Positions 1-64,000 of a stretch of 64,000 bases of DNA are shown here, piece after piece; position 1 is the first letter of the stretch, and each line of letters starts with the position of its first letter. The stretch comes from Olsenella sp. An188 (GTDB lineage: Bacteria; Actinomycetota; Coriobacteriia; Coriobacteriales; Atopobiaceae), in contig NZ_NFKF01000001.1 in assembly GCF_002160255.1 (NCBI RefSeq), forward strand, positions 310,001 through 374,000, given 5' to 3'. The notes under the pieces were generated by a model. It was not told the DNA's origin and did not search any database. It saw only the letters and a program-made list of their open reading frames with translations. The position numbers and the translations under genes were made by a program.

Positions 1-1
1 C

Positions 2-349
2 GAGCTCTACCGGCGCGAGCTCGCCGCGCGCCTGCCGGAGGTCGTGGCGCGCATGGAGGCGGCGACCGGGCGGCATGCCATTGGCTGGCAGCTGCGCGCC
101 ATGTCCTCGCGCTGGGGCTCCTGCACGCCGGCGACCGGCCGCATCCGCATCAACGTTCGCCTGGCCGCCTACCCGCCCGCCTGCCTGGACTACGTGGTGG
201 CCCACGAGCTCACGCACCTCGCCGAGCCGAGTCACGACGCGCGCTTCCACGAGCTTCTCGCCCGCGCCTACCCCGACGAGCGCGCGGCCCGCGCGCTGCT
301 GAGGCGGGACGCCCGCGAGCTGGCCGAGGAGACGACCCGCGCGCGTTAG
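2..349 (+). CDS. YgjP-type zinc metallopeptidase-like protein, 3' part
   Basis: The frame is open to the left edge of the window, so only the last 115 residues are present and the start lies outside. The segment has a WGSC motif followed by AHELTHL, an HExxH zinc-binding motif, and a further histidine-rich stretch (SHDARFH). That order is typical of the YgjP/DUF45 (WLM-like) family, often annotated as metal-dependent hydrolase; the histidines and glutamate are the expected metal and catalytic residues. The substrate of this family is not firmly known. The gene ends just before a strong hairpin and faces the convergent cstA gene. Family assignment is fairly sure; function is not. Confidence 0.75.
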   Translation, partial: ELYRRELAARLPEVVARMEAATGRHAIGWQLRAMSSRWGSCTPATGRIRINVRLAAYPPACLDYVVAHELTHLAEPSHDARFHELLARAYPDERAARALLRRDARELAEETTRAR

Positions 350-381
350 CCCGAGGCAAACGCACGGTCCACGCCAGAAAG

Positions 382-425
382 GCGTGCGCCCGGCTCGGGA
401 CAGCGGACCCGAGCCGGGCGCACGC
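382..425. terminator. Bidirectional terminator-like hairpin between convergent genes
   Basis: An 18-bp perfect inverted repeat with an 8-base loop (core arms CGCCCGGCTCGGG and CCCGAGCCGGGCG) sits between the YgjP-like gene and the convergent cstA gene. There is no T tract, so it may be a factor-assisted terminator. The sequence just before it, with CAAACGCACGG, resembles the unit of the tandem repeat near 19.4 kb, so this may also be a member of that repeat family. Confidence 0.6.
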
Positions 426-452
426 GCGGCGCTCACGCATGAGACGACGGGC

Positions 453-2267
453 CTACTTCTCGGCGGCCTCCGCGCCCCAGCGCTCGCGGCCGAGCTCGGA
501 CCACTCCGGCTCCTCGTCGGGCAGCGAGCCGGCCTTCTTGCCGAAGAGCTCCCTCAGGCAGTGGTAGGCGACGAAGACGCCCAGGATCACGATCAGGATC
601 GCAAAGACGAGCTGCAGGCCGGACGTGGCGATGACGGCCGCACCGCCCGCCGCCAGCGCGTTCACGCAGCCGATGATGCTCTGCACGAGGGACGTGAACG
701 TGCACACCAGCAGAAACGCCACGGGTACGTACAGCATCCAGCCCTTGCGGCCGGTGCACTTGCAGAACACGGCGAGCGCGATCATGGTCATGCCGCCGAG
801 CAGCTGGTTGGAGGCGCCGAACAGCGGCCAGATGTTGTTGTAGCCGCCAAAGGCGAGCGCGAATCCCAGCACGAGCGTCACGACGGTGGAGACCCAGGTG
901 TTGGAGCAGACGCGGGCCAGGCCGCCGCGCTCGGGACCGGCGACGGCCGCGTCGCTGCCCTCGGCGAAGAACTCCTGGAACGAGAGGCGCCCGATGCGCG
1001 CCACCGCGTCAACCGAGGTCAGCGCGAGCGCGGAGACGCACATCGTCATGAACACCGTGGCGAGCGTGGCGTCGACGCCAAAGGCCGTCATGCCGCGCGC
1101 GACGCCCTGCGAGAAGATCTGGAACGGGGTCGCGGCGACGCCGTTGTTGAGCGCGCCCGTCCCGGCGGTGTTGAGGTCGGAGAACATGATGGCGGCCACG
1201 ACGATGGCGAGCACGCCCACGAACGACTCGGCGACCATGGCGCCGTAGCCCACGGGAAGCATGTCGCGCTCGTCGGAGACCTGCTTGGAGGAGGTGTTGG
1301 TGGAGACGAGGCTGTGGAAGCCCGAGAGGGCGCCGCAGGCCACGGAGACGAACAGCAGCGGGAAGATGTAGCTGCCCTTGTCCGCCAGCGCGGCGACGTC
1401 GGCGACCATGGGCGCGGTCATCGTCGCCTGGCCGTTGGCGCCCAGGACGAAGATGCCGACCACGGCGCACGCGATCATGACGATCATCATGATGGACGTG
1501 AGGTAGTCGCGCGGCTGCTTGAGCGTCTGGATCGGCATGGCCGCGGCAAAGAGCAGGTAGACCGCGATGACGGCGAACCAGCCGAACTTGCTCAGGTACA
1601 GCGGGACCTGCATGCCCACGGCAAACATCGCCACGAACAGCACCACGGCGAGCACGAGCTCCTTGGCGCCCGAGAGCCCGAAGCGGCGGTTGACCCAGCC
1701 GAAGAGGATGGCCACGAACGTGAACAGGATCGAGATCGTGCCGGCCGCGCCACCCGCGTAGGACTTGGCCACGTCAACGGAGCCGTCGGCGAGGTAGGTG
1801 GCCTGGAACGTGCCCGCCACCATGTCCACGAAGGCCGCGATGACGATGATCGTGAACAGCCAGCTGAAGATCAGGAAGAGCTTGCGGCCCGTGCGGCCGA
1901 TGTACTTCTCGATGAGCTGGGCGAGCGACTTGCCGTTGTTCTTGACGCTCGCGTACAGCGCGCCGAAGTCGTGCACGGCGCCGAAGAAGATGCCGCCCAC
2001 GAGCACCCACAGCAGCACCGGCAGCCAGCCGAACATCATGGCCGCGATGGTGCCCGTGACGGGGCCCGCGCCGCAGATGGAGCTGAACTGGTGCGAGAAG
2101 GCCGTGAAGCACGAGGCCGGCGAGAAGTTCTTGTCGTCCTCGAGGCGCTTGGCGGGGGTGAGGGCGCTCGCGTCGACGCCCCAGCTCTTGGCCAGCCAGC
2201 GCCCGTAGAGCACGTAGCCGGCCACGAGCACCACGGCGGCCACGAGCACGATGACGATTCCGTTCAT
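453..2267 (-). CDS. cstA: CstA-family carbon starvation protein / pyruvate transporter
   Basis: A 604-residue, highly hydrophobic membrane protein with many predicted membrane segments. The N-terminal region carries the family hallmarks: a first membrane helix, then the ALTPAKRLEDDKNF block and the stretch with SHQFSSICGAGPVTG. CstA/BtsT proteins import pyruvate with protons, or peptides by older accounts, in the inner membrane. The start at 2267 is chosen because AGGAAGGA precedes it by seven bases; the open frame reaches further upstream but without a ribosome site. The C-terminus is charged and cytoplasmic. It is transcribed alone and diverges from the response regulator gene. Family assignment is very sure; the exact substrate is inferred. 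Confidence 0.93.
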   Translation of the reverse strand: MNGIVIVLVAAVVLVAGYVLYGRWLAKSWGVDASALTPAKRLEDDKNFSPASCFTAFSHQFSSICGAGPVTGTIAAMMFGWLPVLLWVLVGGIFFGAVHDFGALYASVKNNGKSLAQLIEKYIGRTGRKLFLIFSWLFTIIVIAAFVDMVAGTFQATYLADGSVDVAKSYAGGAAGTISILFTFVAILFGWVNRRFGLSGAKELVLAVVLFVAMFAVGMQVPLYLSKFGWFAVIAVYLLFAAAMPIQTLKQPRDYLTSIMMIVMIACAVVGIFVLGANGQATMTAPMVADVAALADKGSYIFPLLFVSVACGALSGFHSLVSTNTSSKQVSDERDMLPVGYGAMVAESFVGVLAIVVAAIMFSDLNTAGTGALNNGVAATPFQIFSQGVARGMTAFGVDATLATVFMTMCVSALALTSVDAVARIGRLSFQEFFAEGSDAAVAGPERGGLARVCSNTWVSTVVTLVLGFALAFGGYNNIWPLFGASNQLLGGMTMIALAVFCKCTGRKGWMLYVPVAFLLVCTFTSLVQSIIGCVNALAAGGAAVIATSGLQLVFAILIVILGVFVAYHCLRELFGKKAGSLPDEEPEWSELGRERWGAEAAEK

Positions 2268-2423
2268 GTGTGTCCTTCCTGAAAGCGTTTTGATGCCCGC
2301 CCATGATGCACCCTGCCTCTCCACACATCCCACAAAGTTCCCGACCGCTAACCGGCAGGAAACATGCCGTTCATCCTTCTGGCGAGAAAAACCGCGCGCT
2401 CGCCGCCCCTCCGGCAAGGCGCG

Positions 2424-2469
2424 CGTGACGAAACCGTCACGGCGCGGCCCGGGCGCCGCCGCCTATACT
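2424..2469 (+). promoter_or_regulatory. Putative response-regulator operator and -10 box upstream of the two-component genes
   Basis: CGTGAC at 2424 and CGTCAC at 2435 form an 11-bp-phased direct repeat, which is the spacing OmpR-class regulators bind; read the other way it is the inverted repeat GTGACG-AAAC-CGTCAC. A TATACT hexamer at 2464-2469 is a good -10 element, 24 bases before the start codon. The same hexamers in the same phase occur before the downstream ABC transporter, so autoregulation is likely. Confidence 0.5.
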
Positions 2470-2493
2470 CGGACGAGACGAAAGGAGCTACCC

Positions 2494-3189
2494 ATGCTGC
2501 GCATCCTGCTCGCCGAGGACGACCCGCTGATCGTCGAGGGGCTCTCGGAGCTGCTCGCCAACGAGGGCTACGTCGTGGACTCCTCCCCCACCCAGGCCGG
2601 CGCCGTCGAGCTGGCCTGCCGCCCGCACGCCGACTACGCGCTCGCCCTCGTGGACCTCACGCTGGCCGAGGGCAACGGCTTCGCCGTGTGCAGCGCCATC
2701 AAGAGCGCCACGCCGGACGTCCCGGTGATCTTCCTCACCGCCGCCGACGACGAGCTCAACACCGTGACGGGCCTCTCCATGGGCGCCGACGACTACGTGG
2801 CCAAGCCCTTCCGCCCGCGCGAGCTCGTGGCCCGCATCCAGGCCGCCGTCCGCCGCGCCCGCCCCGAGCGCACGGTCCTGCGCCTGGGCCGCGTGCAGAT
2901 TGACCCCGACCGCGCCCACGTGGAGAAGGACGGCCGCGAGGTCACGCTCTCCGCGCTCGAGTACCGCCTGCTGCTGCTCTTTGCCAAGAACGCCGGCAAG
3001 CTCGTCACGCGCGACATGATGCGCGACGCCCTCTGGGACGACGCGGGCGCCTACGTGGAGGAGAACACGCTCTCGGTCTACATCAAGCGCCTGCGCGACA
3101 AGCTCGAGGACGACCCGTCCGCCCCCACGCTCATCGTGACCATCCGCGGGCTGGGGTATCGCGCCAACGACCTGAGGGACGCCTCGTGA
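2494..3189 (+). CDS. OmpR-family response regulator
   Basis: A 231-residue two-domain regulator. The receiver domain (about 1-120) has the acidic pair at D9-D10, the phospho-acceptor Asp at D54 in LVDLTLAEG, and Lys104 in KPF; a winged-helix DNA-binding domain follows (about 128-226) with the GLGYR ending typical of OmpR/PhoB proteins. The start at 2494 follows AAAGGAG. The histidine kinase gene overlaps its stop by four bases (GTGA), so the two are translationally coupled. The next genes downstream are an ABC exporter, an arrangement common for regulators of peptide or antibiotic efflux. The inducing signal is unknown. Confidence 0.92.
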   Translation: MLRILLAEDDPLIVEGLSELLANEGYVVDSSPTQAGAVELACRPHADYALALVDLTLAEGNGFAVCSAIKSATPDVPVIFLTAADDELNTVTGLSMGADDYVAKPFRPRELVARIQAAVRRARPERTVLRLGRVQIDPDRAHVEKDGREVTLSALEYRLLLLFAKNAGKLVTRDMMRDALWDDAGAYVEENTLSVYIKRLRDKLEDDPSAPTLIVTIRGLGYRANDLRDAS

Positions 3190-4232
3190 TCTGGCGCAAC
3201 CGGGAGGTGTTCCGCGCGCTTGCGGCCTTCGCCCTCGTGGCGGCCGCCTGCGCGCTGGCGGCCTGGGCCACGCTCGGCGCGCAGGCGGCGCTGGCCGTGG
3301 CGCTCACGGCGGCGGCGCTCGCGGTGGTGTTTCTCGCCAGCACGTGGGCGCGCTACCGGGCGCTGGAGCGCATGGCGGCGCAGGTGGACGACGTGCTGCA
3401 CGGCGCGCGCGACGTGAGCTTCGAGCGCATGCGCGAGGGCGAGCTCGCCATCCTGGCCTCCGAGCTGGACAAGATGCAGAGCCGCCTCACCCTCGCCAAC
3501 GAGGCCCTCGAGCGCGAGAAGAACGCCCTGGCGGACTCGCTGGCCGACATATCGCACCAGCTCAAGACGCCGCTCACCTCGCTCGCGCTCATGACGGCGC
3601 TGGCGCGGCGCGAGCTTGCGGCCGAGGGCGGCCACGAGGCCCAGGTCGCGCGGCTGCGCACGATGGAGCGCCTCGAGGACCGCGTGGAGTGGCTCGTCTC
3701 GTCGCTGCTCAAGCTCGCGCGCATCGACGCCGGCGTGGTGACCTTCGCGCGCACCCGCGTGGACGCCGCCCTTCTGGTCGAGCGCGCCGCCGAGCCGCTG
3801 GCCGTGGCCTTCGACCTCGCCGACGTCACGCTCGAGCGCGACGTGGCGCCCGGCTCCGGCTTCGAGGGGGACCTCTCCTGGACCGCCGAGGCCCTGGAGA
3901 ACGTCCTCAAGAACTGCCTCGAGCACACCCCTGCCGGCGGGCGCGTGCGCGTGAGCTGCTCCGAGGACGCGCTGGCCTTCCGCATGCGTGTGGCCGACAC
4001 CGGCCCCGGCATCGCGCAGAAGGACCTGCCGCACGTCTTCGAGCGCTTCTACCGCGGCGGCGAGAAGGACCTCGGCACCGCCGGCGGCTCCGAGGTCGAG
4101 CCCACCGGCGTCGGCATCGGCCTGGCGCTCGCCAAGAGCCTCGTGACCGCCCAGGGCGGCTCGGTGCGCGCCTCCAACGCGCCCGGGGGCGGCGCCGTCT
4201 TCGACATCGTCTTCTTCAAGGCCGTCGTGTAG
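3186..4232 (+). CDS. Sensor histidine kinase with short intramembrane-type sensor region
   Basis: A 348-residue kinase starting at a GTG that overlaps the regulator stop. Two adjacent membrane segments (about residues 10-30 and 35-52) are joined by a very short loop, so there is almost no extracellular sensor; this resembles intramembrane-sensing kinases of the BceS type that read the state of a partner ABC transporter. The H-box is ADISHQLKTPL with His124. The ATPase domain has ENVLKNCLEHT (N box), DTGPGI (G1), the FERFY F box and GVGIGLALAKS (G2). A FtsX-type exporter follows 480 bases downstream, which supports the sensing model, but that link is inference. Confidence 0.9.
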   Translation: MIWRNREVFRALAAFALVAAACALAAWATLGAQAALAVALTAAALAVVFLASTWARYRALERMAAQVDDVLHGARDVSFERMREGELAILASELDKMQSRLTLANEALEREKNALADSLADISHQLKTPLTSLALMTALARRELAAEGGHEAQVARLRTMERLEDRVEWLVSSLLKLARIDAGVVTFARTRVDAALLVERAAEPLAVAFDLADVTLERDVAPGSGFEGDLSWTAEALENVLKNCLEHTPAGGRVRVSCSEDALAFRMRVADTGPGIAQKDLPHVFERFYRGGEKDLGTAGGSEVEPTGVGIGLALAKSLVTAQGGSVRASNAPGGGAVFDIVFFKAVV

Positions 4233-4403
4233 CGCGCCCGCGCGGCCCTTCTCGCCCGCGCCCCGCTCGCCGCGCCCCGCAGGCTGCCAAGCCTTGCCGG
4301 TTGCCAAGCCTCACCGGCTGCCGCCCCCCCACCGGCTGCCACAAAACCCGCCCGATTGGGCGTCCGCCCCGCCGAGCGTCGCCCCGGACGCCTCCCGTGC
4401 CGC

Positions 4404-4545
4404 AAACCACCCGCGATTGGGTGGCATCCTTGATGCGCGGGGCCAGCGGGACGCAGGAATTGCCACGTTTTTCTCGCCGTTGGGTGGATTTCATGGCGAG
4501 AAGAACGTGGCAGCATCAAGGATGCCACCCAATCGCCCCGGGTTT
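4404..4545. repeat. Dispersed palindromic element, family A copy 1
   Basis: Fills most of the 480-base gap between the kinase and ABC genes. Arms of 22 bases, beginning GATTGGGTGGCATCCTTGA and ending as its reverse complement at 4514-4535, enclose a second hairpin at 4462-4511 built of GCCACGTTTTTCTCGCC and its near-perfect complement containing GGCGAGAAGAAC. The flanks AAACC/GGTTT extend the symmetry. Three more copies lie at 19.1, 24.1 and 56.7 kb. No open reading frame of note is inside. Confidence 0.75.
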
Positions 4546-4621
4546 GCGCGCCTGCGCGCCCCGGACGTGCCCCGAGCCTGCGCGCGGGCGCTCCCCCGGC
4601 CCCCGACCCCGCGCCGGCCCA

Positions 4622-4681
4622 TGTGACGGATTCGTCACGCGCGCGTCACCGCCGCCCAAGCCGTGCGGAGCACCATAGAAT
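4622..4681 (+). promoter_or_regulatory. Putative promoter with three phased regulator half-sites before the ABC exporter
   Basis: TGTGAC at 4622, CGTCAC at 4633 and CGTCAC at 4644 are spaced exactly 11 bases apart, matching the pair upstream of the response regulator. A TAGAAT hexamer at 4676-4681 is a plausible -10. The last half-site falls where a -35 box would be, as expected for an activator of the OmpR class contacting RNA polymerase. Confidence 0.5.
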
Positions 4682-4712
4682 CGTCACTGAAAGCAGCCTT
4701 CAGGGAGTCAGC

Positions 4713-5393
4713 ATGGACATTCTCCAGGTCGAGCACCTCACCAAGACCTACGGCGCCGGCGACACCGCCGTGCGGGCCCTCGACGACGTGAGCCTCACCG
4801 TCGCCGCGGGCGAGTTCGTGGCCATCATCGGGAGCTCGGGGTCGGGCAAGTCGACGCTGCTCCACCTCATCGGCGGCGTCGACCGCCCCACCTCGGGCAC
4901 CGTGCGCGTGAACGGCGAGGACGTCTTCGACCGCAGCGACGAGGAGCTGGCCGTCTTCCGCCGCCGCGAGGTGGGCCTCGTCTACCAGTTCTACAACCTC
5001 GTCCCCGTGCTCGACGTGGTGGAGAACATGTGCCTGCCCGTGCTCATGGACGGCCGCCCCGTCAACCAGGCGCGCCTCGAGAACATGCTCCACGTGCTCG
5101 GCCTCGAGGGGCGCGAGCACCACCTCCCCAACCAGCTCTCCGGCGGCCAGCAGCAGCGCGTCGCCATCGGGCGCGCCCTCATGAACGCCCCGGCCGTGGT
5201 GCTTGCCGACGAGCCCACCGGCAACCTCGACTCCAAGAACTCCGCCGAGATCATGCACCTGCTGCGCAAGTCGAACCGCGAGCTCGGCCAGACGCTCATC
5301 GTCATCACCCACGACGAGGACATCGCCCTCTCGGCAGACCGCGTGATAGCGCTCGAGGACGGCCGCGTGGCCTCCGACACGAGGGCGAGGTGA
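4713..5393 (+). CDS. ABC transporter ATP-binding protein, MacB/LolD type
   Basis: A 226-residue ATPase with Walker A GSSGSGKST, the Q-loop YQFYNLVPVL typical of the LolD/MacB/BceA group, signature LSGGQQQR, Walker B VVLADEPTGNLD and the switch His in ITHDED. It works with the FtsX-like permease encoded next, whose GTG start overlaps the ATPase stop by four bases. Such pairs do not transport through a channel but act mechanically on lipids, lipoproteins or peptides at the outer face of the membrane. The start at 4713 follows AGGGAG. Placement directly after a two-component system suggests a role in resistance to, or removal of, a cell-envelope-active peptide. Confidence 0.92.
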   Translation: MDILQVEHLTKTYGAGDTAVRALDDVSLTVAAGEFVAIIGSSGSGKSTLLHLIGGVDRPTSGTVRVNGEDVFDRSDEELAVFRRREVGLVYQFYNLVPVLDVVENMCLPVLMDGRPVNQARLENMLHVLGLEGREHHLPNQLSGGQQQRVAIGRALMNAPAVVLADEPTGNLDSKNSAEIMHLLRKSNRELGQTLIVITHDEDIALSADRVIALEDGRVASDTRAR

Positions 5394-8338
5394 TCGGCGT
5401 GACGGGACACGGACCGAGGGGCGCGCGCCGCGCCGGCGGGACGCCCGGGGCCATCTTCACCCGCTTCACCCTGCGCTCGCTCGCCGCCAACCGCATGCGC
5501 ACCGTCGTCACCGTGGTCGGCATCGCGCTCGCCGCCGGGCTGCTCACCGCGGTCCTCGCGAGCGTCTCCAGCCTGCGCCAGGGCCTGATGGACCGCACGC
5601 GCGCCACCGACGGCGTGTACCAGCTCGCCTTCCAGTACACGGACGCCGAGAAGATCGACGAGCTCCGCGCGCAGATGGGCGAGCACCTCGACCGCCTGGC
5701 CGTGGAGCGCGACCTCGGCGCCGCCCCGCTGTCCGCCGCCGACGCGGAGAGCCTAGGCACCTTCCTCGGCGTCATGGGCCTCCCCCTGGAGCAGGGCGGC
5801 ACGGCCCACGCGGCCGGCGACGAGGCGTTTGACGTGACGCGCATGCCCGAGGCCACCGAAGGCCGCCTGCCGGAGGCCCCCGGGGAGATCTGCCTCCCCT
5901 CCTACCTGAGGGGGCAGACGCTCACGGGAGGCGCCTCGAGCGTCGGGGACGTGGGCTCGTGCGCCGTAAGCGACGGGGCGATCGAGCTCGGCTCGCGCGT
6001 CACGCTCGCGCTCGGCCGCCGGGTTGCGGCGGGCGACCCGTCCTACAGCTTCCGCTCCGGGGCAACCTACTTCGAGGGGGACGAGTCGCTCGTCGACGTG
6101 GGCTCCCCGCGCACCTACTCCGTCGTCGGCTTCTACGACCCCTCCTACGCGAGCGGCAACGTGGCGCTCGTGTGCCCCGAGGAGGGCGCCGCCACGGCCT
6201 CGGGCGAGGTCGTGAGCACGGCCTACCTCTCGACCACCGGCTACCAGAGCAGCGCCCAGATGAGCGACGAGCTGGCGGCGATCGGCGTCGACTCGTTCCA
6301 GTCCAACAGGACGCTGCTCATGTACCAGGGCCTCGAGCGCGAGCTCGGCGTGACCCAGTCCTTCGAGATGATCGCCGCGACCCTCGCCGTCGTTATCATG
6401 GTCGCCGCGGTCTCGCTCATCTCCAACTCCTTCGCCATCTCCATCTCGGAGCGCACGCGGCAGTTCGGCCTGCTCTCCTCCCTCGGGGCCTCCCGCCGCC
6501 AGCTCAGGCGCACCGTCCTCACCGAGGCGGCGGTGCTCGGGCTCGCCGCCATCCCGGTCGGGGTCTGCCTGGGCCTGGCCGGCGCCGCGGTCGCCTTCGC
6601 GCTCACGGCCGAGGGCTGGTCAGCCATGCTCGGCGAGGGCGTCTCCGTCGGGCTCGTCGTGCGTCCGGGGGACCTCGCGCTCGCCGTCGCGCTCTCGGCG
6701 GTGACGCTCGTCGTGAGCGCCTGGGCCCCGGCCGCGCGGGCGGGCCGCGTCTCCGCCGTCGACGCCATCCGCTCCGCCCGCGACGTGCGCCCGAGCCGCC
6801 GCCTGCAGAGGGCCTTCGCACGCAGGAGGGGCGCGATGGACGACCTCTCCGCGGACGGGAGCCGCCCCCGCGGCCTGGCCGCGCGACTCGGCGGCATGCC
6901 GGCGTTTCTCGCCCGGCGCACCCTGGACGTATCCGCGGGCAAGTCGCGGGTCGCGGCCGTCTCCCTCGCCGTGTCCGTTGCGCTGCTCGTCACGGCGGGC
7001 CTGATCGGGGACTACCTCGGCGCGTCCACGTCCTACATCGACACCGGGTCGGCCGACCTCAACGTCTACGTGACCCCGGAGGGCGGCTTCACGGGAACCG
7101 TCGAGGACGCCCCCGTGGCGCGGATGAACGAGCTCGTCGGGGAGATCTCCAAGGTCGGCGGCATCGAGCGTGCGAGCGCGATCGCCACCGGGACGTCGGG
7201 GATCCGCGTGGACCCCGCCTACATGAGCGCAGACGCGCTCGCGACCTTCTCCGAGCGCAGCTCCTACGACCCTTACGGCACGCCCGAGGGCTACGCCCAG
7301 GCCATCGTGCACCTGGTGGACGACGCGACCTGGCGAGAGATGGCCTCCGAGCTGGGGGTCGGCGGCAGCGAGGCCGACCCGGCGAACCTCTCCTGCGTGG
7401 TCCTGAATGCCGTCGACGTCAACGACGGGAACACCTACGGGACCGTGGCGCCGCTCGAGCCGGGCGTCGAGCGCCTGAGCCTGCTCGCGGAGCCCGAGGC
7501 TCTCCCGGACGACCAGTGGGTCGGCACGACCTTCGCCGACGGCCAGGCCGTCTACGGCGTCCTCACGGTGGACGACAGCGAGGGGACCGTCCTGGTGGCG
7601 ACACCCGAGGAGGCGGGCCTCGGAGAGGTCGAGGTGAGCGTCGCCGCCTGCGTCGACGATCTGGGCGACTCCTTCCCCGCGGGCGCGAGCCTCCTGCGCT
7701 CCGCCAACTCGGTCACCGTCCTCATGCCCGAGCGCGCGGTCGCGGCGAGCGAGGCGGCGGGGGCGGTTCGCAACTTCAGCGTGGCCTACTACATGGACGT
7801 GGCCGCGGGGGCGGACGACGTCCGGGCGCTCTCCGACGTCGAGGAGACCATCGCCGGTCACGACGACCTCGTCGTCAGCGGCTCGACCAACCTCGCCGAG
7901 CTCGCCCGCGAGAGCCGCTCCATGGAGTACACGATCGTCGTGTTCCTCTACTGCTTCACCGCCATCACGATGGCCATCGCCGTCGCGAACGTCTTCAACA
8001 CCATCGCCTCCGCGCTCATGCTGCGCACGCGCGAGTTCGCCGTGCTGCAGAGCGCGGGCATGGGGAGAAGGAGCTTCCGACGCATGATCGTGCTCGAGTG
8101 CGCCGACTTCGCGGCGAAGGGGCTCGTCGGCGGCGTGGCGCTCGCCGCGCTCGTCAACGTGGCGCTCTTCCAGGCCATGAGCCTCTCGATCGGAACGCTC
8201 GCCTTCGACATGCCCTGGGGCCACGTCGCGCTGTCCTGCGCCGTGGTGGCGCTCGTCCTCGCCGCGAGCGCGCTCTACGCGCTGAGAAAGACCCACGCCA
8301 TGAACCTCGTCGAGGCCCTACGGGCCGATGCCCTCTAG
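5390..8338 (+). CDS. FtsX-like ABC permease with duplicated core and two large extracellular domains
   Basis: A 982-residue membrane protein. Helix 1 at about 37-57 is followed by a roughly 260-residue extracellular region, then a first FtsX core (about 327-467) with the ERTRQFGLLSSLGASRRQ coupling segment; helix 5 at about 523-544 leads to a second extracellular region of about 300 residues and a second FtsX core (about 847-970) with RTREFAVLQSAGMGRRS. It ends with NLVEALR, the usual permease tail. The start is taken as the GTG at 5390 overlapping the ATPase stop; a GTG at 5399 with GAGG upstream is an alternative. It forms the membrane half of the exporter with the preceding ATPase. Confidence 0.88.
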   Translation: MIGVTGHGPRGARRAGGTPGAIFTRFTLRSLAANRMRTVVTVVGIALAAGLLTAVLASVSSLRQGLMDRTRATDGVYQLAFQYTDAEKIDELRAQMGEHLDRLAVERDLGAAPLSAADAESLGTFLGVMGLPLEQGGTAHAAGDEAFDVTRMPEATEGRLPEAPGEICLPSYLRGQTLTGGASSVGDVGSCAVSDGAIELGSRVTLALGRRVAAGDPSYSFRSGATYFEGDESLVDVGSPRTYSVVGFYDPSYASGNVALVCPEEGAATASGEVVSTAYLSTTGYQSSAQMSDELAAIGVDSFQSNRTLLMYQGLERELGVTQSFEMIAATLAVVIMVAAVSLISNSFAISISERTRQFGLLSSLGASRRQLRRTVLTEAAVLGLAAIPVGVCLGLAGAAVAFALTAEGWSAMLGEGVSVGLVVRPGDLALAVALSAVTLVVSAWAPAARAGRVSAVDAIRSARDVRPSRRLQRAFARRRGAMDDLSADGSRPRGLAARLGGMPAFLARRTLDVSAGKSRVAAVSLAVSVALLVTAGLIGDYLGASTSYIDTGSADLNVYVTPEGGFTGTVEDAPVARMNELVGEISKVGGIERASAIATGTSGIRVDPAYMSADALATFSERSSYDPYGTPEGYAQAIVHLVDDATWREMASELGVGGSEADPANLSCVVLNAVDVNDGNTYGTVAPLEPGVERLSLLAEPEALPDDQWVGTTFADGQAVYGVLTVDDSEGTVLVATPEEAGLGEVEVSVAACVDDLGDSFPAGASLLRSANSVTVLMPERAVAASEAAGAVRNFSVAYYMDVAAGADDVRALSDVEETIAGHDDLVVSGSTNLAELARESRSMEYTIVVFLYCFTAITMAIAVANVFNTIASALMLRTREFAVLQSAGMGRRSFRRMIVLECADFAAKGLVGGVALAALVNVALFQAMSLSIGTLAFDMPWGHVALSCAVVALVLAASALYALRKTHAMNLVEALRADAL

Positions 8339-8412
8339 CGCCCTCCCACAAGACGCAGCCTCTTGACGCTTTGGCTCGAGAATTCGTCCGCAACCCGCAC
8401 GTCCTCGAAGGG

Positions 8413-9351
8413 CTACTTCTCCGTACCGTCCTGCGTCGCCTGGCCGGCGGCGAGCATCTGCTCGAACATGCTCGCGGTCTGCGTGAAGTCGCTCGGGAGC
8501 ACCACCGTCGAGGCCTTGCCCGTCTTGGCGAACTCCCCCATCATCTCGGTCCACTGCGTGAACATGAACAGCTGGTTGGCCTCCGAGTTGCCCACGCCCG
8601 TCTCCTGGATGGTCTCGAGCGACTCCTTGATGCCCGCGGCGATGGCCTTGCGCTGGTTGGCGATGCCCTCGCCGGCCTTCTCCATGGCCTCGGCCTCTGC
8701 CACGGCCTCGGTCACGCGGCGGATGCGGTCGGCCTCGGCGAGGTCCTGCGCGGCCGCCTTGGTGCGCTGGGCGGCGTTGATCTGGTTCATCGAGTCCTCG
8801 ACCTCGGCGGGCAGCGCGATCTTGGTGATGAGCGTCGAGACGAGCGTGAAGCCGTAGGCGTCCATCTGCTCGGAGACGGTGGCGTTGACGTCCTTGGCGA
8901 TGTCGTCCTTCTTGGCGAAGACCTCGTCGAGCGTGTAGACCGGGATCGACGAGCGCAGGGCGTCGGTGATGAAGTCGCGCATCTGCGCCACGGGCTGCTG
9001 GAGCATGTAGTAGCTCTTGTAGACGCCGGACTCCTGCGGGGAGTTGCCGCGCTCGTAGCTCACGTGGTACTGCGCGGAGATCTCGAGGCCGATGGTGACG
9101 TTGTCCTCGGTCTTGACGTCGATGTTGAAGCCGTTCTTCATCGTGCGCAGGCTGACCGTGGCCGCCTTGCGGTCCACGAACGGGATCTTGGCGTGGAAGC
9201 CCGCGCCGACGATCCTGTGGAACCTGCCGAGCCGCTCGATGATGACGGCGTGCTGCTGCTTGACGACGTAGAAGAGGTTTCCGGTCACGATCCCCACGAC
9301 CAGGAAGATGACGAGCAGAAGCACGATGAAGCCAACGATTCCCTCGAACAT
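8413..9351 (-). CDS. SPFH/band 7 domain membrane protein (QmcA-like)
   Basis: A 312-residue protein with one N-terminal membrane helix (about 5-25) followed by a band-7 domain starting YVVKQQHAVIIERLGRFHR and containing KIPFVDR, typical of stomatin-like proteins. The middle to C-terminal part has the alanine- and glutamate-rich coiled coil (ADRIRRVTEAVAEAEAMEKAGEG) that drives oligomerisation. These proteins build membrane microdomain scaffolds and sometimes regulate FtsH-type proteases; no nfeD partner is adjacent. AAGGAG lies six bases before the start. The gene diverges from the next one. Confidence 0.9.
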   Translation of the reverse strand: MFEGIVGFIVLLLVIFLVVGIVTGNLFYVVKQQHAVIIERLGRFHRIVGAGFHAKIPFVDRKAATVSLRTMKNGFNIDVKTEDNVTIGLEISAQYHVSYERGNSPQESGVYKSYYMLQQPVAQMRDFITDALRSSIPVYTLDEVFAKKDDIAKDVNATVSEQMDAYGFTLVSTLITKIALPAEVEDSMNQINAAQRTKAAAQDLAEADRIRRVTEAVAEAEAMEKAGEGIANQRKAIAAGIKESLETIQETGVGNSEANQLFMFTQWTEMMGEFAKTGKASTVVLPSDFTQTASMFEQMLAAGQATQDGTEK

Positions 9352-9449
9352 GGGCGCTCCTTAGAACGGTCTGCGTCCGTCTAGCATAGCCGTACAGACC
9401 CCCCGGGGCTATACTGAAACCGACAGGCGTGCGTAAGGAAGGGGACCCC

Positions 9450-10520
9450 GTGTCTGCGCTGAGACTCTCCCGTGCAAGCGAATCCCAGGTCGACCCCTTC
9501 AACGCCGGGGAGCCCGAGCTGCCCTGGGACGACCCGGAGCCCCTGGAGGAGGGCGAGGGCGTCTCCTACGCCCCGCACGGGGACCCCGACGGCACGCCGC
9601 ACAAGTCCGACGACAACTACCAGGCCCCCACGACGGGGGGACACTCCTACGACGCGCCCTCGACGCACGAGCCGCGGCGCCGCCGCAGGGCCGCTCGCCG
9701 TGCCGAGGCGCGCGAGGCCGAGGTGCGTGGAGTCGAGCCCCGCGGCCTCGAGGAGAGCCCCGTCTCGGGCACGTCCCGCCTCGCCGCACGCCTCCGCGCG
9801 GTCGTCGCCGTGGTCGTGACCATCTCGATCCTGGGCTCGCTCGCCTCGTTCGCCGGCGCGCTCCTGTCCGAGGGAGACGACGACCCCGCGGCGCCCTCCG
9901 GGCTCTCGGACGTCTCCTCGACGGTCTCCTCCGTCTCCTACCTCGTCAGCAACGGCGGCGACGACGGCCCCGCCGGGGACGAGGACGCCGGCGCCCTGGC
10001 CGCGCGCGAGGCGCTCGGCCGGCGGCTCGAGGAGCTTCTCGCCGACCCGTCCGGCGGAGAGGCGCACGAGCTCCTTGCCGGTTACCTCGACGACAAGCTC
10101 CTCTCGCTCACCGGCTACACGTGCTCCGAGCTCGGGGTCGACCCCGACGCGTGGGCCACGTCGACGCTCGAGCGCACGAGCTTCTCGCTTGACTCCGCCT
10201 ACGTCTACGGCGACGAGGCGACCGCCTACGCCTACCTGAGCGCGCCCGACGCCAACGCCTTCGTCTGGGACTTCTACGGGTCCGTCTCTTCCTACCTCTC
10301 CGACAACGGGCTGTGGGGCGACTACGGCTACGGGGAGGTCGCCCTGCCCGACGAGGGCCAGCGCGCGCACCTGGCGTCCGCGTTCGACGAGGCCCTCGGG
10401 CGCTCCGAGGCCGGCGAGGGCACGCTCGTGAGCGCGTACCTCACCCGCGGCTCGGACGGGTGGGTCGTGGACGAGCAGGACCTGGCCTCCTCGCTCGAGT
10501 CCGCGCTGGGCGCCTACTAG
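9450..10520 (+). CDS. Single-pass membrane-anchored protein of unknown function
   Basis: I do not recognise this family. The 356-residue product has an acidic, proline-rich N-terminal 75 residues, a strongly basic block (EPRRRRRAARRAEAR), one membrane helix at about 115-137 (AVVAVVVTISILGSLASFAG), then an extracellular domain of about 210 residues that starts acidic and serine-rich and ends in a compact, tyrosine-containing helical-looking part. The basic block before the helix places the N-terminus inside. The GTG at 9450 is chosen because AAGGAAGGGG precedes it; a GTG at 9429 is in frame but lacks a site. A TATACT -10 box is at 9410-9415. Confidence 0.7.
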   Translation: MSALRLSRASESQVDPFNAGEPELPWDDPEPLEEGEGVSYAPHGDPDGTPHKSDDNYQAPTTGGHSYDAPSTHEPRRRRRAARRAEAREAEVRGVEPRGLEESPVSGTSRLAARLRAVVAVVVTISILGSLASFAGALLSEGDDDPAAPSGLSDVSSTVSSVSYLVSNGGDDGPAGDEDAGALAAREALGRRLEELLADPSGGEAHELLAGYLDDKLLSLTGYTCSELGVDPDAWATSTLERTSFSLDSAYVYGDEATAYAYLSAPDANAFVWDFYGSVSSYLSDNGLWGDYGYGEVALPDEGQRAHLASAFDEALGRSEAGEGTLVSAYLTRGSDGWVVDEQDLASSLESALGAY

Positions 10521-10592
10521 GCCGCGCCCCGCCCCGTCCCGCCCGGCGAGAAGCGTACAATGTCGCCGGTACATCCGAGGGAAGGGGGCCTC

Positions 10593-11738
10593 ATGGGCAG
10601 GGACGTCACGACGGGACCGTTCGCGGAGGCGCGCGGCAAGCTGGGCTTTGGCTGCATGCGGCTGCCGCTGGCCGATGACGGGGGCGTCGACGTCGCGTCG
10701 TTCTGCGAGCTGGTCGACGCGTTTCTCGACGGCGGCCTCAACTACTTCGACACCGCGCGCCCCTACCACTCCGGAGGCTCCGAGGGCGCGGTGGCGGCCG
10801 CCCTCTGCGCGCGCCACGACCGCTCCGAGTTCCTTCTCGCCGACAAGCTCTCCCCGGGCTCCTTCGAGCGTCGCGAGGACGTGCGGCCGCTCATCGAGGA
10901 CCAGCTGCGCGCCTGCGGCGTCGACCACTTCGACTACTACCTCATGCACTCCCAGGGCATGGGCAACTACGGGAAGTACCGCGAGTGCGGCGCCTACGAG
11001 GAGGCCTTCGCGGCGCGCGGCGCCGGGCTCGTGCGGCACGTGGGGCTCTCCTTCCACAGCTCCGCCGCGTTTCTCGACAAGATCCTGACCGAGAACCCCG
11101 ACGTCGAGTTCGTACAGCTCCAGCTCAACTACCTCGACTACGACTCGGGCGTCATCCAGGGGCGCGCCTGCCGCGAGGTAGCTGCCGCGCACGGCAAGCC
11201 CGTGATCGTGATGGAGCCGGTCAAGGGCGGCCGGCTCGTGAACCTGCCGCCCGAGGCCGCGTCCGTGCTCGCCGAGGCGGGGCCGGGCTCGGCGGCGAGC
11301 TGGGCGCTGCGCTTCGCCGCCGGCCTCCCCGGGGTCGAGATGGTGCTCTCGGGCATGGGGTCGATGGAGATGGTCCGCGACAACGTCGCGACGTTCAGCC
11401 CGCTCGAGCCGCTCGACGGGGCGGGGCTCGCCGCCGTGGAGCGCGTGGCCGAGATCCTGCGCGGGCAGAACACCGTGGGGTGCACCGCCTGCCGCTACTG
11501 CGTCGACGGCTGCCCCAAGAAGATCAACATCCCCGACGTCTTCTCCTGCCTCGACGCGCGCCGCGCCTACGGCGAGGGCTCGGCCGGCTTCTACTACCGC
11601 TCGGTCCACACCGGAAACGGGCACGGGCTGGCGTCCGAGTGCGTGGGCTGCGGCGCCTGCGAGCGGGCCTGCCCCCAGCACCTCCCGATCCGCGAGCTGC
11701 TGCGCGAGGTGGCGGCCGAGTTCGAGACGCAGGGCTAG
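10593..11738 (+). CDS. Aldo/keto reductase with C-terminal 4Fe-4S ferredoxin domain
   Basis: A 381-residue protein. The first part is an aldo/keto reductase barrel: GFGCMRLP near the start, NYFDTARPYH with the catalytic Asp and Tyr, and FSFHS-type strand LSFHSS. The last 90 residues carry two cysteine clusters, CTACRYCVDGCP and CVGCGACERACP, which would bind iron-sulfur centres. This fused arrangement is common in anaerobes and suggests electron supply from ferredoxin rather than only NADPH; the substrate is unknown. GGGAAGGGGG precedes the ATG at 10593, which is preferred over the ATG at 10560. Confidence 0.88.
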   Translation: MGRDVTTGPFAEARGKLGFGCMRLPLADDGGVDVASFCELVDAFLDGGLNYFDTARPYHSGGSEGAVAAALCARHDRSEFLLADKLSPGSFERREDVRPLIEDQLRACGVDHFDYYLMHSQGMGNYGKYRECGAYEEAFAARGAGLVRHVGLSFHSSAAFLDKILTENPDVEFVQLQLNYLDYDSGVIQGRACREVAAAHGKPVIVMEPVKGGRLVNLPPEAASVLAEAGPGSAASWALRFAAGLPGVEMVLSGMGSMEMVRDNVATFSPLEPLDGAGLAAVERVAEILRGQNTVGCTACRYCVDGCPKKINIPDVFSCLDARRAYGEGSAGFYYRSVHTGNGHGLASECVGCGACERACPQHLPIRELLREVAAEFETQG

Positions 11739-11821
11739 GCGGCGCGGGGCGAGTGAATAGAGCCGCCCGCAACGGGGAACAAAACTTTGGTCAAACCATC
11801 CGCCCGAGCCGAGGAGGCCTC

Positions 11822-12793
11822 ATGAGCGAGCTGAGCACCGAGAAGAACAACGCCTCCGGGCTGGGGATCCACACGGGGATCTTCCCCTCCGGCCAGGCCG
11901 GCCACGACCTGGTCCCCGCCGCCGACGGCCCGGCCCCCATCGAGGGGCGCCTCCGCAAGGCCCCGCTGCGCGTGCCGGACAACTACGAGGCGTGCAGCGG
12001 CTTCACGCTCTTCGGGCGCCGCATCCGCACCCTGCTCTACTCGACCGACGTCGCCGCCATCCGCAACTCCAACGCCGACGCCATCTTCGCCGTCTACCCC
12101 TTCACCGCGCAGCCCGCCATCACGCAGGCCCTGCTCACGGTGGCCGAGGCGCCCCTGTTCGTGGGCGTCGGCGGCGGCACCACGACGGGCCGGCGCGCGG
12201 CCGAGCTCGCCGCCGTCTCGGAGATGCAGGGCGCGGCCGGCGTCGTGCTCAACTCCCCCGCCACGCCCGAGATGGTGGCGCAGGTGGTCTCGACCGTGGA
12301 CATCCCCGTCATCGCCACGATCACCCGCTTCGACAACGAGGCGGCCGAGAAGATCCAGGCGGGGGCGCGCATCGTCAACGTGGCGGCCGGGCGACGGACC
12401 GCCGAGGTCATCGCGGAGCTGCGCGCCGCCTTCCCCGCACTGCCGATCATCGCCACCGGAGGGCGCGACGACGCGAGCGCGGCGGCGACCGTCGCCGCCG
12501 GCGCCAACGCCCTCATCTGGGCCCCGCCGAGCGTCGTCGAGCTGCAGCGCGACATGATGGTCCGCTACCGCGAGAAGGCCGAGGCCGCCGCCGAGGCGGC
12601 GGGCGAGCAGGCGCCCGTTGCGACCGTGGTCCCCGACATCACCGACATGCCCGTCGCCGACGTGCCCACCGGGGTCGTGGAGAGCGTCCCCGCCGACGTC
12701 GAGGCCTCCGAGCAGATCGGCGAGGAGGACTTCGTGAGCCCCTACCGCGGCCGCCTGCCCCGCCTCACGTTCTTCAACCGCCGCAGCTGGTAG
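11822..12793 (+). CDS. TIM-barrel (ribulose-phosphate-binding fold) protein of unknown function
   Basis: A 323-residue protein with a clear beta/alpha-barrel rhythm: VYPFTAQPAI, LFVGVGGGTTTGRRA, AAGVVLNSPAT, VDIPVIATIT, ARIVNVAAG, LPIIATGGRDDAS and GANALIWAPPS. The GGGTTTG and ATGGRD loops look like phosphate-binding turns as in ThiG/NanE/KDPG aldolase-type barrels. An approximately 60-residue N-terminal extension and a helical acidic C-terminal tail (PYRGRLPRLTFFNRRSW at the end) flank the barrel. AGGAGG is eight bases before the ATG. It lies 83 bases after the reductase gene and may be co-transcribed. No enzymatic function can be named from sequence alone. Confidence 0.7.
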   Translation: MSELSTEKNNASGLGIHTGIFPSGQAGHDLVPAADGPAPIEGRLRKAPLRVPDNYEACSGFTLFGRRIRTLLYSTDVAAIRNSNADAIFAVYPFTAQPAITQALLTVAEAPLFVGVGGGTTTGRRAAELAAVSEMQGAAGVVLNSPATPEMVAQVVSTVDIPVIATITRFDNEAAEKIQAGARIVNVAAGRRTAEVIAELRAAFPALPIIATGGRDDASAAATVAAGANALIWAPPSVVELQRDMMVRYREKAEAAAEAAGEQAPVATVVPDITDMPVADVPTGVVESVPADVEASEQIGEEDFVSPYRGRLPRLTFFNRRSW

Positions 12794-12853
12794 CGCTGGT
12801 CCGAGCCATGCGCACGCTTTTCTCGCCCTGCTGCTCTCCGACTTTGAGGGCTG

Positions 12854-12931
12854 ACCCTCCCAAACCTACGAAATCCCTCCCAAACCGTAGGTCTGGGAGG
12901 GATTAAGCATCCTGAACCCTCCCAAACCTTC
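12854..12931. repeat. CCCTCCCAAACC hairpin array, left of the nuclease gene
   Basis: Three copies of ACCCTCCCAAACC(T/G) occur within 80 bases; the central one pairs ATCCCTCCCA (12873-12882) with TGGGAGGGAT (12894-12903). A GGCGAGAAGAAC 12-mer follows at 12937. The same motif reappears on the other side of the next gene at 14.24-14.35 kb, so the gene is bracketed. A terminator role for the upstream gene is also possible. Confidence 0.65.
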
Positions 12932-13003
12932 ATTCTGGCGAGAAGAACGTAGTTTTTGGCAGGGCAACGCCCGGAGCACCCGCCCGGCGCGTCCCGACTG
13001 AGC

Positions 13004-14035
13004 TCAGCGCCTCAGCAGCGCGGGCCAGTCGATTGACGGCGCCTCTCCCGTGCTCGCGAGCGGCGAGCCCAGACGTGGCACGCCGTAGAGGTCGAGCTTG
13101 CGCACGAGCTCGCTCACGCACGCTGCCTCCTCAAACGTGAAGCGCACCACTGAGACGTCGTATGCCGTGATGAGCCCCTCGCGCTCTCGCTGGTCAACAA
13201 GGACCTGCCGCACCGACCTCCCCCCTGACAGACCGGAATCGAGTAGCTTCCTTTTGCCGTCGCACTCACCCACGATCACCCGCCCGTCCGCACGCACCCA
13301 GACGAAGTCCACCCGGAACCACCGGCCCGGACGCAGCGGGTCGGGAACCCATGCCTGCAGGTCGGGCAGCATGAATCCCTGCTCGATCATCACGGCGCGC
13401 GCGATGGACTCCCCTCCGCTCTCCGCGCGGGCGTCGGCCCATGCGAGCGTCCCTAGCGCGCGGTCGACGCCGTGGCACCTCCCCGCGCGTGCCTGCAGGT
13501 AGCTGACCAGCTCCTCCCTGCCACCCGAGGCATGCGCCACCGCATGGTCCGCCACGACCATGCCCTCCCGGAAGCTCAGCGACCGCATGCAGTCGAGCGT
13601 CGTGCGCGGCAACGGGGTCACCCTCACGCTCGACCGCACCACCGGTCGGTCCTCCGCGCAGTCGACGGCGTGCCAGGCGATTCGGTCAGAGCGGACGGAC
13701 CAGCTGCTCCTTGGCGCCGCAACGTGCGTCTTTTCCAGCAGCCCCCAGGAGACGTCCGCCCCGTGCGCCAGCGCCGCCGAGACCCCGCAGAACACCCAGC
13801 CCGGATGGAGCCGCTGCAGCCCGCGCATGATCGCGAGCGCCCGGGCATCCGGCCTGAGCCCCTCCCACCAGCTCGCCCGCGCGTACATGCCACGCTCGGG
13901 CGAGACGATCCCTCCCGCCCCCATGCGACGACGCAGAGCGGCGCGCACGCGCTCCGTCTCTGGCACGAGGAGCGACCCCGCTCTCTGCGCGCCGTCAAGC
14001 ATCGCGGATAGCTCGCCTTCCACCTTCTTGCTCAT
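13004..14035 (-). CDS. AbiEi-like antitoxin-fold / DUF559-type nuclease domain protein
   Basis: A 343-residue protein. The N-terminal half resembles the AbiEi-type (type IV antitoxin-like) region of actinobacterial proteins: a short winged-helix-like start, GGIVSPERGMYARASWW, LQRLHPGWVFCGVSAALAHG and RVTPLPRTTLDCMRSLSFREGMVVAD. The C-terminal third looks like a restriction-endonuclease fold: ESGGESIARAVMIEQGF, RVDFVWVRADGRVIVGECDGK, i.e. E, D and ExDGK catalytic-type residues as in DUF559/Vsr proteins. No AbiEii toxin gene is adjacent. GGGGGGTGG precedes the ATG at 14035; upstream in-frame ATGs lack sites. A defence or addiction role is inference. Confidence 0.65.
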   Translation of the reverse strand: MSKKVEGELSAMLDGAQRAGSLLVPETERVRAALRRRMGAGGIVSPERGMYARASWWEGLRPDARALAIMRGLQRLHPGWVFCGVSAALAHGADVSWGLLEKTHVAAPRSSWSVRSDRIAWHAVDCAEDRPVVRSSVRVTPLPRTTLDCMRSLSFREGMVVADHAVAHASGGREELVSYLQARAGRCHGVDRALGTLAWADARAESGGESIARAVMIEQGFMLPDLQAWVPDPLRPGRWFRVDFVWVRADGRVIVGECDGKRKLLDSGLSGGRSVRQVLVDQREREGLITAYDVSVVRFTFEEAACVSELVRKLDLYGVPRLGSPLASTGEAPSIDWPALLRR

Positions 14036-14241
14036 GGCACCACCCCCCATGGCGCGCATTGTCGGGCGAGCGCCACGCATGCGGGCGCGGGACATCTCTC
14101 GCACAACGCGACCCACGCCTAAAACACAGGTCCCCACCTGCCAAAGTACCCGACGGGACCATCTCCGTCAGATTCGTGGAAGATTCACTAACGGTCCTGT
14201 TTGGCCGGCGAGCGGTATGCGGGGATTGAAGCCGAACCTTG

Positions 14242-14352
14242 ACCCTCCTAAAACCACGTTCTTCTCGTCAAAACGGTGGTTTGAGAGGGCTCAGAAAGCT
14301 TAAACCCTCCCAAACCTACGGTGTTGGCTTGATTTCGTAGGTTTAGGAGGGT
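14242..14352. repeat. CCCTCCCAAACC hairpin array, right of the nuclease gene
   Basis: Two hairpins: ACCCTCCTAAAACCAC pairing with GTGGTTTGAGAGGG (14242-14290), with an octamer-like CTTCTCG in its loop, and ACCCTCCCAAACCTACG (14304-14320) pairing with CGTAGGTTTAGGAGGGT (14336-14352). They match the array on the other side of the nuclease gene. The rest of the 367-base gap from 14036 shows nothing else recognisable. Confidence 0.65.
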
Positions 14353-14402
14353 CGGACGAGAAGGGCCTCGGAGGCGCCGGGCGCAGGGTCGTGAGGGTGG
14401 CC

Positions 14403-14624
14403 TCAGGCGTCGGGCTCGGGGTCGTCCGGGACGTACTCGAGGATGTCGCCGGGCTGGCAGTCGAGCGCGCGGCAGATGGCGTCGAGCGTCGAGAAGCGCA
14501 CCGCGGAGATCTTGCCGCACTTGATGCGCGAGAGGTTGACCTCGGACAGGCCGATCGTCTCGGCGAGCTCCTTCGAGCGCATCTTGCGGTCCGCGAGCAC
14601 GCGGTCGAGGCGCAGCACGATCAC
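14403..14624 (-). CDS. Small XRE/Cro-family regulator (YozG-like)
   Basis: A 73-residue single-domain protein consisting almost entirely of a helix-turn-helix of the Cro/CI type (ELAETIGLSEVNLSRIKCGKI, then LDAICRALDCQPGDILEYVPD). It starts at a GTG after GAGGTGAC and lies nine bases downstream of a DUF2975 membrane protein gene. The pair matches the yozG/yoaS pair known from Bacillus and common in Firmicutes and Actinobacteria, in which the role of the membrane partner is not defined. A 21-base AT-rich palindrome upstream of the operon is the likely operator. Confidence 0.88.
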   Translation of the reverse strand: MIVLRLDRVLADRKMRSKELAETIGLSEVNLSRIKCGKISAVRFSTLDAICRALDCQPGDILEYVPDDPEPDA

Positions 14625-14633
14625 GTCGTCACC

Positions 14634-15338
14634 TCACAGCAGCTCGTCATCCTGCTTCTGCAGGATGCAGCCGTACTCGAACATCCGCGCGACGGCCACG
14701 AGCAGAAGGCCCGCGGCGCACAGCACGAAGTCCTCCCGCATGACCGGCAGCGACATCGAGTAGCTCAGCCCGAGCGATCGCGTGAGGCCGGTGACGACCG
14801 GCCACGCCACGTTGAGCACGAGCGGCGGCAGCACGCCCGCGAGAAGCAGCAGCCACCCGACGGCGCCGAGCTCTCGCGCGCGGCGAGGCGAGAAGACCTC
14901 GCCGGTGCGCCGGACGCGCCCGCACAGGAGCGCCGCCAGGGCGAACGCCGCGCCGCTGAGCCCCGCCGAGACCACGCCGCGGGCCGTCAGCTGCAGCGGG
15001 TTGCCGCGGAGCGAGACGGTGCCCGCGCCCGTCTGGGCCATCCCGACGACGTTGCCCTCGTCGTCGTGGCGGTACACCGGGTCCTGGGGCTCGGTCTCCG
15101 CCAGCACGAAGTCCCCGCTCGCCTCGCTCGTGGTGAGAAACGCCGTCGCGAGGTCGGTGCCACTCGCCTGGGCGGACGACCACGTGATCCACGCCGCCGC
15201 GAAGAGCGACCATGCCGCCAGGGCAAGCGCCAGCGTGGCGGCAACCCAGCAGAGCACGGACGCCACCCGGGCCGTGCCGCGGATGCGGCGGTCGGCCTCC
15301 CCGCGCGTGAGGACGTCCTCGCCGGTTCTTCTCGTCAT
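14634..15338 (-). CDS. DUF2975 family membrane protein
   Basis: A 234-residue protein with four membrane segments: about 27-50 (VASVLCWVAATLALALAAWS), one at about 120-140, one at about 157-178 and one at about 205-222. A 60-residue loop between helices 1 and 2 probably faces outside. This layout and the adjacent small XRE regulator identify the DUF2975/YoaS family, whose function is unknown. GGAGG precedes the ATG at 15338. It is the first gene of a two-gene operon and diverges from xpt. Confidence 0.8.
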   Translation of the reverse strand: MTRRTGEDVLTRGEADRRIRGTARVASVLCWVAATLALALAAWSLFAAAWITWSSAQASGTDLATAFLTTSEASGDFVLAETEPQDPVYRHDDEGNVVGMAQTGAGTVSLRGNPLQLTARGVVSAGLSGAAFALAALLCGRVRRTGEVFSPRRARELGAVGWLLLLAGVLPPLVLNVAWPVVTGLTRSLGLSYSMSLPVMREDFVLCAAGLLLVAVARMFEYGCILQKQDDELL

Positions 15339-15387
15339 CGCGATCGCCTCCGTCCTTCTCGCTTGCTCTTATCGAATATGTACCACT

Positions 15388-15408
15388 AATTAACGATTAT
15401 CGTTAATT
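15388..15408. promoter_or_regulatory. Palindromic operator between the DUF2975/XRE operon and xpt
   Basis: Perfect 10-bp half-sites AATTAACGAT and ATCGTTAATT flank one central base, in an AT-rich patch that stands out from the GC-rich surroundings. It lies 50 bases upstream of the DUF2975 start. The natural candidate to bind it is the small XRE protein of that operon. On the xpt side a TG-extended -10 (CATAAT, 15455-15460) is found 47 bases further on. Confidence 0.6.
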
Positions 15409-15499
15409 TAAGACGGACTTTCAGGCGAGCGGGGCACGAGGGGCCGCGAGCGTGCATAATGTACGGGACGCCATCGGACGCACGGGAGGGAGCAGCCGC

Positions 15500-16078
15500 A
15501 TGAAGGAGCTTGAGGACCGCATTCGCCAGGACGGGATCGTGCGCGAGGGCAACGTCCTCAAGGTCGACAACTTCCTCAACCACCAGTGCGACGTGGCCCT
15601 CTACGATCACATGGGAGCCGAGTGGGCGCGCCTGTTCTCCGGCAAGCGCGTGGACAAGATCCTCACGATCGAGGCCTCAGGCATCGGCATCGCGTGCGTC
15701 GCGGCGACGCACTTCGGCGGCGTGCCCGTGGTCTTTGCGCGCAAGACCGAGTCCAAGAACATGGACGGCGACCAGTACCGCACCAACATCAGGAGCTACA
15801 CCAAGGGCCGCGAGTACCAGGTCATCGTCGCAAAGCGCTTCCTCACGCCCGGCGAGCACGTGCTCGTCATCGACGACTTCATGGCCATGGGCTGCGCCAT
15901 GAGGGGTCTGCTCGAGATCTGCGACGAGGCGGGCGTCATCGTGGAGGGCATCGGCATCGCCATCGAGAAGGGCTTCCAGCCCGGCGGCGCCGAGCTGCGC
16001 GAGCGCGGCTACCAGGTCGAGTCGCTCGCCATCGTGAAGTCCATGGACGCGGCGACCGGCGAGATCGAGTTCGCGTAA
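15500..16078 (+). CDS. xpt: Xanthine phosphoribosyltransferase
   Basis: A 192-residue type I phosphoribosyltransferase that converts xanthine and PRPP to XMP for purine salvage. It has the family start [12 protein letters not shown], the [11 protein letters not shown] segment, the [10 protein letters not shown] region that closes the active site, and the PRPP loop [14 protein letters not shown]. Its length is the usual one for Xpt. GGGAGGGAG precedes the ATG. The leader is short (about 35 bases after a CATAAT -10), so there is no room for the purine riboswitch that controls xpt in Bacillus. Confidence 0.93.
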
Positions 16079-16146
16079 GCCCGCCCAGGAGGACCCGACG
16101 GCGGGAAATCCGCACCTGAAGGGTCAGCTTTGAGCCCGCCTTTTGG

Positions 16147-16266
16147 TTGTCAGCGGTTTTTTCGAGAGACCTAAAGTACTACTTCATAGATAGCATTTTT
16201 CTACCTGCGGTTTTTCCGAGCCGACCACCGCGCATACTCAGGGGTACCCGCAAAAACCGCTGACAA
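16147..16266. mobile_element. 120-bp MITE-like element, copy 1
   Basis: Perfect 15-base terminal inverted repeats, TTGTCAGCGGTTTTT and its complement, bound exactly 120 bases of lower GC content than the host genes. It has no coding capacity. A second 120-base copy in opposite orientation lies at 50777-50896; aligned end to end the two share GCAGGT-AGAAAAATGC and GTACTT(T/A) blocks. It occupies most of the gap between xpt and the metal operon promoter. Confidence 0.75.
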
Positions 16267-16345
16267 TCGTTTTGACGGTCACCTCACCCCCCAGGGAGGG
16301 CCGGCTCCCCTCGTCCCTCAACTCCGCCCTCTTGCAAAAAACCTG

Positions 16346-16406
16346 TTGACATGTGAGCGCCCGCTCATATAATGAGTGTCGACAAGAACATGTGAGCATT
16401 TGTTCA
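16346..16406 (+). promoter_or_regulatory. Metal-efflux operon promoter with two ArsR-type operators
   Basis: TTGACA at 16346-16351 and TATAAT at 16368-16373, 16 bases apart, form a near-consensus promoter. The spacer holds TGAGCG-CC-CGCTCA, a perfect palindrome, and a second related site TGAGCA-TT-TGTTCA lies downstream at 16393-16406. Both match the inverted repeats bound by SmtB/CadC-type repressors, so the operon is likely repressed by its first gene product in the absence of metal. Confidence 0.8.
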
Positions 16407-16456
16407 TTTGTTCAGGAGGATAGGCCGGGCAGGGGCCCGTCGACGGGAGGCAGCAC

Positions 16457-16780
16457 ATGGCAGAGGAGATCGCCATCGGGGAGACGCCGTCGGAGATGCC
16501 GGACGAGGAGCTGCTCTACGACCTCGCCGACCTCTTCAAGGTGTTCAGCGACACCACGCGCATCAAGATCCTCTTCGCCCTCATGGGCAGGGAGCTCTGC
16601 GTGGCCGACATCGCGGAGGAGACCGGCACCACCCAGAGCGCCGTCTCCCACCAGCTGCGCACGCTCAAGCAGTCGCACCTCGTGAAGTTCCAGCGAGACG
16701 GCCGAAACGTGCTCTACTCGCTCGCGGACGACCACGTCTACACGATGCTCAACCAGGGCATGAGCCACATCTGCGAGTAG
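16457..16780 (+). CDS. ArsR/SmtB-family zinc-type metal-sensing repressor
   Basis: A 107-residue winged-helix repressor. The recognition region is ELCVADIAEETGTTQSAVSHQLRTLKQ and the wing is LVKFQRDGRNVLYSLADD. The last helix reads DDHVYTMLNQGMSHICE, i.e. DxH-X10-H-X2-E, which is the alpha5 zinc site of SmtB-like dimers; the alpha3 cysteine of cadmium sensors is also present. It should leave the two operators upstream when zinc or a similar ion binds. It is the first gene of an operon with an HMA domain protein and a P1B ATPase, separated by 46 and 15 bases. Confidence 0.9.
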   Translation: MAEEIAIGETPSEMPDEELLYDLADLFKVFSDTTRIKILFALMGRELCVADIAEETGTTQSAVSHQLRTLKQSHLVKFQRDGRNVLYSLADDHVYTMLNQGMSHICE

Positions 16781-16826
16781 CCGAGAAGAACGGGGCGAGA
16801 AGAACCTCCCCCAGAAGGGACCAACC

Positions 16827-17045
16827 ATGCGCAAGTCATTCAGGCTCGACGAGATCGACTGCGCCAACTGCGCGCTCAAGCTCCAGGACGCGCTCGCCCA
16901 GCTCGAGGGCGTCGAGTCCGTCTCCGTCAACTTCCTGACCCAGAAGCTCACGCTGACGGCCGCCGACGACCGCTTCGACGCGGTGCTCGACCAGGTCGTG
17001 AAGACCGCGGCCCGGATCGAGCCCGACTGCGAGATTGTCCGCTAA
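16827..17045 (+). CDS. Stand-alone heavy-metal-associated (HMA) domain protein
   Basis: A 72-residue ferredoxin-like HMA domain with the CxxC metal site in IDCANCALKLQ near residue 12, followed by VSVNFLTQKLTLTA. It is the size of a single domain, like CopZ-type chaperones. The ATPase encoded next lacks an N-terminal metal-binding domain, so this protein probably supplies metal in trans, as a detached N-domain. The coding context (zinc-type sensor, ZntA/CadA-like pump) points to zinc, cadmium or lead rather than copper. Confidence 0.88.
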   Translation: MRKSFRLDEIDCANCALKLQDALAQLEGVESVSVNFLTQKLTLTAADDRFDAVLDQVVKTAARIEPDCEIVR

Positions 17046-17060
17046 CCGCTAGGAGTCACC

Positions 17061-18968
<1,908 letters not shown>

Positions 18969-19133
18969 CGGCTCGCGCCCGACGAGAAGCCCCCAGTCGC
19001 GAGCGCGCCGGCGGCGGCAGCTGGTTCAGCCGAGAGCGCGCCCCCTGCCAACTCCCTGCCACGAAACGGCCGCGATTGGGTGGTTGGGCGCTACCGCGTC
19101 AAGCGGGGAGCCCCCTTTGCCCCAAACCCCTCG

Positions 19134-19266
19134 CGGTTGGGTGGCATCCTTGATGCGAGGGGGCCTCCGGACACCCAATCGACACCGTTTCGCGGCCGCG
19201 TCCTTCTCGCCACCAGCGCTTTTATCGGCGAGAAGGACGCGAGACATCAAGGATGCCACCCAATCG
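19134..19266. repeat. Dispersed palindromic element, family A copy 2
   Basis: Arms GGTTGGGTGGCATCCTTGA (from 19134) and TCAAGGATGCCACCCAATC (to 19266) enclose a perfect 14-bp hairpin at 19198-19240 made of GCGTCCTTCTCGCC and GGCGAGAAGGACGC. Extra fragments GATTGGGTGG at 19074 and CACCCAATCG at 19172 suggest nested or decayed copies. It lies in the 584-base gap after the ATPase, together with the tandem repeat next to it. Confidence 0.7.
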
Positions 19267-19333
19267 CAGCCACTTCGCGCGGGACCGGAGACCGGCTGGG
19301 CAAGGTGGGCGGCCCCCTCGTCAAGTCACGCAA

Positions 19334-19533
19334 GGCCCGAGCCAAACGCACGCCTTGGGCGGCCGTTCCGTGCGCGCGACTCGGCGCAACCCCGCACTTC
19401 TCGCCAGGCCCGAGCCAAACGCACGCCTTGGGCGGCCGTTCCGTGCGCGCGACTCGGAGCAACCCCGCACTTCTCGCCAGGCCCGAGCCAAACGCACGGA
19501 CCCGGCCTGGAAACCGTGCGCCCGGCTCGGAGC
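19334..19533. repeat. 73-bp tandem repeat, about 2.7 units
   Basis: Units start at 19334, 19407 and 19480, giving an exact 73-base period; the first two differ at one position seen by eye (ACTCGGCGC versus ACTCGGAGC). Each begins GGCCCGAGCCAAACGCACG and contains CCCGCACTTCTCGCC at its end. The third unit diverges after about 20 bases and closes with GTGCGCCCGGCTCGGAGC, the same end as the hairpin family near position 390. No coding function is apparent. Confidence 0.8.
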
Positions 19534-19552
19534 GCGCGGCGAGAAGAGCGCC

Positions 19553-21043
19553 CTACCGCGAGGTCGGCCTGCCGCTCTCGGCGCGCTCCTCGCGCGCGAG
19601 GCGGCTGCGCAGCTCGGCCAGGCCGCCCTCGAGCCCCACGGGGTAGGTCTGGGGGTTGAGGAAGCGGGCCACCGCGGGGTCGAGCCTCATGAGGGCGTCC
19701 TTGCAGCGCTCGCGCGCCGCCTCGATCCCCTCCGGCTCGCCGACGCGCCCGCCGTGCTCGACCATGGCCACGAGCAGCTCCTCCGGCTCGCCGGAGAGGC
19801 GGTGCGTGACGTAGGGGTCGAGGATGTCCACCATCTCGCGCGCGACCCCGGGCCGCGCCACCTCGTCGACGACGAGCATGTCCGCCTCGGGGCGCCCGGC
19901 CGGGTCGTAGTAGCGCAGGACGTGCTGGACGCCGGGGACGGTGCGCTTGTAGGACTGCTCGGAGAGCTTGATGACGGGCGTCCAGGGCTCGTCCGCGCCG
20001 CGGCGGATGGCGGAGAGCTTGTAGACCCCGCCGAGCGAGGGCTGCGGGTCGCAGGTGGCGAGCTTGGTACCCACGCCGAAGGAGTCAATCGGCGCGCCCT
20101 GCGCGAAGAGCGACTGGATGGTGTACTCGTCGAGGTCGTTGGAGACCGAGATCTTGACGTAGGGGAGTCCCGCCTCGTCGAAGGCGGCGCGCGCCTCCTT
20201 GGAGAGCCTCGCCAGGTCGCCGGAGTCCAGGCGGACCGCCGAGAGCCTCTCGCCGCCTTCCTCCATCTCCTTGGCCACCGTGATGGCGTTTCTGATGCCC
20301 TGGTGCACGTCGTAGGTGTCGAGCAGCAGCGTGCAGTTCTTGGGGCTCGACGCGGCGAAGGCGCGGAAGGCCTCGAGCTCGCTCGGGAAGGCCATGACCC
20401 ACGAGTGGGCGTGGGTGCCGAAGACGGGGATCCCGTAGATCTTGCCCGCCAGCACGTTGGAGGTCGAGCTCGCTCCGGCTATGTAGGAGGCGCGCGCGAC
20501 CGCGAGGCCGCCGTCGGGCCCCTGGGCGCGGCGCAGACCGAAGTCGGACACCGGGTGCCCCTCGGCCGCGCGCACCACGCGCGCGGTCTTGGTCGCCACG
20601 AGCGTCTGGAAGTTCACGAGGTTGAGCAGGGCCGTCTCGATGAGCTGGCAGTCGATGACGGGCCCCTCGACGCGCACCATGGGCTCCCGGCCAAAGATCA
20701 CCTGTCCCTCGGGGACGGCGTGGATGGTGAGGTCGAGCCGGTGGTCGCGCAGGTACTCCAGGAACCCCGGCTTGAACATCGGGCCGCCCCCGGGCGCCTG
20801 CACGCTCGAGAGGAAGGCGATGTCGTCGTCCTCGAAGACGAAGTTCTCCACCAGGTCGGCGATCTGGCCGGTACCGCAGCACACCGCGTAGCCGCCGTCG
20901 AAGGGGCAGTCGCGGAAGAACGCGTTGAAGCAGGCCTGCGCGTCGGCGAGCCCCGCCTCCCAGAACCCCTGGGCCATCGTGAGCTCGTAGAGGTCGGTGT
21001 TGAGGCACACGTCCGTGGGCTTGGTGCGGTCGGTGAGTGACAT
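19553..21043 (-). CDS. pncB: Nicotinate phosphoribosyltransferase
   Basis: A 496-residue enzyme that makes nicotinate mononucleotide from nicotinate, PRPP and ATP in NAD salvage. It begins NTDLYELTMAQGFWEAGL and contains RDCPFDGGYAVCCG, VIFGREPMVRVEGP, the HSWVMAF region and the RLDSGDLARLSKEARAAFD stretch with the conserved Ser-Gly-Asp, all typical of the NAPRTase family. The length is normal. It ends next to the tandem repeat and follows a small tail-anchored protein gene by nine bases, so they are probably one transcript. Confidence 0.94.
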   Translation of the reverse strand: MSLTDRTKPTDVCLNTDLYELTMAQGFWEAGLADAQACFNAFFRDCPFDGGYAVCCGTGQIADLVENFVFEDDDIAFLSSVQAPGGGPMFKPGFLEYLRDHRLDLTIHAVPEGQVIFGREPMVRVEGPVIDCQLIETALLNLVNFQTLVATKTARVVRAAEGHPVSDFGLRRAQGPDGGLAVARASYIAGASSTSNVLAGKIYGIPVFGTHAHSWVMAFPSELEAFRAFAASSPKNCTLLLDTYDVHQGIRNAITVAKEMEEGGERLSAVRLDSGDLARLSKEARAAFDEAGLPYVKISVSNDLDEYTIQSLFAQGAPIDSFGVGTKLATCDPQPSLGGVYKLSAIRRGADEPWTPVIKLSEQSYKRTVPGVQHVLRYYDPAGRPEADMLVVDEVARPGVAREMVDILDPYVTHRLSGEPEELLVAMVEHGGRVGEPEGIEAARERCKDALMRLDPAVARFLNPQTYPVGLEGGLAELRSRLAREERAESGRPTSR

Positions 21044-21052
21044 CGCGCCCTC

Positions 21053-21364
21053 CTATCCGAGGACCGTCGCGGCGACAAAGACCACGATGGCCACCGCCAC
21101 GACGAGGATGACGACCTTCTGGCCGAGCGGCATCCTGAGGTCGTCCTCGTCGGGCTCCATCAGCTTGCGGCCCCGCTCCCGCGCGGCGGCCTCGCGCGCG
21201 ATCTGGTCGCGCTCCGCCTCGCTGCGGGCCCTCTGCGCGCGCAGGCGCTCGAGCTCCGCGCGCTCGGCCGCGTCGCGGCTCGCCTGCTCGCGGGCTTCCT
21301 TCTCGGCGCGCAGCTGCTCGAGCTCGGCGCGCTCCTCGTCGGTGAGGCCTGCGTTGTCTGCCAT
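21053..21364 (-). CDS. Small coiled-coil, C-tail-anchored membrane protein
   Basis: A 103-residue protein: residues about 5-70 are almost pure charged helix (EERAELEQLRAEKEAREQ, ERAELERLRAQRARSEAER), predicted to form a coiled coil, then an acidic PDEDDLRMPLGQ linker and a single membrane helix at the very C-terminus (VVILVVAVAIVVFVAATVL). The bulk therefore sits in the cytoplasm. I do not recognise a named family. It precedes pncB by nine bases. A larger protein with the same architecture is encoded at 46.5 kb. Confidence 0.75.
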   Translation of the reverse strand: MADNAGLTDEERAELEQLRAEKEAREQASRDAAERAELERLRAQRARSEAERDQIAREAAARERGRKLMEPDEDDLRMPLGQKVVILVVAVAIVVFVAATVLG

Positions 21365-21394
21365 GGGTCCTCCGTTTGCGTGAGTGGGCAGTGC

Positions 21395-22381
21395 CTAGAT
21401 GGTATACCTTTTCGGGCGCGAGGCGCCGCTCTCGAGCTCGGGGCCCTCGACGCCCGTCGCGTCGAAGGCGGGCACGAAGCTCTCCGAGACCGTGCCCCCC
21501 TCCTGCCACCAGATTCGCTCGAAGCCCAGGTCGTCGGCATGGCAGAGCACGATCTCGTACTCCTCGTCCGTGACGGCGCGCGCGAGCTCGCCGCCCGCGC
21601 GGCGGCAGCGCTCGTTGGGGGTGTACTGGTTCATCACCGAGAGGTCGACCTCGTTTCCGGCAAGCTCCCACACGCGGTCGAGCACGGCGCAGGAGTCGTC
21701 CGCGTGCCCGGGCAGCACGAGGTGGCGCACGATGACGCCCCTGAGCATCCTGCCGTCCTCGCCAAGCGCGGACCCTCCCCTGGCGCGCACCCCCTCGACC
21801 ATGGCGAGAAGCGCCTCGGAGGCGACCTCGGGGTAGTCCGGCGCGCCCGAGAGCTCCCCGGCGAGCGCGGGGCTCGCGTACTTGAAGTCGGTGAGCCACG
21901 CGTCCACGACGTCGGCCAGCTCGCGCACCACCTCGGCGCGCTCGTATCCGGAGGTGTTGCACACCACCGGAATCCCCAGGCCCGCGTCGCGGGCGAGAAG
22001 GACCGCCTCGCGCACGTGGGGCGCAAAGTGCAGCGGCGTCACGAGGTTGACGTTGAGGGCGCCGGCCGCCTGGAGCTCGAGCATCATCTCGGCGAGGCGC
22101 GCGGTCGTGACGACGAGGCCAAAGCCCCCGGACGAGATCTCGTGGTTCTGGCAGAAGACGCAGCCGAGCGGGCAGCCCGAGAAGAAGATCGCCCCCGAGC
22201 CCGCGTCGCCAGAGACGGGGGGCTCCTCCCAGAAGTGCAGGGCCGAGCGCGCGACCCTGAGCTCGGCGTCCATGCCGCAGCGCCCACGCCTTCCCGCGGA
22301 GCGAGCGACCCCGCAGCGGCGCGGGCAGAGCTCGCAGGCGTCGTAGGCCCCGGGACGGACGAGCGTGCCGGCGCCGCTCAC
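21395..22381 (-). CDS. Radical SAM protein, PflA/PflX-like (COG1313 type)
   Basis: A 328-residue iron-sulfur enzyme. An N-terminal cysteine block (CELCPRRCG, GRCGM) precedes the radical SAM motif GCPLGCVFCQNHE (Cx3Cx2C), after which the barrel carries NLVTPLHFAPHV, PVVCNTSGYE, DFKYASP and HLVLPGH. This is the pattern of COG1313 proteins related to pyruvate formate-lyase activase, whose substrate is mostly unknown. It begins with a GTG overlapping the TGA of the upstream WecA-like gene (GTGA), so the two are coupled. Confidence 0.82.
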   Translation of the reverse strand: MSGAGTLVRPGAYDACELCPRRCGVARSAGRRGRCGMDAELRVARSALHFWEEPPVSGDAGSGAIFFSGCPLGCVFCQNHEISSGGFGLVVTTARLAEMMLELQAAGALNVNLVTPLHFAPHVREAVLLARDAGLGIPVVCNTSGYERAEVVRELADVVDAWLTDFKYASPALAGELSGAPDYPEVASEALLAMVEGVRARGGSALGEDGRMLRGVIVRHLVLPGHADDSCAVLDRVWELAGNEVDLSVMNQYTPNERCRRAGGELARAVTDEEYEIVLCHADDLGFERIWWQEGGTVSESFVPAFDATGVEGPELESGASRPKRYTI

Positions 22382-23604
22382 GGGCGCCTCCCGGGACGGA
22401 AGTGCCGCTCGTGCTCGTGGATCTTCTCGGCCTCCTCCTCGAAGGCGTCGTCGGCCGGCGTCACGAGCTCGTCGGTGCCCGTGCGCGGGTCGTAGTGGTG
22501 CAGCAGCACCGGCTCGAAGAGGTGCAGGTGCCGCGCGAAGAGCATGGAGACGCCGAGCAGCACGCAGAAGATCACGATGCGCGGCATGGTGTCGACCTGG
22601 GTCATCACGAGCGAGCCCGCGCACAGAAGCCCCGTCCACGCGTACATGAGCAGGACGGCCTGCCGCTGGTCGAAGCCCTCCTCCATGAGGCGGTGGTGGA
22701 TGTGGCCGCGGTCGGCGTGGCCGATGCTCACGTGGCCGCGCAGCCTCCGCACGATGGCCGAGAAGGTGTCGATGATCGGAACGGCGGCGATGACGAGCGG
22801 CACGATGATCGTCGTGAGGCCCGCGACGCGCGTCACGGAGAGCAGCGAGATGGAGCCGAGGGCGAAGCCGAGCGTGAGCGCCCCGGAGTCGCCCATGAAG
22901 ATGGACGCCGGGTGGAAGTTGTAGCGCAGAAAGCCCAGGGAGGCCCCCACGACGGCCACGGCCAGCACCGCCGCGTCGAGGCGGCCGGCGAGCACGGAGT
23001 GGACGAACATGGTGGCGCCCGCGATGGCCGAGATCCCGGCGGCCAGGCCGTCGAGGCCGTCGATGAGGTTGATGATGTTGGTGTAGGCCACAAGGTAGAG
23101 CACCGTGATCGGGTACGCGAGCCAGCCGAGGCTCAGGAAGCCGGGGGCGAACGGGTTGGAGATGTCCCCGATGACGAGCCCGCCCGCGACCGCGAGCGTG
23201 GCCGCCAGCACCTGGCCCGCGAGCTTCTGGAGCGGCTTGAGCGAGTAGCGGTCGTCGAGCAGCCCCGTGAAGAAGATGACGAGAAACGCCAGCACGAGCA
23301 GCCAGTAGTCGACCTGGAGCTTGGGCGAGGGCACGAGAACCGCGGGCCAGCGGAGGTAGGTGGTCCCGAGGTACTGGACCACGAACGCGGCGACGATGCC
23401 GCAGAAGATGGCGATCCCCCCCATGCGCGGGATGGGCTTGCGGTTGATGCGGCGCTTGTTGGGGTAGTCGACGGCGTCGACGGCGACGGCGATCCTTCGC
23501 GCGAGCGGGGTCGTTGCCAGGGTGGTGACGAGCGCCGCGGCAAAGAGGCACAGGTATGCAGTCCAGTGCGAAGCCACCTCGTCCGTCCCCGTTCTTCTCG
23601 CCAA
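22378..23604 (-). CDS. Undecaprenyl-phosphate sugar-1-phosphate transferase, WecA/TagO type
   Basis: A 408-residue polytopic membrane enzyme of the MraY/WecA family, which attaches a sugar phosphate to undecaprenyl phosphate as the first step of wall polymer or polysaccharide synthesis. It shows RKPIPRMGGIAI, FFTGLLDDRYSLKPLQK with the DD pair, NIINLIDGLDGLAAG, the FMGDSGALTLGF site and the cytoplasmic GHADRGHIHHRLM histidine motif of the WecA/TagO branch. The start is uncertain: TTG at 23604 with AGGA upstream, or GTG at 23577. The C-terminal 40 residues are acidic and soluble. Confidence 0.9.
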   Translation of the reverse strand: MARRTGTDEVASHWTAYLCLFAAALVTTLATTPLARRIAVAVDAVDYPNKRRINRKPIPRMGGIAIFCGIVAAFVVQYLGTTYLRWPAVLVPSPKLQVDYWLLVLAFLVIFFTGLLDDRYSLKPLQKLAGQVLAATLAVAGGLVIGDISNPFAPGFLSLGWLAYPITVLYLVAYTNIINLIDGLDGLAAGISAIAGATMFVHSVLAGRLDAAVLAVAVVGASLGFLRYNFHPASIFMGDSGALTLGFALGSISLLSVTRVAGLTTIIVPLVIAAVPIIDTFSAIVRRLRGHVSIGHADRGHIHHRLMEEGFDQRQAVLLMYAWTGLLCAGSLVMTQVDTMPRIVIFCVLLGVSMLFARHLHLFEPVLLHHYDPRTGTDELVTPADDAFEEEAEKIHEHERHFRPGRRP

Positions 23605-23759
23605 AGCATTGTCCTGCCCATGATAGCGGAAGAGGGGCCGGACATGCTGAAGGCTCCTTGGGGTCGTGGAGCGGGCGCGTGGGGCGCACGCCTATACCAA
23701 CTCTTGCCGAGAACGAAGCCCAAGTCAAGACTGGTTTCTTTGCGTGGGTGCTCTATAGT

Positions 23760-23935
23760 TGAGGTGTCGTTCCCCTGCGGGCAAACTGGGTGAACCGACA
23801 AGCGTTACTTGGGAGTCCGATATCTCGTGTTCAGTACGGAGATTCCCCGTTGATGGGAAAGCCGGAACGCGCGATGGGGACACCCACCTTATGAGAGGTG
23901 GGTTCATTGACGCACCGCAGGGGACGGCTTTTTTG
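23760..23935 (+). ncRNA. Probable structured small RNA, 6S-like
   Basis: A non-coding stretch of about 170 bases is closed by a long-range stem: TCCCCTGCGG (23771-23780) pairs with CCGCAGGGGA (23915-23924), and the next bases extend it past one bulge. A TTTTTT run follows directly, so the stem end also works as a terminator. Inside, CCCACCT-TATGAG-AGGTGGG is a clear hairpin. A TATAGT -10-like box lies at 23754-23759. Size, closing stem and open middle would suit 6S RNA, but I cannot confirm the family; SRP RNA and tmRNA signatures are absent. Confidence 0.4.
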
Positions 23936-24143
23936 TGCCGCGAGCCACGCCGCCGGCGCTTCTCGCCGCTCTCGCCTCCTCATCCCTCGCCCCTCTCGCC
24001 CGCAGGCGTCCCCTCTCGACCGCATGTGGCCCTTCTCGACCGCAGGCGGGTTTGATTGAGAAGTTTTACGTTCAAACGCTCATAAGCGGTCTCGCGCGAC
24101 CCCGCGCGTCTCCCGGCCTCCCCCTTTCGCCCAAAACCCGCGG

Positions 24144-24297
24144 CGATTGGGCGGCATGTTTGATGCACTCGCGCCCGCCAGGGGCGTCACGTGGCGAGAA
24201 GGACGAGCCGCCCCGGCGTTTTGCCAGCTCAGGGGACGTCAGGACACCCGGCGTAACGTGCAGGACCGGTCGGGACATAAAGGATGGCACCCAATCG
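24144..24297. repeat. Dispersed palindromic element, family A copy 3 (degenerate)
   Basis: Arms GATTGGGCGGCATGTTTGA (from 24145) and CATAAAGGATGGCACCCAATC (to 24296) match the other family A elements with several changes. The interior has GGCGAGAAGGAC at 24193 but its inner hairpin has decayed. It fills part of the 808-base gap between the WecA-like gene and tRNA-Ala; the rest of that gap holds the structured RNA and pyrimidine-rich sequence with repeated CTCTCGCC and CTTCTCGCC. Confidence 0.55.
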
Positions 24298-24363
24298 CGC
24301 CGCTTTTCGGCGGGAGGCGCCTCGCGCCCACGGGCCGCCGCGACGGGCGGCACCTCCCGTCGC

Positions 24364-24400
24364 ACAAAAAAATCGGACGCCCTCCGCGGAAGGCGTCCGA
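24364..24400 (-). terminator. Rho-independent terminator of tRNA-Ala
   Basis: Read on the minus strand, TCGGACGCC and GGCGTCCGA (allowing the inner bases) form a stem around TTCCGCGGA-like loop sequence and are followed by seven T residues. It starts 12 bases after the tRNA 3' end. Confidence 0.85.
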
Positions 24401-24412
24401 CAACACGTTCTA

Positions 24413-24488
24413 TGGTGGAGACGAGGGGATTCGAACCCCCGGCCTCTGCCTTGCGAAGGCAGCGCTCTCCCAGCTGAGCTACGTCCCC
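24413..24488 (-). tRNA. tRNA-Ala (anticodon CGC)
   Basis: A 76-base cloverleaf on the minus strand beginning GGGGACGTAGCTCAGCTGG and ending with an encoded CCA. The anticodon stem CTGCC/GGCAG encloses TTCGCAA, so the anticodon is CGC, reading the GCG alanine codon that is frequent in this GC-rich genome. The acceptor stem has G3 opposite T70, the identity pair recognised by alanyl-tRNA synthetase. The T arm reads GGGGGTTCGAATCCCC. Confidence 0.97.
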
Positions 24489-24572
24489 AGGCGCATCGCG
24501 CGTTGGCTATTGTGGCAGCACCGCGACCGGCTGTCAAGCGGCAATGGCGAAGTCGCGGCGCAGGGCCCAGGC

Positions 24573-25415
24573 CTAGCGGCCGTACGCACCGCGCAGCGAG
24601 TACCAGCCGCCCGCCTCCCCCACCGCGAGCGGCACGCCGAAGAGCTCGCTCATGACCTCGCTCGTGAGCAGGCGCTCCTTGGGTCCGTCGGCAAAGACCT
24701 CGGCGTCCTTGATAAGAAGGACGCGGCGGATGTCCGGGATGATGTCCTCGGGGTAGTGCGTCACGAGCACCACCGAGCGGCCCTCGGCGGCGAGCGTGCG
24801 CATGGTCTGGCGCACGTGGTACATGCCCTCGGGGTCGAGCCCCGTGCAGGGCTCGTCGAAGATGAGGACCTGCGGGTCGCGCACGAGCTCGCGCGCCACG
24901 AGCACGCGGCGCACCTGGCCGGTGGAGAGCGTCATCACGTCGCGCCCCGCGAGCTCGGGGATGCCCAGGCGCTCGAGCGCGTCCATCGCGAGCGCGCGGT
25001 CCCTCTCGCCCACCTCGGCGCGCAGCGGGACCCCGAGCGAGCCGAAGAGGCCGCCCACCACGATGTCCGAGACCGGGAGGTGAACGCGCACCTGGTCGTG
25101 CATCGTGGAGCTCACGATGCCGAGCGTGCGCTTGATCTCGGCGAGCTCGGGTCGCGCGGCGCCGCGGAAGAGCACGGGCGGCTCCTCGCGCCAGACGGGG
25201 AACACCTCGCGCGTGAGCAGCTGGATGAAGGTGGACTTGCCCGCGCCGTTGGGGCCGAGAAGGGCCACGTGCTCGCCCTCGGCGAGCGAGAAGTCGCCGA
25301 CGTGCAGGATGGTCTTGCCGCCGCGCACGACGCTCGCCTCGTGGATCTTGAAGAGCGGCGGTCGGGTGCCCGCCGCGGCGCGAGCGTCCTTCTCGCCGTC
25401 GCCGTTGGTTTCCAT
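24573..25415 (-). CDS. ABC-type ATPase without adjacent permease
   Basis: A 280-residue ATPase with Walker A GPNGAGKST, a Q-loop region GIVSSTMHDQVRVHL, signature STGQVRR (a variant of LSGGQ), Walker B VLIFDEPCTGLD and switch LVTHYPEDI. The HYPEDI ending and signature variant resemble ModF/PhnC-like or YlmA-type lone ATPases; no membrane partner is nearby, so its function cannot be named. The ATG at 25415 follows GAAAGGGGG; the open frame continues upstream without a site. It diverges from ilvA. Confidence 0.85.
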   Translation of the reverse strand: METNGDGEKDARAAAGTRPPLFKIHEASVVRGGKTILHVGDFSLAEGEHVALLGPNGAGKSTFIQLLTREVFPVWREEPPVLFRGAARPELAEIKRTLGIVSSTMHDQVRVHLPVSDIVVGGLFGSLGVPLRAEVGERDRALAMDALERLGIPELAGRDVMTLSTGQVRRVLVARELVRDPQVLIFDEPCTGLDPEGMYHVRQTMRTLAAEGRSVVLVTHYPEDIIPDIRRVLLIKDAEVFADGPKERLLTSEVMSELFGVPLAVGEAGGWYSLRGAYGR

Positions 25416-25535
25416 TTGGTGCCCCCTTTCGGCCTCCCGGGACGTCGGCGCCCCGGCGAGGACTACTATAGGCAGATCGGAGTCTCGCCGGCGCGCCGCG
25501 TCGCGCGCCGTCACCAACTAGCAAAGGAGCCCGCC

Positions 25536-26756
25536 ATGGCAGAGATGCTCTCCCTCGAGGCCTTCGAGGAGGCCTCCGAGAAGGTCCGCGAGGTCACGCT
25601 CGAGACCAAGCTCGTGGAGAGCCCGCACTTCTCGGCCGCCACGGGCAACCGCGTGTGGCTCAAGCCCGAGAACCTCCAGCGCACGGGCGCCTACAAGGTG
25701 CGCGGCGCCTACTACAAGATCTCCGGGCTCGCGCCCGAGGAGCTCTCCCGCGGCATCATCACCGCGAGCGCGGGCAACCACGCCCAGGGCGTGGCCTTTG
25801 CCGCGACGCGCGCCGGGGCCCGCTCCGTGGTGGTGATGCCCGAGACCACGCCGCTCATCAAGGTGGAGCGGACCAAGCACTACGGCGCCGAGGTCGTGCT
25901 CCACGGCGACGTCTACGACGAGGCCTGCGACCACGCCCTCGAGCTCGCCGAGCGCGAGGGCTACACGTTCATCCACCCGTTCAACGACCCGGTGGTCGCC
26001 ACCGGCCAGGGCACCATCGCCATGGAGGTGGTCCAGGAGCTGCCGCTCGTGGACACGATCCTCGTGCCGGTGGGCGGCGGCGGGCTCGCCTGCGGCGTGG
26101 CCACCTTCGCCAAGCTCTACAACCCCAAGATCCGCGTGGTCGGCGTGGAGCCGGCGGGCGCGCCCTCGCTCACGGCGGCGCTCGAGGCGGGGCGCCCGGT
26201 GCGCCTGCCCGGGGCGAACACCATCGCCGACGGCACGGCCGTGCTCGAGGTGGGCGACGCCGTCTTCCCCTACCTGCAGGCGAACCTCGACGACGTCATG
26301 ACCGTGCCCGACGAGGAGCTCATCGTGGCGTTTCTCGACATGGTCGAGAACCACAAGATGATCGTGGAGAACTCCGGCCTGCTCACGGTAGCCGCGCTCA
26401 AGCACCTGCCGGCGGAGAACAAGCGCGTGGTGGCGATCCTCTCGGGCGGCAACATGGACGTCATCACGATGAGCTCGGTGGTGCAGCACGGCCTCATCCA
26501 GCGCGACCGCATCTTCACCGTGAGCGTGCTCCTGCCCGACCGCCCCGGCATGCTCGTGCGCGTGGCGAGCGTCATCGCCGAGCAGAACGGCAACGTCATC
26601 AAGCTCGAGCACAACCAGTTCGTGAGCACCAACCGCAACGCCGCGGTGGAGCTGCGCGTGACGATCGAGGCCTTCGGCACCGACCACAAGGCGCAGATCG
26701 TGGACGCCCTCGAGGCCGCGGGCTTCTCGCCGACCCTCACCCAGACTTCGCTGTAA
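25536..26756 (+). CDS. ilvA: Threonine ammonia-lyase (threonine dehydratase) with ACT domain
   Basis: A 406-residue PLP enzyme that deaminates threonine to 2-oxobutyrate. The PLP lysine is K54 in GAYKVRG, the phosphate-binding loop is VGGGGLACG, and SAGNHAQGVA is the family motif. The last 75 residues form one ACT domain (FTVSVLLPDRPGMLVRVASVIAEQNGN), as in the short biosynthetic or catabolic forms rather than the two-domain E. coli IlvA. AAGGAG precedes the ATG. With the ilvDBNC genes just downstream it probably supplies isoleucine synthesis, though a catabolic role is possible. Confidence 0.92.
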   Translation: MAEMLSLEAFEEASEKVREVTLETKLVESPHFSAATGNRVWLKPENLQRTGAYKVRGAYYKISGLAPEELSRGIITASAGNHAQGVAFAATRAGARSVVVMPETTPLIKVERTKHYGAEVVLHGDVYDEACDHALELAEREGYTFIHPFNDPVVATGQGTIAMEVVQELPLVDTILVPVGGGGLACGVATFAKLYNPKIRVVGVEPAGAPSLTAALEAGRPVRLPGANTIADGTAVLEVGDAVFPYLQANLDDVMTVPDEELIVAFLDMVENHKMIVENSGLLTVAALKHLPAENKRVVAILSGGNMDVITMSSVVQHGLIQRDRIFTVSVLLPDRPGMLVRVASVIAEQNGNVIKLEHNQFVSTNRNAAVELRVTIEAFGTDHKAQIVDALEAAGFSPTLTQTSL

Positions 26757-26801
26757 GGCGAAGGGGCGGTCCCCTCGCCCCGCTCACGAAAGGAGACCCC
26801 C

Positions 26802-26849
26802 GTGAACGCCGCCTGCCTCATGGAGCTCATGGACGCCGCGCTCGCCTAG
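26802..26849 (+). CDS. Possible 15-residue peptide after ilvA
   Basis: A GTG preceded by AAAGGAG at good distance opens a 15-codon frame (NAACLMELMDAALA after the start) that stops before a GC-rich hairpin. The strong ribosome site is the only evidence; the leucine- and alanine-containing sequence and its position ahead of the ilvD leader could fit a leader peptide, but it may be a chance frame. Confidence 0.25.
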   Translation: MNAACLMELMDAALA

Positions 26850-26856
26850 CGCGAGA

Positions 26857-26893
26857 ACCGCCCGCGGGCGAAATCAGGCCGTTCGCGGGCGGT
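26857..26893 (+). terminator. Hairpin after ilvA, possible terminator
   Basis: ACCGCCCGC pairs with GCGGGCGGT across a 19-base loop that can itself fold. There is no T run. It separates ilvA from the ilvD leader. Confidence 0.4.
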
Positions 26894-26936
26894 CACGTCC
26901 CGGAAACACGCCGCGCGTATCGTACGGCCCACTGAG

Positions 26937-27110
26937 CAAATGCGACGACAGGGCAAGTACGGGCCGCACCCGTCACACAGCGAGCGGGCAGCGTGAGAAC
27001 CCGCGGCGGACGGCCCCGAACACTCCCTCGAGCAGCTCGCGAGAACCCTCCGCGCCGCGCGGGACACCCCCGACGGCAGCCGAGAAGTACCGCGCGCCGG
27101 AACCCGCCGT
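26937..27110 (+). promoter_or_regulatory. Possible T-box leader of the ilvDBNC operon
   Basis: The 413-base gap before ilvD contains sequence laid out like T-box stem I: AGGGCAAGTACGGGCC (26950-26965) can pair with GGCCCCGAACACTCCCT (27012-27028), leaving AGTA opposite GAA as in the specifier-loop E motif, and the apical part CACAGCGAGCGGGCAGCGTGAGAACCCG resembles the conserved AGAGAG...GTGAGAACC region. Near the end, AAGTACCGCG (27084-27093) resembles the T-box core but lacks the usual TGG. The triplet after GAA reads CAC, not a branched-chain codon. The element is therefore a candidate only. Confidence 0.4.
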
Positions 27111-27169
27111 CATGGGCATCGAGGCCAGACCTCGCATTTCTCACACACAGCGAGAGGAAGCGAGGAGAC

Positions 27170-28837
27170 ATGCAGCAGTTGCGCAGCGATGCCATCAAGC
27201 GCGGGCTTGCCCGAGCGCCCCACCGGAGCCTGCTCGCGGCCGACGGCCTCACCGACGAGGAGCTCGACCGCCCGCTCGTGGCCGTGGTCTCGGCACAGAA
27301 CGAGGTCATCCCCGGCCACCTTCACCTCCAGCAGATCGCCGACGCCGTCAAGGCGGGCGTCCGCATGGCCGGCGGCACGCCGCTGCAGGTCAACACCATC
27401 GGCGTGTGCGACGGCATCGCGATGAACCACGAGGGCATGCACTACAGCCTCGTCAGCCGCGAGGTCATCGCCGACAGCGTAGAGTGCGCCGTCCAGGGCC
27501 ACCAGTTCGACGCCATGGTACTGATCCCATCCTGCGACAAGATCGTGCCCGGCATGCTCATCGCCGCCGCGCGCCTGAACATCCCCACCGTCCTCGTCTC
27601 CGGCGGCCCCATGCTCGCCGGTCGCGGGCGCGACGGGTCCCAGACCGACCTCAACTCCCTCTTCGACGCCGTGGGCCAGGTCACCGCCGGCACGATGACC
27701 GAGCAGGAGTGCTCCTGGCTCGAGAAGACGGCCTGCCCCACCTGCGGCAGCTGCTCGGGCATGTTCACCGCCAACTCCATCTGCTGCCTGGCCGAGGCCC
27801 TCGGCATCGCGCTTCCCGGCAACGGCACCGTGCCGGCCGTCTACTCCGAGCGCATCCGCCTCGCCAAGCGCGCCGGCATGAAGGTCATGGAGCTCGTCGA
27901 GAAGAACCTCTGCGCGCGCGACGTCCTCAGCCCCGCCGCCATCCACAACGGCATGGTGCTCGACATGGCCTTCGGCGGCTCGACCAACACGATGCTGCAC
28001 CTCACGGCCATCGCGCAGGCCGCCGGCTGCCCCGTCACCATGGAGGACTGGGACCGCGCGAGCGCCGAGACGCCCAACATCGTGCGCATCGCGCCGGCGG
28101 GCCCGCTGCACATCCAGGACCTGAACGACGTGGGCGGCGTCTCAGCCATCATCGGGGAGCTCGGGCGCACCGGCCACCTCGACCTCTCGGCCGTGACCTG
28201 CCACGGCACCATGGCCGAGTGGGTCGCCGAGTGCCCCGAGCCCGACGGGGAGGTCGTGCGCCGCGTCGAGGACGCCTACTCCCCCGACGGCGGCCTCAAG
28301 GTCGTCCGCGGCAACCTCGCGCCGGACTGCGGCGTGGTCAAGAAGAGCGCCGTGGACCCGTCCATGTGGCGGCACTCCGGCCCCGCGCGCGTCTTCGACT
28401 CCGAGGAGCAGGCCTGCGAGGCCATCTTCGGCGGGGCGATAAACCCGGGCGACGTGGTGGTCATCCGCTACGAGGGCCCGGCGGGCGGCCCCGGCATGCG
28501 CGAGATGCTCACCCCCACCTCCGCCATCTGCGGCATGGGGCTCGCCACCTCCGTGGCCCTCATCACCGACGGGCGCTTCTCGGGCGCCTCCAAGGGCCCG
28601 TGCATCGGCCACGTCTCCCCCGAGGCCGCGGCCGGCGGTCCGATCGCGCTCGTCCGCGAGGGCGACGTGATCTCCATCGACATCCAGGCAGGCACGCTCA
28701 CGCTGGAGGTGGCGCAGGGCGAGCTCGAGCGCCGGCGCGCCGCGTGGCAGCCGCCCGCTCCCAAGTACGAGACGGGGGTTCTCTCCCGCTACGCAAGACT
28801 GGTCACGAGCGCAGACAAGGGGGCCTACCTCTCATGA
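27170..28837 (+). CDS. ilvD: Dihydroxy-acid dehydratase
   Basis: A 555-residue enzyme that dehydrates dihydroxy acids to the 2-oxo acid precursors of valine and isoleucine. It has the iron-sulfur ligands in PSCDKIVPG and [13 protein letters not shown], plus [10 protein letters not shown] and [11 protein letters not shown] with the catalytic serine region. GAGGAG precedes the ATG. The TGA overlaps the ATG of ilvB (ATGA), so the first genes of the operon are coupled. Confidence 0.96.
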
Positions 28838-30717
28838 TTACCACCGAGGAGAAGGTCGCCCGCCGGCGGCGCGCCATAGAGGGGCGCCCGCTCGGCCCGG
28901 GCAGCCACACCGAGCACGAGGGCAAGACCATGACCGGGGCGCAGGCGATCATCGCCAGCCTCGAGGCCGAGGGCGTGGACACCATCTTCGGCTACCCCGG
29001 CGGCCAGGCCATCAAGATCTACGACGCCCTGTACGACTCCAAGAAGATCCGCCACGTCCTGGCGCGCCACGAGCAGGGCGCCACGCACATGGCCGACGGC
29101 TACGCGCGCGCCACGGGCAAGGTCGGCGTGGTGCTGGTCACCTCCGGCCCCGGCGCCACCAACACCGTGACGGGCATCGCGACGGCCTACATGGACTCCG
29201 TCCCGCTCGTCGTCATCACCGGCCAGGTCACGCGCGGCGTCATCGGCACGGACGCCTTCCAGGAGTCCGACATCGTGGGCATCACCATGCCGATCGTCAA
29301 GCACAGCTTCCTGCTGCAGTCCACCGACGACCTCACGCGCACCTTCCGCGAGGCCTTCTACATCGCCTCCACCGGGCGGCCCGGCCCCGTGCTCATCGAC
29401 ATCCCGAGCGACCTCTCCGGCTCCGAGATGGTCTTCCACTACCCCGACTCCGTGAGCATCGCGAGCTACCGGCCCACCTACAAGGGCAACGCCAAGCAGG
29501 TCAAGCAGGCCGCCGCGCTCATCGCCGCGGCGAGGCGCCCTCTCATCATGGCCGGCGGCGGCATCGTCTCCAGCCACGCCTGCCCCGAGCTCACCGAGCT
29601 CGCCGAGCGCATGAACATCCCCGTGGTCACCACCCTCATGGGCAAGGGCGCCATGCGCTGCTCCAACCCGCTCAACCTCGGCCCCGTGGGAATGCACGGC
29701 TCCAAGTACGCCAACATGGCCGTCACCGAGTGCGACCTGCTCGTGGCCGTGGGCGCGCGCTTCTCGGACCGCGTGACCGGCAAGGTCGACGAGTTCGCCC
29801 CGCACGCCCAGATCATCCACATCGACATCGACCCGGCAGAGATCGGCAAGATCGTGAACCCGGCCGTGCCCATCGTCGGCGACGCCAAGTCCGTCCTCGC
29901 CTCGCTCAACGAGCGCCTGGCCAAGATGGGCGCCACGCCGGTCTGCGACGAGTGGACCGCCGAGGTCTTCGGCTGGCGCGAGCGCTGGCCCTTCTACACC
30001 GCCGACTTCGCCGACTACCCCGACAAGATCGCCCCGGAGGTCGTGCTCTCCAAGCTCTCCGACAAGCTCGACCCCGAGGCCTCCATCGTCACCACCGAGG
30101 TCGGCCAGCACCAGATGTGGGCGCACCAGAACATCCACCGCGAGCACGCGCGCACCTTCATCAGCTCCGGCGGCCTCGGCACGATGGGCTTCGGCTTCCC
30201 GGCTGCCATCGGCGCCAAGATCGGCTGCCCGGACGAGCAGGTCGTCTGCGTGGCCGGCGACGGCTCGTTCCAGATGAACAGCCAGGAGATGGCCACGGCA
30301 AAGATCAACGACGTCCCGGTCAAGGTGCTCGTCATCGACAACCGCGCCCTCGGCATGGTCCACCAGTGGCAGCACCTCTTCTACAACGACCGCTTCTCGT
30401 TCACCGAGCTCGCCGACAACCCCGACTTCGTCAAGCTCGCCGACGCCTACGGCTGGCGCGCGGCGCGCATAACGCGGCCCGAGGAGATCGACGCCGCGCT
30501 CGACGAGATGCTCGCCTCCGACGAGCCCTACCTGCTCGACGTGATGATCCCGGCCGAGCAGACCGTCTACCCGATGGTCGCCCCCGGCGCCCCCATCGAC
30601 GACATCATCGGCGCGCTCGACGTGACCCTCGGAGGGGTGCGCGTCAGCGAGAAGGGCTTCGGCGAGGGCGGGCGCCCGCGCGTCAAGCCGTCCCACGAAG
30701 GAGTTGATGAGTCATGA
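28834..30717 (+). CDS. ilvB: Acetolactate synthase large (catalytic) subunit
   Basis: A 627-residue thiamine-diphosphate enzyme condensing pyruvate with pyruvate or 2-oxobutyrate. The catalytic Glu is in [17 protein letters not shown]; the ThDP-magnesium motif is [16 protein letters not shown]...N; the FAD-domain stretch [12 protein letters not shown] is present. The ATG that overlaps ilvD gives a 32-residue basic N-terminal extension not usual in the family; an internal ATG at 28930 ([15 protein letters not shown] upstream) would give the normal length. ilvN overlaps its end by four bases. Confidence 0.95.
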
Positions 30718-31193
30718 ACTACCTGCTCTCGGTACTCGTGGAGAACCGGCCCGGCGTGCTCAGCCGCGTCACGGGCCTCATCAGCCGCCGCGGCTTCAAC
30801 ATCGAGTCGCTCACCGTCGCCCCCACCGAGGACGAGAACCTCTCGCGCATGACGATCATCGTCGAGGCGGACGAGGTCGGCTTCGAGCAGATCACCAAGC
30901 AGCTCCACAAGCTCGTCTCGGTCTACAAGATCTCCGACCTCACCTACGAGGACGCCGTCGAGCGCGAGCTCGTCCTCTTCAAGGTCCAGTCGACGCCCGA
31001 GCGCAGGCACGAGATCATCGAGATCGCCAACGTGTTCCGCGCCAAGGTGGTCGACGTGGGCAAGAACACCCTCACGATCGAGGCCACCGGCGCCGCCAGC
31101 AAGCTCGACGCCATGAAGGACCTGCTGCGCGCCTACGGCATCAAGCAGCTCACGCGCACCGGCAAGATCGCCATGGCGCGCGGCTCCCAGTGA
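30714..31193 (+). CDS. ilvN: Acetolactate synthase small (regulatory) subunit
   Basis: A 159-residue regulatory subunit with an N-terminal ACT domain ([30 protein letters not shown]) that binds valine, and the C-terminal ALS_ss domain ([55 protein letters not shown]). It should confer feedback inhibition on IlvB. Its ATG overlaps the ilvB stop (ATGA) and GAAGGAG lies just upstream within ilvB. A GC palindrome follows its stop. Confidence 0.96.
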
Positions 31194-31194
31194 C

Positions 31195-31215
31195 GCGAGG
31201 GGACGGTCCCCTCGC
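31195..31215. repeat. GGGGACNGTCCCC palindrome after ilvN
   Basis: GCGAGGGGAC, one central G, then GTCCCCTCGC: a perfect 10-bp stem directly after the ilvN stop. Similar palindromes lie by the ends of ilvA (26757), rplT (35618) and rel (38612). Here it could reduce ilvC transcription or protect the upstream message. Confidence 0.6.
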
Positions 31216-31287
31216 ATCGTCCGGCACCACCCGCCGCCGCGCGCGGCGGTTCACATAGGTACAAGCGGCTCGACTAAGGAGAAGAAC

Positions 31288-32283
31288 ATGGCCGTCACCA
31301 TCTACTACGAGAAGGACGTCGACCCGAGCGTCATCCAGGGCAAGAAGGTCGCCATCATCGGCTACGGCTCCCAGGGCCACGCCCACGCCCTCAACCTCAT
31401 GGACTCCGGCTGCGACGTCCGCGTCGGCCTGCGCGAGGGCTCCAAGAGCGCCGAGAAGGCCCGCGAGGCCGGCCTGAAGGTCGTGAGCATGGACCAGGCC
31501 GCCGAGGAGGCCGACGTCATCATGGTCCTCGTGCCCGACGAGACCCAGCCGGCCGTCTACGAGGAGCACATCAAGGACCACCTCAAGCCCGGCGACACGC
31601 TCGCCTTCGCGCACGGCTTCAACATCCACTACGGCTACATCAAGGCCCCCGAGGACGTCAACGTCATCATGTGCGCGCCCAAGGGCCCGGGCCACATCGT
31701 GCGCCGCCAGTACACCGAGGGCTCCGGCGTGCCCGACCTCGCGTGCGTAGCGCAGGACGCCACCGGCGACGCCTGGGACATCGTGCTGTCCTACTGCTGG
31801 GGCGTCGGCGGCGCCCGCTCCGGCATCATCAAGGCCACCTTCAAGGAGGAGACCGAGGAGGACCTCTTCGGTGAGCAGGCGGTGCTGTGCGGCGGCCTCG
31901 TCGAGCTCGTGAAGGCCGGCTTCGAGACCCTGACCGAGGCGGGCTACCCCGAGGAGCTGGCCTACTTCGAGGTCTACCACGAGATGAAGATGATCGTCGA
32001 CCTCATGTACGAGTCCGGCATCCACTTCATGAACTACTCGATCTCCAACACCGCCGAGTACGGCGAGTACTACGCCGGCCCGCAGGTCATCAACGCCGAG
32101 TCCCGCGAGGCCATGAAGCGCATCCTGGCCCGCATCCAGGACGGCAGCTTCGCGCAGGAGTTCGTCGACGACTGCAACAACGGCCACAAGTGGCTGCTCG
32201 AGAAGCGCGAGGAGATCAACTCCCACCCGATCGAGAAGACCGGCGAGAAGATCCGCTCCATGTTCAGCTGGATCAAGAAGTAG
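31288..32283 (+). CDS. ilvC: Ketol-acid reductoisomerase, class I
   Basis: A 331-residue enzyme that isomerises and reduces acetolactate or acetohydroxybutyrate. It has the dinucleotide loop [13 protein letters not shown], the cofactor-specificity loop VGLREGSKS (serines as in NADPH-using forms), [11 protein letters not shown], and the metal-binding [21 protein letters not shown] and [15 protein letters not shown] stretches. Length and single knotted domain fit class I. AAGGAG precedes the ATG, 94 bases after ilvN, so it is probably the last gene of the operon. Confidence 0.96.
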
Positions 32284-32319
32284 CCGGATCGGCGAGAAGA
32301 GCCCGCATCGACGGTCCCA

Positions 32320-32346
32320 GGGCCCGGCGCCGCGCGCGTCGGGCCC
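32320..32346 (+). terminator. Terminator-like hairpin after ilvC
   Basis: GGGCCCG and CGGGCCC pair around a GC-rich 13-base loop, followed by TTCG. It is the first stable hairpin after ilvC. The T tract is weak. Confidence 0.5.
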
Positions 32347-32390
32347 TTCGCGTGCGTCGGATGCGCCCGGACGGGAGCCCAGACGGAACA

Positions 32391-32568
32391 CGCCCGCACC
32401 CGATGCCCGCACTTCTCGCCCGCACTTCTCGCCCGCACCCAGAGAGTGCGGGCCTCGAGATCGCGCCAGCCCGCACTCCCCGCCAAACGTCGGGTACTCG
32501 CCCGCACTTCTCGCCCCCGAGGTGCAAAAGCGCCCGCACCTGTTGAGTGCGGGCATCGGGTGCGGGCG
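32391..32568. repeat. 178-bp inverted-repeat element with CCCGCAC motifs
   Basis: Perfect 22-base arms, beginning CGCCCGCACCCGATGCCC (32391) and ending GGGCATCGGGTGCGGGCG (32568), bound a segment in which CCCGCAC occurs repeatedly, several times joined to TTCTCGCC. It makes up most of the 306-base gap between ilvC and the acyltransferase gene. Same style as the other intergenic palindromic elements, but a distinct sequence. Confidence 0.7.
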
Positions 32569-32589
32569 CAGGCGAGAAAAACCGCGCGC

Positions 32590-33726
32590 CTACTCCCCCG
32601 CCGGGCGCGCCGCGGCGACGCCAACGCGATGCGACAGACCGATGCTCGGCCGCTCAACGACGCGCCAGAACGCCACGGCAAAGACGAGGCTCGCCGCGAG
32701 CGCCACGACGGACTGGGCAAGCGGGGACACGACCCCAAGGCGGGGCAGCAGGGCCTCGAGCCCGCCCACGACCACGGCGTGCGTGAGGTAGAGCGAGAAC
32801 GAGACGGTGCCGAGGAAGCGCACGGGGCGGACGGAGAGGGCACGCCGCACGAGCCCGTCGGTCACGGCAAGCACCACGAGGGCCGCGCACGCGGCGTTCA
32901 TGAGCGTCGCGAGCGCCGCGCCGAGAAGCGCGTCGACAGGCCCGAGCAGCCCCGCCGCGTTTGCCTGGGCCAGCTCGACGAGGCACAGGGCCAGCACGAG
33001 GCAGCCGACCTCCACGGCCGGGGTCAGGCGCGCCCGGGAGAGCTCGTCGAGGTGGCGGGCGAGAAGGACGCCGAGCCAAAACGTCAGGCACAGCCGCAGC
33101 GGGAAGTAGCCGCACCAGTGCGAGACGAAGATGCCTGCGAAGAGCGCCGCGGCCGTGAGGCGCTCGCGGCGAACGCGCGCGAGGCACGCGATCGCGAGCG
33201 GAAGCGTGAGCGAGAACCACAGCTCCCAGCACATCGACCACACCGGGGAGTTCACTCGCGACAGCGGGGTGCCGAGGAGCGTCCGGGCATCGTCGGAAAC
33301 GTTGAAGACGACGTCGAACTGCATGAGGACGTCATGGGTGACGCGCTGCGCCCCGCCGGCGAAGTCGATCGCCGTCGCCGAGCGGCCCGTCGACCCGATG
33401 CGCCACGCGACGTAGCCCGCCACGACGCCGAGCGCGACCGCGGCGAAGAGCGGGACGCACAGGCGCACCACGCGACGGGGGTAGTAGGCGATCCAGTCGT
33501 AGGGGCGTCCCGCGCGCAGGCGCGAGAGCGGTCCGATCGAGAGGACCACGCCCGAGAGCACGAAGAACACGATCACGGCCGGGGTGCCGGGGATGAGCGA
33601 GTACGGCGCACCCGGCCCCCAGAGCTCGAGCATCATGGCAACGTGCAGGACGAGCACGACGACGCTCGCCACGCCGCGCAGGCCGTCGAGCGAGTGAATG
33701 CGGGCCGGTTCGGAAGATGCGCTCAT
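32590..33726 (-). CDS. Acyltransferase 3 family membrane protein (OafA-like)
   Basis: A 378-residue protein with about ten membrane helices. It starts SLDGLRGVASVVVLVLHVAMM, which carries the family DGLRG motif and catalytic-type His, then VFFVLSGVVLS and YYPRRVVRL, and later SRVNSPVWSMCWELWFSLTLPL, all typical of acyltransferase 3 enzymes that O-acetylate cell-surface glycans. The target polymer is not evident from context. It is transcribed alone toward the 178-bp repeat. Confidence 0.88.
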   Translation of the reverse strand: MSASSEPARIHSLDGLRGVASVVVLVLHVAMMLELWGPGAPYSLIPGTPAVIVFFVLSGVVLSIGPLSRLRAGRPYDWIAYYPRRVVRLCVPLFAAVALGVVAGYVAWRIGSTGRSATAIDFAGGAQRVTHDVLMQFDVVFNVSDDARTLLGTPLSRVNSPVWSMCWELWFSLTLPLAIACLARVRRERLTAAALFAGIFVSHWCGYFPLRLCLTFWLGVLLARHLDELSRARLTPAVEVGCLVLALCLVELAQANAAGLLGPVDALLGAALATLMNAACAALVVLAVTDGLVRRALSVRPVRFLGTVSFSLYLTHAVVVGGLEALLPRLGVVSPLAQSVVALAASLVFAVAFWRVVERPSIGLSHRVGVAAARPAGE

Positions 33727-33791
33727 GGAGCCCCCGTTTCAGGTTAGAGTCAGCATCCATTGTAGCGGCCTCGCGCACACCGGCGCGCACG

Positions 33792-33826
33792 CACAGAAAA
33801 GGGGCGGCGCCCCATTGCGCCGCCCC
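33792..33826 (-). terminator. Minus-strand rho-independent terminator in a gene-free gap
   Basis: On the minus strand GGGGCGGCG and CGCCGCCCC pair around an 8-base loop and are followed by TTTTCTGTG. It lies 290 bases past the LuxR-type gene and upstream of the acyltransferase gene, so it ends either a long 3' untranslated region or a small separate transcript. Confidence 0.75.
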
Positions 33827-33974
33827 GCGTCTTTGTACTTTGGAATCACCCGTGTCAGTGAGGTCGAAGTCCGACGAGACGATTCAATGTCTGGACCCGC
33901 CCCTGGCACTTCCTTCATCAGCCCGTTCCGAAATACGTTTCGGAGAACGTTGGCGAGTGCGCTCGCCCCAGCTG

Positions 33975-34034
33975 TTATAGGGCCTCGGTCGCGCGGTCGG
34001 CGGGTCCAAACCCTGCTATCTCTTCTGTGTTCAC
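33975..34034 (-). CDS. Possible 19-residue peptide in the gap downstream of the LuxR-type gene
   Basis: A GTG with a consensus AGGAGG eight bases upstream opens a 19-residue frame (NTEEIAGFGPADRATEAL after the start) in a 390-base stretch of lower GC content than its neighbours, ending before the minus-strand terminator at 33.8 kb. The ribosome site and terminator are the only support. It could be a signalling or precursor peptide, or a chance frame. Nothing else recognisable is in this gap. Confidence 0.25.
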   Translation of the reverse strand: MNTEEIAGFGPADRATEAL

Positions 34035-34116
34035 TGGACTCGCCTCCTCTGCCGGTCGCTTTGTGGGTAGCGACGATGTTCTTAGTTACTCTGTTTGTTC
34101 CACCGCGCGCGCTACC

Positions 34117-35484
34117 CTATTCCGCGTTTTTCTCGCCTTCCGCGAACGGTTCGGATTTGCCGGCGGACGGCACGAACCCCACGTCACGCGCCAGAAGGTC
34201 AGCGAGCTCGCGGCTTGAGTGCACGCCAAGCCGCTCGTAGCCCTGTGCTCGGTAGGCGCTCACGGTACCGCGCGCCACGTGCAGGGACTCGCAGATCTCG
34301 GGCGTGGCGCGCCCGAGGGCGATCTCGACGAGCACGCGTGCCTGGAGCTCACCCGCACCGCGCCCGCGCAGGTAGAGCACGCAACGCTCCACGTCCAGCG
34401 TCTGCGCCACGCGCTCGCGCGGCCACAGCAGATGCGGGGCGAGCAGGGCGAGCGCGATGTCGTAGCCGACCGCGGCGGGCACGCTTGCGCTCACCATGCT
34501 CCTCGAGGGGAGCTCGACCCAGATGGGCTGCGACCCACCCGCGCACAGCCCCAGGCCCGCGAGGGCAATCACCACAAGGGCCAGGCGACCGCTCACCTTG
34601 CGGTGTCGCAGGCGCATGTTCTGAAGCCTCGCATAGGCGAGAAGAACGATCCAAGGCAGCATCAGCGCCAGTACGGGAAAGGCGAGCACCCCAGCCTGAT
34701 GATCGAAACTCACAAGCGAGGAGTAGTTCGTCACGTTGTGGACGATCATGCCCGAGAAGAGCGCAAGCGCCATGAGCGGCAGCGACCCCGCGCGCCCCAC
34801 GTCCAGCTCGGGAGGCTGGGCGGCAGCGCCGCGCGACGGAGGCACGAGCTCGTCGAGCGAGGCGAGCCCGAGCTTCTCGCAGGCGCGAGATCGATAGGTG
34901 CTCACGGAGGACGCGCTGATGCCGAGCGCCTCGGCCGCCTGCGCCTGCGTGCTCCCCGAGACGAGGAGCTCGGCGACCTCGCGCTCTCGCTCCGTGAGCG
35001 CATCCGCACCGGGACGCCCGTCGATCGGGGACGCGGGCGGCTCGCTGGCCCCGGGGACCGGCATCACCCAGGCCACGAGCACGACGCCCCACAGGCACCA
35101 GGCCGCGTAACGCGCAACGCGCTCGAAGAGGGAGATTGACTGACGGAGTACGTAGGAGTCCCCGGCCATCCCAAGATAGTATGCCCCCGCAAGCCCCAGA
35201 TAGGCCACGAGCGCCACCGCGGCCGCAGCGCAGAGCACCCGCCGCCGGGGCACAACCCGGTCTCGATACGCATACCCGAGCGCGGCGGCTACGAGCGCGA
35301 GCGGAATGGCCACGCTCCATGGCACGAAGGACCAGAAGCCCAGGAGGCGCCCCCATCCCTCGGGCACCGACTCCTTATAGCTGAGATAGCCCATCGCGGA
35401 CGGCACGAGGAGCATCGCCGTCCCCAACATCACCCAGAGCGCCGCTCGCACGACAGCCCACACCGTTCTTCTCGCCTGCGTCAT
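34117..35484 (-). CDS. Membrane-bound LuxR-type regulator with two HTH domains
   Basis: A 455-residue protein with an internal repeat of architecture: about four membrane helices (residues 10-145), a LuxR HTH at about 162-214 (LTEREREVAELLVSGSTQ, AEALGISASSVSTYRSRACEKLG), about four more helices (234-350), then a second, more divergent LuxR HTH at about 378-433 (LVEIALGRATPEICESLHVARGTVSAYRAQGYERLG). Coriobacterial LuxR proteins with membrane N-termini are common, but one HTH at the C-terminus is the usual form. The ligand and targets are unknown. GGGAGG precedes the ATG. The C-terminal tail is acidic. Confidence 0.85.
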   Translation of the reverse strand: MTQARRTVWAVVRAALWVMLGTAMLLVPSAMGYLSYKESVPEGWGRLLGFWSFVPWSVAIPLALVAAALGYAYRDRVVPRRRVLCAAAAVALVAYLGLAGAYYLGMAGDSYVLRQSISLFERVARYAAWCLWGVVLVAWVMPVPGASEPPASPIDGRPGADALTEREREVAELLVSGSTQAQAAEALGISASSVSTYRSRACEKLGLASLDELVPPSRGAAAQPPELDVGRAGSLPLMALALFSGMIVHNVTNYSSLVSFDHQAGVLAFPVLALMLPWIVLLAYARLQNMRLRHRKVSGRLALVVIALAGLGLCAGGSQPIWVELPSRSMVSASVPAAVGYDIALALLAPHLLWPRERVAQTLDVERCVLYLRGRGAGELQARVLVEIALGRATPEICESLHVARGTVSAYRAQGYERLGVHSSRELADLLARDVGFVPSAGKSEPFAEGEKNAE

Positions 35485-35578
35485 GTCCGCCTCCCTCGTG
35501 TTTGCCTTCGAGCAGAATCGTAGGCTCAGGCGGCGCAGACGTCACGTCGCGCCCGATATGCAAACCGCCTCGACAGAC

Positions 35579-35609
35579 GAAAAGGGCCCCGGACCGTAGC
35601 CCGGGGCCT
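35579..35609 (-). terminator. Terminator of the infC-rpmI-rplT operon
   Basis: On the minus strand GGCCCCGG and CCGGGGCC pair around GCTACGGT and are followed by CTTTTCG. A GGGGATGTCCCC palindrome lies between it and the rplT stop. Confidence 0.8.
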
Positions 35610-35647
35610 GAGGTGATGCGAAGGGGATGTCCCCTTGTCTCCTTGCG

Positions 35648-36013
35648 CTACTCCGCGTCGGCGATGGCCTTCTTGGCGACCTCGGCGATCTCGGCGAAGG
35701 TGGCCTCGTCGCTGTAGGCGATCTCGGCGAGGACCTTGCGGTCGAGCTCGACGCCGGCGAGCTTGAGGCCGTGCATGAACTTGCTGTAGGAGAGGCCGTT
35801 CATGCGGGCGGCGGCGTTGATGCGCTGGATCCACAGGGCGCGGAAGTCGCGCTTCTTGTTGCGACGGTCGCGGTAGGCGTACTGGCCGGAGTGCTGGGCC
35901 TGCTCCTTCATGCCGCGGAACGTGCGGGAACGGACTCCGTAGTAGCCCTTGGTGCGCTCGACGAGCGTGTTGCGCTTCTTACGGCCGGCGACGGCGCGCT
36001 TGACTCGTGCCAT
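35648..36013 (-). CDS. rplT: Ribosomal protein L20
   Basis: A 121-residue protein, normal length for L20. The basic N-terminal extension ([26 protein letters not shown]) that threads into 23S rRNA is followed by [39 protein letters not shown], the most conserved part of the family. It assembles early into the 50S subunit. In other bacteria L20 also represses this operon by binding the leader or an internal site. It is the last gene, 50 bases after rpmI. Confidence 0.98.
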
Positions 36014-36063
36014 ATCTGATCAACTCCTTGCTGGAAAACTTCAGTCGAGGGACGCTCGCGCGC

Positions 36064-36261
36064 CTACTTGGAACCCATGCGCTGGGACACGGTCTTGACG
36101 TCCGCGTCCGAGATGACGGTCTCCTGGCGGAAGCCGCGGATGCGCTTGGGGGACTTCTTGGTGAGGATGTGGCTCTTGAACGCCTTGGCGCGCATGATCT
36201 TGCCAGAGCCGGTGCGGCGGAAGCGCTTTGCCGTACCCTTGTGCGTCTTCATCTTGGGCAT
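36064..36261 (-). CDS. rpmI: Ribosomal protein L35
   Basis: A 65-residue basic protein starting [22 protein letters not shown], the family hallmark, and ending [10 protein letters not shown]. The ATG at 36261 lies one base after the infC stop, so translation is coupled; the open frame upstream belongs to the end of infC in another frame. It is a component of the 50S subunit. Confidence 0.98.
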
Positions 36262-36262
36262 G

Positions 36263-36835
36263 CTAGTTCTCCTTCTCCGTGGTGACGTCCCCGTCCCCAT
36301 CAGCCTTCTGGTCGAAGGCGCCCTTGATCGGGACGATGGTCATGTGCATGTTGCGGCCTTCCATGAGCGGCTTCTGCTCGACGGTGGCGACGTCCTTGAG
36401 GTCGGCTGCCAGGCGATCGAGGACGAGGCGCCCCTGCTCCGGGTGGGCCATCTCGCGGCCGCGGAACATGATCGTGATCTTGACGCGGGCACCCTTCTTG
36501 AGGAAGCGGATGACGTGACCCTTCTTGGTCTCGTAGTCGCCCACGTCGATCTTGGGACGGAACTTCATCTCCTTGATCTCGACCTTGGCCTGGTTCTTGC
36601 GAGCGGCCTTGGCCTTGCGGTCCTGCTCGTACTTGAACTTCTTGTAGTCGAGCATCTTGCAGACGGGAGGATCTGCGTTGGGCGCGATCTCCACGAGGTC
36701 AAGACCCTGGTCGCCGGCGATGCGCAGGGCATCGCGAACGCCGAACAGGCCCATCTGGGAGCCGTCGACGCCGATCAGGCGACACGTGCGTGAAGTGATC
36801 TCCTCGTTGATGCGAGGACCGTCTTTCCTGGCTAT
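36263..36835 (-). CDS. infC: Translation initiation factor IF-3, with ATA start codon
   Basis: A 190-residue factor that binds the 30S subunit and checks start codon fidelity. Homology to IF-3 begins well upstream of the first ATG (36754): the frame reads [27 protein letters not shown] before it. A TAG stop at 36841-36839 leaves only two codons, AAG and ATA, ahead of this, and GAGGAAGGTG lies six bases before the ATA. The start is therefore ATA at 36835. Non-canonical ATT/ATC/ATA starts are a known feature of infC, giving autoregulation. The C-terminal domain ([19 protein letters not shown]) is intact. Confidence 0.93.
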
Positions 36836-36871
36836 CTTCTACACCTTCCTCTCTCCGCGACTCGCGTCGCA

Positions 36872-36909
36872 CAAAAAAGCTCCCGGCACGTGATGGCAGC
36901 GTCCGGGAG
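36872..36909 (-). promoter_or_regulatory. Transcription attenuator in the infC leader
   Basis: On the minus strand CTCCCGG and CCGGGAG pair and are followed by CTTTTTTG, a full intrinsic terminator, 37 bases ahead of the infC start. The 5' part of the leader (36910-37016) holds further small hairpins: CTCGCC-ACA-GGCGAG, TGTCTG-GT-CAGACA and GTGGG-TC-CCCAC. This is the layout of L20-controlled leaders in Bacillus, so premature termination under excess L20 is the likely mechanism. Confidence 0.75.
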
Positions 36910-37023
36910 ACATCGCTCGCCTGTGGCGAGAAAGCATTCGTTGTCTGACCAGACAGCAGCCACGCGGCGCCGTTCAGGTGGGGACCCACGTTCGATCCCG
37001 CTTCGCAAAAAGCACACTTGGTG

Positions 37024-37052
37024 AGAATAGCACGCGTCCCGGGCCCCGGCAA
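37024..37052 (-). promoter_or_regulatory. Promoter of the infC operon
   Basis: On the minus strand TTGCCG (37052-37047) and TATTCT (37029-37024) are separated by exactly 17 bases. Transcription would start near 37016 and give a leader of about 180 bases. Confidence 0.65.
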
Positions 37053-37123
37053 GAGGTTTTTCTCGCCAGTGCCCGGGACGCGCGGGCTTCAGGATTTCTC
37101 CACGCGAGGCGCGCGGGCCGCGG

Positions 37124-37642
37124 CTAGAGGTTGAGGGAGGCGGACTGCACGTAGGTGCGCGCCTGGTACTCGCGGTCGAGGTCGTAGAGGCCCTTGGGGT
37201 CGCAGCCGAAGAGCTTCATGTTGGTGATCATGTCGCGGGCGTTGGTCTCCTCCTCGCCCTGCTCGGCGACGAACCAGTCGAGGAACTTCATCGTGCGGAC
37301 GTCGTGGACGGAGTGGGCCACCTCGTAGCAGTGGTGGATGAGGCTCGTGACGTACTCCTCGTGCTCGAGACCCGCCTCGAGGGGGGCGAGGTCGTTGTCA
37401 AAGACCTTGTCCGGCTTGGCGATGGCCTCCATCGTGGGCTTGAAGTCGTTGTCGAGCAGGTAGCGACGGATGGCCAGCGCGTGGTCCATCTCCTCCTTGG
37501 CCTGGATCTCGTACCAGTTGGCAAAGCCCTTGAGGCCGCGGTCCTCGTAGTAGTCCGCGAAGGTGAGGTAGAGGTAGCTCGAGTACATCTCCTTGTTGAT
37601 CTGCTCGTTCAGGACGGAGGTGACCTCGGGGGTGAGGGCCAT
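37124..37642 (-). CDS. ftn: Ferritin, prokaryotic non-heme type
   Basis: A 172-residue four-helix protein. The ferroxidase ligands are visible: Glu in INKEMYSSYLYL, EEMDHALAI with Glu and His, EHEEYVTSLI and the EQGEEE stretch. Length and the NWYEIQAKEEMDHA segment match bacterial ferritin (FtnA type) rather than heme-containing bacterioferritin. It stores iron as ferric mineral in the cytoplasm. AAAGGAAG precedes the ATG at 37642. It is transcribed alone. Confidence 0.95.
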   Translation of the reverse strand: MALTPEVTSVLNEQINKEMYSSYLYLTFADYYEDRGLKGFANWYEIQAKEEMDHALAIRRYLLDNDFKPTMEAIAKPDKVFDNDLAPLEAGLEHEEYVTSLIHHCYEVAHSVHDVRTMKFLDWFVAEQGEEETNARDMITNMKLFGCDPKGLYDLDREYQARTYVQSASLNL

Positions 37643-37813
37643 GGCGACTTCCTTTCTCTCGTGCGGCCGTTGACTGCATTCTACCCCATCGACCGGACGC
37701 AAAACCGCTTGCCCGGCGCCACGGAGGCCGGGTGGTTGGGCGTTCGGGAGCGCCCGCGGACCGGGTTCTGGTATAGTTGCCCTGCTGGAGCCGGCGCCCA
37801 CGCGCCCAGGCAG

Positions 37814-37898
37814 GCCCGAGTGGCGGAATTGGCAGACGCGACGGTCTCAAAAACCGTTGAGGCAACTCGTGCGGGTTCGAGCCCCGCCTCGGGCACCA
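37814..37898 (+). tRNA. tRNA-Leu (anticodon CAA)
   Basis: An 85-base class II tRNA with GCCCGAG/CTCGGGC acceptor arms, encoded CCA, a long variable arm (GAGGCAACTC), and anticodon stem ACGGT/ACCGT around CTCAAAA, giving anticodon CAA for the TTG codon. The T arm reads GCGGGTTCGAGCCCCGC. A TATAGT -10-like box lies at 37772-37777, about 36 bases upstream. Confidence 0.97.
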
Positions 37899-37941
37899 CC
37901 CCTTAATCCGCTGGCGAGAAGTACCAGCGGGCCTTGCCCCC

Positions 37942-38577
37942 CTACCGAAGAAACGGGTTCGTCGCGAGCTCGCGCGCCATCGTGGTTGCCGGGCCGTGCC
38001 CGCACAGCAGCGTCGTCTCGGGCGCGATCAGGTCCGCCATGCGCGCGAGCGAGGCCATGATCTGCGCCTCGTCGCCGCCGGAGAGGTCCGTGCGACCGTG
38101 GCTGCCCGGGAAGAGGGTGTCTCCCACGAAGGCCACGCCCTCGGCCGAGCCCCCGCCCACGAGCACCACCCCGCCGGGCGTGTGGCCCGGCGTCTCCATC
38201 ACCGTGAAGGTGGCCGTCCCCACGCGCAGCACGTCGCCCTCGGAGAGCGCGCGGTCGGGCGCGGGCGCGTCCTCGTCGTAGCTGCGGCCCACCTCGCTCA
38301 TCTGGCCCGCGCGCGCCGCCAGGGACGCGTCCGCCGCGTGAATCGCGAACGGGGCGCCCGTCGCCCGGACGAGGGCCGCCACGCCCCCCACGTGGTCGCC
38401 GTGGCCGTGCGTTGCCGCGACGCACGTCACGCGCGCGTCGCGGACGTGCTCGGCGACCTGCGCGCCCGAGCCGCCCGGGTCGACGACCAGGCACTCCCCC
38501 TCGCTCACGTACGCGTAGCAGTTGGTTGCGAGCGGCGTCACCTGAAAGCAGCGCAGCTCGTCTCTCTTCTCGGCCAT
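37942..38577 (-). CDS. Metallo-beta-lactamase fold hydrolase (YcbL/glyoxalase II-like)
   Basis: A 211-residue hydrolase with the zinc motif ATHGHGDHVGG (HxHxDH), further ligands in MMETPGHTPGG-type sequence (VMETPGHTPGGV), FVGDTLFPGSHGRTD and LLCGHGP. This set marks the small YcbL/glyoxalase II-like group, which may hydrolyse thioesters such as S-lactoylglutathione analogues; the real substrate is not known. It lies 54 bases downstream of rel and is probably its operon partner, as seen in many Gram-positive genomes. Confidence 0.88.
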   Translation of the reverse strand: MAEKRDELRCFQVTPLATNCYAYVSEGECLVVDPGGSGAQVAEHVRDARVTCVAATHGHGDHVGGVAALVRATGAPFAIHAADASLAARAGQMSEVGRSYDEDAPAPDRALSEGDVLRVGTATFTVMETPGHTPGGVVLVGGGSAEGVAFVGDTLFPGSHGRTDLSGGDEAQIMASLARMADLIAPETTLLCGHGPATTMARELATNPFLR

Positions 38578-38611
38578 GTCAGATCCTCTCGGACGATGCG
38601 GGGTGACTCGG

Positions 38612-38628
38612 AAGGGGACCGTCCCCTT
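38612..38628. repeat. GGGGACNGTCCCC palindrome after rel
   Basis: AAGGGGAC, one central C, then GTCCCCTT, placed four bases downstream of the rel stop on the minus strand. Same core as the palindromes by ilvA, ilvN and rplT. Confidence 0.6.
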
Positions 38629-38631
38629 GAA

Positions 38632-41064
38632 TCACACGCGGCGCTTCATCTGGTTGGCACCCTCGCCGGGCATGATGCGGCGCGCGTCGAAGACGCTCGG
38701 CACCCGGCTCACGGCGGAGAGCAGCACGTCGAGCAGGCTCGCGTCAGAGATCGCCACGAGGAAGCGCAGGCGCGCCACGCCCTGGGCGCTCGTCTGCGTG
38801 GCGGCGGAGAGGATGTTGGCCCCCGCGTCGCCGATGGCGACCGTCACGTCCTTGAGCAGCCCCATGCGGTCGGTGGCCTCCACCACGATCTCGACCCTGA
38901 ACTCGGTGGCGCCCGAGGTGTCCCAGGCGACCTCGATCATGCGGGCCGGGTTCCTCATGAGGTCGGCCACGTTGGGGCAGTTGGCCCGGTGGACCGAGAC
39001 CCCGCGGCCGCGCGTGATGAAGCCCACGATCTCGTCGCCGGCGACGGGGTTGCAGCAGTGCGCCAGGTGCACGAGCAGGTCCGGGTCGCCCTTCACCACG
39101 ACGCCGCAGTTGCTCCTGCGCCGCTTGCCGCGCGCGGCCTGCGTGAGCGCGTAGGACTTCATGACCGGCGCGCCGGTCGCCATGGCGTGCTCGTGCTCCG
39201 CCTGGCGCTCCGCCTCGGCGGCCGCCGCGGCGAGCTGCTCGGGCGAGCCCTCCTCGAGGATCTCCTCGATGCGGTTGGCCGCCTGCTTGAGCGAGATCTT
39301 GCCGGTGTGGACGCTCGCGAACAGGTCGTCGGCGCTGCGCAGCTCGAAGCCCTCGCACACGCGCTCGATTGCCTTGACCGTGCGGCGCGTGGAGATGCCG
39401 TAGCCGCGCTTGCGCAGCTCGTGGGCGAGCTCGGTGCGGCCGGCCTCGGCGTCGTCGTTTCTGTTCTGGGTCGAGAAGAACTTGCGGATCTTGGCGCGCG
39501 TGGACGGCATCGCCACGAGGTTCATCCAGTCGCGGCTCGGCTTGGCGTTCTTGTTGGTGAGCACCTCAACGCGGTCGCCCATCTGGAGCTTGGTGGACAG
39601 TGGGACGACCGAGCCGTTGACCTTGGCGCCCACGCAGTGGTTGCCCACCTCGGTGTGCACCGCGTAGGCGAAGTCGAGCGGCGTGGCGTCGCGCCTGAGG
39701 CTCATGACCTCGCCCTTGGGCGTGAAGACGAAGATCTCGTGCTCGAAGAGGTCCACGCGCAGGTTGTCGAGGAACTCGTGCGGGTCGTCGATGTCGTCCT
39801 CAGTGGCCCAGTCGAGGGTCTTGCGGATCCAGTTGATCGTGGAGTCTATGGCGCGGTCCTCGGCGCTCATGCGGCCGCGCGAGTTGCCCTCCTTCTTGTA
39901 GAGCCAGTGGGCCGCGATGCCGTACTCGGAGGCCTCGTGCATCTCGGCCGTGCGGATCTGGATCTCGATCGGCTTGCCGTCGGGGCCCACCACCGTGGTG
40001 TGGAGGCTCTGGTAGAGGTTGGCCTTGGGCGTGGCGATGTAGTCCTTGAAGCGTCCCGGCATGGGGTTCCACAGCGAGTGGACCGCGCCGAGCGCGGAGT
40101 AGCAGTCCCCCACCGTCTGCGTGATCACGCGCAGCGCGATGAGGTCGTAGATGTCGGAGAACTCGCGCCCCTTGCGCGTCATCTTCTGGTAGATGCTCCA
40201 GAGGTGCTTGGGGCGGCCCGTGATCTGGTAGCCCGTGAGGCCGGCGGACTTGAGCTCGTCGTCGAGCGTCTTGATGGCCCGCTCGGTGTCGTCCTCGCGC
40301 TGCGCCCTGCTGTCCTGCACCATGCGCGCCACGCGCTGGTACTCCTCGGGCTCGAGCCAGAAGAAGGCGAGGTCCTCGAGCTCCCACTTGACCGACGAGA
40401 TGCCCAGGCGGTCGGCGAGCGGGGCGTAGACGTCCATGGTCTCGCGCGCCTTGAACAGGCGCCGGTCGGGCGGCAGCGCGGCGAGGGTGCGCATGTTGTG
40501 GAGCCGGTCGGCGAGCTTGATGATGACCACGCGAATGTCGCGGCTCATGGCGAGGAACATCTTGCGCAGGTTCCACGCCTGCTTGGCGTCCATGGAGCTC
40601 ACCTGGATGGAGGTGAGCTTGGTCACGCCGTCCACGAGGTCGGCGACCGTCTGGCCAAAGCGCTCGACGAGCTCGTCCTTGGTCGCCGGGGTGTCCTCCA
40701 CCGTGTCGTGCAGAAGCGCGGCGCAGATGGTGTCCTCGTCCATGCGCAGGTCGTGCGCGAGGATGAGGGCGACCTCGACGGGGTGGTTGATGTAGGGCTC
40801 GCCCGAGCGGCGGCGCTGGTCGCGGTGGTAGTCCGCGGCAAAGCGGTACGCCCGCTCGACCTTCTCGCAGCCCTCCTCGTCGAGGTAGGCCTCGCAGGCG
40901 GCCTGCAGCAGGCGGAAGTTCGCGGCCTCGGGGACGCCCTTTTTCGGACGGGCGGCCGGCGCCGCGGCGGGCTCAGGAGCCCTCGCGTCGGCGGCGGGCC
41001 CGACCCCGGCGGGCGTGCCCGCGGCGGGCGTTGCGGATGCGTGGTCCTTCTCGTTGGCGCTCAT
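38632..41064 (-). CDS. rel: Bifunctional (p)ppGpp synthetase/hydrolase, RelA/SpoT homologue
   Basis: An 810-residue Rel protein. After an alanine/proline-rich 40-residue N-terminus comes the hydrolase domain with GEPYINHPVEVALILA and LLHDTVEDTPAT (the HDxxED motif, so hydrolysis should be active), then the synthetase domain (about 290-400) with EIQIRTAEMHEASEYGIAAHWLYK, a TGS domain (VFTPKGEVMSLRRDATPLDFAYAVHTEVGNHC), a zinc-finger-like CxxHC region (HLAHCCNPVAGDEIVG) and a C-terminal ACT domain. It sets the level of the stringent-response alarmone. It lies 21 bases downstream of the recJ-helicase gene. Confidence 0.96.
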   Translation of the reverse strand: MSANEKDHASATPAAGTPAGVGPAADARAPEPAAAPAARPKKGVPEAANFRLLQAACEAYLDEEGCEKVERAYRFAADYHRDQRRRSGEPYINHPVEVALILAHDLRMDEDTICAALLHDTVEDTPATKDELVERFGQTVADLVDGVTKLTSIQVSSMDAKQAWNLRKMFLAMSRDIRVVIIKLADRLHNMRTLAALPPDRRLFKARETMDVYAPLADRLGISSVKWELEDLAFFWLEPEEYQRVARMVQDSRAQREDDTERAIKTLDDELKSAGLTGYQITGRPKHLWSIYQKMTRKGREFSDIYDLIALRVITQTVGDCYSALGAVHSLWNPMPGRFKDYIATPKANLYQSLHTTVVGPDGKPIEIQIRTAEMHEASEYGIAAHWLYKKEGNSRGRMSAEDRAIDSTINWIRKTLDWATEDDIDDPHEFLDNLRVDLFEHEIFVFTPKGEVMSLRRDATPLDFAYAVHTEVGNHCVGAKVNGSVVPLSTKLQMGDRVEVLTNKNAKPSRDWMNLVAMPSTRAKIRKFFSTQNRNDDAEAGRTELAHELRKRGYGISTRRTVKAIERVCEGFELRSADDLFASVHTGKISLKQAANRIEEILEEGSPEQLAAAAAEAERQAEHEHAMATGAPVMKSYALTQAARGKRRRSNCGVVVKGDPDLLVHLAHCCNPVAGDEIVGFITRGRGVSVHRANCPNVADLMRNPARMIEVAWDTSGATEFRVEIVVEATDRMGLLKDVTVAIGDAGANILSAATQTSAQGVARLRFLVAISDASLLDVLLSAVSRVPSVFDARRIMPGEGANQMKRRV

Positions 41065-41085
41065 CTCTCTGGCCCCTTCCTCACC

Positions 41086-44000
41086 TCAGACGATGATACC
41101 GAAGTTGGGCGCTATGGGTCGGTTGACGCGGGCGAGAAGATCGTCGGCGGAGGCGTCGAGCACCCAGGAGCTGAACTCGGCGAACGCCTCCTGCAGGTGC
41201 AGGCCCTCCAGGTAGCACGCGGACTGCGTGAGCTCCATGCGCGCCGGCGAGGGGGCCATCTCCACCCTGCGGCCGTCGCCGAAGCCCGTGACCGAGCAGA
41301 AGCCGAGCTCGGAGAAGACCGAGAGCCCCGAGGCGACCTCGCGGCCGTCGAGCGCGCAGCGCGCGTCGAGGGAGCGAGCGGCCGCGGCGATGCCGTCGTC
41401 GTCGAGCGAGACGGCTCCGGAGGCGCGCGAGAGCGACCCGAGCGCCCGGTAGAGCGCGACGAGGTCGGCGCGGGGAGGGGCCGCGGCCGCGAGGATGCGC
41501 TCGCCGGCGCGCACGTCGCGGCCGCCGAAGAGCAGGTGCACCGTCGCCGGCGCCCCGTCGCGGCCCGCGCGGCCGCTCATCTGGTTGAACTCGACCTGGC
41601 CGAGGGGCAGACCGAAGAGAACCACGTGGCGGATGCCGGGGAGGTTGACCCCCTCCCCGAAGGCGCTCGTCGAGACGATGCAGCTCAGCGCGTCGTCGCG
41701 GAAGGCCCGCTCGACGCGGGAGCGCACGCCGCGCGAGAGGCCCGCGTGGTAGAAGGCGAGGCGCGCGGCGAGCTCGGGGACGCGGTGGCGCAGCATCCTC
41801 ACGAGGGAGACCGCCTGGTCGCGCGAGCTCACGTAGACCACGCACTTCTCGCCGGTCGCGACGATTGAGACGAGGGCGGCCTCGCGGTCCCGCAGGTCGC
41901 GGCAGTCGTCCAGGGAGAGGTTGTCGCGGCGCGTTGGGTCGCAGACCACGTCCTGGGGCGCGACGCCGAGCAGGTCGCAGATGCCGCGGGCGACCTCGGG
42001 GGCGGCGGTGGCCGTCACGGCGAGCGCAGGGGGACGCCCCAGGTCGGCGAGGACAGACGGAAGCTCCAGGTAGGCCGCGCGGGCGTGCGGCCCGGCAGAG
42101 CCCGCGTGGTGCGCCTCGTCGACAACGAGAAACCCCACGCGCCCGGACTCCGCGAAGCGCGTGCGGTGGATGGCGAGGAACTCCGGCGTGGTGAGGACGA
42201 CGTCTGCCGTCCCGTCTGCGAGCGCCGAGAAGATCCTCGACCGCTCCGCGCCGGGCGTCTCGCCGGTCAGGACCTCGACGGAGAGCCCCAGGGGCGCGAG
42301 GGCCTCGCGCAGGTGGTAGGCCTGGTCGGCGACGAGGGCGCGCAGCGGGTAGACGAAGACGCTCGCACGCCCGCGCGCGATGGCCTCGCGGGCGGCGTGG
42401 AGGTGGAAGACGAGGGACTTGCCGCGCCCCGTGGCCATGACGGCCAGGCACGAGCGTCCGGCGGCGAGGCGCTCGAGCGCCGCGCGCTGCGCCTCAAGGA
42501 GCGGAGCGTCGCCGATCATCTGGCGTCGGAGGGCGTCGGTGAGCTCATCCCCGCCGAGCCGGGCGAGCTCGGAGCGGCGCGCGGCCTCGGGGGCGGGCGC
42601 GTCGGGGCGCCCGGGCGAGGGGCGAGAGGCGGCCTCGGCGTCTGCCGCGGCCAGGAGGTCGTCGGCGAGCGAGGGGGCGCCGTCGGCCCCCTCCCCCGTG
42701 CGCAGCACGAGGTCCTTGACCATGAGCTTGGGCTTGGTGCGGCCCTGCCAGGTCTCGTTCACCGCCTCGAAGACGACGTCGACGGCCCCCTCCCAGGCGC
42801 AGGCGCGCTCGGGGTCGGGGGCCCTGAACATGATGGCGGGAACCGAGCTCACCCCGTCGGTGGCAACGAAGCGCAGGTGGGCGCCGTCGGCGCCGACGAG
42901 GGCGCGGTTTCTCGTGGAGACGCCGGTGACCGCGAGCAGGGGGCGCTTGTTGCCCTGCCCGAAGGGCTGGAGGCCCTCGAGCTCGCTCACGGACTCCACC
43001 GTGATCTCCCCGAGCCGCACGACCGCGGCAATCTCACCCGTGTCCTCGAACTGCTCGTCCGGGAGCGTGGCGAGGGCGGCCGAGAGCCGCGCGCGGAACT
43101 CGTCGACCTTCTCCGCCTCGCACGTCACGCCCACCGCTCCGGCGTGCCCGCCGAAGCGCACGAGCACGTCGGCGCACTGCTCGACGGCGTGGAAGAGGTC
43201 GACGGAGCCGACCGAGCGCCCCGACCCGCGCGCGAGGCCGTCCTCGGTGACGCTGAAGACGATCGCGGGGACGTGGTAGCGGTTCACGAGGCGCGAGGCG
43301 ACGATGCCCTTGACGCCCTCGTGCCAGCCCTCGCCCGCGACGACCACGGCACGGCCGCCGTCGTAGGTGAGCTCGGCCTGGGCGAGCGCGCGCTCGGCGA
43401 GGGCGGCCTCGGTCTCGCGGCGCTCGGTGTTGACGGCCTCGAGCCGGCCGGCGAGCTCGGCGGCCTCGGCGGGGTCATCGGTGAGCAGCAGGTCGAGCGC
43501 GACGTCGGTCGAGCCCATGCGCCCGGCCGCGTTCAGGCGCGGGATGAGCGAGAAGGGCAGGCCGTCGGCGGCCGCCTCGGCGAGGTCGACCCCCGCCGTG
43601 GCCGCGAGCGCCACGAGCCCGGGACGGGTGTGGTGCCGCATGCGCTCCACGCCCTCCGCGACGAGCGCGCGGTTCTCGCCCGCGAGCAGCATCATGTCCG
43701 AGAGGGTGCCGAGAGCTGCGACGTCAACGTAGTCGAGCCAGAGGTCGGGCATGCCGCGACGCCGGCCGAGCTCGCAGACGAGCTTGAGCGCCACCCCGGC
43801 GCCCGCGAGCTCACGCGAGGGGCAGTCGGGGTCGAGCTTGGGGTCGGTCACGGGAACGCCCTCGGGCACGAGGTCGGCCGGCTCGTGGTGGTCGGTCACC
43901 ACCACGTCGACGCCGGACTCGGTGAGCCACGCGACCTCGCGCGCCGAGGCGATGCCGTTGTCGACGGTCACCACGAGGTCCGGCGAGCAGCCGCTCCGGA

Positions 44001-44406
44001 CGCGGTCGAGCGCCTCGCGCGACAGCCCGTACCCCTCGCCGAAGCGCCGGGGGATGAAGGGGTGGACGTCGCCGCCGAGACGGCGCAGCGCGAGCGTGAG
44101 CAGGCAGGTCGAGGTCATCCCGTCCACGTCGAAGTCGCCGAAGACGGCGATGGTCTCATGCTCGTCGAGGGCGCGCCCCACGCGCTCGACCGCCTCGTCC
44201 ATCCCGGGGATGACGAGCGGGTCCTCCCAGTCGCGCGCGAGCGACGGTGTGAGGAAGGCCCGCGCGTCCTCTGGGTCAGCATGCCCGCGGGCGACCAGGA
44301 CCCGCGCCACGAGCGGCGCCACGCCGAGCTCGTCTGCAAGCCGGCGCTCGGCAGACCTGTCGGACGGCAGCACCGCCCAGCGGCGGCTCTCCAGGACGCC
44401 GGGCAT
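41086..44406 (-). CDS. recJ: RecJ single-strand exonuclease fused to a RecQ-like helicase
   Basis: A 1106-residue fusion. Residues about 1-560 are RecJ: FGDFDVDGMTS, TVDNGIAS, VVTDHHEP and ALGTLSDMM supply the metal-binding aspartates and histidines, FGGHAGAVGVT is the DHHA1 GGH motif, and LEGLQPFGQGNKRPLL starts the OB-like part. From about 640 a superfamily 2 helicase follows: Walker A MATGRGKSLVFHL near 659, YPLRALVADQ, DEAHHAG near 765, AVTATAAPEVA, TSAFGEGVNLPGI and QMSGRAGRDG near 943. A winged-helix-like tail ends the protein. RecJ and RecQ act together in end resection; here both are on one chain. Frame is continuous throughout. Confidence 0.93.
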   Translation of the reverse strand: MPGVLESRRWAVLPSDRSAERRLADELGVAPLVARVLVARGHADPEDARAFLTPSLARDWEDPLVIPGMDEAVERVGRALDEHETIAVFGDFDVDGMTSTCLLTLALRRLGGDVHPFIPRRFGEGYGLSREALDRVRSGCSPDLVVTVDNGIASAREVAWLTESGVDVVVTDHHEPADLVPEGVPVTDPKLDPDCPSRELAGAGVALKLVCELGRRRGMPDLWLDYVDVAALGTLSDMMLLAGENRALVAEGVERMRHHTRPGLVALAATAGVDLAEAAADGLPFSLIPRLNAAGRMGSTDVALDLLLTDDPAEAAELAGRLEAVNTERRETEAALAERALAQAELTYDGGRAVVVAGEGWHEGVKGIVASRLVNRYHVPAIVFSVTEDGLARGSGRSVGSVDLFHAVEQCADVLVRFGGHAGAVGVTCEAEKVDEFRARLSAALATLPDEQFEDTGEIAAVVRLGEITVESVSELEGLQPFGQGNKRPLLAVTGVSTRNRALVGADGAHLRFVATDGVSSVPAIMFRAPDPERACAWEGAVDVVFEAVNETWQGRTKPKLMVKDLVLRTGEGADGAPSLADDLLAAADAEAASRPSPGRPDAPAPEAARRSELARLGGDELTDALRRQMIGDAPLLEAQRAALERLAAGRSCLAVMATGRGKSLVFHLHAAREAIARGRASVFVYPLRALVADQAYHLREALAPLGLSVEVLTGETPGAERSRIFSALADGTADVVLTTPEFLAIHRTRFAESGRVGFLVVDEAHHAGSAGPHARAAYLELPSVLADLGRPPALAVTATAAPEVARGICDLLGVAPQDVVCDPTRRDNLSLDDCRDLRDREAALVSIVATGEKCVVYVSSRDQAVSLVRMLRHRVPELAARLAFYHAGLSRGVRSRVERAFRDDALSCIVSTSAFGEGVNLPGIRHVVLFGLPLGQVEFNQMSGRAGRDGAPATVHLLFGGRDVRAGERILAAAAPPRADLVALYRALGSLSRASGAVSLDDDGIAAAARSLDARCALDGREVASGLSVFSELGFCSVTGFGDGRRVEMAPSPARMELTQSACYLEGLHLQEAFAEFSSWVLDASADDLLARVNRPIAPNFGIIV

Positions 44407-44577
44407 CAGAGCTCGCCTCCGCCGGTCGGGTGTGCGGGTCGTGGGAGGCCGGCGCCCCGTGCGCCGGCCCGTGAGTCGGTGGTTCTCATGCGTGCCTCTT
44501 CGGGTGTGGGCGCCACGCGCCCCGTCTGTTTATCGGACACGATTATACGCCCGTGCCCGGACGGAACGCGGCCGGGG

Positions 44578-45717
44578 CTACCAGTCCCGGGCGGCCGGCG
44601 AGGCCATCCAGTCCTCGACGAAGGAGGCGTAGGTGCCCGCGGCCACCGCCTCGCGCACGCGGCGCATGAGGTCGAGCAGGTAGAAGATGTTGTGCTGCGA
44701 GATGAGGATCGAGCCGAGCATCTCCTTCTGCCGCACGAGGTGGTGCAGGTAGGCGCGCGAGAAGCCCCCGGTGCAGGTGGGGCAGGAGCACGCCGGGTCG
44801 AGCGGGCCGCGGTCGTGCGCGAAGCGCGCGTGGCGGAAGTTGAGGCGCCCCTCGCTCGAGAAGGCCGATCCCGTGCGCGCGGTGCGCGTGGGCAGCACGC
44901 AGTCGAACATGTCAACGCCGCAGGCCACGGCGCGCACGAGCGTGGTGGGGTTGCCCACGCCCATGAGGTAGCGGGGCTTCTCCGCCGGCATGTGCTCGGA
45001 GACGAGCGGCGCGAGCGTCTCGAACATCGTCTCGTGGTCCTCGCCCACCGAGTAGCCGCCGATGCCAAAGCCCGGGAAGTCGCCGACCTCGGTGAGGTGA
45101 CGCAGGCTGCGCAGGCGCAGGTCGAGGTGCATGCCTCCCTGAACGATGCCAAAGAGCGCCTGGTCGGGACGGGTGTGCGCGGCATAGCAGCGCTCCGCCC
45201 AGCGGCTCGAGAGCTCCACCGAGCGCTCCACCTTGGACCTCGGCGCCGGGTAGCCCACGCACTGGTCGAGCTGCATCACGACGTCCGCGCCGAGCTTCTG
45301 CGCGATGGCCATGTTCTCCTCGGGCGTCCAGGAGACCCACTTTCCGTCGTAGTCCACGGCGCGGAAGCGCACGCCGTCGTCGGAGAGGCGGCAGAACTCC
45401 TCGTGGCTGAACACCTGGAAGCCGCCGGAGTCGGTGAGGATGGGGTGGTGCCAGCCCATGAAGTCGTGCAGGCCCCCCATCTCGGCCACGAGGTCGGCTC
45501 CGGGGCGCATGGAGAGATGGTAGGTGTTGGCGAGCACGATCTTGGCGCCGAGCGCCTCGAGCGAGGCGGGCGTGAGCCCCTTGACCGTGGCCTTGGTGCC
45601 CACGGGCATGAAGATGGGGGTCGGGACGTCGCCGTGCGGGGTGTGCAGGACGCCCGCGCGCGCGTGCGTGCCGGGGTCCTCGGCGAGGACGTCGTAGGTG
45701 AAGAGGCTCTGGTCCAT
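44578..45717 (-). CDS. tgt: Queuine/preQ1 tRNA-guanine transglycosylase
   Basis: A 379-residue enzyme exchanging the wobble guanine of GUN-anticodon tRNAs for preQ1 (or queuine). It has the active-site Asp in TDSGGFQVFS, GIVQGGMH, the nucleophile region DMFDCVLPTRTARTG, and the zinc ligands CSCPTCTGGFSRAYLHH. AAGGAG precedes the ATG at 45717; the open frame upstream is not used. QueA and QueH, the next steps of queuosine synthesis, are encoded at 47.8 and 50.1 kb. Confidence 0.96.
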   Translation of the reverse strand: MDQSLFTYDVLAEDPGTHARAGVLHTPHGDVPTPIFMPVGTKATVKGLTPASLEALGAKIVLANTYHLSMRPGADLVAEMGGLHDFMGWHHPILTDSGGFQVFSHEEFCRLSDDGVRFRAVDYDGKWVSWTPEENMAIAQKLGADVVMQLDQCVGYPAPRSKVERSVELSSRWAERCYAAHTRPDQALFGIVQGGMHLDLRLRSLRHLTEVGDFPGFGIGGYSVGEDHETMFETLAPLVSEHMPAEKPRYLMGVGNPTTLVRAVACGVDMFDCVLPTRTARTGSAFSSEGRLNFRHARFAHDRGPLDPACSCPTCTGGFSRAYLHHLVRQKEMLGSILISQHNIFYLLDLMRRVREAVAAGTYASFVEDWMASPAARDW

Positions 45718-45798
45718 GTGACTCCTTCGTGGTCTGCGTGCGGCCCGGCGAGAAGAACCCGCGTACCGCGGGCCAGACGCGCTCCCCGCGGCGCGGCC

Positions 45799-45931
45799 GG
45801 CCGCACAATTCCCGAATTGTGCGGCCCATCCCGGCCACTTGGGCGAGAAGTGCCGGGAAGAGGTTCTTCTCGCCTGCGAAATGACGTCGCGGGCGCCTGC
45901 GTCCGCGCACAGTCTGGGAATTGTGCGCGCC
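45799..45931. repeat. CGCACAATTC palindromes upstream of tgt
   Basis: GGCCGCACAATTC and GAATTGTGCGGCC form a perfect 28-base palindrome with two central bases (45799-45826); a related, looser copy GCGCACA...GGAATTGTGCGC lies at 45905-45930. Between them are two octamers, GGCGAGAA at 45842 and the 12-mer GTTCTTCTCGCC at 45863. The 309-base gap between tgt and ptsH holds only this and the ptsH terminator. An operator role or a decayed repeat element are both possible. Confidence 0.55.
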
Positions 45932-45961
45932 GGGGGCAAACGACGTCGCAACACCCCATCC

Positions 45962-45997
45962 TACACAAAAGGCCCGGCGCCGCGCGGGCGCCGGGCC
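45962..45997 (-). terminator. Rho-independent terminator of ptsH
   Basis: On the minus strand GGCCCGGCGCC and GGCGCCGGGCC pair around five bases and are followed by TTTTGTG, 30 bases past the ptsH stop. Confidence 0.85.
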
Positions 45998-46026
45998 AAA
46001 CCGAGTCGGTCGTGCGGTGCCTCTGA

Positions 46027-46299
46027 CTACTCGCCGAAGCCGGAGTCGATGAGGGAGATGAGGGCGTCGAGCGCCTCCTGCTCGTCAGCGCCGTCGCAGG
46101 CGACCTCGACCTTGGTGCCGGTGCCGAGGCCGGCGGCGAGGATCATCATGATGGACTTGGCGTTGACAGGGGCAGAGTCCTTGTCGACGTTCTTGATGGT
46201 GACGTTGCACTGGTACTTCTTGGCCTCGGTCACGAAGACGGACGCGGGGCGGGCGTGAAGGCCGGTGGCGTTGATGATGCTCGTCTGCTTAGAAACCAT
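46027..46299 (-). CDS. ptsH: Phosphocarrier protein HPr
   Basis: A 90-residue PTS carrier. The active-site histidine is H15 in ATGLHARPASVFV and the regulatory serine segment is VNAKSIMMILAAGLGTG, as in Gram-positive HPr that HPr kinase can modify. It relays phosphate from EI to sugar-specific EII proteins in the cytoplasm. ptsI is not adjacent, so it is a stand-alone gene. GGGAG lies eight bases before the ATG at 46299; a small hairpin (CGGGGAA/TTCCCCG) is in the leader. Confidence 0.95.
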   Translation of the reverse strand: MVSKQTSIINATGLHARPASVFVTEAKKYQCNVTIKNVDKDSAPVNAKSIMMILAAGLGTGTKVEVACDGADEQEALDALISLIDSGFGE

Positions 46300-46516
46300 G
46301 TTGTGGACTCCCTTTCCAGATTTCCCAACAACCGGGGAACCTGTATTCCCCGAAAAACCGCCATCCATCCTATCAAACACGGCGTCGCTTGGCGCGCTCG
46401 TTCTCGGCAAGGATGCAAAGAAGGGGGATAAACGGAATGGCGCGCGGGCAAGCGGCCGCTTTTGGGGCACAATGAGGGGACCGGCGCGGAGGGCGCGCAC
46501 GACGAGAGGAGACGCG

Positions 46517-47731
46517 ATGGCTGACGAGCACGGCGAGCACGAGGACGTCCCCGCGGGCGACGCCGAGGCGCGGGGCGCGGCGGCCCTCGACGCTGCCCGC
46601 GGGGCGGCGCAGGGAGCGGCCTCGACGCTGAGAAGCGGGCTCGCGGCCGTGCGCGACGTTCACGCGGCGGCCCGGCGCCACTCCTCCGCCCGGGCGCGCC
46701 TGCGCGAGATGGCCGAGGCGCTCGAGGCCGACGAGGCCACGCTCGAGCGCCGCGAGCAGGTCAGCGCCGACTACGACGACATCGTCGCCGAGCAGGGGCG
46801 CGTCGTCGCCGAGGCGCGCGCCGAGCTCGAGCGCCAGCAGGCGACCGTGGAGCGGCTCGAGGCGCAGGCCGCCGAGCTCGAGGGTCACCTCGCGCAGCTT
46901 CGCGAGGACCACGAGCAGGAGCTGCGCCCCTACCGCCGCATCGCCGAGACCGCGCGCGGGCGCGCCGAGGAGGCGAGCCGTGGCGTGGGCGAGGCCAAGC
47001 GCGCCGTGCGCAACGCCGAGGGCCAGGTCAAGGACGCCACCGAGCGGCGCGAGCAGGCCATCTCCTCCGCGATGCGCGCGGTCGACTCCTCGCAGGCCCG
47101 CCTCAGGAAGGTCCAGGACGAGCTCGCGCGCGAGCGGGAGGGCCGCGCGGACGCGAAGGCACTGCGGCAGCTCGCCGACGAGGTGACGACCGAGCTCGCG
47201 CACGTCGAGTCCGCGCGCGCCGAGGTCAGCGTAGTCACGCGGGACGCGCAGGCCGCCGTCGACGCGGCGCAGACGCACCTCTGGACCCAGAAGCAGTCCC
47301 TGGAGGGCGCCCAGCGCGAGGCCGACGCGGCCAAGCGGGAGCACGAGGAGCGCAAGCGCGAGTACGAGGAGCTCCACGCCCGGGCGCAGGCAGCGGAGCG
47401 GGAGCTCGAGGAGCGCATAGAGCGCGCGCGGCACGGGGCGGACGACGCCAAGGAGGCGCACGACCAGGCGGCGGAGCGCCACGACGAGGCGCAGGCCCTG
47501 ATCGACGAGGCGCGCGAGGTGCGCGCGACGCCCGACCAGACCGAGCGCCTGCGCGCGAGCGTCGCCGAGCAGCGCGCCGCCCTCGAAGGGCAGCGCGGCG
47601 TGGTGGACGAGCTGGCGGAGGGCGAGCGCAGCCTGCGCACGCGCACGCGCGGCAGCCGCCTGGCGCTCGCCGCCGCGGCGCTGGCGGTCGTGGCCGCCAT
47701 CGCGCTCGTGGTGTTTCTCGCCACGCGCTAG
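46517..47731 (+). CDS. Large coiled-coil, C-tail-anchored membrane protein
   Basis: A 404-residue protein with no recognised enzymatic domain. From about residue 50 to 370 it is continuous charged helix in heptad-like pattern (ARLREMAEALEADEATLERREQ, AKREHEERKREYEELHARAQ), predicted to be a long coiled coil, and it ends in a single membrane helix (LALAAAALAVVAAIALVVFLATR). The N-terminal 30 residues are acidic. AGAGGAG precedes the ATG. Architecture matches the 103-residue protein at 21.1 kb on a larger scale; a structural or scaffolding role at the membrane is a guess. Confidence 0.75.
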   Translation: MADEHGEHEDVPAGDAEARGAAALDAARGAAQGAASTLRSGLAAVRDVHAAARRHSSARARLREMAEALEADEATLERREQVSADYDDIVAEQGRVVAEARAELERQQATVERLEAQAAELEGHLAQLREDHEQELRPYRRIAETARGRAEEASRGVGEAKRAVRNAEGQVKDATERREQAISSAMRAVDSSQARLRKVQDELAREREGRADAKALRQLADEVTTELAHVESARAEVSVVTRDAQAAVDAAQTHLWTQKQSLEGAQREADAAKREHEERKREYEELHARAQAAERELEERIERARHGADDAKEAHDQAAERHDEAQALIDEAREVRATPDQTERLRASVAEQRAALEGQRGVVDELAEGERSLRTRTRGSRLALAAAALAVVAAIALVVFLATR

Positions 47732-47778
47732 ACGTCCGCCGGGCGGGCCGCCGGCGCACGGCAGGCGACGGCACGAAC

Positions 47779-48945
47779 CTACACGATGAGCATGGCGTCC
47801 CCGAAGCTGAGGAAGCGATAGCGCTCCTCGATCGCCGCGGCGTAGGCGTCCATGATCTGCTCTCGGGTGGCAAAGGCCGAGACGAGCATCATGAGCGTGG
47901 AGCGCGGCACGTGGAAGTTGGTGATCATGGCGTCCACCACGTGGAAGTCCGAGCCGGGCATGAGGTAGAGGTTGGTGGTCGCGTTCTCGCGCGCCACGAT
48001 GTCGCCGCTGCCCGCGGCGCCCTCGAAGCGCAGCGCGGACACGGGCGGCTCGCTCGGCGCGGCGCCCTCCTCCCACGCGCTCTCCAGCGAGCGCACCGAC
48101 GTGGTGCCCACGGCGATCACGCGGTGCCCTGCCGCCTTGGTGGCGTGCACGGCGTCCACGACCCGCTGGCTCACGTGGTAGCGCTCGGTGTGCATGACGT
48201 GCTCGGTGGGGTCGTCCTCGGTCACGAGGCGGAAGGTGTCGATGCCCACCTCGAGCTCGACGGTCTCCCAGCGGATGCCCTTCTCGCGGATGCGTCCGAT
48301 GAGCTCCGGCGTAAAGTGAAGGCCGGCCGTGGGCGCGGCGGCGGAGTGCTCCTCGTCCATGGCGTAGACGGTCTGGTACTTCTCGGGGTCGCCCTCGTAG
48401 CTGGTGATGTAGGGCGGCAGCGGCACGTGCCCGGCGGCGTGGATGGCCTCGTCGAGCGTGCGCGGGGCGCCAAGCACGCCCTCCCCCACCGGCGAGAAGC
48501 GCACGAGGCGCCCGCCGCGGTTGCCCTCGACGAAGTCGACGATCTCGCCGGTGAGCACCACGGGCGCCGACTCCGGCGCGTGCAGCCCGCCGGCGCGGTA
48601 CTCGATGACGATGCCCGGCTGGCGCAGGCGCTTGCCGGGGTTGACCAGGCACTCCCACACGCCGCCGAGCGGGTCCACGTCCTCGCGGCGGCGCAGCAGC
48701 AGCGTCTCGCACACGCCCCCGGTGCCGCGCTTGCGGCCCACGAGGCGCGCCGGCATGACGCGCGTCTGGTTGGCCACGACGAGGTCGCCCGGCTCCAGGT
48801 ACTCCACGACGTCCGTGAAGCGGCGGTGCTCCACGCGACCGTCCTCGCGATGCAGCACGAGCAGGCGGCAGGAGTCGCGCGGCTCGGCCGGCGCCTGCGC
48901 GATCAGCTCGTCGGGCAGCGGGTAGTCAAAGTCGTCGGTGCGCAT
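47779..48945 (-). CDS. queA: S-adenosylmethionine:tRNA ribosyltransferase-isomerase
   Basis: A 388-residue enzyme that converts preQ1 in tRNA to epoxyqueuosine using the ribosyl part of SAM. It starts MRTDDFDYPLPDELIAQAP and contains ANQTRVMPARLVGRK, PTAGLHFTPELI, VGTTSVRSLESA and the end NFHVPRSTLMMLVSAF, all family hallmarks. AGAGGAA precedes the ATG at 48945. Convergent with the coiled-coil gene. It acts after Tgt and before QueH. Confidence 0.96.
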   Translation of the reverse strand: MRTDDFDYPLPDELIAQAPAEPRDSCRLLVLHREDGRVEHRRFTDVVEYLEPGDLVVANQTRVMPARLVGRKRGTGGVCETLLLRRREDVDPLGGVWECLVNPGKRLRQPGIVIEYRAGGLHAPESAPVVLTGEIVDFVEGNRGGRLVRFSPVGEGVLGAPRTLDEAIHAAGHVPLPPYITSYEGDPEKYQTVYAMDEEHSAAAPTAGLHFTPELIGRIREKGIRWETVELEVGIDTFRLVTEDDPTEHVMHTERYHVSQRVVDAVHATKAAGHRVIAVGTTSVRSLESAWEEGAAPSEPPVSALRFEGAAGSGDIVARENATTNLYLMPGSDFHVVDAMITNFHVPRSTLMMLVSAFATREQIMDAYAAAIEERYRFLSFGDAMLIV

Positions 48946-49049
48946 GGGGTTCCTCTCGTCGGCGTGTCGGCGCATAACGATAGCACGCGCGCCGCGGGGA
49001 GGCCCGCCCCGCCGGACGGGCGCGGCGCCCCGGGCTCTTCTCGCCCGGC

Positions 49050-50030
49050 CTAGTGCCACATCCCCTTGCGCTTGAAGATCCAGGCGGCCACGAGGCACGC
49101 GACGGCGGCCACCGCGATCGGGAACGCCCAGTTGTCGAAGAAGGGGACCCCGTCGAAGGGCAGGTCGACGTTCATGCCGTAGAAGCCGAAGACGATGTTG
49201 GGGATCGCCATGACGATCGTGATGACGGAGAGGACCTTCATCACGATGTTGAGGTTGTTGGAGATGATGCTCGCGAAGGCGTCCATCGTGCCCGAGAGCG
49301 TGTTCGAGTAGATGTTGGCCATCTCGATGGCCTGGTGGATCTCGACGAGGACGTCCTCGAGCAGGTCCTGGTCCTCCTCGTAGAGCGGGATGATGCGACC
49401 CTGCATGATCTTGTTGAGCGTCACCTCGTCGGACTTGAGCGACGTGGAGAAGTAGACGAGCGACTTCTCGAGGTTGAGCATCTGGATGAGCTCCTCGTTT
49501 CTGACCGACGCGTGGAGCTTGGCCTCGGTGTTGGACGAGAGGCGGTCAATGCGCCGCAGGTAGACGAGGTAGAGCTGCGAGATGTGCAGGAGCATCTGCA
49601 GCAGGAATCGCGTGCGGTATCGCGTGTCGACGCCGCGCACGCGACCGCCGGCGAGGTCCGACACCACCGGGTTCTCCTGGATGCTGATGGTCACGAACAT
49701 GCTCTTCTCGGGCAAAAAGATCATTGTGAGCGGCATCGTGTCGTAGGCGAGCGCCAGAGAGCTGCGGCTCGTCGAGACGTCGGCCTCGTCGGCGACGGTC
49801 GGGTAGTCAACGATCACGAAGATCTGCCGCTCGTCCTCGTCGTAGTCGATGCGTGAGGTCTCCTCCTCGTCGAGCGCCGAGCGCACGAACTCGCCCAGCA
49901 CGCCGACCTCGGACTCGAGGCGCCGGAGCTCGTCCTCGGTGGGGGCCACGACATTGACCCAGCAGCCCGGACACGGCGCGTCCACTCTCTCCATGGTTCC
50001 GTTGGTCCCGGTCAGCAGGCACTCGATCAT
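49050..50030 (-). CDS. corA: CorA-family divalent cation transporter
   Basis: A 326-residue protein: a soluble N-terminal domain, a long stalk helix (LLEDVLVEIHQAIEMANIYSNTLSGTMDAFASIISNNLN), then two C-terminal membrane helices with the signature GFYGMNVDLP loop between them (GMN motif). It forms pentameric magnesium or cobalt channels; the exact ion is not evident. The basic end FKRKGMWH faces the cytoplasm. It is transcribed alone, 104 bases upstream of queA in the same direction. Confidence 0.94.
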   Translation of the reverse strand: MIECLLTGTNGTMERVDAPCPGCWVNVVAPTEDELRRLESEVGVLGEFVRSALDEEETSRIDYDEDERQIFVIVDYPTVADEADVSTSRSSLALAYDTMPLTMIFLPEKSMFVTISIQENPVVSDLAGGRVRGVDTRYRTRFLLQMLLHISQLYLVYLRRIDRLSSNTEAKLHASVRNEELIQMLNLEKSLVYFSTSLKSDEVTLNKIMQGRIIPLYEEDQDLLEDVLVEIHQAIEMANIYSNTLSGTMDAFASIISNNLNIVMKVLSVITIVMAIPNIVFGFYGMNVDLPFDGVPFFDNWAFPIAVAAVACLVAAWIFKRKGMWH

Positions 50031-50124
50031 GTTTCCACCGTCCTCTGCGCGTCTCGCGGCCTCAGATGCGTCATCACGTTATCGCAAGGGGGACGCGCCG
50101 CGACGCGGAAAGTCGCCGGACTTG

Positions 50125-50721
50125 TCAAATCCTTACACGGGCCTCTGCCCTCGTGCGCTTTCGCTCGTCGCGCGCGGCGTGGCGCTCGATGGCGGCCTCG
50201 GCTGCGGAGAAGCGGCAGCCGCAGTAGTTCTGCCGGTACATGCCCAGCTCGCGCGACTCGCGCGTGGCCTCGGCGTAGTGCGGGCGGAAGTCGCGCCACA
50301 CCGGCGTGAGGCCGTTTGCGGACGCGAGCGCGCGCAGGGTCTCGCCGCACGCGTCGAAGAGCTGGTAGGGGGACACGGCAAGCGTCGTGGAGATGTGCGT
50401 GAAGCCCAGCTCGCGCGCCACGCGGCACGACTCGGACAGGCGCAGCGCGTAGCAGGCCCGGCAGCGCCGCTCGCGGTCGAAGCCGGCCGGGGCGACCGCG
50501 CGCTCCCAGGCGGCGCGGTCGTCGCCCGCCACGACCACGTCGACGTGGGCGACGTTTGCGGCCCAGTCGCGCAGCGTGCTCAGGCGCCGCTCCCACTCGG
50601 AGGCGGGCTGTATGTTGGGGTTGGTCCAGCAGATGGTGGGCTCAAAGCCCTCGGCACGCAACAGGCGCACCGGCTCGAGCGAGCACGGGCCGCAGCACGC
50701 GTGGAGGAGCAGCGAAATCAT
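50125..50721 (-). CDS. queH: Epoxyqueuosine reductase QueH
   Basis: A 198-residue protein of the former DUF208 family, which reduces epoxyqueuosine to queuosine. It shows LLHACCGPCSLEPV with the vicinal cysteines C9-C10, CRACYALRLSESCR, FTHISTTLAVSPYQ, and NYCGCRFS near the end, i.e. the cysteine set for the iron-sulfur cluster and adjacent metal site. GAGGG precedes the ATG at 50721; the long upstream frame is not coding. It completes the queuosine steps begun by Tgt and QueA in this window. Confidence 0.93.
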   Translation of the reverse strand: MISLLLHACCGPCSLEPVRLLRAEGFEPTICWTNPNIQPASEWERRLSTLRDWAANVAHVDVVVAGDDRAAWERAVAPAGFDRERRCRACYALRLSESCRVARELGFTHISTTLAVSPYQLFDACGETLRALASANGLTPVWRDFRPHYAEATRESRELGMYRQNYCGCRFSAAEAAIERHAARDERKRTRAEARVRI

Positions 50722-50776
50722 GGCCCTCAGACTCCGTTTCGGGCGCCCCTCGCGGCTCCGGGGCCGGCCGAGGCGG

Positions 50777-50896
50777 TTGTCAGTGGTTTTTTGAAGACAC
50801 CCCAAGTATAGGGCCGCAGACTGGCGAGAAAGGCGCAGGTCAGAAAATGCCATAAGGGAGGTGATACTTATGGAGACCGAGAAAAAACGCTGACAA
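50777..50896. mobile_element. 120-bp MITE-like element, copy 2
   Basis: Ends TTGTCAGTGGTTTTTT and AAAAAACGCTGACAA form terminal inverted repeats with small differences. Its length, 120 bases, equals the copy at 16.1 kb; in reverse orientation the two share GCAGGT, AGAAAATGC and TACTTA(T)GG-type blocks. It contains a GGCGAGAA octamer and a GGGAGGTGATACTTATG stretch that looks like a ribosome site plus start but no open frame. It lies in the 220-base gap upstream of queH. Confidence 0.75.
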
Positions 50897-50941
50897 CCGG
50901 ATTGCGGGCGCACGGGTGGGCCGCAGGGGACGCCGGGCGGC

Positions 50942-51514
50942 CTAGTCTCGCGGCGCGGACGTGCCGCGGAGCAGCTCGACCCCGCTCTCGGTGTCGCGCA
51001 CGTGGGTGCATCCCGGCGTGCGCAGGATCTCACGTGCCATGAGGAGGTCGCCGGCGCAGCCCGAGAGGTGCAGCACGGCGAGAAGAACCGCGAGCGTGGG
51101 CATCCCCGCCGCGGCCGCGGCCGCGGCGAGCGCCGCCGTCACCACCACCGCAGGGGCCGCGAGCACCGCCACCATCCGCCCGCGCGTGGTGAGCGCGCCG
51201 TCCGTGCGCGTGTAGAGGAAGGCGTCCTTGGCCCCGAAGCTGACCTTGCAGCCGGGGCAGAGCAGCGCGAAGGCCGCCCCGTGCACGAGCTCGTGAACGG
51301 GCAGCGCCACGATCGAGGCCACGACCACGGCGATCCACCACGGCGCCGTCATGAGCGCGCCGCCGTCCATCCCCGTGAGCAGGGCCGTCACCGCCGAGAC
51401 GAGCACGCCCACGGCAAGCGTCGTCTGCGACCAGCGCGTCACGCGCAGCTGCGTGGCCTCGTCCCCCAGCACGTCTATGTCGGCGATCTTCTCCACAGCC
51501 ACATAGTAGCGCAC
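50942..51514 (-). CDS. Putative membrane zinc metalloprotease, DUF3267-like
   Basis: A 190-residue protein with about four membrane helices: 33-48 (TLAVGVLVSAVTALLTG), 58-75, 116-138 and 143-158. The second helix runs into ALPVHELVHGAAFALL, an HExxH motif, followed by CPGCKVSFGAKDAF. This is the pattern of DUF3267 proteins, thought to be intramembrane-type zinc proteases though not proven. The GTG at 51514 has no good ribosome site, so the start is uncertain. It diverges from the MetRS-like gene. Confidence 0.72.
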   Translation of the reverse strand: MRYYVAVEKIADIDVLGDEATQLRVTRWSQTTLAVGVLVSAVTALLTGMDGGALMTAPWWIAVVVASIVALPVHELVHGAAFALLCPGCKVSFGAKDAFLYTRTDGALTTRGRMVAVLAAPAVVVTAALAAAAAAAGMPTLAVLLAVLHLSGCAGDLLMAREILRTPGCTHVRDTESGVELLRGTSAPRD

Positions 51515-51542
51515 ACGGCCAGGCCCAAAAGTGCGAGAATAG

Positions 51543-51558
51543 GACGGTTGGAACCGTC
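51543..51558. promoter_or_regulatory. Palindrome ahead of the MetRS-like gene
   Basis: GACGGTT, two G bases, then AACCGTC: a perfect 7-bp inverted repeat directly before the AAGGAG ribosome site, in a divergent promoter region. It may be an operator or an RNA hairpin that controls access to the ribosome site. Confidence 0.4.
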
Positions 51559-51572
51559 ACGAAGGAGCGTCC

Positions 51573-53597
51573 ATGCCCTCAACCGAGAACCGCCCCCAGT
51601 TCCCCAGGCGCGCCGTCATCACCGGCGGCATGCCGTACGGCAACAAGAACCTGCACTTCGGCCACATCGGCGGCGTCTTCGTGCCCGCGGACTTCTTCGC
51701 GCGCTTCCTGCGCGACCGCATCGGACCCGAGAACGTGATCTTCGTCTCCGGCACAGACTGCTACGGCTCGCCCATCGCCGAGGGCTACCGCAAGCGCGTC
51801 GAGGCGGGCTACGAGGGCACGATCGAGGACTACGTGCGCGCCAACCACGACGCGCAGAAGGCCGCGCTCGACGCCTACGGCATCTCGCTCGACCTCTTTG
51901 CGGGCTCGGGGCTGCCGCCGGCGAAGGACGTCCACGCGCGCCTGTCCACCGAGCTCATCGGCCGCCTGCACGAGCGGGGCTACCTGCACAGGCGCACCAC
52001 GCGCCAGTTCTACGACGTGGAGGCCGGCACCTTCCTCAACGGCCGCCAGGTGGTCGGGCGCTGCCCGGTGCGCGGCTGCAAGTCCGAGAAGGCCTACGCC
52101 GACGAGTGCGACCTCGGCCACCAGTTTGACCCCGAGGAGCTCATCGCGCCCGTCTCGCAGCTCACCGGCACCACGCCCGAGCTGCGCCCGGTCGACAACT
52201 GGTACTTCGACCTGCCGGCGTTCCGCGACGAGCTCGAGCGGCTCATGGACGAGTGGGACGCCGACCCGCAGGTGCGCGCCGTGGTCACCAAGACCGTGCG
52301 CGAGAGCCTGGTGGACCCGGTCATCTACGTCCAGACCAAGTTCCGCGAGGCCTACGACGCCGTGGCGGACAGGCTGCCCGCGCACACCCTGACGGAGGCC
52401 GAGGGCGGCCAGCAGTCCTTCTCGCTCACGTTTGCCGGGTGGGAGGAGCGCGACGCCGCGCGCGAGGTGCTCGAGGCCGGCGGCGTGCGCTTCCGCACGG
52501 GCAAGTGCCTGCTGCCGCTGCGCATCACCGGCAACATCGAGTGGGGCGTGCCCGCGCCCGAGCTCGACGGCGCGGGCGGCCTCACCGTGTGGGTGTGGCC
52601 GGAGAGCCTGTGGGCGCCCATCAGCTTTACGCAGACGGTGCTCGCCGGCGCCGAGGAGGGCCGCTACTCCTCCGCGGACTGGCACGACTGGTGGTGCAGC
52701 GAGGACGCGCGCGTCTACCAGTTCATCGGCCAGGACAACATCTACTTCTACTGCGTGGCGCAGCCGGCCATGTGGGAGGCCCTCGGCTGGGGCCTCACCC
52801 AGGACGTGCCGGTTGCCAACTACCACATCCTGTTCATGAACAAGAAGGCCTCGAGCTCCGGCAAGATCGCGCCGCCGATGGCCGCCGAGCTGCTGGACCA
52901 CTACACCCCCGAGCAGCTGCGCGCGCACTGGCTGAGTCTGGGCCTCGACCAGAAGGCCGTGAGCTTCAACCCCAAGGCCTTCGACACGTCCGTCTCCCAC
53001 AAGGACAAGGCGACCGGCGAGGACGTCCTCACGCGCGACGACCCGCGCGTGGTGGACCCCGCGCTCAAGGAGTCGGCCTTTCTGACCAACATCTTCAACC
53101 GCCTGGCGCGCTCGTGCTTCTACGGCGCGGCCAACGTCTGCGAGGGGCACCTGCCCGCGGTGGCGCCGAGCGAGCAGGCCGTGGAGGCCGCGCGCGAGGC
53201 CACGCTCGCCTTCGAGCGGCGCGCCTACGAGTTCGACGCGCACGGCGCGCTCGGGGTGGCCGAGGAGTTTGCCCGCGCGGCCAACAAGCGCTGGGACGAG
53301 GCGAGCAAGGCCGCGCGCGGTGACGACGCCGCCTACGAGGCAGCGCTGGCCGACGCCTTCGTGGCGCTGCGTACGACGGCGCTGCTCATGCACCCGGCCG
53401 TGCCGGCGGGATGCGAGAGGATCTGCGAGCACATGGGCTTCTCGCCGCGCGAGTTCTTTGACTGGGAGCACGCGCTCGAGGGCCCGCTCGAACTGGCCGC
53501 GGCGCGCGGGGAGACGCCCGAGGCCCACGCGATCGTACCGCTGCCGCCGCGCTTCGACTTCTTCGAGAAGCACCCGTCGCAGGTGAAGGGCAGGTAG
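51573..53597 (+). CDS. Methionyl-tRNA synthetase-like class I enzyme
   Basis: A 674-residue class I synthetase. The nucleotide motif is NLHFGHIGG (HxGH), with VSGTDCYGSPIAE and a knuckle CPVRGCKSEKAYADECDLG as in MetRS. VYQFIGQDNIYFYCV and NYHILFMNKKASSSGKIAPP follow; the last replaces the expected KMSKS with KASSSGK. A segment ITGNIEWGVPAPEL precedes them, as in MetG. The C-terminal 150 residues are a helical anticodon-binding part. The relationship to MetRS is clear, but the odd KMSKS region leaves open whether it is the main MetRS. AAGGAG precedes the ATG. Confidence 0.82.
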   Translation: MPSTENRPQFPRRAVITGGMPYGNKNLHFGHIGGVFVPADFFARFLRDRIGPENVIFVSGTDCYGSPIAEGYRKRVEAGYEGTIEDYVRANHDAQKAALDAYGISLDLFAGSGLPPAKDVHARLSTELIGRLHERGYLHRRTTRQFYDVEAGTFLNGRQVVGRCPVRGCKSEKAYADECDLGHQFDPEELIAPVSQLTGTTPELRPVDNWYFDLPAFRDELERLMDEWDADPQVRAVVTKTVRESLVDPVIYVQTKFREAYDAVADRLPAHTLTEAEGGQQSFSLTFAGWEERDAAREVLEAGGVRFRTGKCLLPLRITGNIEWGVPAPELDGAGGLTVWVWPESLWAPISFTQTVLAGAEEGRYSSADWHDWWCSEDARVYQFIGQDNIYFYCVAQPAMWEALGWGLTQDVPVANYHILFMNKKASSSGKIAPPMAAELLDHYTPEQLRAHWLSLGLDQKAVSFNPKAFDTSVSHKDKATGEDVLTRDDPRVVDPALKESAFLTNIFNRLARSCFYGAANVCEGHLPAVAPSEQAVEAAREATLAFERRAYEFDAHGALGVAEEFARAANKRWDEASKAARGDDAAYEAALADAFVALRTTALLMHPAVPAGCERICEHMGFSPREFFDWEHALEGPLELAAARGETPEAHAIVPLPPRFDFFEKHPSQVKGR

Positions 53598-53622
53598 GCG
53601 CCCCCGTCCCGCACTCGACGAC

Positions 53623-53702
53623 CGTAGGAGCAAGGCGACGTTTTTCTCGGTGGAAACGTCGCTTTGCTCCTACGCCCGGCTTCTGTAGGAGCAAAGCGAC
53701 AC
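53623..53702. repeat. GTAGGAGCAAAGCGAC hairpin with a third arm
   Basis: CGTAGGAGCAAGGCGACGTTT (first arm, 53623-53643) pairs with the reverse copy ending at 53674 over a TTCTCGGTGG loop, with one G-T pair; a third arm GTAGGAGCAAAGCGAC follows at 53685. Together they fill the gap after the MetRS-like gene and may act as its terminator. Confidence 0.6.
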
Positions 53703-53778
53703 TCTGAGCTCTAGAGGTGTCGGCAGGCGCCTACGCTTTGGCGAGAAGGACCACGCGCCCCAACAGGAAGGACCTCAC

Positions 53779-55272
53779 ATGTCCGTCGCTCCCCCGCCCG
53801 TGCACGTGCCGCGCCCCTACGCGCTGCCCGCGACCCCGCTCGCCGCGCGCGTGGAATGCCCCATGCCCGACGGCGCCTCCATCGTGGCCTGGACCTACGC
53901 GCCGGCCGGCGTGATAGACGCGCCGGGCACGCCGTATGGGCTGGACCTCGCGGTGCCGCCGGTGCTCATGCTGCACGGTAACGGCGAGGAGCACGGCATC
54001 TTTGGCCCGGTGATCGACGCGGTGTGCGCGAGCGGGCGCGCCGTCGTCGCGGTGGACTCGCGCGCGCAGGGGGCGAGCACCCGCGGCACGGCGATGCCGC
54101 TCACCTACGAGCTCATGGCCGCCGACGCCGTCGAGGTGTGCTCGCGGCTCGGCGTGCCGCAGGTCCACGTGCTGGGCTTCTCCGACGGAGGCATCCTGGG
54201 CCTGCTGCTCGCGCGGGACTGGGGCGCGCACGTGCTCAGCCTCACCGCGCTCGGCGCCAACCTCACGCCGGCGGGCCTGCCCAGGGAGGACACGGACTGG
54301 ATGGCCTACGCCGCGGCCGAGAACCGCCGCTGGGCCGCAGAGGGCGTCGAGGGGGCGACGCTCGAGGACGGCACGCCGGTGCCGAGCCCGGCCGATGCGG
54401 CCCAGATCGCGGAGCTCCTGCAGCTCATGGTGGAGAACCCGCAGATAGACGCCGCGTCGCTCGCGGGCGTGAGCTGTCCGGTGACCGTGATGGTCGGCGA
54501 GTACGACGAGATCCTGCCCGAGGAGACCGACCGCATCGTGGCGGCCATCCCCGGCGCGGTCAAGGTGGTGGAGCCCGGCATCGACCACAACCTGCCCAAG
54601 ATGGCCCCGGCCGCCGTGGCGCGCGAGCTTCTGGCCTGCGTGGCGAGAAACGACGTGCGTCACCCGGCGCGCGCGGCGGAGCTGCCGGAGGGGCTTGCCG
54701 TCTGCCGCATCCCGGTGGAGGGTCTCTGGGCCGAGCGCCTTGACGCGCTGTACGAGCGCGTGGTGGCCGAGCCCGGGACCTCCGGATGGGTGCGCGACGT
54801 CTGGCCGCCCACGGGCATGGCGCGCGAGCTGCTCGCCTCCGGCGCCTACTGGGGCGTCTTCGAGGCGGGTGCCGTGAGCGGGGGTGTCCCGCGCGAGGAC
54901 GCGGCGCTCCTGGGCGCGGTGGCGGTGAACCACGACGCGGACATGGGCGACGGCAGCGCGGGCGGACACGGCTCGGGCCTCGGCGCACCAAGCTGGGAGG
55001 CGCTGGGCGAGAAGGACGTGGCGGGCTGGCACCTGCTCGCCGCCGACCCCGCGACGCGCGGGCGCGGCGTGGCCGACGCGCTTCTCGCCGCCGGCGTGCG
55101 CGCGAGCCGCGAGCTTGGCGCCCGCGTGGCGCGCCTCAACACCAACGTGGCCAACGTCCCCGGAAACTGCCTCTACGCGAGCCGCGGCTTCACGCGCCAC
55201 CGGCCGGTGTGGCTCCCCTACCCGGGGTTGCCACTGCCCGGCTGGTCAAACCTGTGGGAGCTTGAGGTCTAG
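53779..55272 (+). CDS. Alpha/beta hydrolase fused to a GNAT acetyltransferase
   Basis: A 497-residue two-domain protein. Residues about 30-295 form an alpha/beta hydrolase: VLMLHGNGEEHGIF (oxyanion loop), VLGFSDGGILG with the nucleophile Ser, VGEYDEILP with the acid and GIDHNLP with the catalytic His. From about 300 a GNAT domain follows, with WHLLAADPATRGRGVADALLAAGV (the acetyl-CoA loop RxxGxG/A) and NVANVPGNCLYASRGFTRHRP. The frame is unbroken, so this is a true fusion. The substrate is unknown; hydrolysis and acetylation of one molecule is conceivable. CAGGAAGGAC precedes the ATG. Confidence 0.87.
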   Translation: MSVAPPPVHVPRPYALPATPLAARVECPMPDGASIVAWTYAPAGVIDAPGTPYGLDLAVPPVLMLHGNGEEHGIFGPVIDAVCASGRAVVAVDSRAQGASTRGTAMPLTYELMAADAVEVCSRLGVPQVHVLGFSDGGILGLLLARDWGAHVLSLTALGANLTPAGLPREDTDWMAYAAAENRRWAAEGVEGATLEDGTPVPSPADAAQIAELLQLMVENPQIDAASLAGVSCPVTVMVGEYDEILPEETDRIVAAIPGAVKVVEPGIDHNLPKMAPAAVARELLACVARNDVRHPARAAELPEGLAVCRIPVEGLWAERLDALYERVVAEPGTSGWVRDVWPPTGMARELLASGAYWGVFEAGAVSGGVPREDAALLGAVAVNHDADMGDGSAGGHGSGLGAPSWEALGEKDVAGWHLLAADPATRGRGVADALLAAGVRASRELGARVARLNTNVANVPGNCLYASRGFTRHRPVWLPYPGLPLPGWSNLWELEV

Positions 55273-55313
55273 GGGCGCGGCGGACGTGACGTGCCGATTG
55301 CGGACGTCTTGCA

Positions 55314-55341
55314 CCCGTTCTTCTCGCCTGAGAAGAACGGG
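55314..55341. terminator. Bidirectional terminator hairpin made of inverted 12-mers
   Basis: CCCGTTCTTCTC, loop GCCT, then GAGAAGAACGGG: a perfect 12-bp stem between the convergent hydrolase and lipoprotein genes. It contains GTTCTTCTCGCC, the over-represented 12-mer of this window, facing a near copy in reverse. Confidence 0.75.
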
Positions 55342-55352
55342 CACGTCGGTGA

Positions 55353-55883
55353 TCAGGACGCCGCCAGGGTGCGGCGCGCCAGCGTGAGCGCCGACTGGCC
55401 GCGGACGAGCATGTCGTGGTCCCAGTCGACGTTTTGCCACGTGTTTTCGCTCGGCAGCTCAATCCACGTGCCGTCGGAGAAGTCGTCAAGCGTGGCCGAC
55501 TTGGTGATGAAGGAGCTCCGCGCGTCAACGGTCCCGTCATCACCCACCACCTCAAGAACCACGGCCCACCAGGTGGCACCGTTGCTCTCACCGATCTCCA
55601 CGCGCGCCCCGCGATCGAAGGTCCCAAACACGCCCAGGGCGCTCAGCTGGTCCTCGGTAAGCACCTCACAGGTCATTGTGGCCATGACATCCTCGTCGGA
55701 GAGTATGGGACCGTCTTGCTCCTGCTCGCCCGTGCCCGTCTCCTCCGAGGAGGTACTGTCCTCGACAACCGGCTGGTCGGAGTTGCCGTCCGACGGCGTG
55801 CCCAACGAGTCTCCGGGCGTGCACCCAACCAGCGCAAGCGACGCGCAAACAGCAACGCAGAGGTACCTGAGTTTGGCGTTCAT
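55353..55883 (-). CDS. Secreted lipoprotein of unknown function
   Basis: A 176-residue protein with a lipoprotein signal peptide (KLRYLCVAVCASLALVGC, lipidated Cys at 21), then a 40-residue acidic, serine/threonine-rich linker (DSTSSEETGTGEQEQDG) and a compact domain with MATMTCEVLTEDQLSALG, WWAVVLEVVGDDG and TWIELPSENTWQNVDWD. I recognise no family. It would be anchored outside the cytoplasmic membrane. GAAGGGAG precedes the ATG; a TAAAAT -10-like box lies about 85 bases upstream on the minus strand. Confidence 0.85.
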   Translation of the reverse strand: MNAKLRYLCVAVCASLALVGCTPGDSLGTPSDGNSDQPVVEDSTSSEETGTGEQEQDGPILSDEDVMATMTCEVLTEDQLSALGVFGTFDRGARVEIGESNGATWWAVVLEVVGDDGTVDARSSFITKSATLDDFSDGTWIELPSENTWQNVDWDHDMLVRGQSALTLARRTLAAS

Positions 55884-56110
55884 GGTGACTCCCTTCGACT
55901 CCCCCGAGGCCGGCGCCCGCAGACAGGATGCTGGGTGCGCCGGCGCCCTTTGGCCTATTTTAAGCGATGCGAGCCGCGGGGCGCTGTCAAAGGCATCAGA
56001 ATCGCAGGCAAAAAAACAATGGACCCAGCTGACTCGTAAAGCTAGAGTTCATCTTGATCGAGAGGTGTTCCCCGTAGGGACGGAGGAGCCATGCCAGGAG
56101 TGCGGCGCCC

Positions 56111-56593
56111 ATGATGGGACCCGGGACGATCGCGACGCCGGGAGGAATGTCGGTGACGGGGTCGCTGGGGGGCATGGTCGTCCTGGCCATTTTTGTCGGG
56201 CTTCCGGCCTACGGCCTTCCCTTCGCCCTTCTCTGCGTTCCGTGGACCCTCGCGCGCCGGCGGGAGGGAGACTGGGACGCCGTCCGCGCCGCGCTCAGGT
56301 CCGCCACGCTGAGCGTGCCGGTCAGCGTGGCGCTCTGCGTTCCCCTGACCATCCTCTCAAGCTACACCGGCAGCCCCCTCATGCGTGGGGTCGCGCTCGC
56401 CTGCCCGCTCGTCGCGGCGGCCGCCCTGTGCTCCTCGCTCGTGTTCAGGTGGGGGCTGCGCACGCCGGAGGCGCTCGCGTCGGCCGCCGGGAAGCCGTCG
56501 CCCAGGCCGGACGTGCGGTCGCTTGCGCTCTTCTCGCTGTCGATCTGGACGATTCCCCTCGTGCTTGGACTCGTCGCGGCGATGCGGGCGTAG
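56111..56593 (+). CDS. Small four-helix membrane protein of unknown function
   Basis: A 160-residue protein with four hydrophobic segments: about 20-43, 67-86, 90-112 and 137-157. No motif points to a family. The start is the ATG pair at 56111, with AGGAG ten bases upstream. A 7-codon frame with its own GGAGGAG site starts at 56091 and its TGA overlaps this ATG (ATGATG), so the two may be translationally coupled. The gene is flanked by repeats on its right. Confidence 0.6.
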   Translation: MMGPGTIATPGGMSVTGSLGGMVVLAIFVGLPAYGLPFALLCVPWTLARRREGDWDAVRAALRSATLSVPVSVALCVPLTILSSYTGSPLMRGVALACPLVAAAALCSSLVFRWGLRTPEALASAAGKPSPRPDVRSLALFSLSIWTIPLVLGLVAAMRA

Positions 56594-56673
56594 GCGTCCT
56601 TCTCGCCCCCTGCGCGGCGGCCGCCGGCACCCTCCGCGCTGCGAGAAGGGCCGCTTCTGCACCAAACCCCTTC

Positions 56674-56785
56674 GGATTGGGTGGCATCCTTGATGTCCCG
56701 CGCCCCCTTCTGTCCCAAAACGCACCCAACTGGGCGGGTTTTCTGGCAGGGACGGCCCCGGCGCATCAAGGATGCCACCCAATCG
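56674..56785. repeat. Dispersed palindromic element, family A copy 4
   Basis: Arms GGATTGGGTGGCATCCTTGA (from 56674) and TCAAGGATGCCACCCAATCG (to 56785) match the first copy base for base over at least 19 positions. The interior, about 68 bases, lacks the inner octamer hairpin. It adjoins a 35-base tandem repeat; together they fill the 431-base gap between the small membrane protein and phoR. Confidence 0.7.
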
Positions 56786-56790
56786 CGCGC

Positions 56791-56945
56791 CGACCGTGAC
56801 AGAAGCGCCGTTCGGGGATGCGCGCCGACCGTGGCGGAAGCGCCGTTCGGGGATGCGCGCCGACCGTGGCGGAAGCGCCGTTCCGGAAAGCGCGCCGACC
56901 GTGACAGAAGCGCCGTTCCGGAAAGCGCGTCGACCGTGGCGGCAA
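56791..56945. repeat. 35-bp tandem repeat, about 4.4 units
   Basis: CGACCGTG recurs at 56791, 56826, 56861, 56896 and 56931, an exact 35-base period. Units read CGACCGTG(A/G)C(A/G)GAAGCG then CCGTTC(G/C)GG(G/A)A, with pairs of variants alternating. There are no distinct spacers, so it is not a CRISPR. The period is not a multiple of three, so it does not encode a peptide repeat. Confidence 0.85.
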
Positions 56946-57024
56946 CGGCACCCAAAGCGGCGTCGGGGGCGGAGGCAGCTCCGGCGGCGAGAAGGACCCG
57001 CGACCCGCGCCCGCCCCGCGCACC

Positions 57025-58416
57025 CTAAGCCGCGGGCGGGAAGGTCACGGTGATCGTGGTGCCCTTGCCGACCTCGCTCTCGAGCTTGATGTCGGCGCCG
57101 TGGTAGGCGGCCGAGTGCTTGACGATGGCAAGCCCCAGGCCCGTCCCGCCCATGTCGCGGCTGCGCCCCTTGTCCACGCGGTAGAAGCGCTCGAAGACCT
57201 TGGCCTGGGCCTCCTCGGGGATGCCGATGCCGGTGTCGCTCACGCGCACGCTCGGGCGTCCCTCGGCCGGCAGCACCCAGACGAACACCCTGCCGCCCGG
57301 GCGGTTGTAGCGGATCGCGTTGTCCACGAGGTTGCTCACGAGCTCGTCGAGCAGCCGCGGGTTGCCCACGATCTGCATCGAGACGCCGCGCACCGTGACC
57401 GTCACGTCTGAGCGCTCCGCCTTCTCGGAGAGGCGCTCCACGGCGTCGCGCGCCACGCTCAGGAGGTCGACCGGCTCGGCCGAGTCGAAGAGCTCGCGGT
57501 TGCCGGCGCGCTCGGACTCGTCGAGCTTGGAGAGGGTCAGGATGTCGCTCACGAGCGAGGAGAGGCGGCGCGCGTCGTCGTAGATGCGCCCGGCGAACTC
57601 CGGCACGTCCCTCTTCTTTGCGATGCCGTCGCGGATGAGCTCCGCCGCACCCTGGATGGAGGCGATCGGCGTCTTGAGCTCGTGGGTCACGTTGGCCGTG
57701 AACTCGCGGCGCAGGTCGGCCGCGTCCTGGATCTCGCTCATGCGGTGCATGAGCTCCTCGTGCTGCTCGTTGAGGCGCCGCACGAGCGGGTCGAGCTCCT
57801 CGTAGGGCGCCTCGCCGTCGCCCGAGGACGGGTCGATGGCCAGGATCGGCCGCACGAAGCGCCGGGAGAGCCAGTGCGAGACGAGCCAGCTCACGCCGAC
57901 CAGCAGCGCCGCGAGCACAACGAGCAGCGCCAGGTCCTGGAAGAGGAACGCGAGCACGCCCGCGCGGTCGACCGAGAGGCGCATGACCTGCCCCGAGTCG
58001 AGCCGGACGGCCTCGTAGAGGCTCATGTAGCCCACCGTGTCGCTCGAGCGCTCCGAGGACCCCGCCCCCGACTCGAGCGCGGAGCTCACCTCGGGGCGGT
58101 CGGCGTGGTTGGGCATCTCGGACGGGTCGCTCTCGGAGTCGTAGGTGACGGTCCCGTCGGGGTCGATGAGCGTGGCGCGGATGTCGCCGAGGTCGAGCGT
58201 GGCGAGAACCGCCTCGTCGTCGTCGGAGGCGTCGAGCAGCGAAGCGAGCGTCCGGCACTCCCCCGCCAGCTGCTCGTGCTCGTCGGACAGGAAGGCCGAC
58301 TGGTATATGAGGGAGGCCGCCGCGGTAACCGCGACGGCCACGGTGGCGCACGCAACGACGAGCGCCACGAACATCCTGTGAGAGAGCGACCCCTTGCCCC
58401 CGGGCTGCCTGACCAT
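57025..58416 (-). CDS. phoR: Phosphate regulon sensor kinase PhoR
   Basis: A 463-residue kinase. N-terminal helix (MFVALVVACATVAVAVTAAASLIY), a roughly 130-residue extracellular domain, a second helix (LALLVVLAALLVGVSWLVSHWL), a HAMP-like linker, the H-box FTANVTHELKTPIASI, ELVSNLVDNAIRYN, DTGIGIP, FERFYRVDKGRSR and GGTGLGLAIVKH. Size and position at the end of a pst-phoU-phoP operon identify PhoR. AGGAGG precedes the ATG at 58416, 19 bases after the regulator stop. It phosphorylates the regulator when phosphate is scarce. Confidence 0.93.
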   Translation of the reverse strand: MVRQPGGKGSLSHRMFVALVVACATVAVAVTAAASLIYQSAFLSDEHEQLAGECRTLASLLDASDDDEAVLATLDLGDIRATLIDPDGTVTYDSESDPSEMPNHADRPEVSSALESGAGSSERSSDTVGYMSLYEAVRLDSGQVMRLSVDRAGVLAFLFQDLALLVVLAALLVGVSWLVSHWLSRRFVRPILAIDPSSGDGEAPYEELDPLVRRLNEQHEELMHRMSEIQDAADLRREFTANVTHELKTPIASIQGAAELIRDGIAKKRDVPEFAGRIYDDARRLSSLVSDILTLSKLDESERAGNRELFDSAEPVDLLSVARDAVERLSEKAERSDVTVTVRGVSMQIVGNPRLLDELVSNLVDNAIRYNRPGGRVFVWVLPAEGRPSVRVSDTGIGIPEEAQAKVFERFYRVDKGRSRDMGGTGLGLAIVKHSAAYHGADIKLESEVGKGTTITVTFPPAA

Positions 58417-58435
58417 CGAGCCTCCTAGCTCCTGT

Positions 58436-59116
58436 CTAGCCGCGGACGCGATACCCCACGCCGCGGACGGTCTCAATCAGGTCGGACGTCTTCCCGAGCT
58501 TGGCACGGATCTGCTGGACGTGCACGTCCACGGTGCGCGAGCCGCCGTCGAAGTCCCAGCCCCACACGCGCTGGAGCAGGGTCTCGCGCGAGAAGACCAC
58601 GCCCGGCGAGCGCATGAGGAACTCGAGGAGGTCGAACTCGCGCATCGTGAGCTGGACCTCGTTGCCGCCCACGGTGACCTCGCGGCGGTCGGGCCACAGG
58701 GTCACGTCGCCCGAGACGAGCGCCACGGGCTTCTCGGCGCTCGGCTGCTCCCTGCCCGCGCGGCGCAGCAGCGCCCGCGTGCGGCTCACGACCTCCATCA
58801 TGCCGAAGGGCTTGGAGAGGTAGTCGTCGGCGCCGGAGTCGAGCGCGCGCACGGTGTCGAGCTCGGTGTCCTTGGCCGTGAGCATCATGACGGGGACGCT
58901 CGAGAGGCCGGGCGTGCGCCTGATGCGCGCCAGGATCTCGAGCCCGTCCGCGTCCGGGAGCATGATGTCGAGAAGGACCGCGTCAGGCGTGCGCTCGGCG
59001 CAGGCGCGGCGGAACTCGGCGTCGTCGGCGCAGCCGCGCGCCTCGATGCCGCCCTGCCCGAGCGCGTAGACCGTGAGCTCGCGGATGTTCTTGTCGTCCT
59101 CGACGTAGTAGACCAA
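58436..59116 (-). CDS. phoP: Phosphate regulon response regulator PhoP/PhoB type
   Basis: A 226-residue OmpR-class regulator with the phospho-acceptor in AVLLDIMLPDADG (D50), switch residues MLTAKD and KPFGMMEV, and a winged-helix domain ending VRGVGYRVRG. The start is a TTG at 59116, the only plausible initiation codon before the receiver domain (VYYVEDD follows), 17 bases after the phoU stop with GGGGCGAG upstream. It is followed by phoR. It should activate the pst operon and other phosphate genes. Confidence 0.9.
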   Translation of the reverse strand: MVYYVEDDKNIRELTVYALGQGGIEARGCADDAEFRRACAERTPDAVLLDIMLPDADGLEILARIRRTPGLSSVPVMMLTAKDTELDTVRALDSGADDYLSKPFGMMEVVSRTRALLRRAGREQPSAEKPVALVSGDVTLWPDRREVTVGGNEVQLTMREFDLLEFLMRSPGVVFSRETLLQRVWGWDFDGGSRTVDVHVQQIRAKLGKTSDLIETVRGVGYRVRG

Positions 59117-59133
59117 CGCTTCTCGCCCCGTCC

Positions 59134-59835
59134 CTATGCCTGCGTCTTCTCTTCCGGAATGGCCTGGCTCGCCTTCTCGGCCACGACGTGCTCTCCCGTC
59201 ACGCGGAACAGCGCCCACGCGGCCACGCGCTTGGCGAGGTCGCCGATGCGCTCGAAGTACTTGGCGACCATGAGCAGCTCGGGCAGGTAGCGCGCGGAGG
59301 ACTTGCCGTCGCGGATGAGGGCGACGAGCTTGCCCTCCACCTCATCATAGAGGGTGTTGATGCGGTTGTCCTCCTCGACGACGCGCTGGGCCGCCTCGAC
59401 GTCCTGACCGCTGAAGGCGGCGCCGGCCTGCTCGACCATGCGCGCGGCGCACTCGGACATCTCGTTGAACTCGGCCTCGAGCTTCTTGGCGGCCTTGGCC
59501 GGGATCTCCTCGACGAGGAAGACGATGTCGCGCGTCATCGAGTCGATGTGCGTGAGGTCGGAGACGATGCGGAAGGCGCCCGAGACGAAGCGGAGGTCCT
59601 CGCCGATGAGCGGCTGCTGGAGCAGCATGACGTCGAGGCAGTTCTCCTCGATGGCGTTGCGCAGGCGGTCCTCGGTCTTGCGGCCCGCCATGACGCCCTC
59701 GGCGGCGCCCTTGTCGCCCGTGGCGGCGAGGCCGGCGGCGCGGATGTCGGAGGCCGCCTTCTCGGTGAGGCGATCGAGGTAGCCCTGGATGTCCTCGAGC
59801 TGCTTGACGAACTTGGTGCGGGTGCTGATGACCAT
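59134..59835 (-). CDS. phoU: Phosphate transport regulator PhoU
   Basis: A 234-residue helical protein with two PhoU repeats; the metal-binding-type motif ExxxD appears in HIDSMTRDIVFL and the second repeat ends KYFERIGDLAKRVAAW, the family hallmark. PhoU couples the Pst transporter to the PhoR kinase and holds the regulon off when phosphate is ample. The ATG overlaps the stop of the upstream pstB gene by one base (TAATG) and GGGAGG lies eight bases before it. Confidence 0.95.
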   Translation of the reverse strand: MVISTRTKFVKQLEDIQGYLDRLTEKAASDIRAAGLAATGDKGAAEGVMAGRKTEDRLRNAIEENCLDVMLLQQPLIGEDLRFVSGAFRIVSDLTHIDSMTRDIVFLVEEIPAKAAKKLEAEFNEMSECAARMVEQAGAAFSGQDVEAAQRVVEEDNRINTLYDEVEGKLVALIRDGKSSARYLPELLMVAKYFERIGDLAKRVAAWALFRVTGEHVVAEKASQAIPEEKTQA

Positions 59836-60629
59836 TAGCTGAACCTCCCTGAGAGATATTCCTGGGTTCGCTTCTCGCGCGGGTTGGCGAAGAACTCGCG
59901 GGTGGGCCCGCTCTCGACGAGCTCGCCCAGGTAGAAGAATACCGTCTTGTCGGCCACGCGTGCGGCCTGCTGCATGTTGTGCGTCACGACGACCACGGTG
60001 TGGTCCTCGGACAGCTCGCTCATGAGCTCCTCGACCATGCTCGTGGAGATCGGGTCGAGCGCCGAGGTGGGCTCGTCCATGAGCAGGACCGCCGGGTCGG
60101 TGGCGAGGGCGCGCGCGATGCACAGGCGCTGCTGCTGGCCGCCCGAGAGCCCAAGTCCGCTCTGGTCGAGCTTGTCCTTGACCTCGTCCCAGAGCGCGGC
60201 GCGCGTGAGGCAGCGCTCGACGATCTCGTCGGCCTCGGAGCGCGAGAGGCGCCCCATGCGCCTGGGCCCGTAGAGGATGTTCTCGCGGATGCTCATCGGG
60301 AACGGGTTGGGGTGCTGGAAGACCATGCCCACGTAGACGCGCAGGGCGTTGGCGTCCATCTGGAAGATGTCGGTCCCCTTGAACTCGATGGTGCCCTCGG
60401 TGCGCACCGACTCCACGAAGTCGCACATGCGGTTGAACGTGCGCAGCAGCGTGGACTTGCCGCAGCCGGACGGGCCGATGAAGGCCGTGGCGCGGTTCTT
60501 CGGAATCTCCAGGCTGATGTTCTTGAGGGCCTGGAAGTCCCCGTACCAGAGGTTGAAGTCGCGGATGGAGAGCTCGGTCTCGGCGCCCGCCAGGTCGCGC
60601 GCGGCCCCCTCGATGATGTCTGTGTCCAT
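59835..60629 (-). CDS. pstB: Phosphate ABC transporter ATPase PstB, second copy
   Basis: A 264-residue ATPase with Walker [20 protein letters not shown] and [15 protein letters not shown] (the PstB-specific NPFP motif), signature LSGGQQQR, Walker [17 protein letters not shown] and [11 protein letters not shown]. The start at 60629 follows GGGGG; an ATG four codons earlier overlaps the stop of the preceding pstB. Two PstB genes in tandem are known from several Gram-positive pst operons. This copy is nearer the classic sequence than the first one. Confidence 0.95.
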
Positions 60630-60640
60630 GTTGCCCCCCA

Positions 60641-61437
<797 letters not shown>

Positions 61438-61441
<4 letters not shown>

Positions 61442-62364
61442 TCGGCGGTCAGCCTCCTCGAGAGGAACTTGCCGAGCAGACGGGCAAGCACGTTGAACAG
61501 GAGCACGCAGACGAGAAGCACGGTGGCGGTGCCCCAGACGATCTCCGTGGAGCCCTCGGTGGGCTCGGAGGTGAGTCGCCAGATGTAGACGGCCAGCGAG
61601 CACGCGGGGCGGAAGATGTTGAAGGGGTTGGTGGGGCTCAGGAGGTTGAGCGAGCCGAAGTTGAGGCGCGCCGGGGCGGAGCCCGCGGTGAAGATCAGCG
61701 CCGCCGCCTCGCCGAAGACGCGGCCGGCCGAGAGCACGATGCCGGTGACGATGGCCGGCATGGCGGCGGGGAGAAGGACGTTGATCGTGGTCTCCCAGCG
61801 CGTGAGGCCCATGGCGAGCGCCGCGTCGCGCTGGCTGCGCGGGACGTCCTCGAGCGCCTGCTGGATGGTGCGGACGAGGATGGGGATGTTGAACATCGTG
61901 AGGGCGCAGGCGCCGGCGATGATCGAGATGCCCCAGCCGAGCGTCACCACGAAGAAGAGCGAGCCGAACATGCCGACGACGATCGAGGGCAGCGAGGACA
62001 GCGTCTCGATGGCGGTCTTGGCCGCGGAGGTGACCCAGTTGTCCGGTGCGTACTCGACGAGGAAGATGGCCGCGCCGAGCGAGATGGGCACCGAGATGAC
62101 GAGGGTGACGAGCAGCAGGTAGAACGAGTCCCACAGCTGGTAGAGGATGCCGGCGGCGACGTCGTCGTTGTAGGGGTTGGTGAGGAACCCCGGGGTGAGG
62201 GCGCGACCGGCGCCGCGGACGATGATGTAGGCGATGATGGCCACGACGAGCAGGATCACGAGGCCCACGATGACGGTGAGGACGCCCGTGGCGATCTTGT
62301 CCTGCCGGTTGATGCGGCTGACGTGCGCGTCGAGGTTGAGCTGGGAGTCCCTCTCGCTAGCCAT
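61438..62364 (-). CDS. pstA: Phosphate ABC transporter permease PstA
   Basis: A 308-residue permease with six predicted helices and the cytoplasmic EAA loop [26 protein letters not shown] that docks the ATPase; [15 protein letters not shown] and [13 protein letters not shown] are PstA-typical. The N-terminal 25 residues are soluble. It pairs with PstC to form the membrane channel. Its start lies eight bases inside the pstC end and its stop overlaps the first pstB, so the operon is tightly coupled. Confidence 0.96.
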
Positions 62365-63256
62365 TGGCCTTCGCCCCCTTCCGGCCGATGAGGTGGATGA
62401 TCAGGATAAAGACGAGCGACATGGCGAGCAGCAGCAGGCCGAGCGACCAGAGGGCGTGGTAGTAGACCGAGCCGGAGGTCGCGTTGGAGAGGCCGGCCGT
62501 GAGGGCCGCCGTGAGGGTGGACGCCGGGTCGAGAAGGCCGGTGGGCATCGAGCGCTCCACGCCGCCGATGACCATCTGGACGGCGAGCGTCTCGCCGAAG
62601 GCGCGGGTCATGCCCAGGATGACCGCCGTCATGAGGGAGGGCAGCGCGCTCTTGAGCACGACGTGCCACACCGTCTGCCAGCGCGTGCATCCCAGGGCGT
62701 AGGAGCCCTCGCGGTACTGGTTGGGCACCGCGCGCAGCGCGTCCATGGAGAGCGTGGTGATGGTGGGCAAGATCATGATGGCGAGCACGATGGCGCCCGA
62801 GAGGATGCCGGCGCCGGTGGGCGCCGCGTCTCCGAAGATCGCCTTGACGAGCGAGTTCACCACGTAGAGGCCGAGGACGCCGTAGACGACCGAGGGGATG
62901 CCAACGAGCAGCTCGATGACGGGCTGGAAGACGCGGCGGCCGAAGGTCGGGGCGACCTCCACGACAAAGATCGCGGAGCCGATGGCGACGGGCAGGGCAA
63001 AGAGGGTCGAGAGCAAGGTGACCGCGAAGGAGCCCACGATCATGGGCAGGGCGCCGTAGCGCTCCTGCTCGGGAATCCAGTTCTGGCCGAAGAAGAAGTC
63101 GATCGGGTTGATGCCGTCAACGAAGAAGGTCGTGAGGCCCTGCTGGGCCACCATGAAGATCAGCGTGACGACGACGAGCGCCACGAGCGCGACGCAGAAG
63201 CCCGTGATCGACAGGCCGATGTTCTCGAGCCTCCGCTTGGGCATGAGGTTTGCCAT
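62357..63256 (-). CDS. pstC: Phosphate ABC transporter permease PstC
   Basis: A 299-residue permease, six helices, with GSFAVTLLSTLFALPVAIGSAIFVVE, the EAA loop EGSYALGCTRWQTVWHVVLKSALPSLMTA and the GMTRAFGETLAVQMVIGG segment conserved in PstC. It is the partner of PstA. GGAGGAG lies just upstream of the ATG. A hairpin in the 81-base gap before it probably lowers expression relative to pstS. Confidence 0.96.
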   Translation of the reverse strand: MANLMPKRRLENIGLSITGFCVALVALVVVTLIFMVAQQGLTTFFVDGINPIDFFFGQNWIPEQERYGALPMIVGSFAVTLLSTLFALPVAIGSAIFVVEVAPTFGRRVFQPVIELLVGIPSVVYGVLGLYVVNSLVKAIFGDAAPTGAGILSGAIVLAIMILPTITTLSMDALRAVPNQYREGSYALGCTRWQTVWHVVLKSALPSLMTAVILGMTRAFGETLAVQMVIGGVERSMPTGLLDPASTLTAALTAGLSNATSGSVYYHALWSLGLLLLAMSLVFILIIHLIGRKGAKANG

Positions 63257-63285
63257 GGAGGAGCCTTTCTCGTCAGGTCAGGGAA

Positions 63286-63318
63286 GCGGCGGCGCCCCCG
63301 TGTGGGATGCGCCGCCGC
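63286..63318 (-). promoter_or_regulatory. Intercistronic hairpin between pstS and pstC
   Basis: GCGGCGGCGC and GCGCCGCCGC pair around a 13-base loop in the gap between pstS and pstC. No T run follows. Such structures commonly let the binding protein be made in excess over the permease, by partial termination or message protection. Confidence 0.6.
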
Positions 63319-63337
63319 AGGGAAGGTGATCTAGGTC

Positions 63338-64000
63338 CTAGGCAGCGGTGATGTTGCCGTCGGCGTCCTTCTTGACCTGCATGTCGCCCATCGGGATGAA
63401 GCCCTGCTCCACCACGGTGGCGGCGAAGTCGTCGGAGAGCATGAACTCGATGAAGGCCTGGGTCAGCGGAGCGGTGTCCTCGGACTCGTCCTCGCGGGTG
63501 TACATGTGCTCGTAGGCCCAGATGGTGAAGTCGCCGGACTCGACGTTGGCCTGCGTGGGCTCCACGCCGTCGACGGTGAGGGCCTTGATGCCGTCGCCCT
63601 CCATGTAGTTGAAGGCGACGTAGGAGATGGAGCCGTCCGTCGCGGCGACCTGCTCGACGACGGTGCCCGAGGAGTCGACCTCGGCGACCGGGCGGAAGCT
63701 GTCCGGAGCGGTCTCGCCGCCGAGGACGGCGGCCTCGAAGGTGGCGCGGGTGCCCGAGCCGGCCTCGCGCTGGATGACCTGGATGGTGCCGGCGGTGCCG
63801 CCGACCTCGGACCAGTCGGTGATCTCGCCCAGGAAGATGCCCTTGAGCTGGTCGAGGGTGAGGTCGTCGACGTCGACGCCCGCGTTCACGATCGGGCCCA
63901 TGCCCACGATGCAGACCTGGTTGTCGACGAGGCCCTCGCACTGGGACGCCTCGAGCTTCTCCTCGGCGTAGACGTCGGAGCGGCCGATCTGCACGGAGCC
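63338..64000 (-). CDS. pstS: Phosphate-binding protein PstS, C-terminal part
   Basis: The frame is open to the right edge, so only the last 220 residues are seen; signal peptide and start lie outside. The segment begins GSVQIGRSDVYAEE and carries LTLDQLKGIFLGEITDWSEVGG, the phosphate-contacting QREAGSGTRATFE, and TDGSISYVAFNYM, all typical of PstS. It is the extracellular receptor of the Pst transporter and the first gene of the operon visible here. Confidence 0.94.
   Translation of the reverse strand, partial: GSVQIGRSDVYAEEKLEASQCEGLVDNQVCIVGMGPIVNAGVDVDDLTLDQLKGIFLGEITDWSEVGGTAGTIQVIQREAGSGTRATFEAAVLGGETAPDSFRPVAEVDSSGTVVEQVAATDGSISYVAFNYMEGDGIKALTVDGVEPTQANVESGDFTIWAYEHMYTREDESEDTAPLTQAFIEFMLSDDFAATVVEQGFIPMGDMQVKKDADGNITAA

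Follow-up and report, generated by a model that had tools for sequence, protein, structure and literature searches.

A nuclease-like gene family with private flanking palindromes in Olsenella and other Coriobacteriales, a candidate REP-like system

In a REPtron the gene for an enzyme has cognate palindromes adjacent to it and more copies of them scattered in the genome, and the portion of the source used here describes the enzyme gene as acting in a more housekeeping-like than transposon-like manner, with recognition varying between systems (PMC8266576). AbiE is a type IV toxin-antitoxin system, and in the part of PMC7319586 drawn on here the operators of the AbiEi family consist of paired 23-bp inverted repeats, the gaps at the Rv2827c promoter being 13 and 4 bp; from these repeat and gap lengths we sum a period of 63 for operators of the Rv2827c type. 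The homing endonuclease I-Bth0305I, one of the EDxHD (Vsr-like) enzymes, forms dimers on a target site of almost 60 bp in the section of PMC3943268 consulted. The gene discussed here resembles each of these in some respects. It lies in a 64,000-nucleotide stretch of the Olsenella sp. An188 genome, which we call the window, with the following features in window coordinates.

12853-12974, plus strand: downstream arm, a two-hairpin palindrome unit with the second hairpin degenerate (inverted repeat I1, 122 nt, 80% complementary)
12855-12866, plus strand: half-site CCCTCCCAAACC, 35 nt from the in-register minus-strand half-site, with a plus-strand half-site 27 further on
12875-12886, plus strand: extra half-site, outside the 35/27 register (CCCTCCCAAACC motif scan)
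12890-12901, minus strand: half-site with 1 mismatch to CCCTCCCAAACC (motif scan)
12917-12928, plus strand: half-site CCCTCCCAAACC (motif scan)
13004-14035, minus strand: gene for a 343-aa protein with predicted AbiEi fold and Vsr-like nuclease domain; reading frame open throughout, stop codon at 13004-13006
14203-14216, minus strand: upstream motif ACCGCTCGCCGGCC (family motif RCCGCTCGCCGATT) between array and gene, a possible promoter or operator element
14232-14353, minus strand: upstream arm, inverted copy of the downstream two-hairpin unit (inverted repeat I1)
14243-14255, plus strand: degenerate half-site CCCTCCTAAAACC, seen by eye; repeat D2 has a copy at 14242-14258 (82%)
14278-14289, minus strand: half-site with 1 mismatch to CCCTCCCAAACC (motif scan)
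14305-14316, plus strand: half-site CCCTCCCAAACC (motif scan)
14340-14351, minus strand: half-site with 1 mismatch to CCCTCCCAAACC (motif scan)

With at most one mismatch CCCTCCCAAACC has 7 copies in the window, every one of them inside 12855-14351, where 0.19 were expected, and none of 100 shuffles of the window reached 7. A preliminary description of the locus had the motif absent elsewhere in the window, and this is borne out, all 7 of the 7 copies being beside the gene. It also gave three motifs on the left, where there are indeed three plus-strand copies (12855, 12875 and 12917), although only two have the leading A, position 12874 being T. The two hairpins that it placed on the right are real, but the left side forms a hairpin too, at 12872-12904 with arms 93% complementary. 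The two sides of the gene are inverted copies of the one 122-nt unit, which consists of two hairpins joined by a short linker (TTAAGCATCCTGAA on the left and CTCAGAAAGCTTAAA on the right), with half-sites spaced 35/27, and four other places in the window's genome hold similar units without the gene. For 44 of 131 homologues a copy of the motif RCCGCTCGCCGATT with up to 3 mismatches precedes the start codon on the coding strand, as against 8-9 of 131 in three control placements. Rfam recognised two tRNAs in the window and nothing else. A further sequence, GCGAGAAGAAC, has 46 sites in the window with at most one mismatch (for example 12938-12948 and 14258-14268; 1.4 expected), and sequences of this type are also frequent in the loops of hairpins and where arrays end, taking the form GTTCTTCTC on the upstream side of homologues and GGCGAGAAG on the downstream side.

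With regard to the protein, the gene product is predicted to comprise an AbiEi-antitoxin-like part and an I-Bth0305I-like nuclease domain. In an AlphaFold2 model built from nine sequences (mean pLDDT 87.6, pTM 0.85) residues 4-201 align with the AbiEi antitoxin 6y8q (Z 12.0, rmsd 5.5, 170 residues) and this N-terminal fold also with 1zel (Z 8.5); residues 206-320 align with the I-Bth0305I catalytic domain 3r3p (Z 10.0, rmsd 2.2, 93 residues), this C-terminal fold aligning in addition with NGO0050 (3hrl, Z 8.8) and TnsA (Z 6.4). The assignment is based on VIA re-alignment of Foldseek candidates, none of which was at E<=0.001 in Foldseek, and Foldseek by itself gave no match to the model at that level. 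The window protein has no Pfam or NCBIfam match at E<=1, and a PDB sequence profile search with it gave chance matches alone (flagellin, carboxylesterase). It matches the PADLOC AbiEi model weakly (E 3.3e-4); one PADLOC AbiEi model matches 8 of 9 aligned members of the family, the best at 1.9e-8. Of the earlier label AbiEi/DUF559-like the AbiEi half is thus upheld by PADLOC and by fold, but Pfam does not match DUF559, either to the window protein at E<=1 or to the 9 aligned members.

Five active-site-like residues, E209, D243, E257, D259 and K263, are conserved in 76-79 of the 80 rows of a homologue alignment that includes a few duplicate loci. It is hard to recognise the canonical (D/E)xK triad in E257-C-D259, and no conserved H was noticed among the five, conservation here being judged by alignment. 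The window gene differs from its 77% identical homologue L027 at 15, 13 and 36% of codon positions 1, 2 and 3 respectively, which indicates purifying selection on the gene.

The named relatives are in Olsenella and other Coriobacteriales. Homologues were found in 29 of the 31 genomes of the window's genus, with 73 matches (one of which, G004:C1:285750, was left out of the fetched loci), and in 80 of 197 genomes and 24 of 89 genera of the order, from which 40 additional loci were picked by hand out of the order-wide search list. Rows L100-L103 (duplicates of L027, L028, L061 and L068), L122 (the same as L104) and L105 (flank too short) were removed. A repeat common to the 600 nt on either side of the gene was found at E<1e-6 in 99 of the remaining 132 homologues, and at 1e-12 in 83 of 132, whereas only 18 of 297 random intervals share a flank repeat at 1e-6; in 33 of the 132 there is no common flank repeat at 1e-6. 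We quote these stricter cut-offs and a same-genome control because at E<1e-3 the random intervals were too noisy a control (90 of 297, as against 109 of 133 homologues). In the same-genome test, which covers 129 loci (L104, L106 and L107, absent from the genome table, were left out), a gene's own flanks match each other in 70 of 96 cases and the flanks of different paralogues in 3 of 170; at 1e-12 the figures are 59 of 96 and 0 of 170.

Sharing between the upstream flank of one homologue and the downstream flank of another was graded by protein identity for the 131 loci that passed a flank-length filter. It was seen in 38 of 16,074 ordered pairs below 50% identity, 8 of 484 at 50-60%, 46 of 306 at 60-70% and 57 of 100 at 70-80%; after a dip at 80-90% (14 of 44) it reached 18 of 22 at 90% or more, compared with 97 of 131 for own flanks. 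Taken with the same-genome test, this means that the repeat follows the gene and not the genome, and that it changes with the protein. The preliminary description had proposed a search for the same repeats beside homologous genes: they are shared at high protein identity, but most homologues have different palindromes. Nor is there conserved synteny without repeats as such, since most syntenic homologues bear repeats of their own, different from those of the window. In the stretches that we read the palindromes sit outside the homologue genes. Another hairpin, with the core ACCCGGG GTGCTG CCCGGGT, recurs upstream of L075, L084, L088, L092, L095 and L097.

The arrays have a fixed geometry, and their half-sites are also dispersed. 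The half-site of a paralogue, L003, has 114 copies in the window's genome (1 for a reversed-pattern control), most of them in short arrays at a distance from the three homologues detected in that genome. In 20 stretches of it the half-sites alternate in orientation, and the spacing between neighbours is exactly 34 or 27 in 91 of 95 cases. The window's own half-sites differ in sequence from these and are spaced 35/27. Many copies unlinked to such genes had been named beforehand as an observation against the pairing of gene and repeat; this is true of the L003 type, but it fits a REP-like system and leaves the link standing. Periodic flanks were found by autocorrelation in 46 of 133 homologues (shuffled 0, window control 6 of 124), with 61 or 62 the commonest period (21 of the 46); the period was measured by direct autocorrelation, the BLAST-based estimate being blind to periods below 92. 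The similarity in spacing to AbiEi-family operators is a lead for binding and not a test of it. A lone L003-type half-site, CGTCCGCAACCCGCACGT, is at 8385-8402 in the window, near the end of an ORF. As to the source of the repeats, Y1 transposase genes are present in 7 of 9 genomes checked, but Y1_Tnp (PF01797, the RAYT transposase) has 0 matches in the window's genome and none in G004, which rules out a RAYT as source in the window's genome.

Among 29 genomes of the window's genus, 13 have the nuclease in the slot next to a 12-kb gene and 16 do not, and at conserved slots the gene and its arrays are present or absent together. Palindromes lie without the gene in 3 of the 16 nuclease-less slots (L263, L268 and L269), and most empty slots keep none. 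Presence of the nuclease requires 9 changes on the neighbour-gene tree, shuffled labels requiring 9.7-9.9. The slots compared gave no case of de novo insertion, in the sense of a jump to another location, nor of target duplication; deletion alone could produce the pattern, which would look the same here under insertion. At L269, in G013, the hairpins stay in the slot, xpt is inverted beside them and the nuclease gene is about 2 kb off on the same contig, an arrangement that possibly reflects inversion between the arrays.

In the case of a second genus, g35, the palindrome GAGCGTGGATAATCTCCCA is in 23 of 43 genomes and flanks both the nuclease homologue (L163, L214) and a Fic-family gene, which lies between two GAGCGTGGATAATCTCCCA palindromes at L205 and L208 (Fic_N 5.9e-22, Fic 1.3e-18) and, by DNA match, is present as a cassette in 8 of 21 g35 genomes. 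At the L163 site 10 of 21 genomes have gene and hairpins and 11 have 20-90 bp instead; these 11 keep no whole hairpin, with a partial half-site in G208. Three other genomes, G146, G199 and G138, match both flanks of the G131 Fic site with a 101-bp overlap equal to one palindrome unit (alignment check on G146), a result that recombination between two direct repeats could also yield. The mean number of GAGCGTGGATAATCTCCCA half-sites is 12.5 in the 11 genomes without the nuclease and 19.9 in the 10 with it, cassette copies being included and nuclease status being that of the L163 site only. Arm-to-arm symmetry in 66 g35 hairpins (1153 of 1254) is not above that of shuffles (mean 1149.6, maximum 1167), and one position alone clearly covaries between the arms. 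The solo hairpin L199 gave no information on empty sites, since the 10 genomes that lack this hairpin have no left flank either, in one case because the contig starts at the site. Near solo palindromes in G131 (L196, L197, L200 and L202-L204) a further dispersed sequence recurs, AAGAACGTCCCCAA or AAGTACGTCCCCAA, perhaps another palindrome family.

These distributions bear on the earlier suggestion of a cassette that moved as a unit. Gene and arrays do come and go jointly, and relatives without the Fic cassette that keep one repeat do exist at the Fic site, but most empty slots keep no repeat, no jump or target duplication was seen, and loss alone could explain the pattern. The alternative suggestion of a self-recognition sequence also has support, in that repeats private to each gene and co-diverging with its protein are as expected of a cognate site.

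With regard to classification, the locus is like a REPtron in having cognate palindromes that adjoin the gene and are dispersed in the genome, and differs in having an AbiEi-like plus Vsr-like nuclease fold in place of a Y1/HUH transposase, and arrays of alternating half-sites with a 61-62 bp period; no GTAG-type tag was noticed beside the palindromes in an unsystematic look by eye at the stretches read. We do not class it as a REPtron because the defining Y1 enzyme is absent. It is like AbiE in its N-terminal fold and in paired inverted repeats of similar spacing, which are upstream here at about 200-320 bp from the start codon, but it has downstream copies as well, so that arrays are on both sides of the gene, and a nuclease-like domain is fused C-terminally. 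An AbiEii (DUF1814) toxin was not among the four window neighbours (the 12-kb gene, which has no family, HTH_26, DUF2975 below cut-off, and Pribosyltran), and because no AbiEii toxin adjoins the window gene we do not class it as AbiE. The likeness to I-Bth0305I and other EDxHD enzymes is in the fold of the catalytic domain; the gene here stands alone between palindromes, the AbiEi-like part replaces the phage DNA-binding regions, the target would be a palindrome, and no H was noticed among the conserved residues. The NGO0050-type endonuclease-like proteins and TnsA are alike in C-terminal fold, but the PDB profile search gives no sequence match to them. We thus rate the pairing of gene and repeat as a new kind, since the known kinds tested fail on a defining feature, and we recognised no description of it in the open-access PMC texts searched.

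The explanation that we put forward, and to which we give about an even chance, is that the protein is a nuclease with cognate palindromes, working in a REP/RAYT-like way with an unrelated enzyme and persisting as a REPtron-like unit. The AbiEi-like N-terminal part would bind its own palindromes in the arrays either side of the gene, with dimers placed on inverted half-sites at spacings of about 27 and 34-35, and the Vsr/I-Bth0305I-like domain would cut or nick DNA at or near them. Repair of the break would then copy palindromes into other sites, occasionally with the DNA between two of them, and nuclease and palindromes would persist as a selfish or domesticated unit, the gene and flanking arrays forming its core. 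To this would be added solo palindromes dispersed in the genome, together with passenger genes, such as the Fic gene in g35, caught between two palindromes. We infer binding, cleavage and nuclease-driven dispersal from the arrangement of the genes and repeats and the modelled fold. Several results count against the proposal: the 33 homologues whose flanks have no common repeat at 1e-6, the lack of any observed insertion or target duplication, the empty slots that mostly keep no palindrome, the GAGCGTGGATAATCTCCCA half-sites still present in g35 genomes without the nuclease at the L163 site, hairpin arms no more symmetrical than shuffles, and the poor fit of E257-C-D259 to a (D/E)xK triad.

The main rival is autoregulation, in which the arrays are AbiEi-type operators only, perhaps repressing the protein's own gene by DNA looping, and the scattered copies are regulon operators or relics. 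In the portion of PMC7319586 used here, paired inverted repeats are the binding sites of AbiEi and of Rv2827c, two proteins that autoregulate, and both the half-site geometry and the AbiEi-like fold (Z 12) are in keeping with such a role. However the matching downstream arrays in 99 of 132 homologues are not well accounted for, the window array precedes the start codon by about 200-320 bp where -1 to -131 would be the AbiEi-type position, 114 half-sites of one type per genome are many for a regulon, and a nuclease-like domain with conserved residues is left without explanation. We think autoregulation rather unlikely.

It is less probable still that the nuclease is a defence or addiction cassette which attacks incoming DNA, with palindromes that mark self DNA or restrain the nuclease. 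The PADLOC AbiEi-model matches, the patchy presence at a conserved slot with tree changes like those of shuffled labels, and the same palindrome beside the g35 Fic gene would all suit it, but the PADLOC matches are weak for the window protein, AbiEii is missing from the scanned neighbours, and the viral contigs searched contain no relative, hence no sign of phage carriage; nothing in the data shows the defence role that the preliminary description gave to the gene. We consider it very unlikely that the association is passive, the palindromes being bidirectional terminators or insulators, or repeats of another element, in repeat-rich gaps where the gene tolerates insertion. Such a situation could be read into the position of the palindromes outside the homologue genes in the stretches read, the abundance of GCGAGAAGAAC-type sequences across the window and the Y1 transposase genes in most of the genomes checked. 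The privacy of the repeats within genomes (70 of 96 against 3 of 170) counts strongly against it, as do their co-divergence with the protein and the lack of a Y1 transposase in the window's genome and G004.

Taken further, the proposal of a nuclease with cognate palindromes would make this a second, independent REP system, extending across the Coriobacteriales, of AbiEi-Vsr fusion nucleases with private palindromes that are rapidly re-specified and spread by homing-like copying through break and repair, with other genes carried between two palindromes. We advance this whole reading tentatively, as somewhat short of an even prospect. The mechanism would be a convergent cousin of that of REPtrons.

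Even the weaker, regulatory reading would still explain a large system of private repeats that is apparently undescribed in the open-access PMC literature. If the nuclease reading is true, dispersed palindromes of a major gut-bacterial group stem from a nuclease unrelated to the REP transposases, and the dozens of natural co-diverged protein-palindrome pairs would be a data set on change in DNA-binding specificity. The family would also be a test of whether REP-like repeats require a transposase.

Follow-up and report, generated by a model that had tools for sequence, protein, structure and literature searches.

The locus described here raises the question of whether a RecJ exonuclease and a RecQ-like helicase are truly joined in one protein and, if so, what kind of helicase this is and how the two came together. 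The window, i.e. the whole stretch of 64,000 nucleotides from Olsenella sp. An188 that was analysed, contains an open frame of 1106 codons which a sequence-only reading had taken for such a fusion. The gene lies on the minus strand (44406..41086), a point absent from that reading, and a GGAGG ribosome site stands upstream of its ATG. All nine motifs quoted there were found in the translation: GDFDVDG, DNGI, DHH, LSDMM and GGH of RecJ at residues 90, 149, 172, 235 and 419, and TGRGKS, DEAH, TATA and QMSGRAGRDG of the helicase at residues 659, 763, 798 and 942. Long antisense ORFs are also present in this GC-rich stretch; they look like chance overlaps. The features of the locus are collected in Table 1.

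Table 1. Features of the RecJ-helicase locus, in coordinates of the window.
Feature	Coordinates	Strand	Basis or remark
RelA/SpoT-type (p)ppGpp synthetase, 21 bp downstream of the fusion gene	38632..41064	-	
Fused RecJ exonuclease–RecQ-clade SF2 helicase, 1106 aa	41086..44406	-	one frame in relatives; AlphaFold2 model
C-terminal helical/winged-helix region, residues 973-1106	41089..41490	-	profile-profile homology to ordinary RecJ tails
Helicase lobe 2 (RecA2), residues 813-972, motifs V, VI (QMSGRAGRDG)	41491..41970	-	Pfam Helicase_C
Helicase lobe 1 (RecA1), residues 613-812, motif I TGRGKS and motif II DEAH	41971..42570	-	Pfam DEAD, alignment
Linker, residues 567-612	42571..42708	-	HIRAN site in relatives; dN/dS ~0.95
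RecJ core, residues 1-566	42709..44406	-	Pfam, NCBIfam, structural match to solved RecJ
RecJ core domains: DHH 85-234, DHHA1 353-446, OB 461-565 (residues)			Pfam
tRNA-guanine transglycosylase (tgt)-like upstream gene	44578..45954	-	translation judged by eye

The protein matched the Pfam families DHH, DHHA1, RecJ_OB, DEAD and Helicase_C, all well over the cut-off. With its DHH, DHHA1 and OB domains and its metal motifs the first half belongs to RecJ, and the second half has the motifs I, II, III, V and VI and the two RecA lobes of an SF2 helicase. At 459 bits against a cut-off of 396.9 the protein passed the NCBIfam recJ equivalog (TIGR00644), by which all of it would be called 'single-stranded-DNA-specific exonuclease RecJ'; current annotation therefore likely hides the helicase. 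Structure prediction, which had been proposed as a check, gave an AlphaFold2 model of the whole chain with a mean pLDDT of 91.7 and a pTM of 0.83. Its nuclease half resembled solved bacterial RecJ structures (Z 42-52), among them those of D. radiodurans and T. thermophilus (Z 48-50 over ~520 residues at 2-3 Å), and the best structural matches of its helicase half were RecQ, WRN and BLM (Z up to 27.7); lobe 2 of the model superimposed on lobe 2 of RecQ with a Z of 20.4 over 141 residues at 1.4 Å.

A sequencing or assembly artefact could have joined two genes into one, and in a few drafts the gene is indeed split between two frames or two contigs (G034, G010). The survey of domain order in Coriobacteriia speaks to this point. 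The fusion was present in all 40 Coriobacteriales genomes searched, and wherever the whole gene lay on one contig it formed a single open frame of ~1000-1390 codons, except in the draft G034, where the frame breaks within the OB domain; among the well-covered Coriobacteriales, the two exceptions were a draft with a frameshift and a break between contigs. In relatives at 44-82% identity the same RecJ-helicase chain occupies one open frame, with none of the separate starts and stops that a frameshift between two genes would leave, and closed or high-quality genomes from two phyla carry the gene in one frame. Since the single frame recurs in relatives from Coriobacteriia, Oleimmundimicrobium and Bacillota, we consider an artefact as good as impossible, and the fusion into one protein of 1106 residues stands.

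Selection on the gene was estimated within the genus from 23 sequences. The median dN/dS was 0.24 for the RecJ core, 0.26 for lobe 1 and 0.27 for lobe 2, 0.45 for the C-terminal tail and 0.95 for the linker. Both halves are under equal purifying selection, and the linker drifts freely. The low values in both halves, together with the occurrence of the same chain in one frame in relatives, exclude a chance origin. In L034 (from G034) and in L165 (Atopobium minutum DSM 20586) the chain is not in one frame, which reflects a sequencing error or a young pseudogene.

The fusion is thus confirmed, and it is more widespread than the sequence-only reading held. It is not peculiar to Coriobacteriia and occurs in Bacillota too. 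In a scan of the genome collection the chain turned up in Candidatus Oleimmundimicrobium (L096) and, within Bacillota, in MAGs of Thermincola (L098, L099), Peptococcaceae (L101, L107, L154) and Massilibacillus (L102) and in Anaerospora hongkongensis DSM 15969 (L121). Of 101 Bacillota genomes sampled, 8 carry the intact fusion. A search of viral contigs with the Oleimmundimicrobium protein gave no match. A HIRAN domain sits between the OB domain and the helicase in 9 of 16 fused proteins and is also found in those of Anaerospora and Thermincola. The window protein has no Pfam match to HIRAN, and the drifting linker occupies that place. The HIRAN domain of human HLTF recognises single-strand 3'-hydroxyl ends (PMC13154178).

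Some other RecJ-like genes and records stood out. Three Bacillota RecJ proteins (L224, L225, L226) have long N-terminal extensions, with 1035-1285 codons in total, and are not helicase fusions. A second RecJ-like match of ~750-810 codons, perhaps a paralogue, is present in the Bacillota genomes G243, G290, G248, G320 and G323. The records NZ_CP054613.1, NZ_CP030101.1, NZ_CP154629.1 and others are labelled as plasmids, are megabase-sized and contain recJ; they look like misfiled chromosomes.

Next we consider the identity of the helicase half, which had been called RecQ-like. Its relationship to RecQ as an SF2 helicase holds, but it is not RecQ proper. In the clean-bounds tree, 28 fused helicases formed one clade and 15 RecQs, drawn from the same phyla as the fused proteins, formed another, each with an SH-aLRT support of 100. 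By this tree, the fused helicases are shown to be a clade of single origin and sister to RecQ. The window helicase also fell below both NCBIfam RecQ cut-offs (recQ, 170 against 640; recQ_fam, 163 against 220). The aromatic loop that follows motif II in RecQ (DEAHC.S.WG.DFRP.Y) was present in all 15 RecQs and in none of 27 fused helicases. The missing zinc-binding cysteine set noted earlier was verified, as the window protein has only C1017, C1037 and C1064 past residue 940. The scores, the missing loop and the separate clade rule out a canonical RecQ.

The earlier view of TGRGKS as a deviation from TGGGKS did not hold up. The sequence fits SF2 motif I (AxTGxGKS) and is therefore better taken as a signature of the clade than as a defect; all 27 of the fused helicases compared share T-x-R-G-K-S, which rules out a damaged Walker A. 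At the key positions of motifs II, V and VI these 27 proteins likewise show little or no variation. In RecQ the aromatic loop couples ATP hydrolysis to unwinding. Since the loop is missing, the fused helicase may be a weak translocase or one that acts in another way.

An additional C-terminal region is found in RecJ from other Actinomycetota and from most Bacillota. These tails, which the sequence-only reading did not connect with the helicase, were compared with the fused helicase by profile-profile alignment. In hhalign, 16 Bacillota tails matched the fused helicase with an E of 2e-28 (score 206), 15 Actinomycetota tails with an E of 1e-17 (score 120) and four Bacilli tails with an E of 2e-7 (score 59); the maximum scores in 60 column shuffles were 20, 25 and 20, respectively. 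The same tails matched RecQ much more weakly (scores of 89 for Bacillota, 39 for Actinomycetota and 30 for Bacilli). Lobe 2 and the winged helix each matched separately, and in the same order, for the Actinomycetota and Bacillota tails, and the winged-helix part alone matched RecJ C-terminal domains with an E of 7e-17. In the Bacilli tails taken alone lobe 2 was not significant (E 0.03), and the winged helix carried the match (E 4e-7). By these profile comparisons, the RecJ tails are shown to be homologous to the fused helicase in its lobe 2 and its winged helix. In two members of the Actinomycetota family f51 (L063, L077) the tails are ~65-70 residues long and alike, and matched neither lobe 2 nor the winged helix.

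The C-terminal tail of ordinary RecJ corresponds to the Pfam domain PF10141 (ssDNA-exonuc_C). The window protein itself has no Pfam match to this domain, which was matched by 9 of 27 fused helicases (best E 3.6e-5) and by four Actinomycetota RecJ tails. In the eroded tail of L198, a transitional sequence, PF10141 (E 1e-5) and Helicase_C (E 0.01) cover overlapping residues, and the PF10141 score is just short of the gathering cut-off (25.9 against 26.4). A search of the PDB with the Bacilli-tail profile found residues 592-755 of S. aureus RecJ (E 1.7e-24); with the Actinomycetota tails, hmmsearch of the same database returned generic winged helices only, without S. aureus RecJ among them. The near-top Foldseek matches of a lobe-2 plus winged-helix model were helicase lobes only, so that this search speaks to lobe 2. 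The solved S. aureus RecJ aligned along its whole length with the AlphaFold2 model; the alignment comprises 670 residues, extends over residues 1 to 1095 and has an rmsd of 16.5 Å, which shows that domain placement differs between this structure and the predicted one. The alignment is ~140-150 residues longer than the DrRecJ alignments that end at the OB domain. Most of the DrRecJ alignments, on which a possible homology of the Deinococcus-Thermus domain IV with the helicase tail was examined, end there. Judged by these matches, the PF10141 tail in RecJ of Listeria, Paenibacillus and Staphylococcus seems to be what erosion has left of the fused helicase.

Many stages between the intact helicase and its complete absence are represented. 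The window protein, L121 and L098 are intact. L176, L187 and L223 are full-length pseudohelicases with dead motifs; L176, for instance, has TRM for GKS and EEFH for DEAH. Lobe 1 is deleted and lobe 2 still recognisable in L198 (74.7 bits for lobe 2), L195 and L202, only the winged helix is left in L183, L184 and L181, and L201 and L228 have no helicase tail. The one-lobed and motif-dead forms are most simply interpreted as losses, because the outgroup RecQ has both lobes; the counts alone are neutral. Fused, shortened and lost forms are interleaved on the tree of the RecJ core. Here L198 is nested with L157 and L212 (support 99), L183 and L184 with Anaerospora and Massilibacillus (support 95), and L060 and L172 with Oleimmundimicrobium (support 99). 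A loss can even be followed within one genus of Coriobacteriia, in which G157 and G189 have the fusion (L083, L084) and G210 has a RecJ of 568 aa without the helicase (L085, G210:C6). L085 stands beside the fused L083 with a support of 100, and the loss was clean, with secF upstream and relA downstream retained. The adjacency of recJ and relA, found in the window and with the helicase-less L085, also occurs in the Clostridia Vescimonas (L090) and Monoglobus (L092).

The scatter of fused forms over the RecJ-core tree, on which a single clade for all of them was rejected (p-AU 4e-112), is what would be expected if several independent fusions had brought a related helicase to RecJ and the tails of other RecJ proteins were unrelated winged-helix domains. 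This explanation is difficult to reconcile with the single clade of the fused helicases or with the correlation between the patristic distances of RecJ core and helicase (Mantel r 0.82); none of 2000 permutations was as high, and their maximum was 0.38. Furthermore, among the sampled Actinomycetota and Bacillota the thresholds applied yielded no free-standing member of the fused-helicase clade, both lobe 2 and the winged helix have their counterparts in the tails, in unchanged order, and motif-dead intermediates exist. We therefore judge repeated fusions to be very improbable. Some of the scatter may come from horizontal transfer, also between phyla, since support is poor for the deep branches of the RecJ tree. 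The fusion is probably old, and the correlated distances indicate that its halves co-evolve and were inherited as a unit. It is likely that the RecJ-(HIRAN)-helicase chain arose once, in or before the RecJ history of Bacillota and Actinomycetota, that the tail of the textbook Firmicutes RecJ is a fossil pseudohelicase, eroded repeatedly and independently, and that the machine persists intact in Coriobacteriia and in some Clostridia and Negativicutes.

The genome of the window has other means of resecting DNA. It contains adjacent AddA/AddB-like genes (L247, 3470-7573 and 7006-10278; G000:C15), of which the AddA-like gene is under the curated cut-off and the AddB-like gene has a nuclease-type C-terminus, and a separate stand-alone RecQ (G000:C10). 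The pair and this RecQ together rule out the fused enzyme as the sole resection route. Given the AddA/AddB-like pair, the fused protein is probably an enzyme of RecF-type, gap or fork resection and not the sole machine that processes breaks.

We infer the enzyme activities, the polarity, the feeding of the strand and the biological role of the fused protein as follows. A coupled unwinding nuclease, as suggested in the sequence-only reading, is plausible because the covalent fusion is genuine and both of its halves are under purifying selection. From its kinship as a sister of RecQ, and from this only, the helicase is expected to have a 3'-5' polarity. The helicase half would load onto the 3'-ended strand and open the duplex while moving 3'-5', and the displaced 5'-ended strand would be fed to the RecJ half and degraded 5'-3'. 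A 3'-5' motor and a 5'-3' nuclease on opposite strands advance together, so that in a covalent pair the strand could be handed straight from one half to the other; a 3' single-stranded tail would be left for RecA. In many relatives the HIRAN domain between the halves may hold the 3' end. In most Bacillota and Actinomycetota the helicase would then have been lost stepwise, starting with death of the motifs and loss of lobe 1, which would leave a lobe-2 stub with the winged helix, then the winged helix alone and finally nothing.

The helicase half could instead have ceased to unwind and serve as an ATP-driven clamp or as a docking module, e.g. for SSB, that positions RecJ. Such a role would explain why the helicase is easily lost elsewhere, as it has been repeatedly and even among G157, G189 and G210, and the RecQ aromatic loop is indeed missing from the fused helicases. 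Binding of SSB is known for B. subtilis RecJ (PMC3000357), and the tail of D. radiodurans RecJ binds the C-terminus of SSB (PMC4846377); by analogy, these cases suggest the winged helix as a candidate SSB-binding part. However, the ATPase and helicase motifs are conserved in 27 fused proteins, and a mere dock needs no motifs I to VI; moreover, both lobes have the same dN/dS as the nuclease. A clamp or dock therefore seems rather unlikely. Together, these results make it likely that the fused protein is a one-chain DNA end-resection enzyme, that the fusion is old, and that the helicase was lost stepwise elsewhere, with PF10141 as its remnant.

In searches of an open-access library we found no description of a RecJ-RecQ fusion, of a RecJ with HIRAN or of a RecJ with a degenerate helicase, and no mechanism assigned to the PF10141 domain. 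To our knowledge the RecJ tail has not been reported as a fossil helicase, and this reinterpretation is the most interesting part of the analysis. It explains where a Pfam domain in RecJ from Bacillus-type bacteria and from pathogens such as Staphylococcus and Listeria would come from, makes predictions about it that can be tested, and offers well-sampled stages of a motor domain decaying into a pseudoenzyme. The intact protein is a natural covalent RecQ-RecJ-like enzyme, suited to measuring whether coupling makes resection processive.

Comparison with known proteins places the fused enzyme as follows. It shares with the RecQ family the two-lobe SF2 core with motifs 0-VI, and differs in having no aromatic loop, no zinc domain and another winged-helix tail. 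PF10141 is homologous to its lobe 2 and winged helix but has neither the nucleotide-binding motifs nor lobe 1. Similarly, S. aureus RecJ (8y30) has the same complete DHH-DHHA1-OB nuclease core as the window protein, whereas its tail is without lobe 1 and without any helicase motif, in contrast to the full two-lobe helicase of the window protein. AddAB/RecBCD and WRN only work in a like manner, in that helicase and nuclease are physically coupled. The nuclease folds of AddAB, RecBCD and WRN are unrelated to RecJ, the motors of AddAB and RecBCD belong to SF1, and WRN digests 3'-5'. A functional parallel is found in E. coli and Deinococcus, where RecQ, RecJ and SSB cooperate in resecting blunt and 3'-overhang ends; the division of labour expected for the fused protein is the same, 3'-5' unwinding and 5'-3' digestion (PMC4846377). 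There RecQ and RecJ are separate proteins, whereas the fused protein combines both in one polypeptide.
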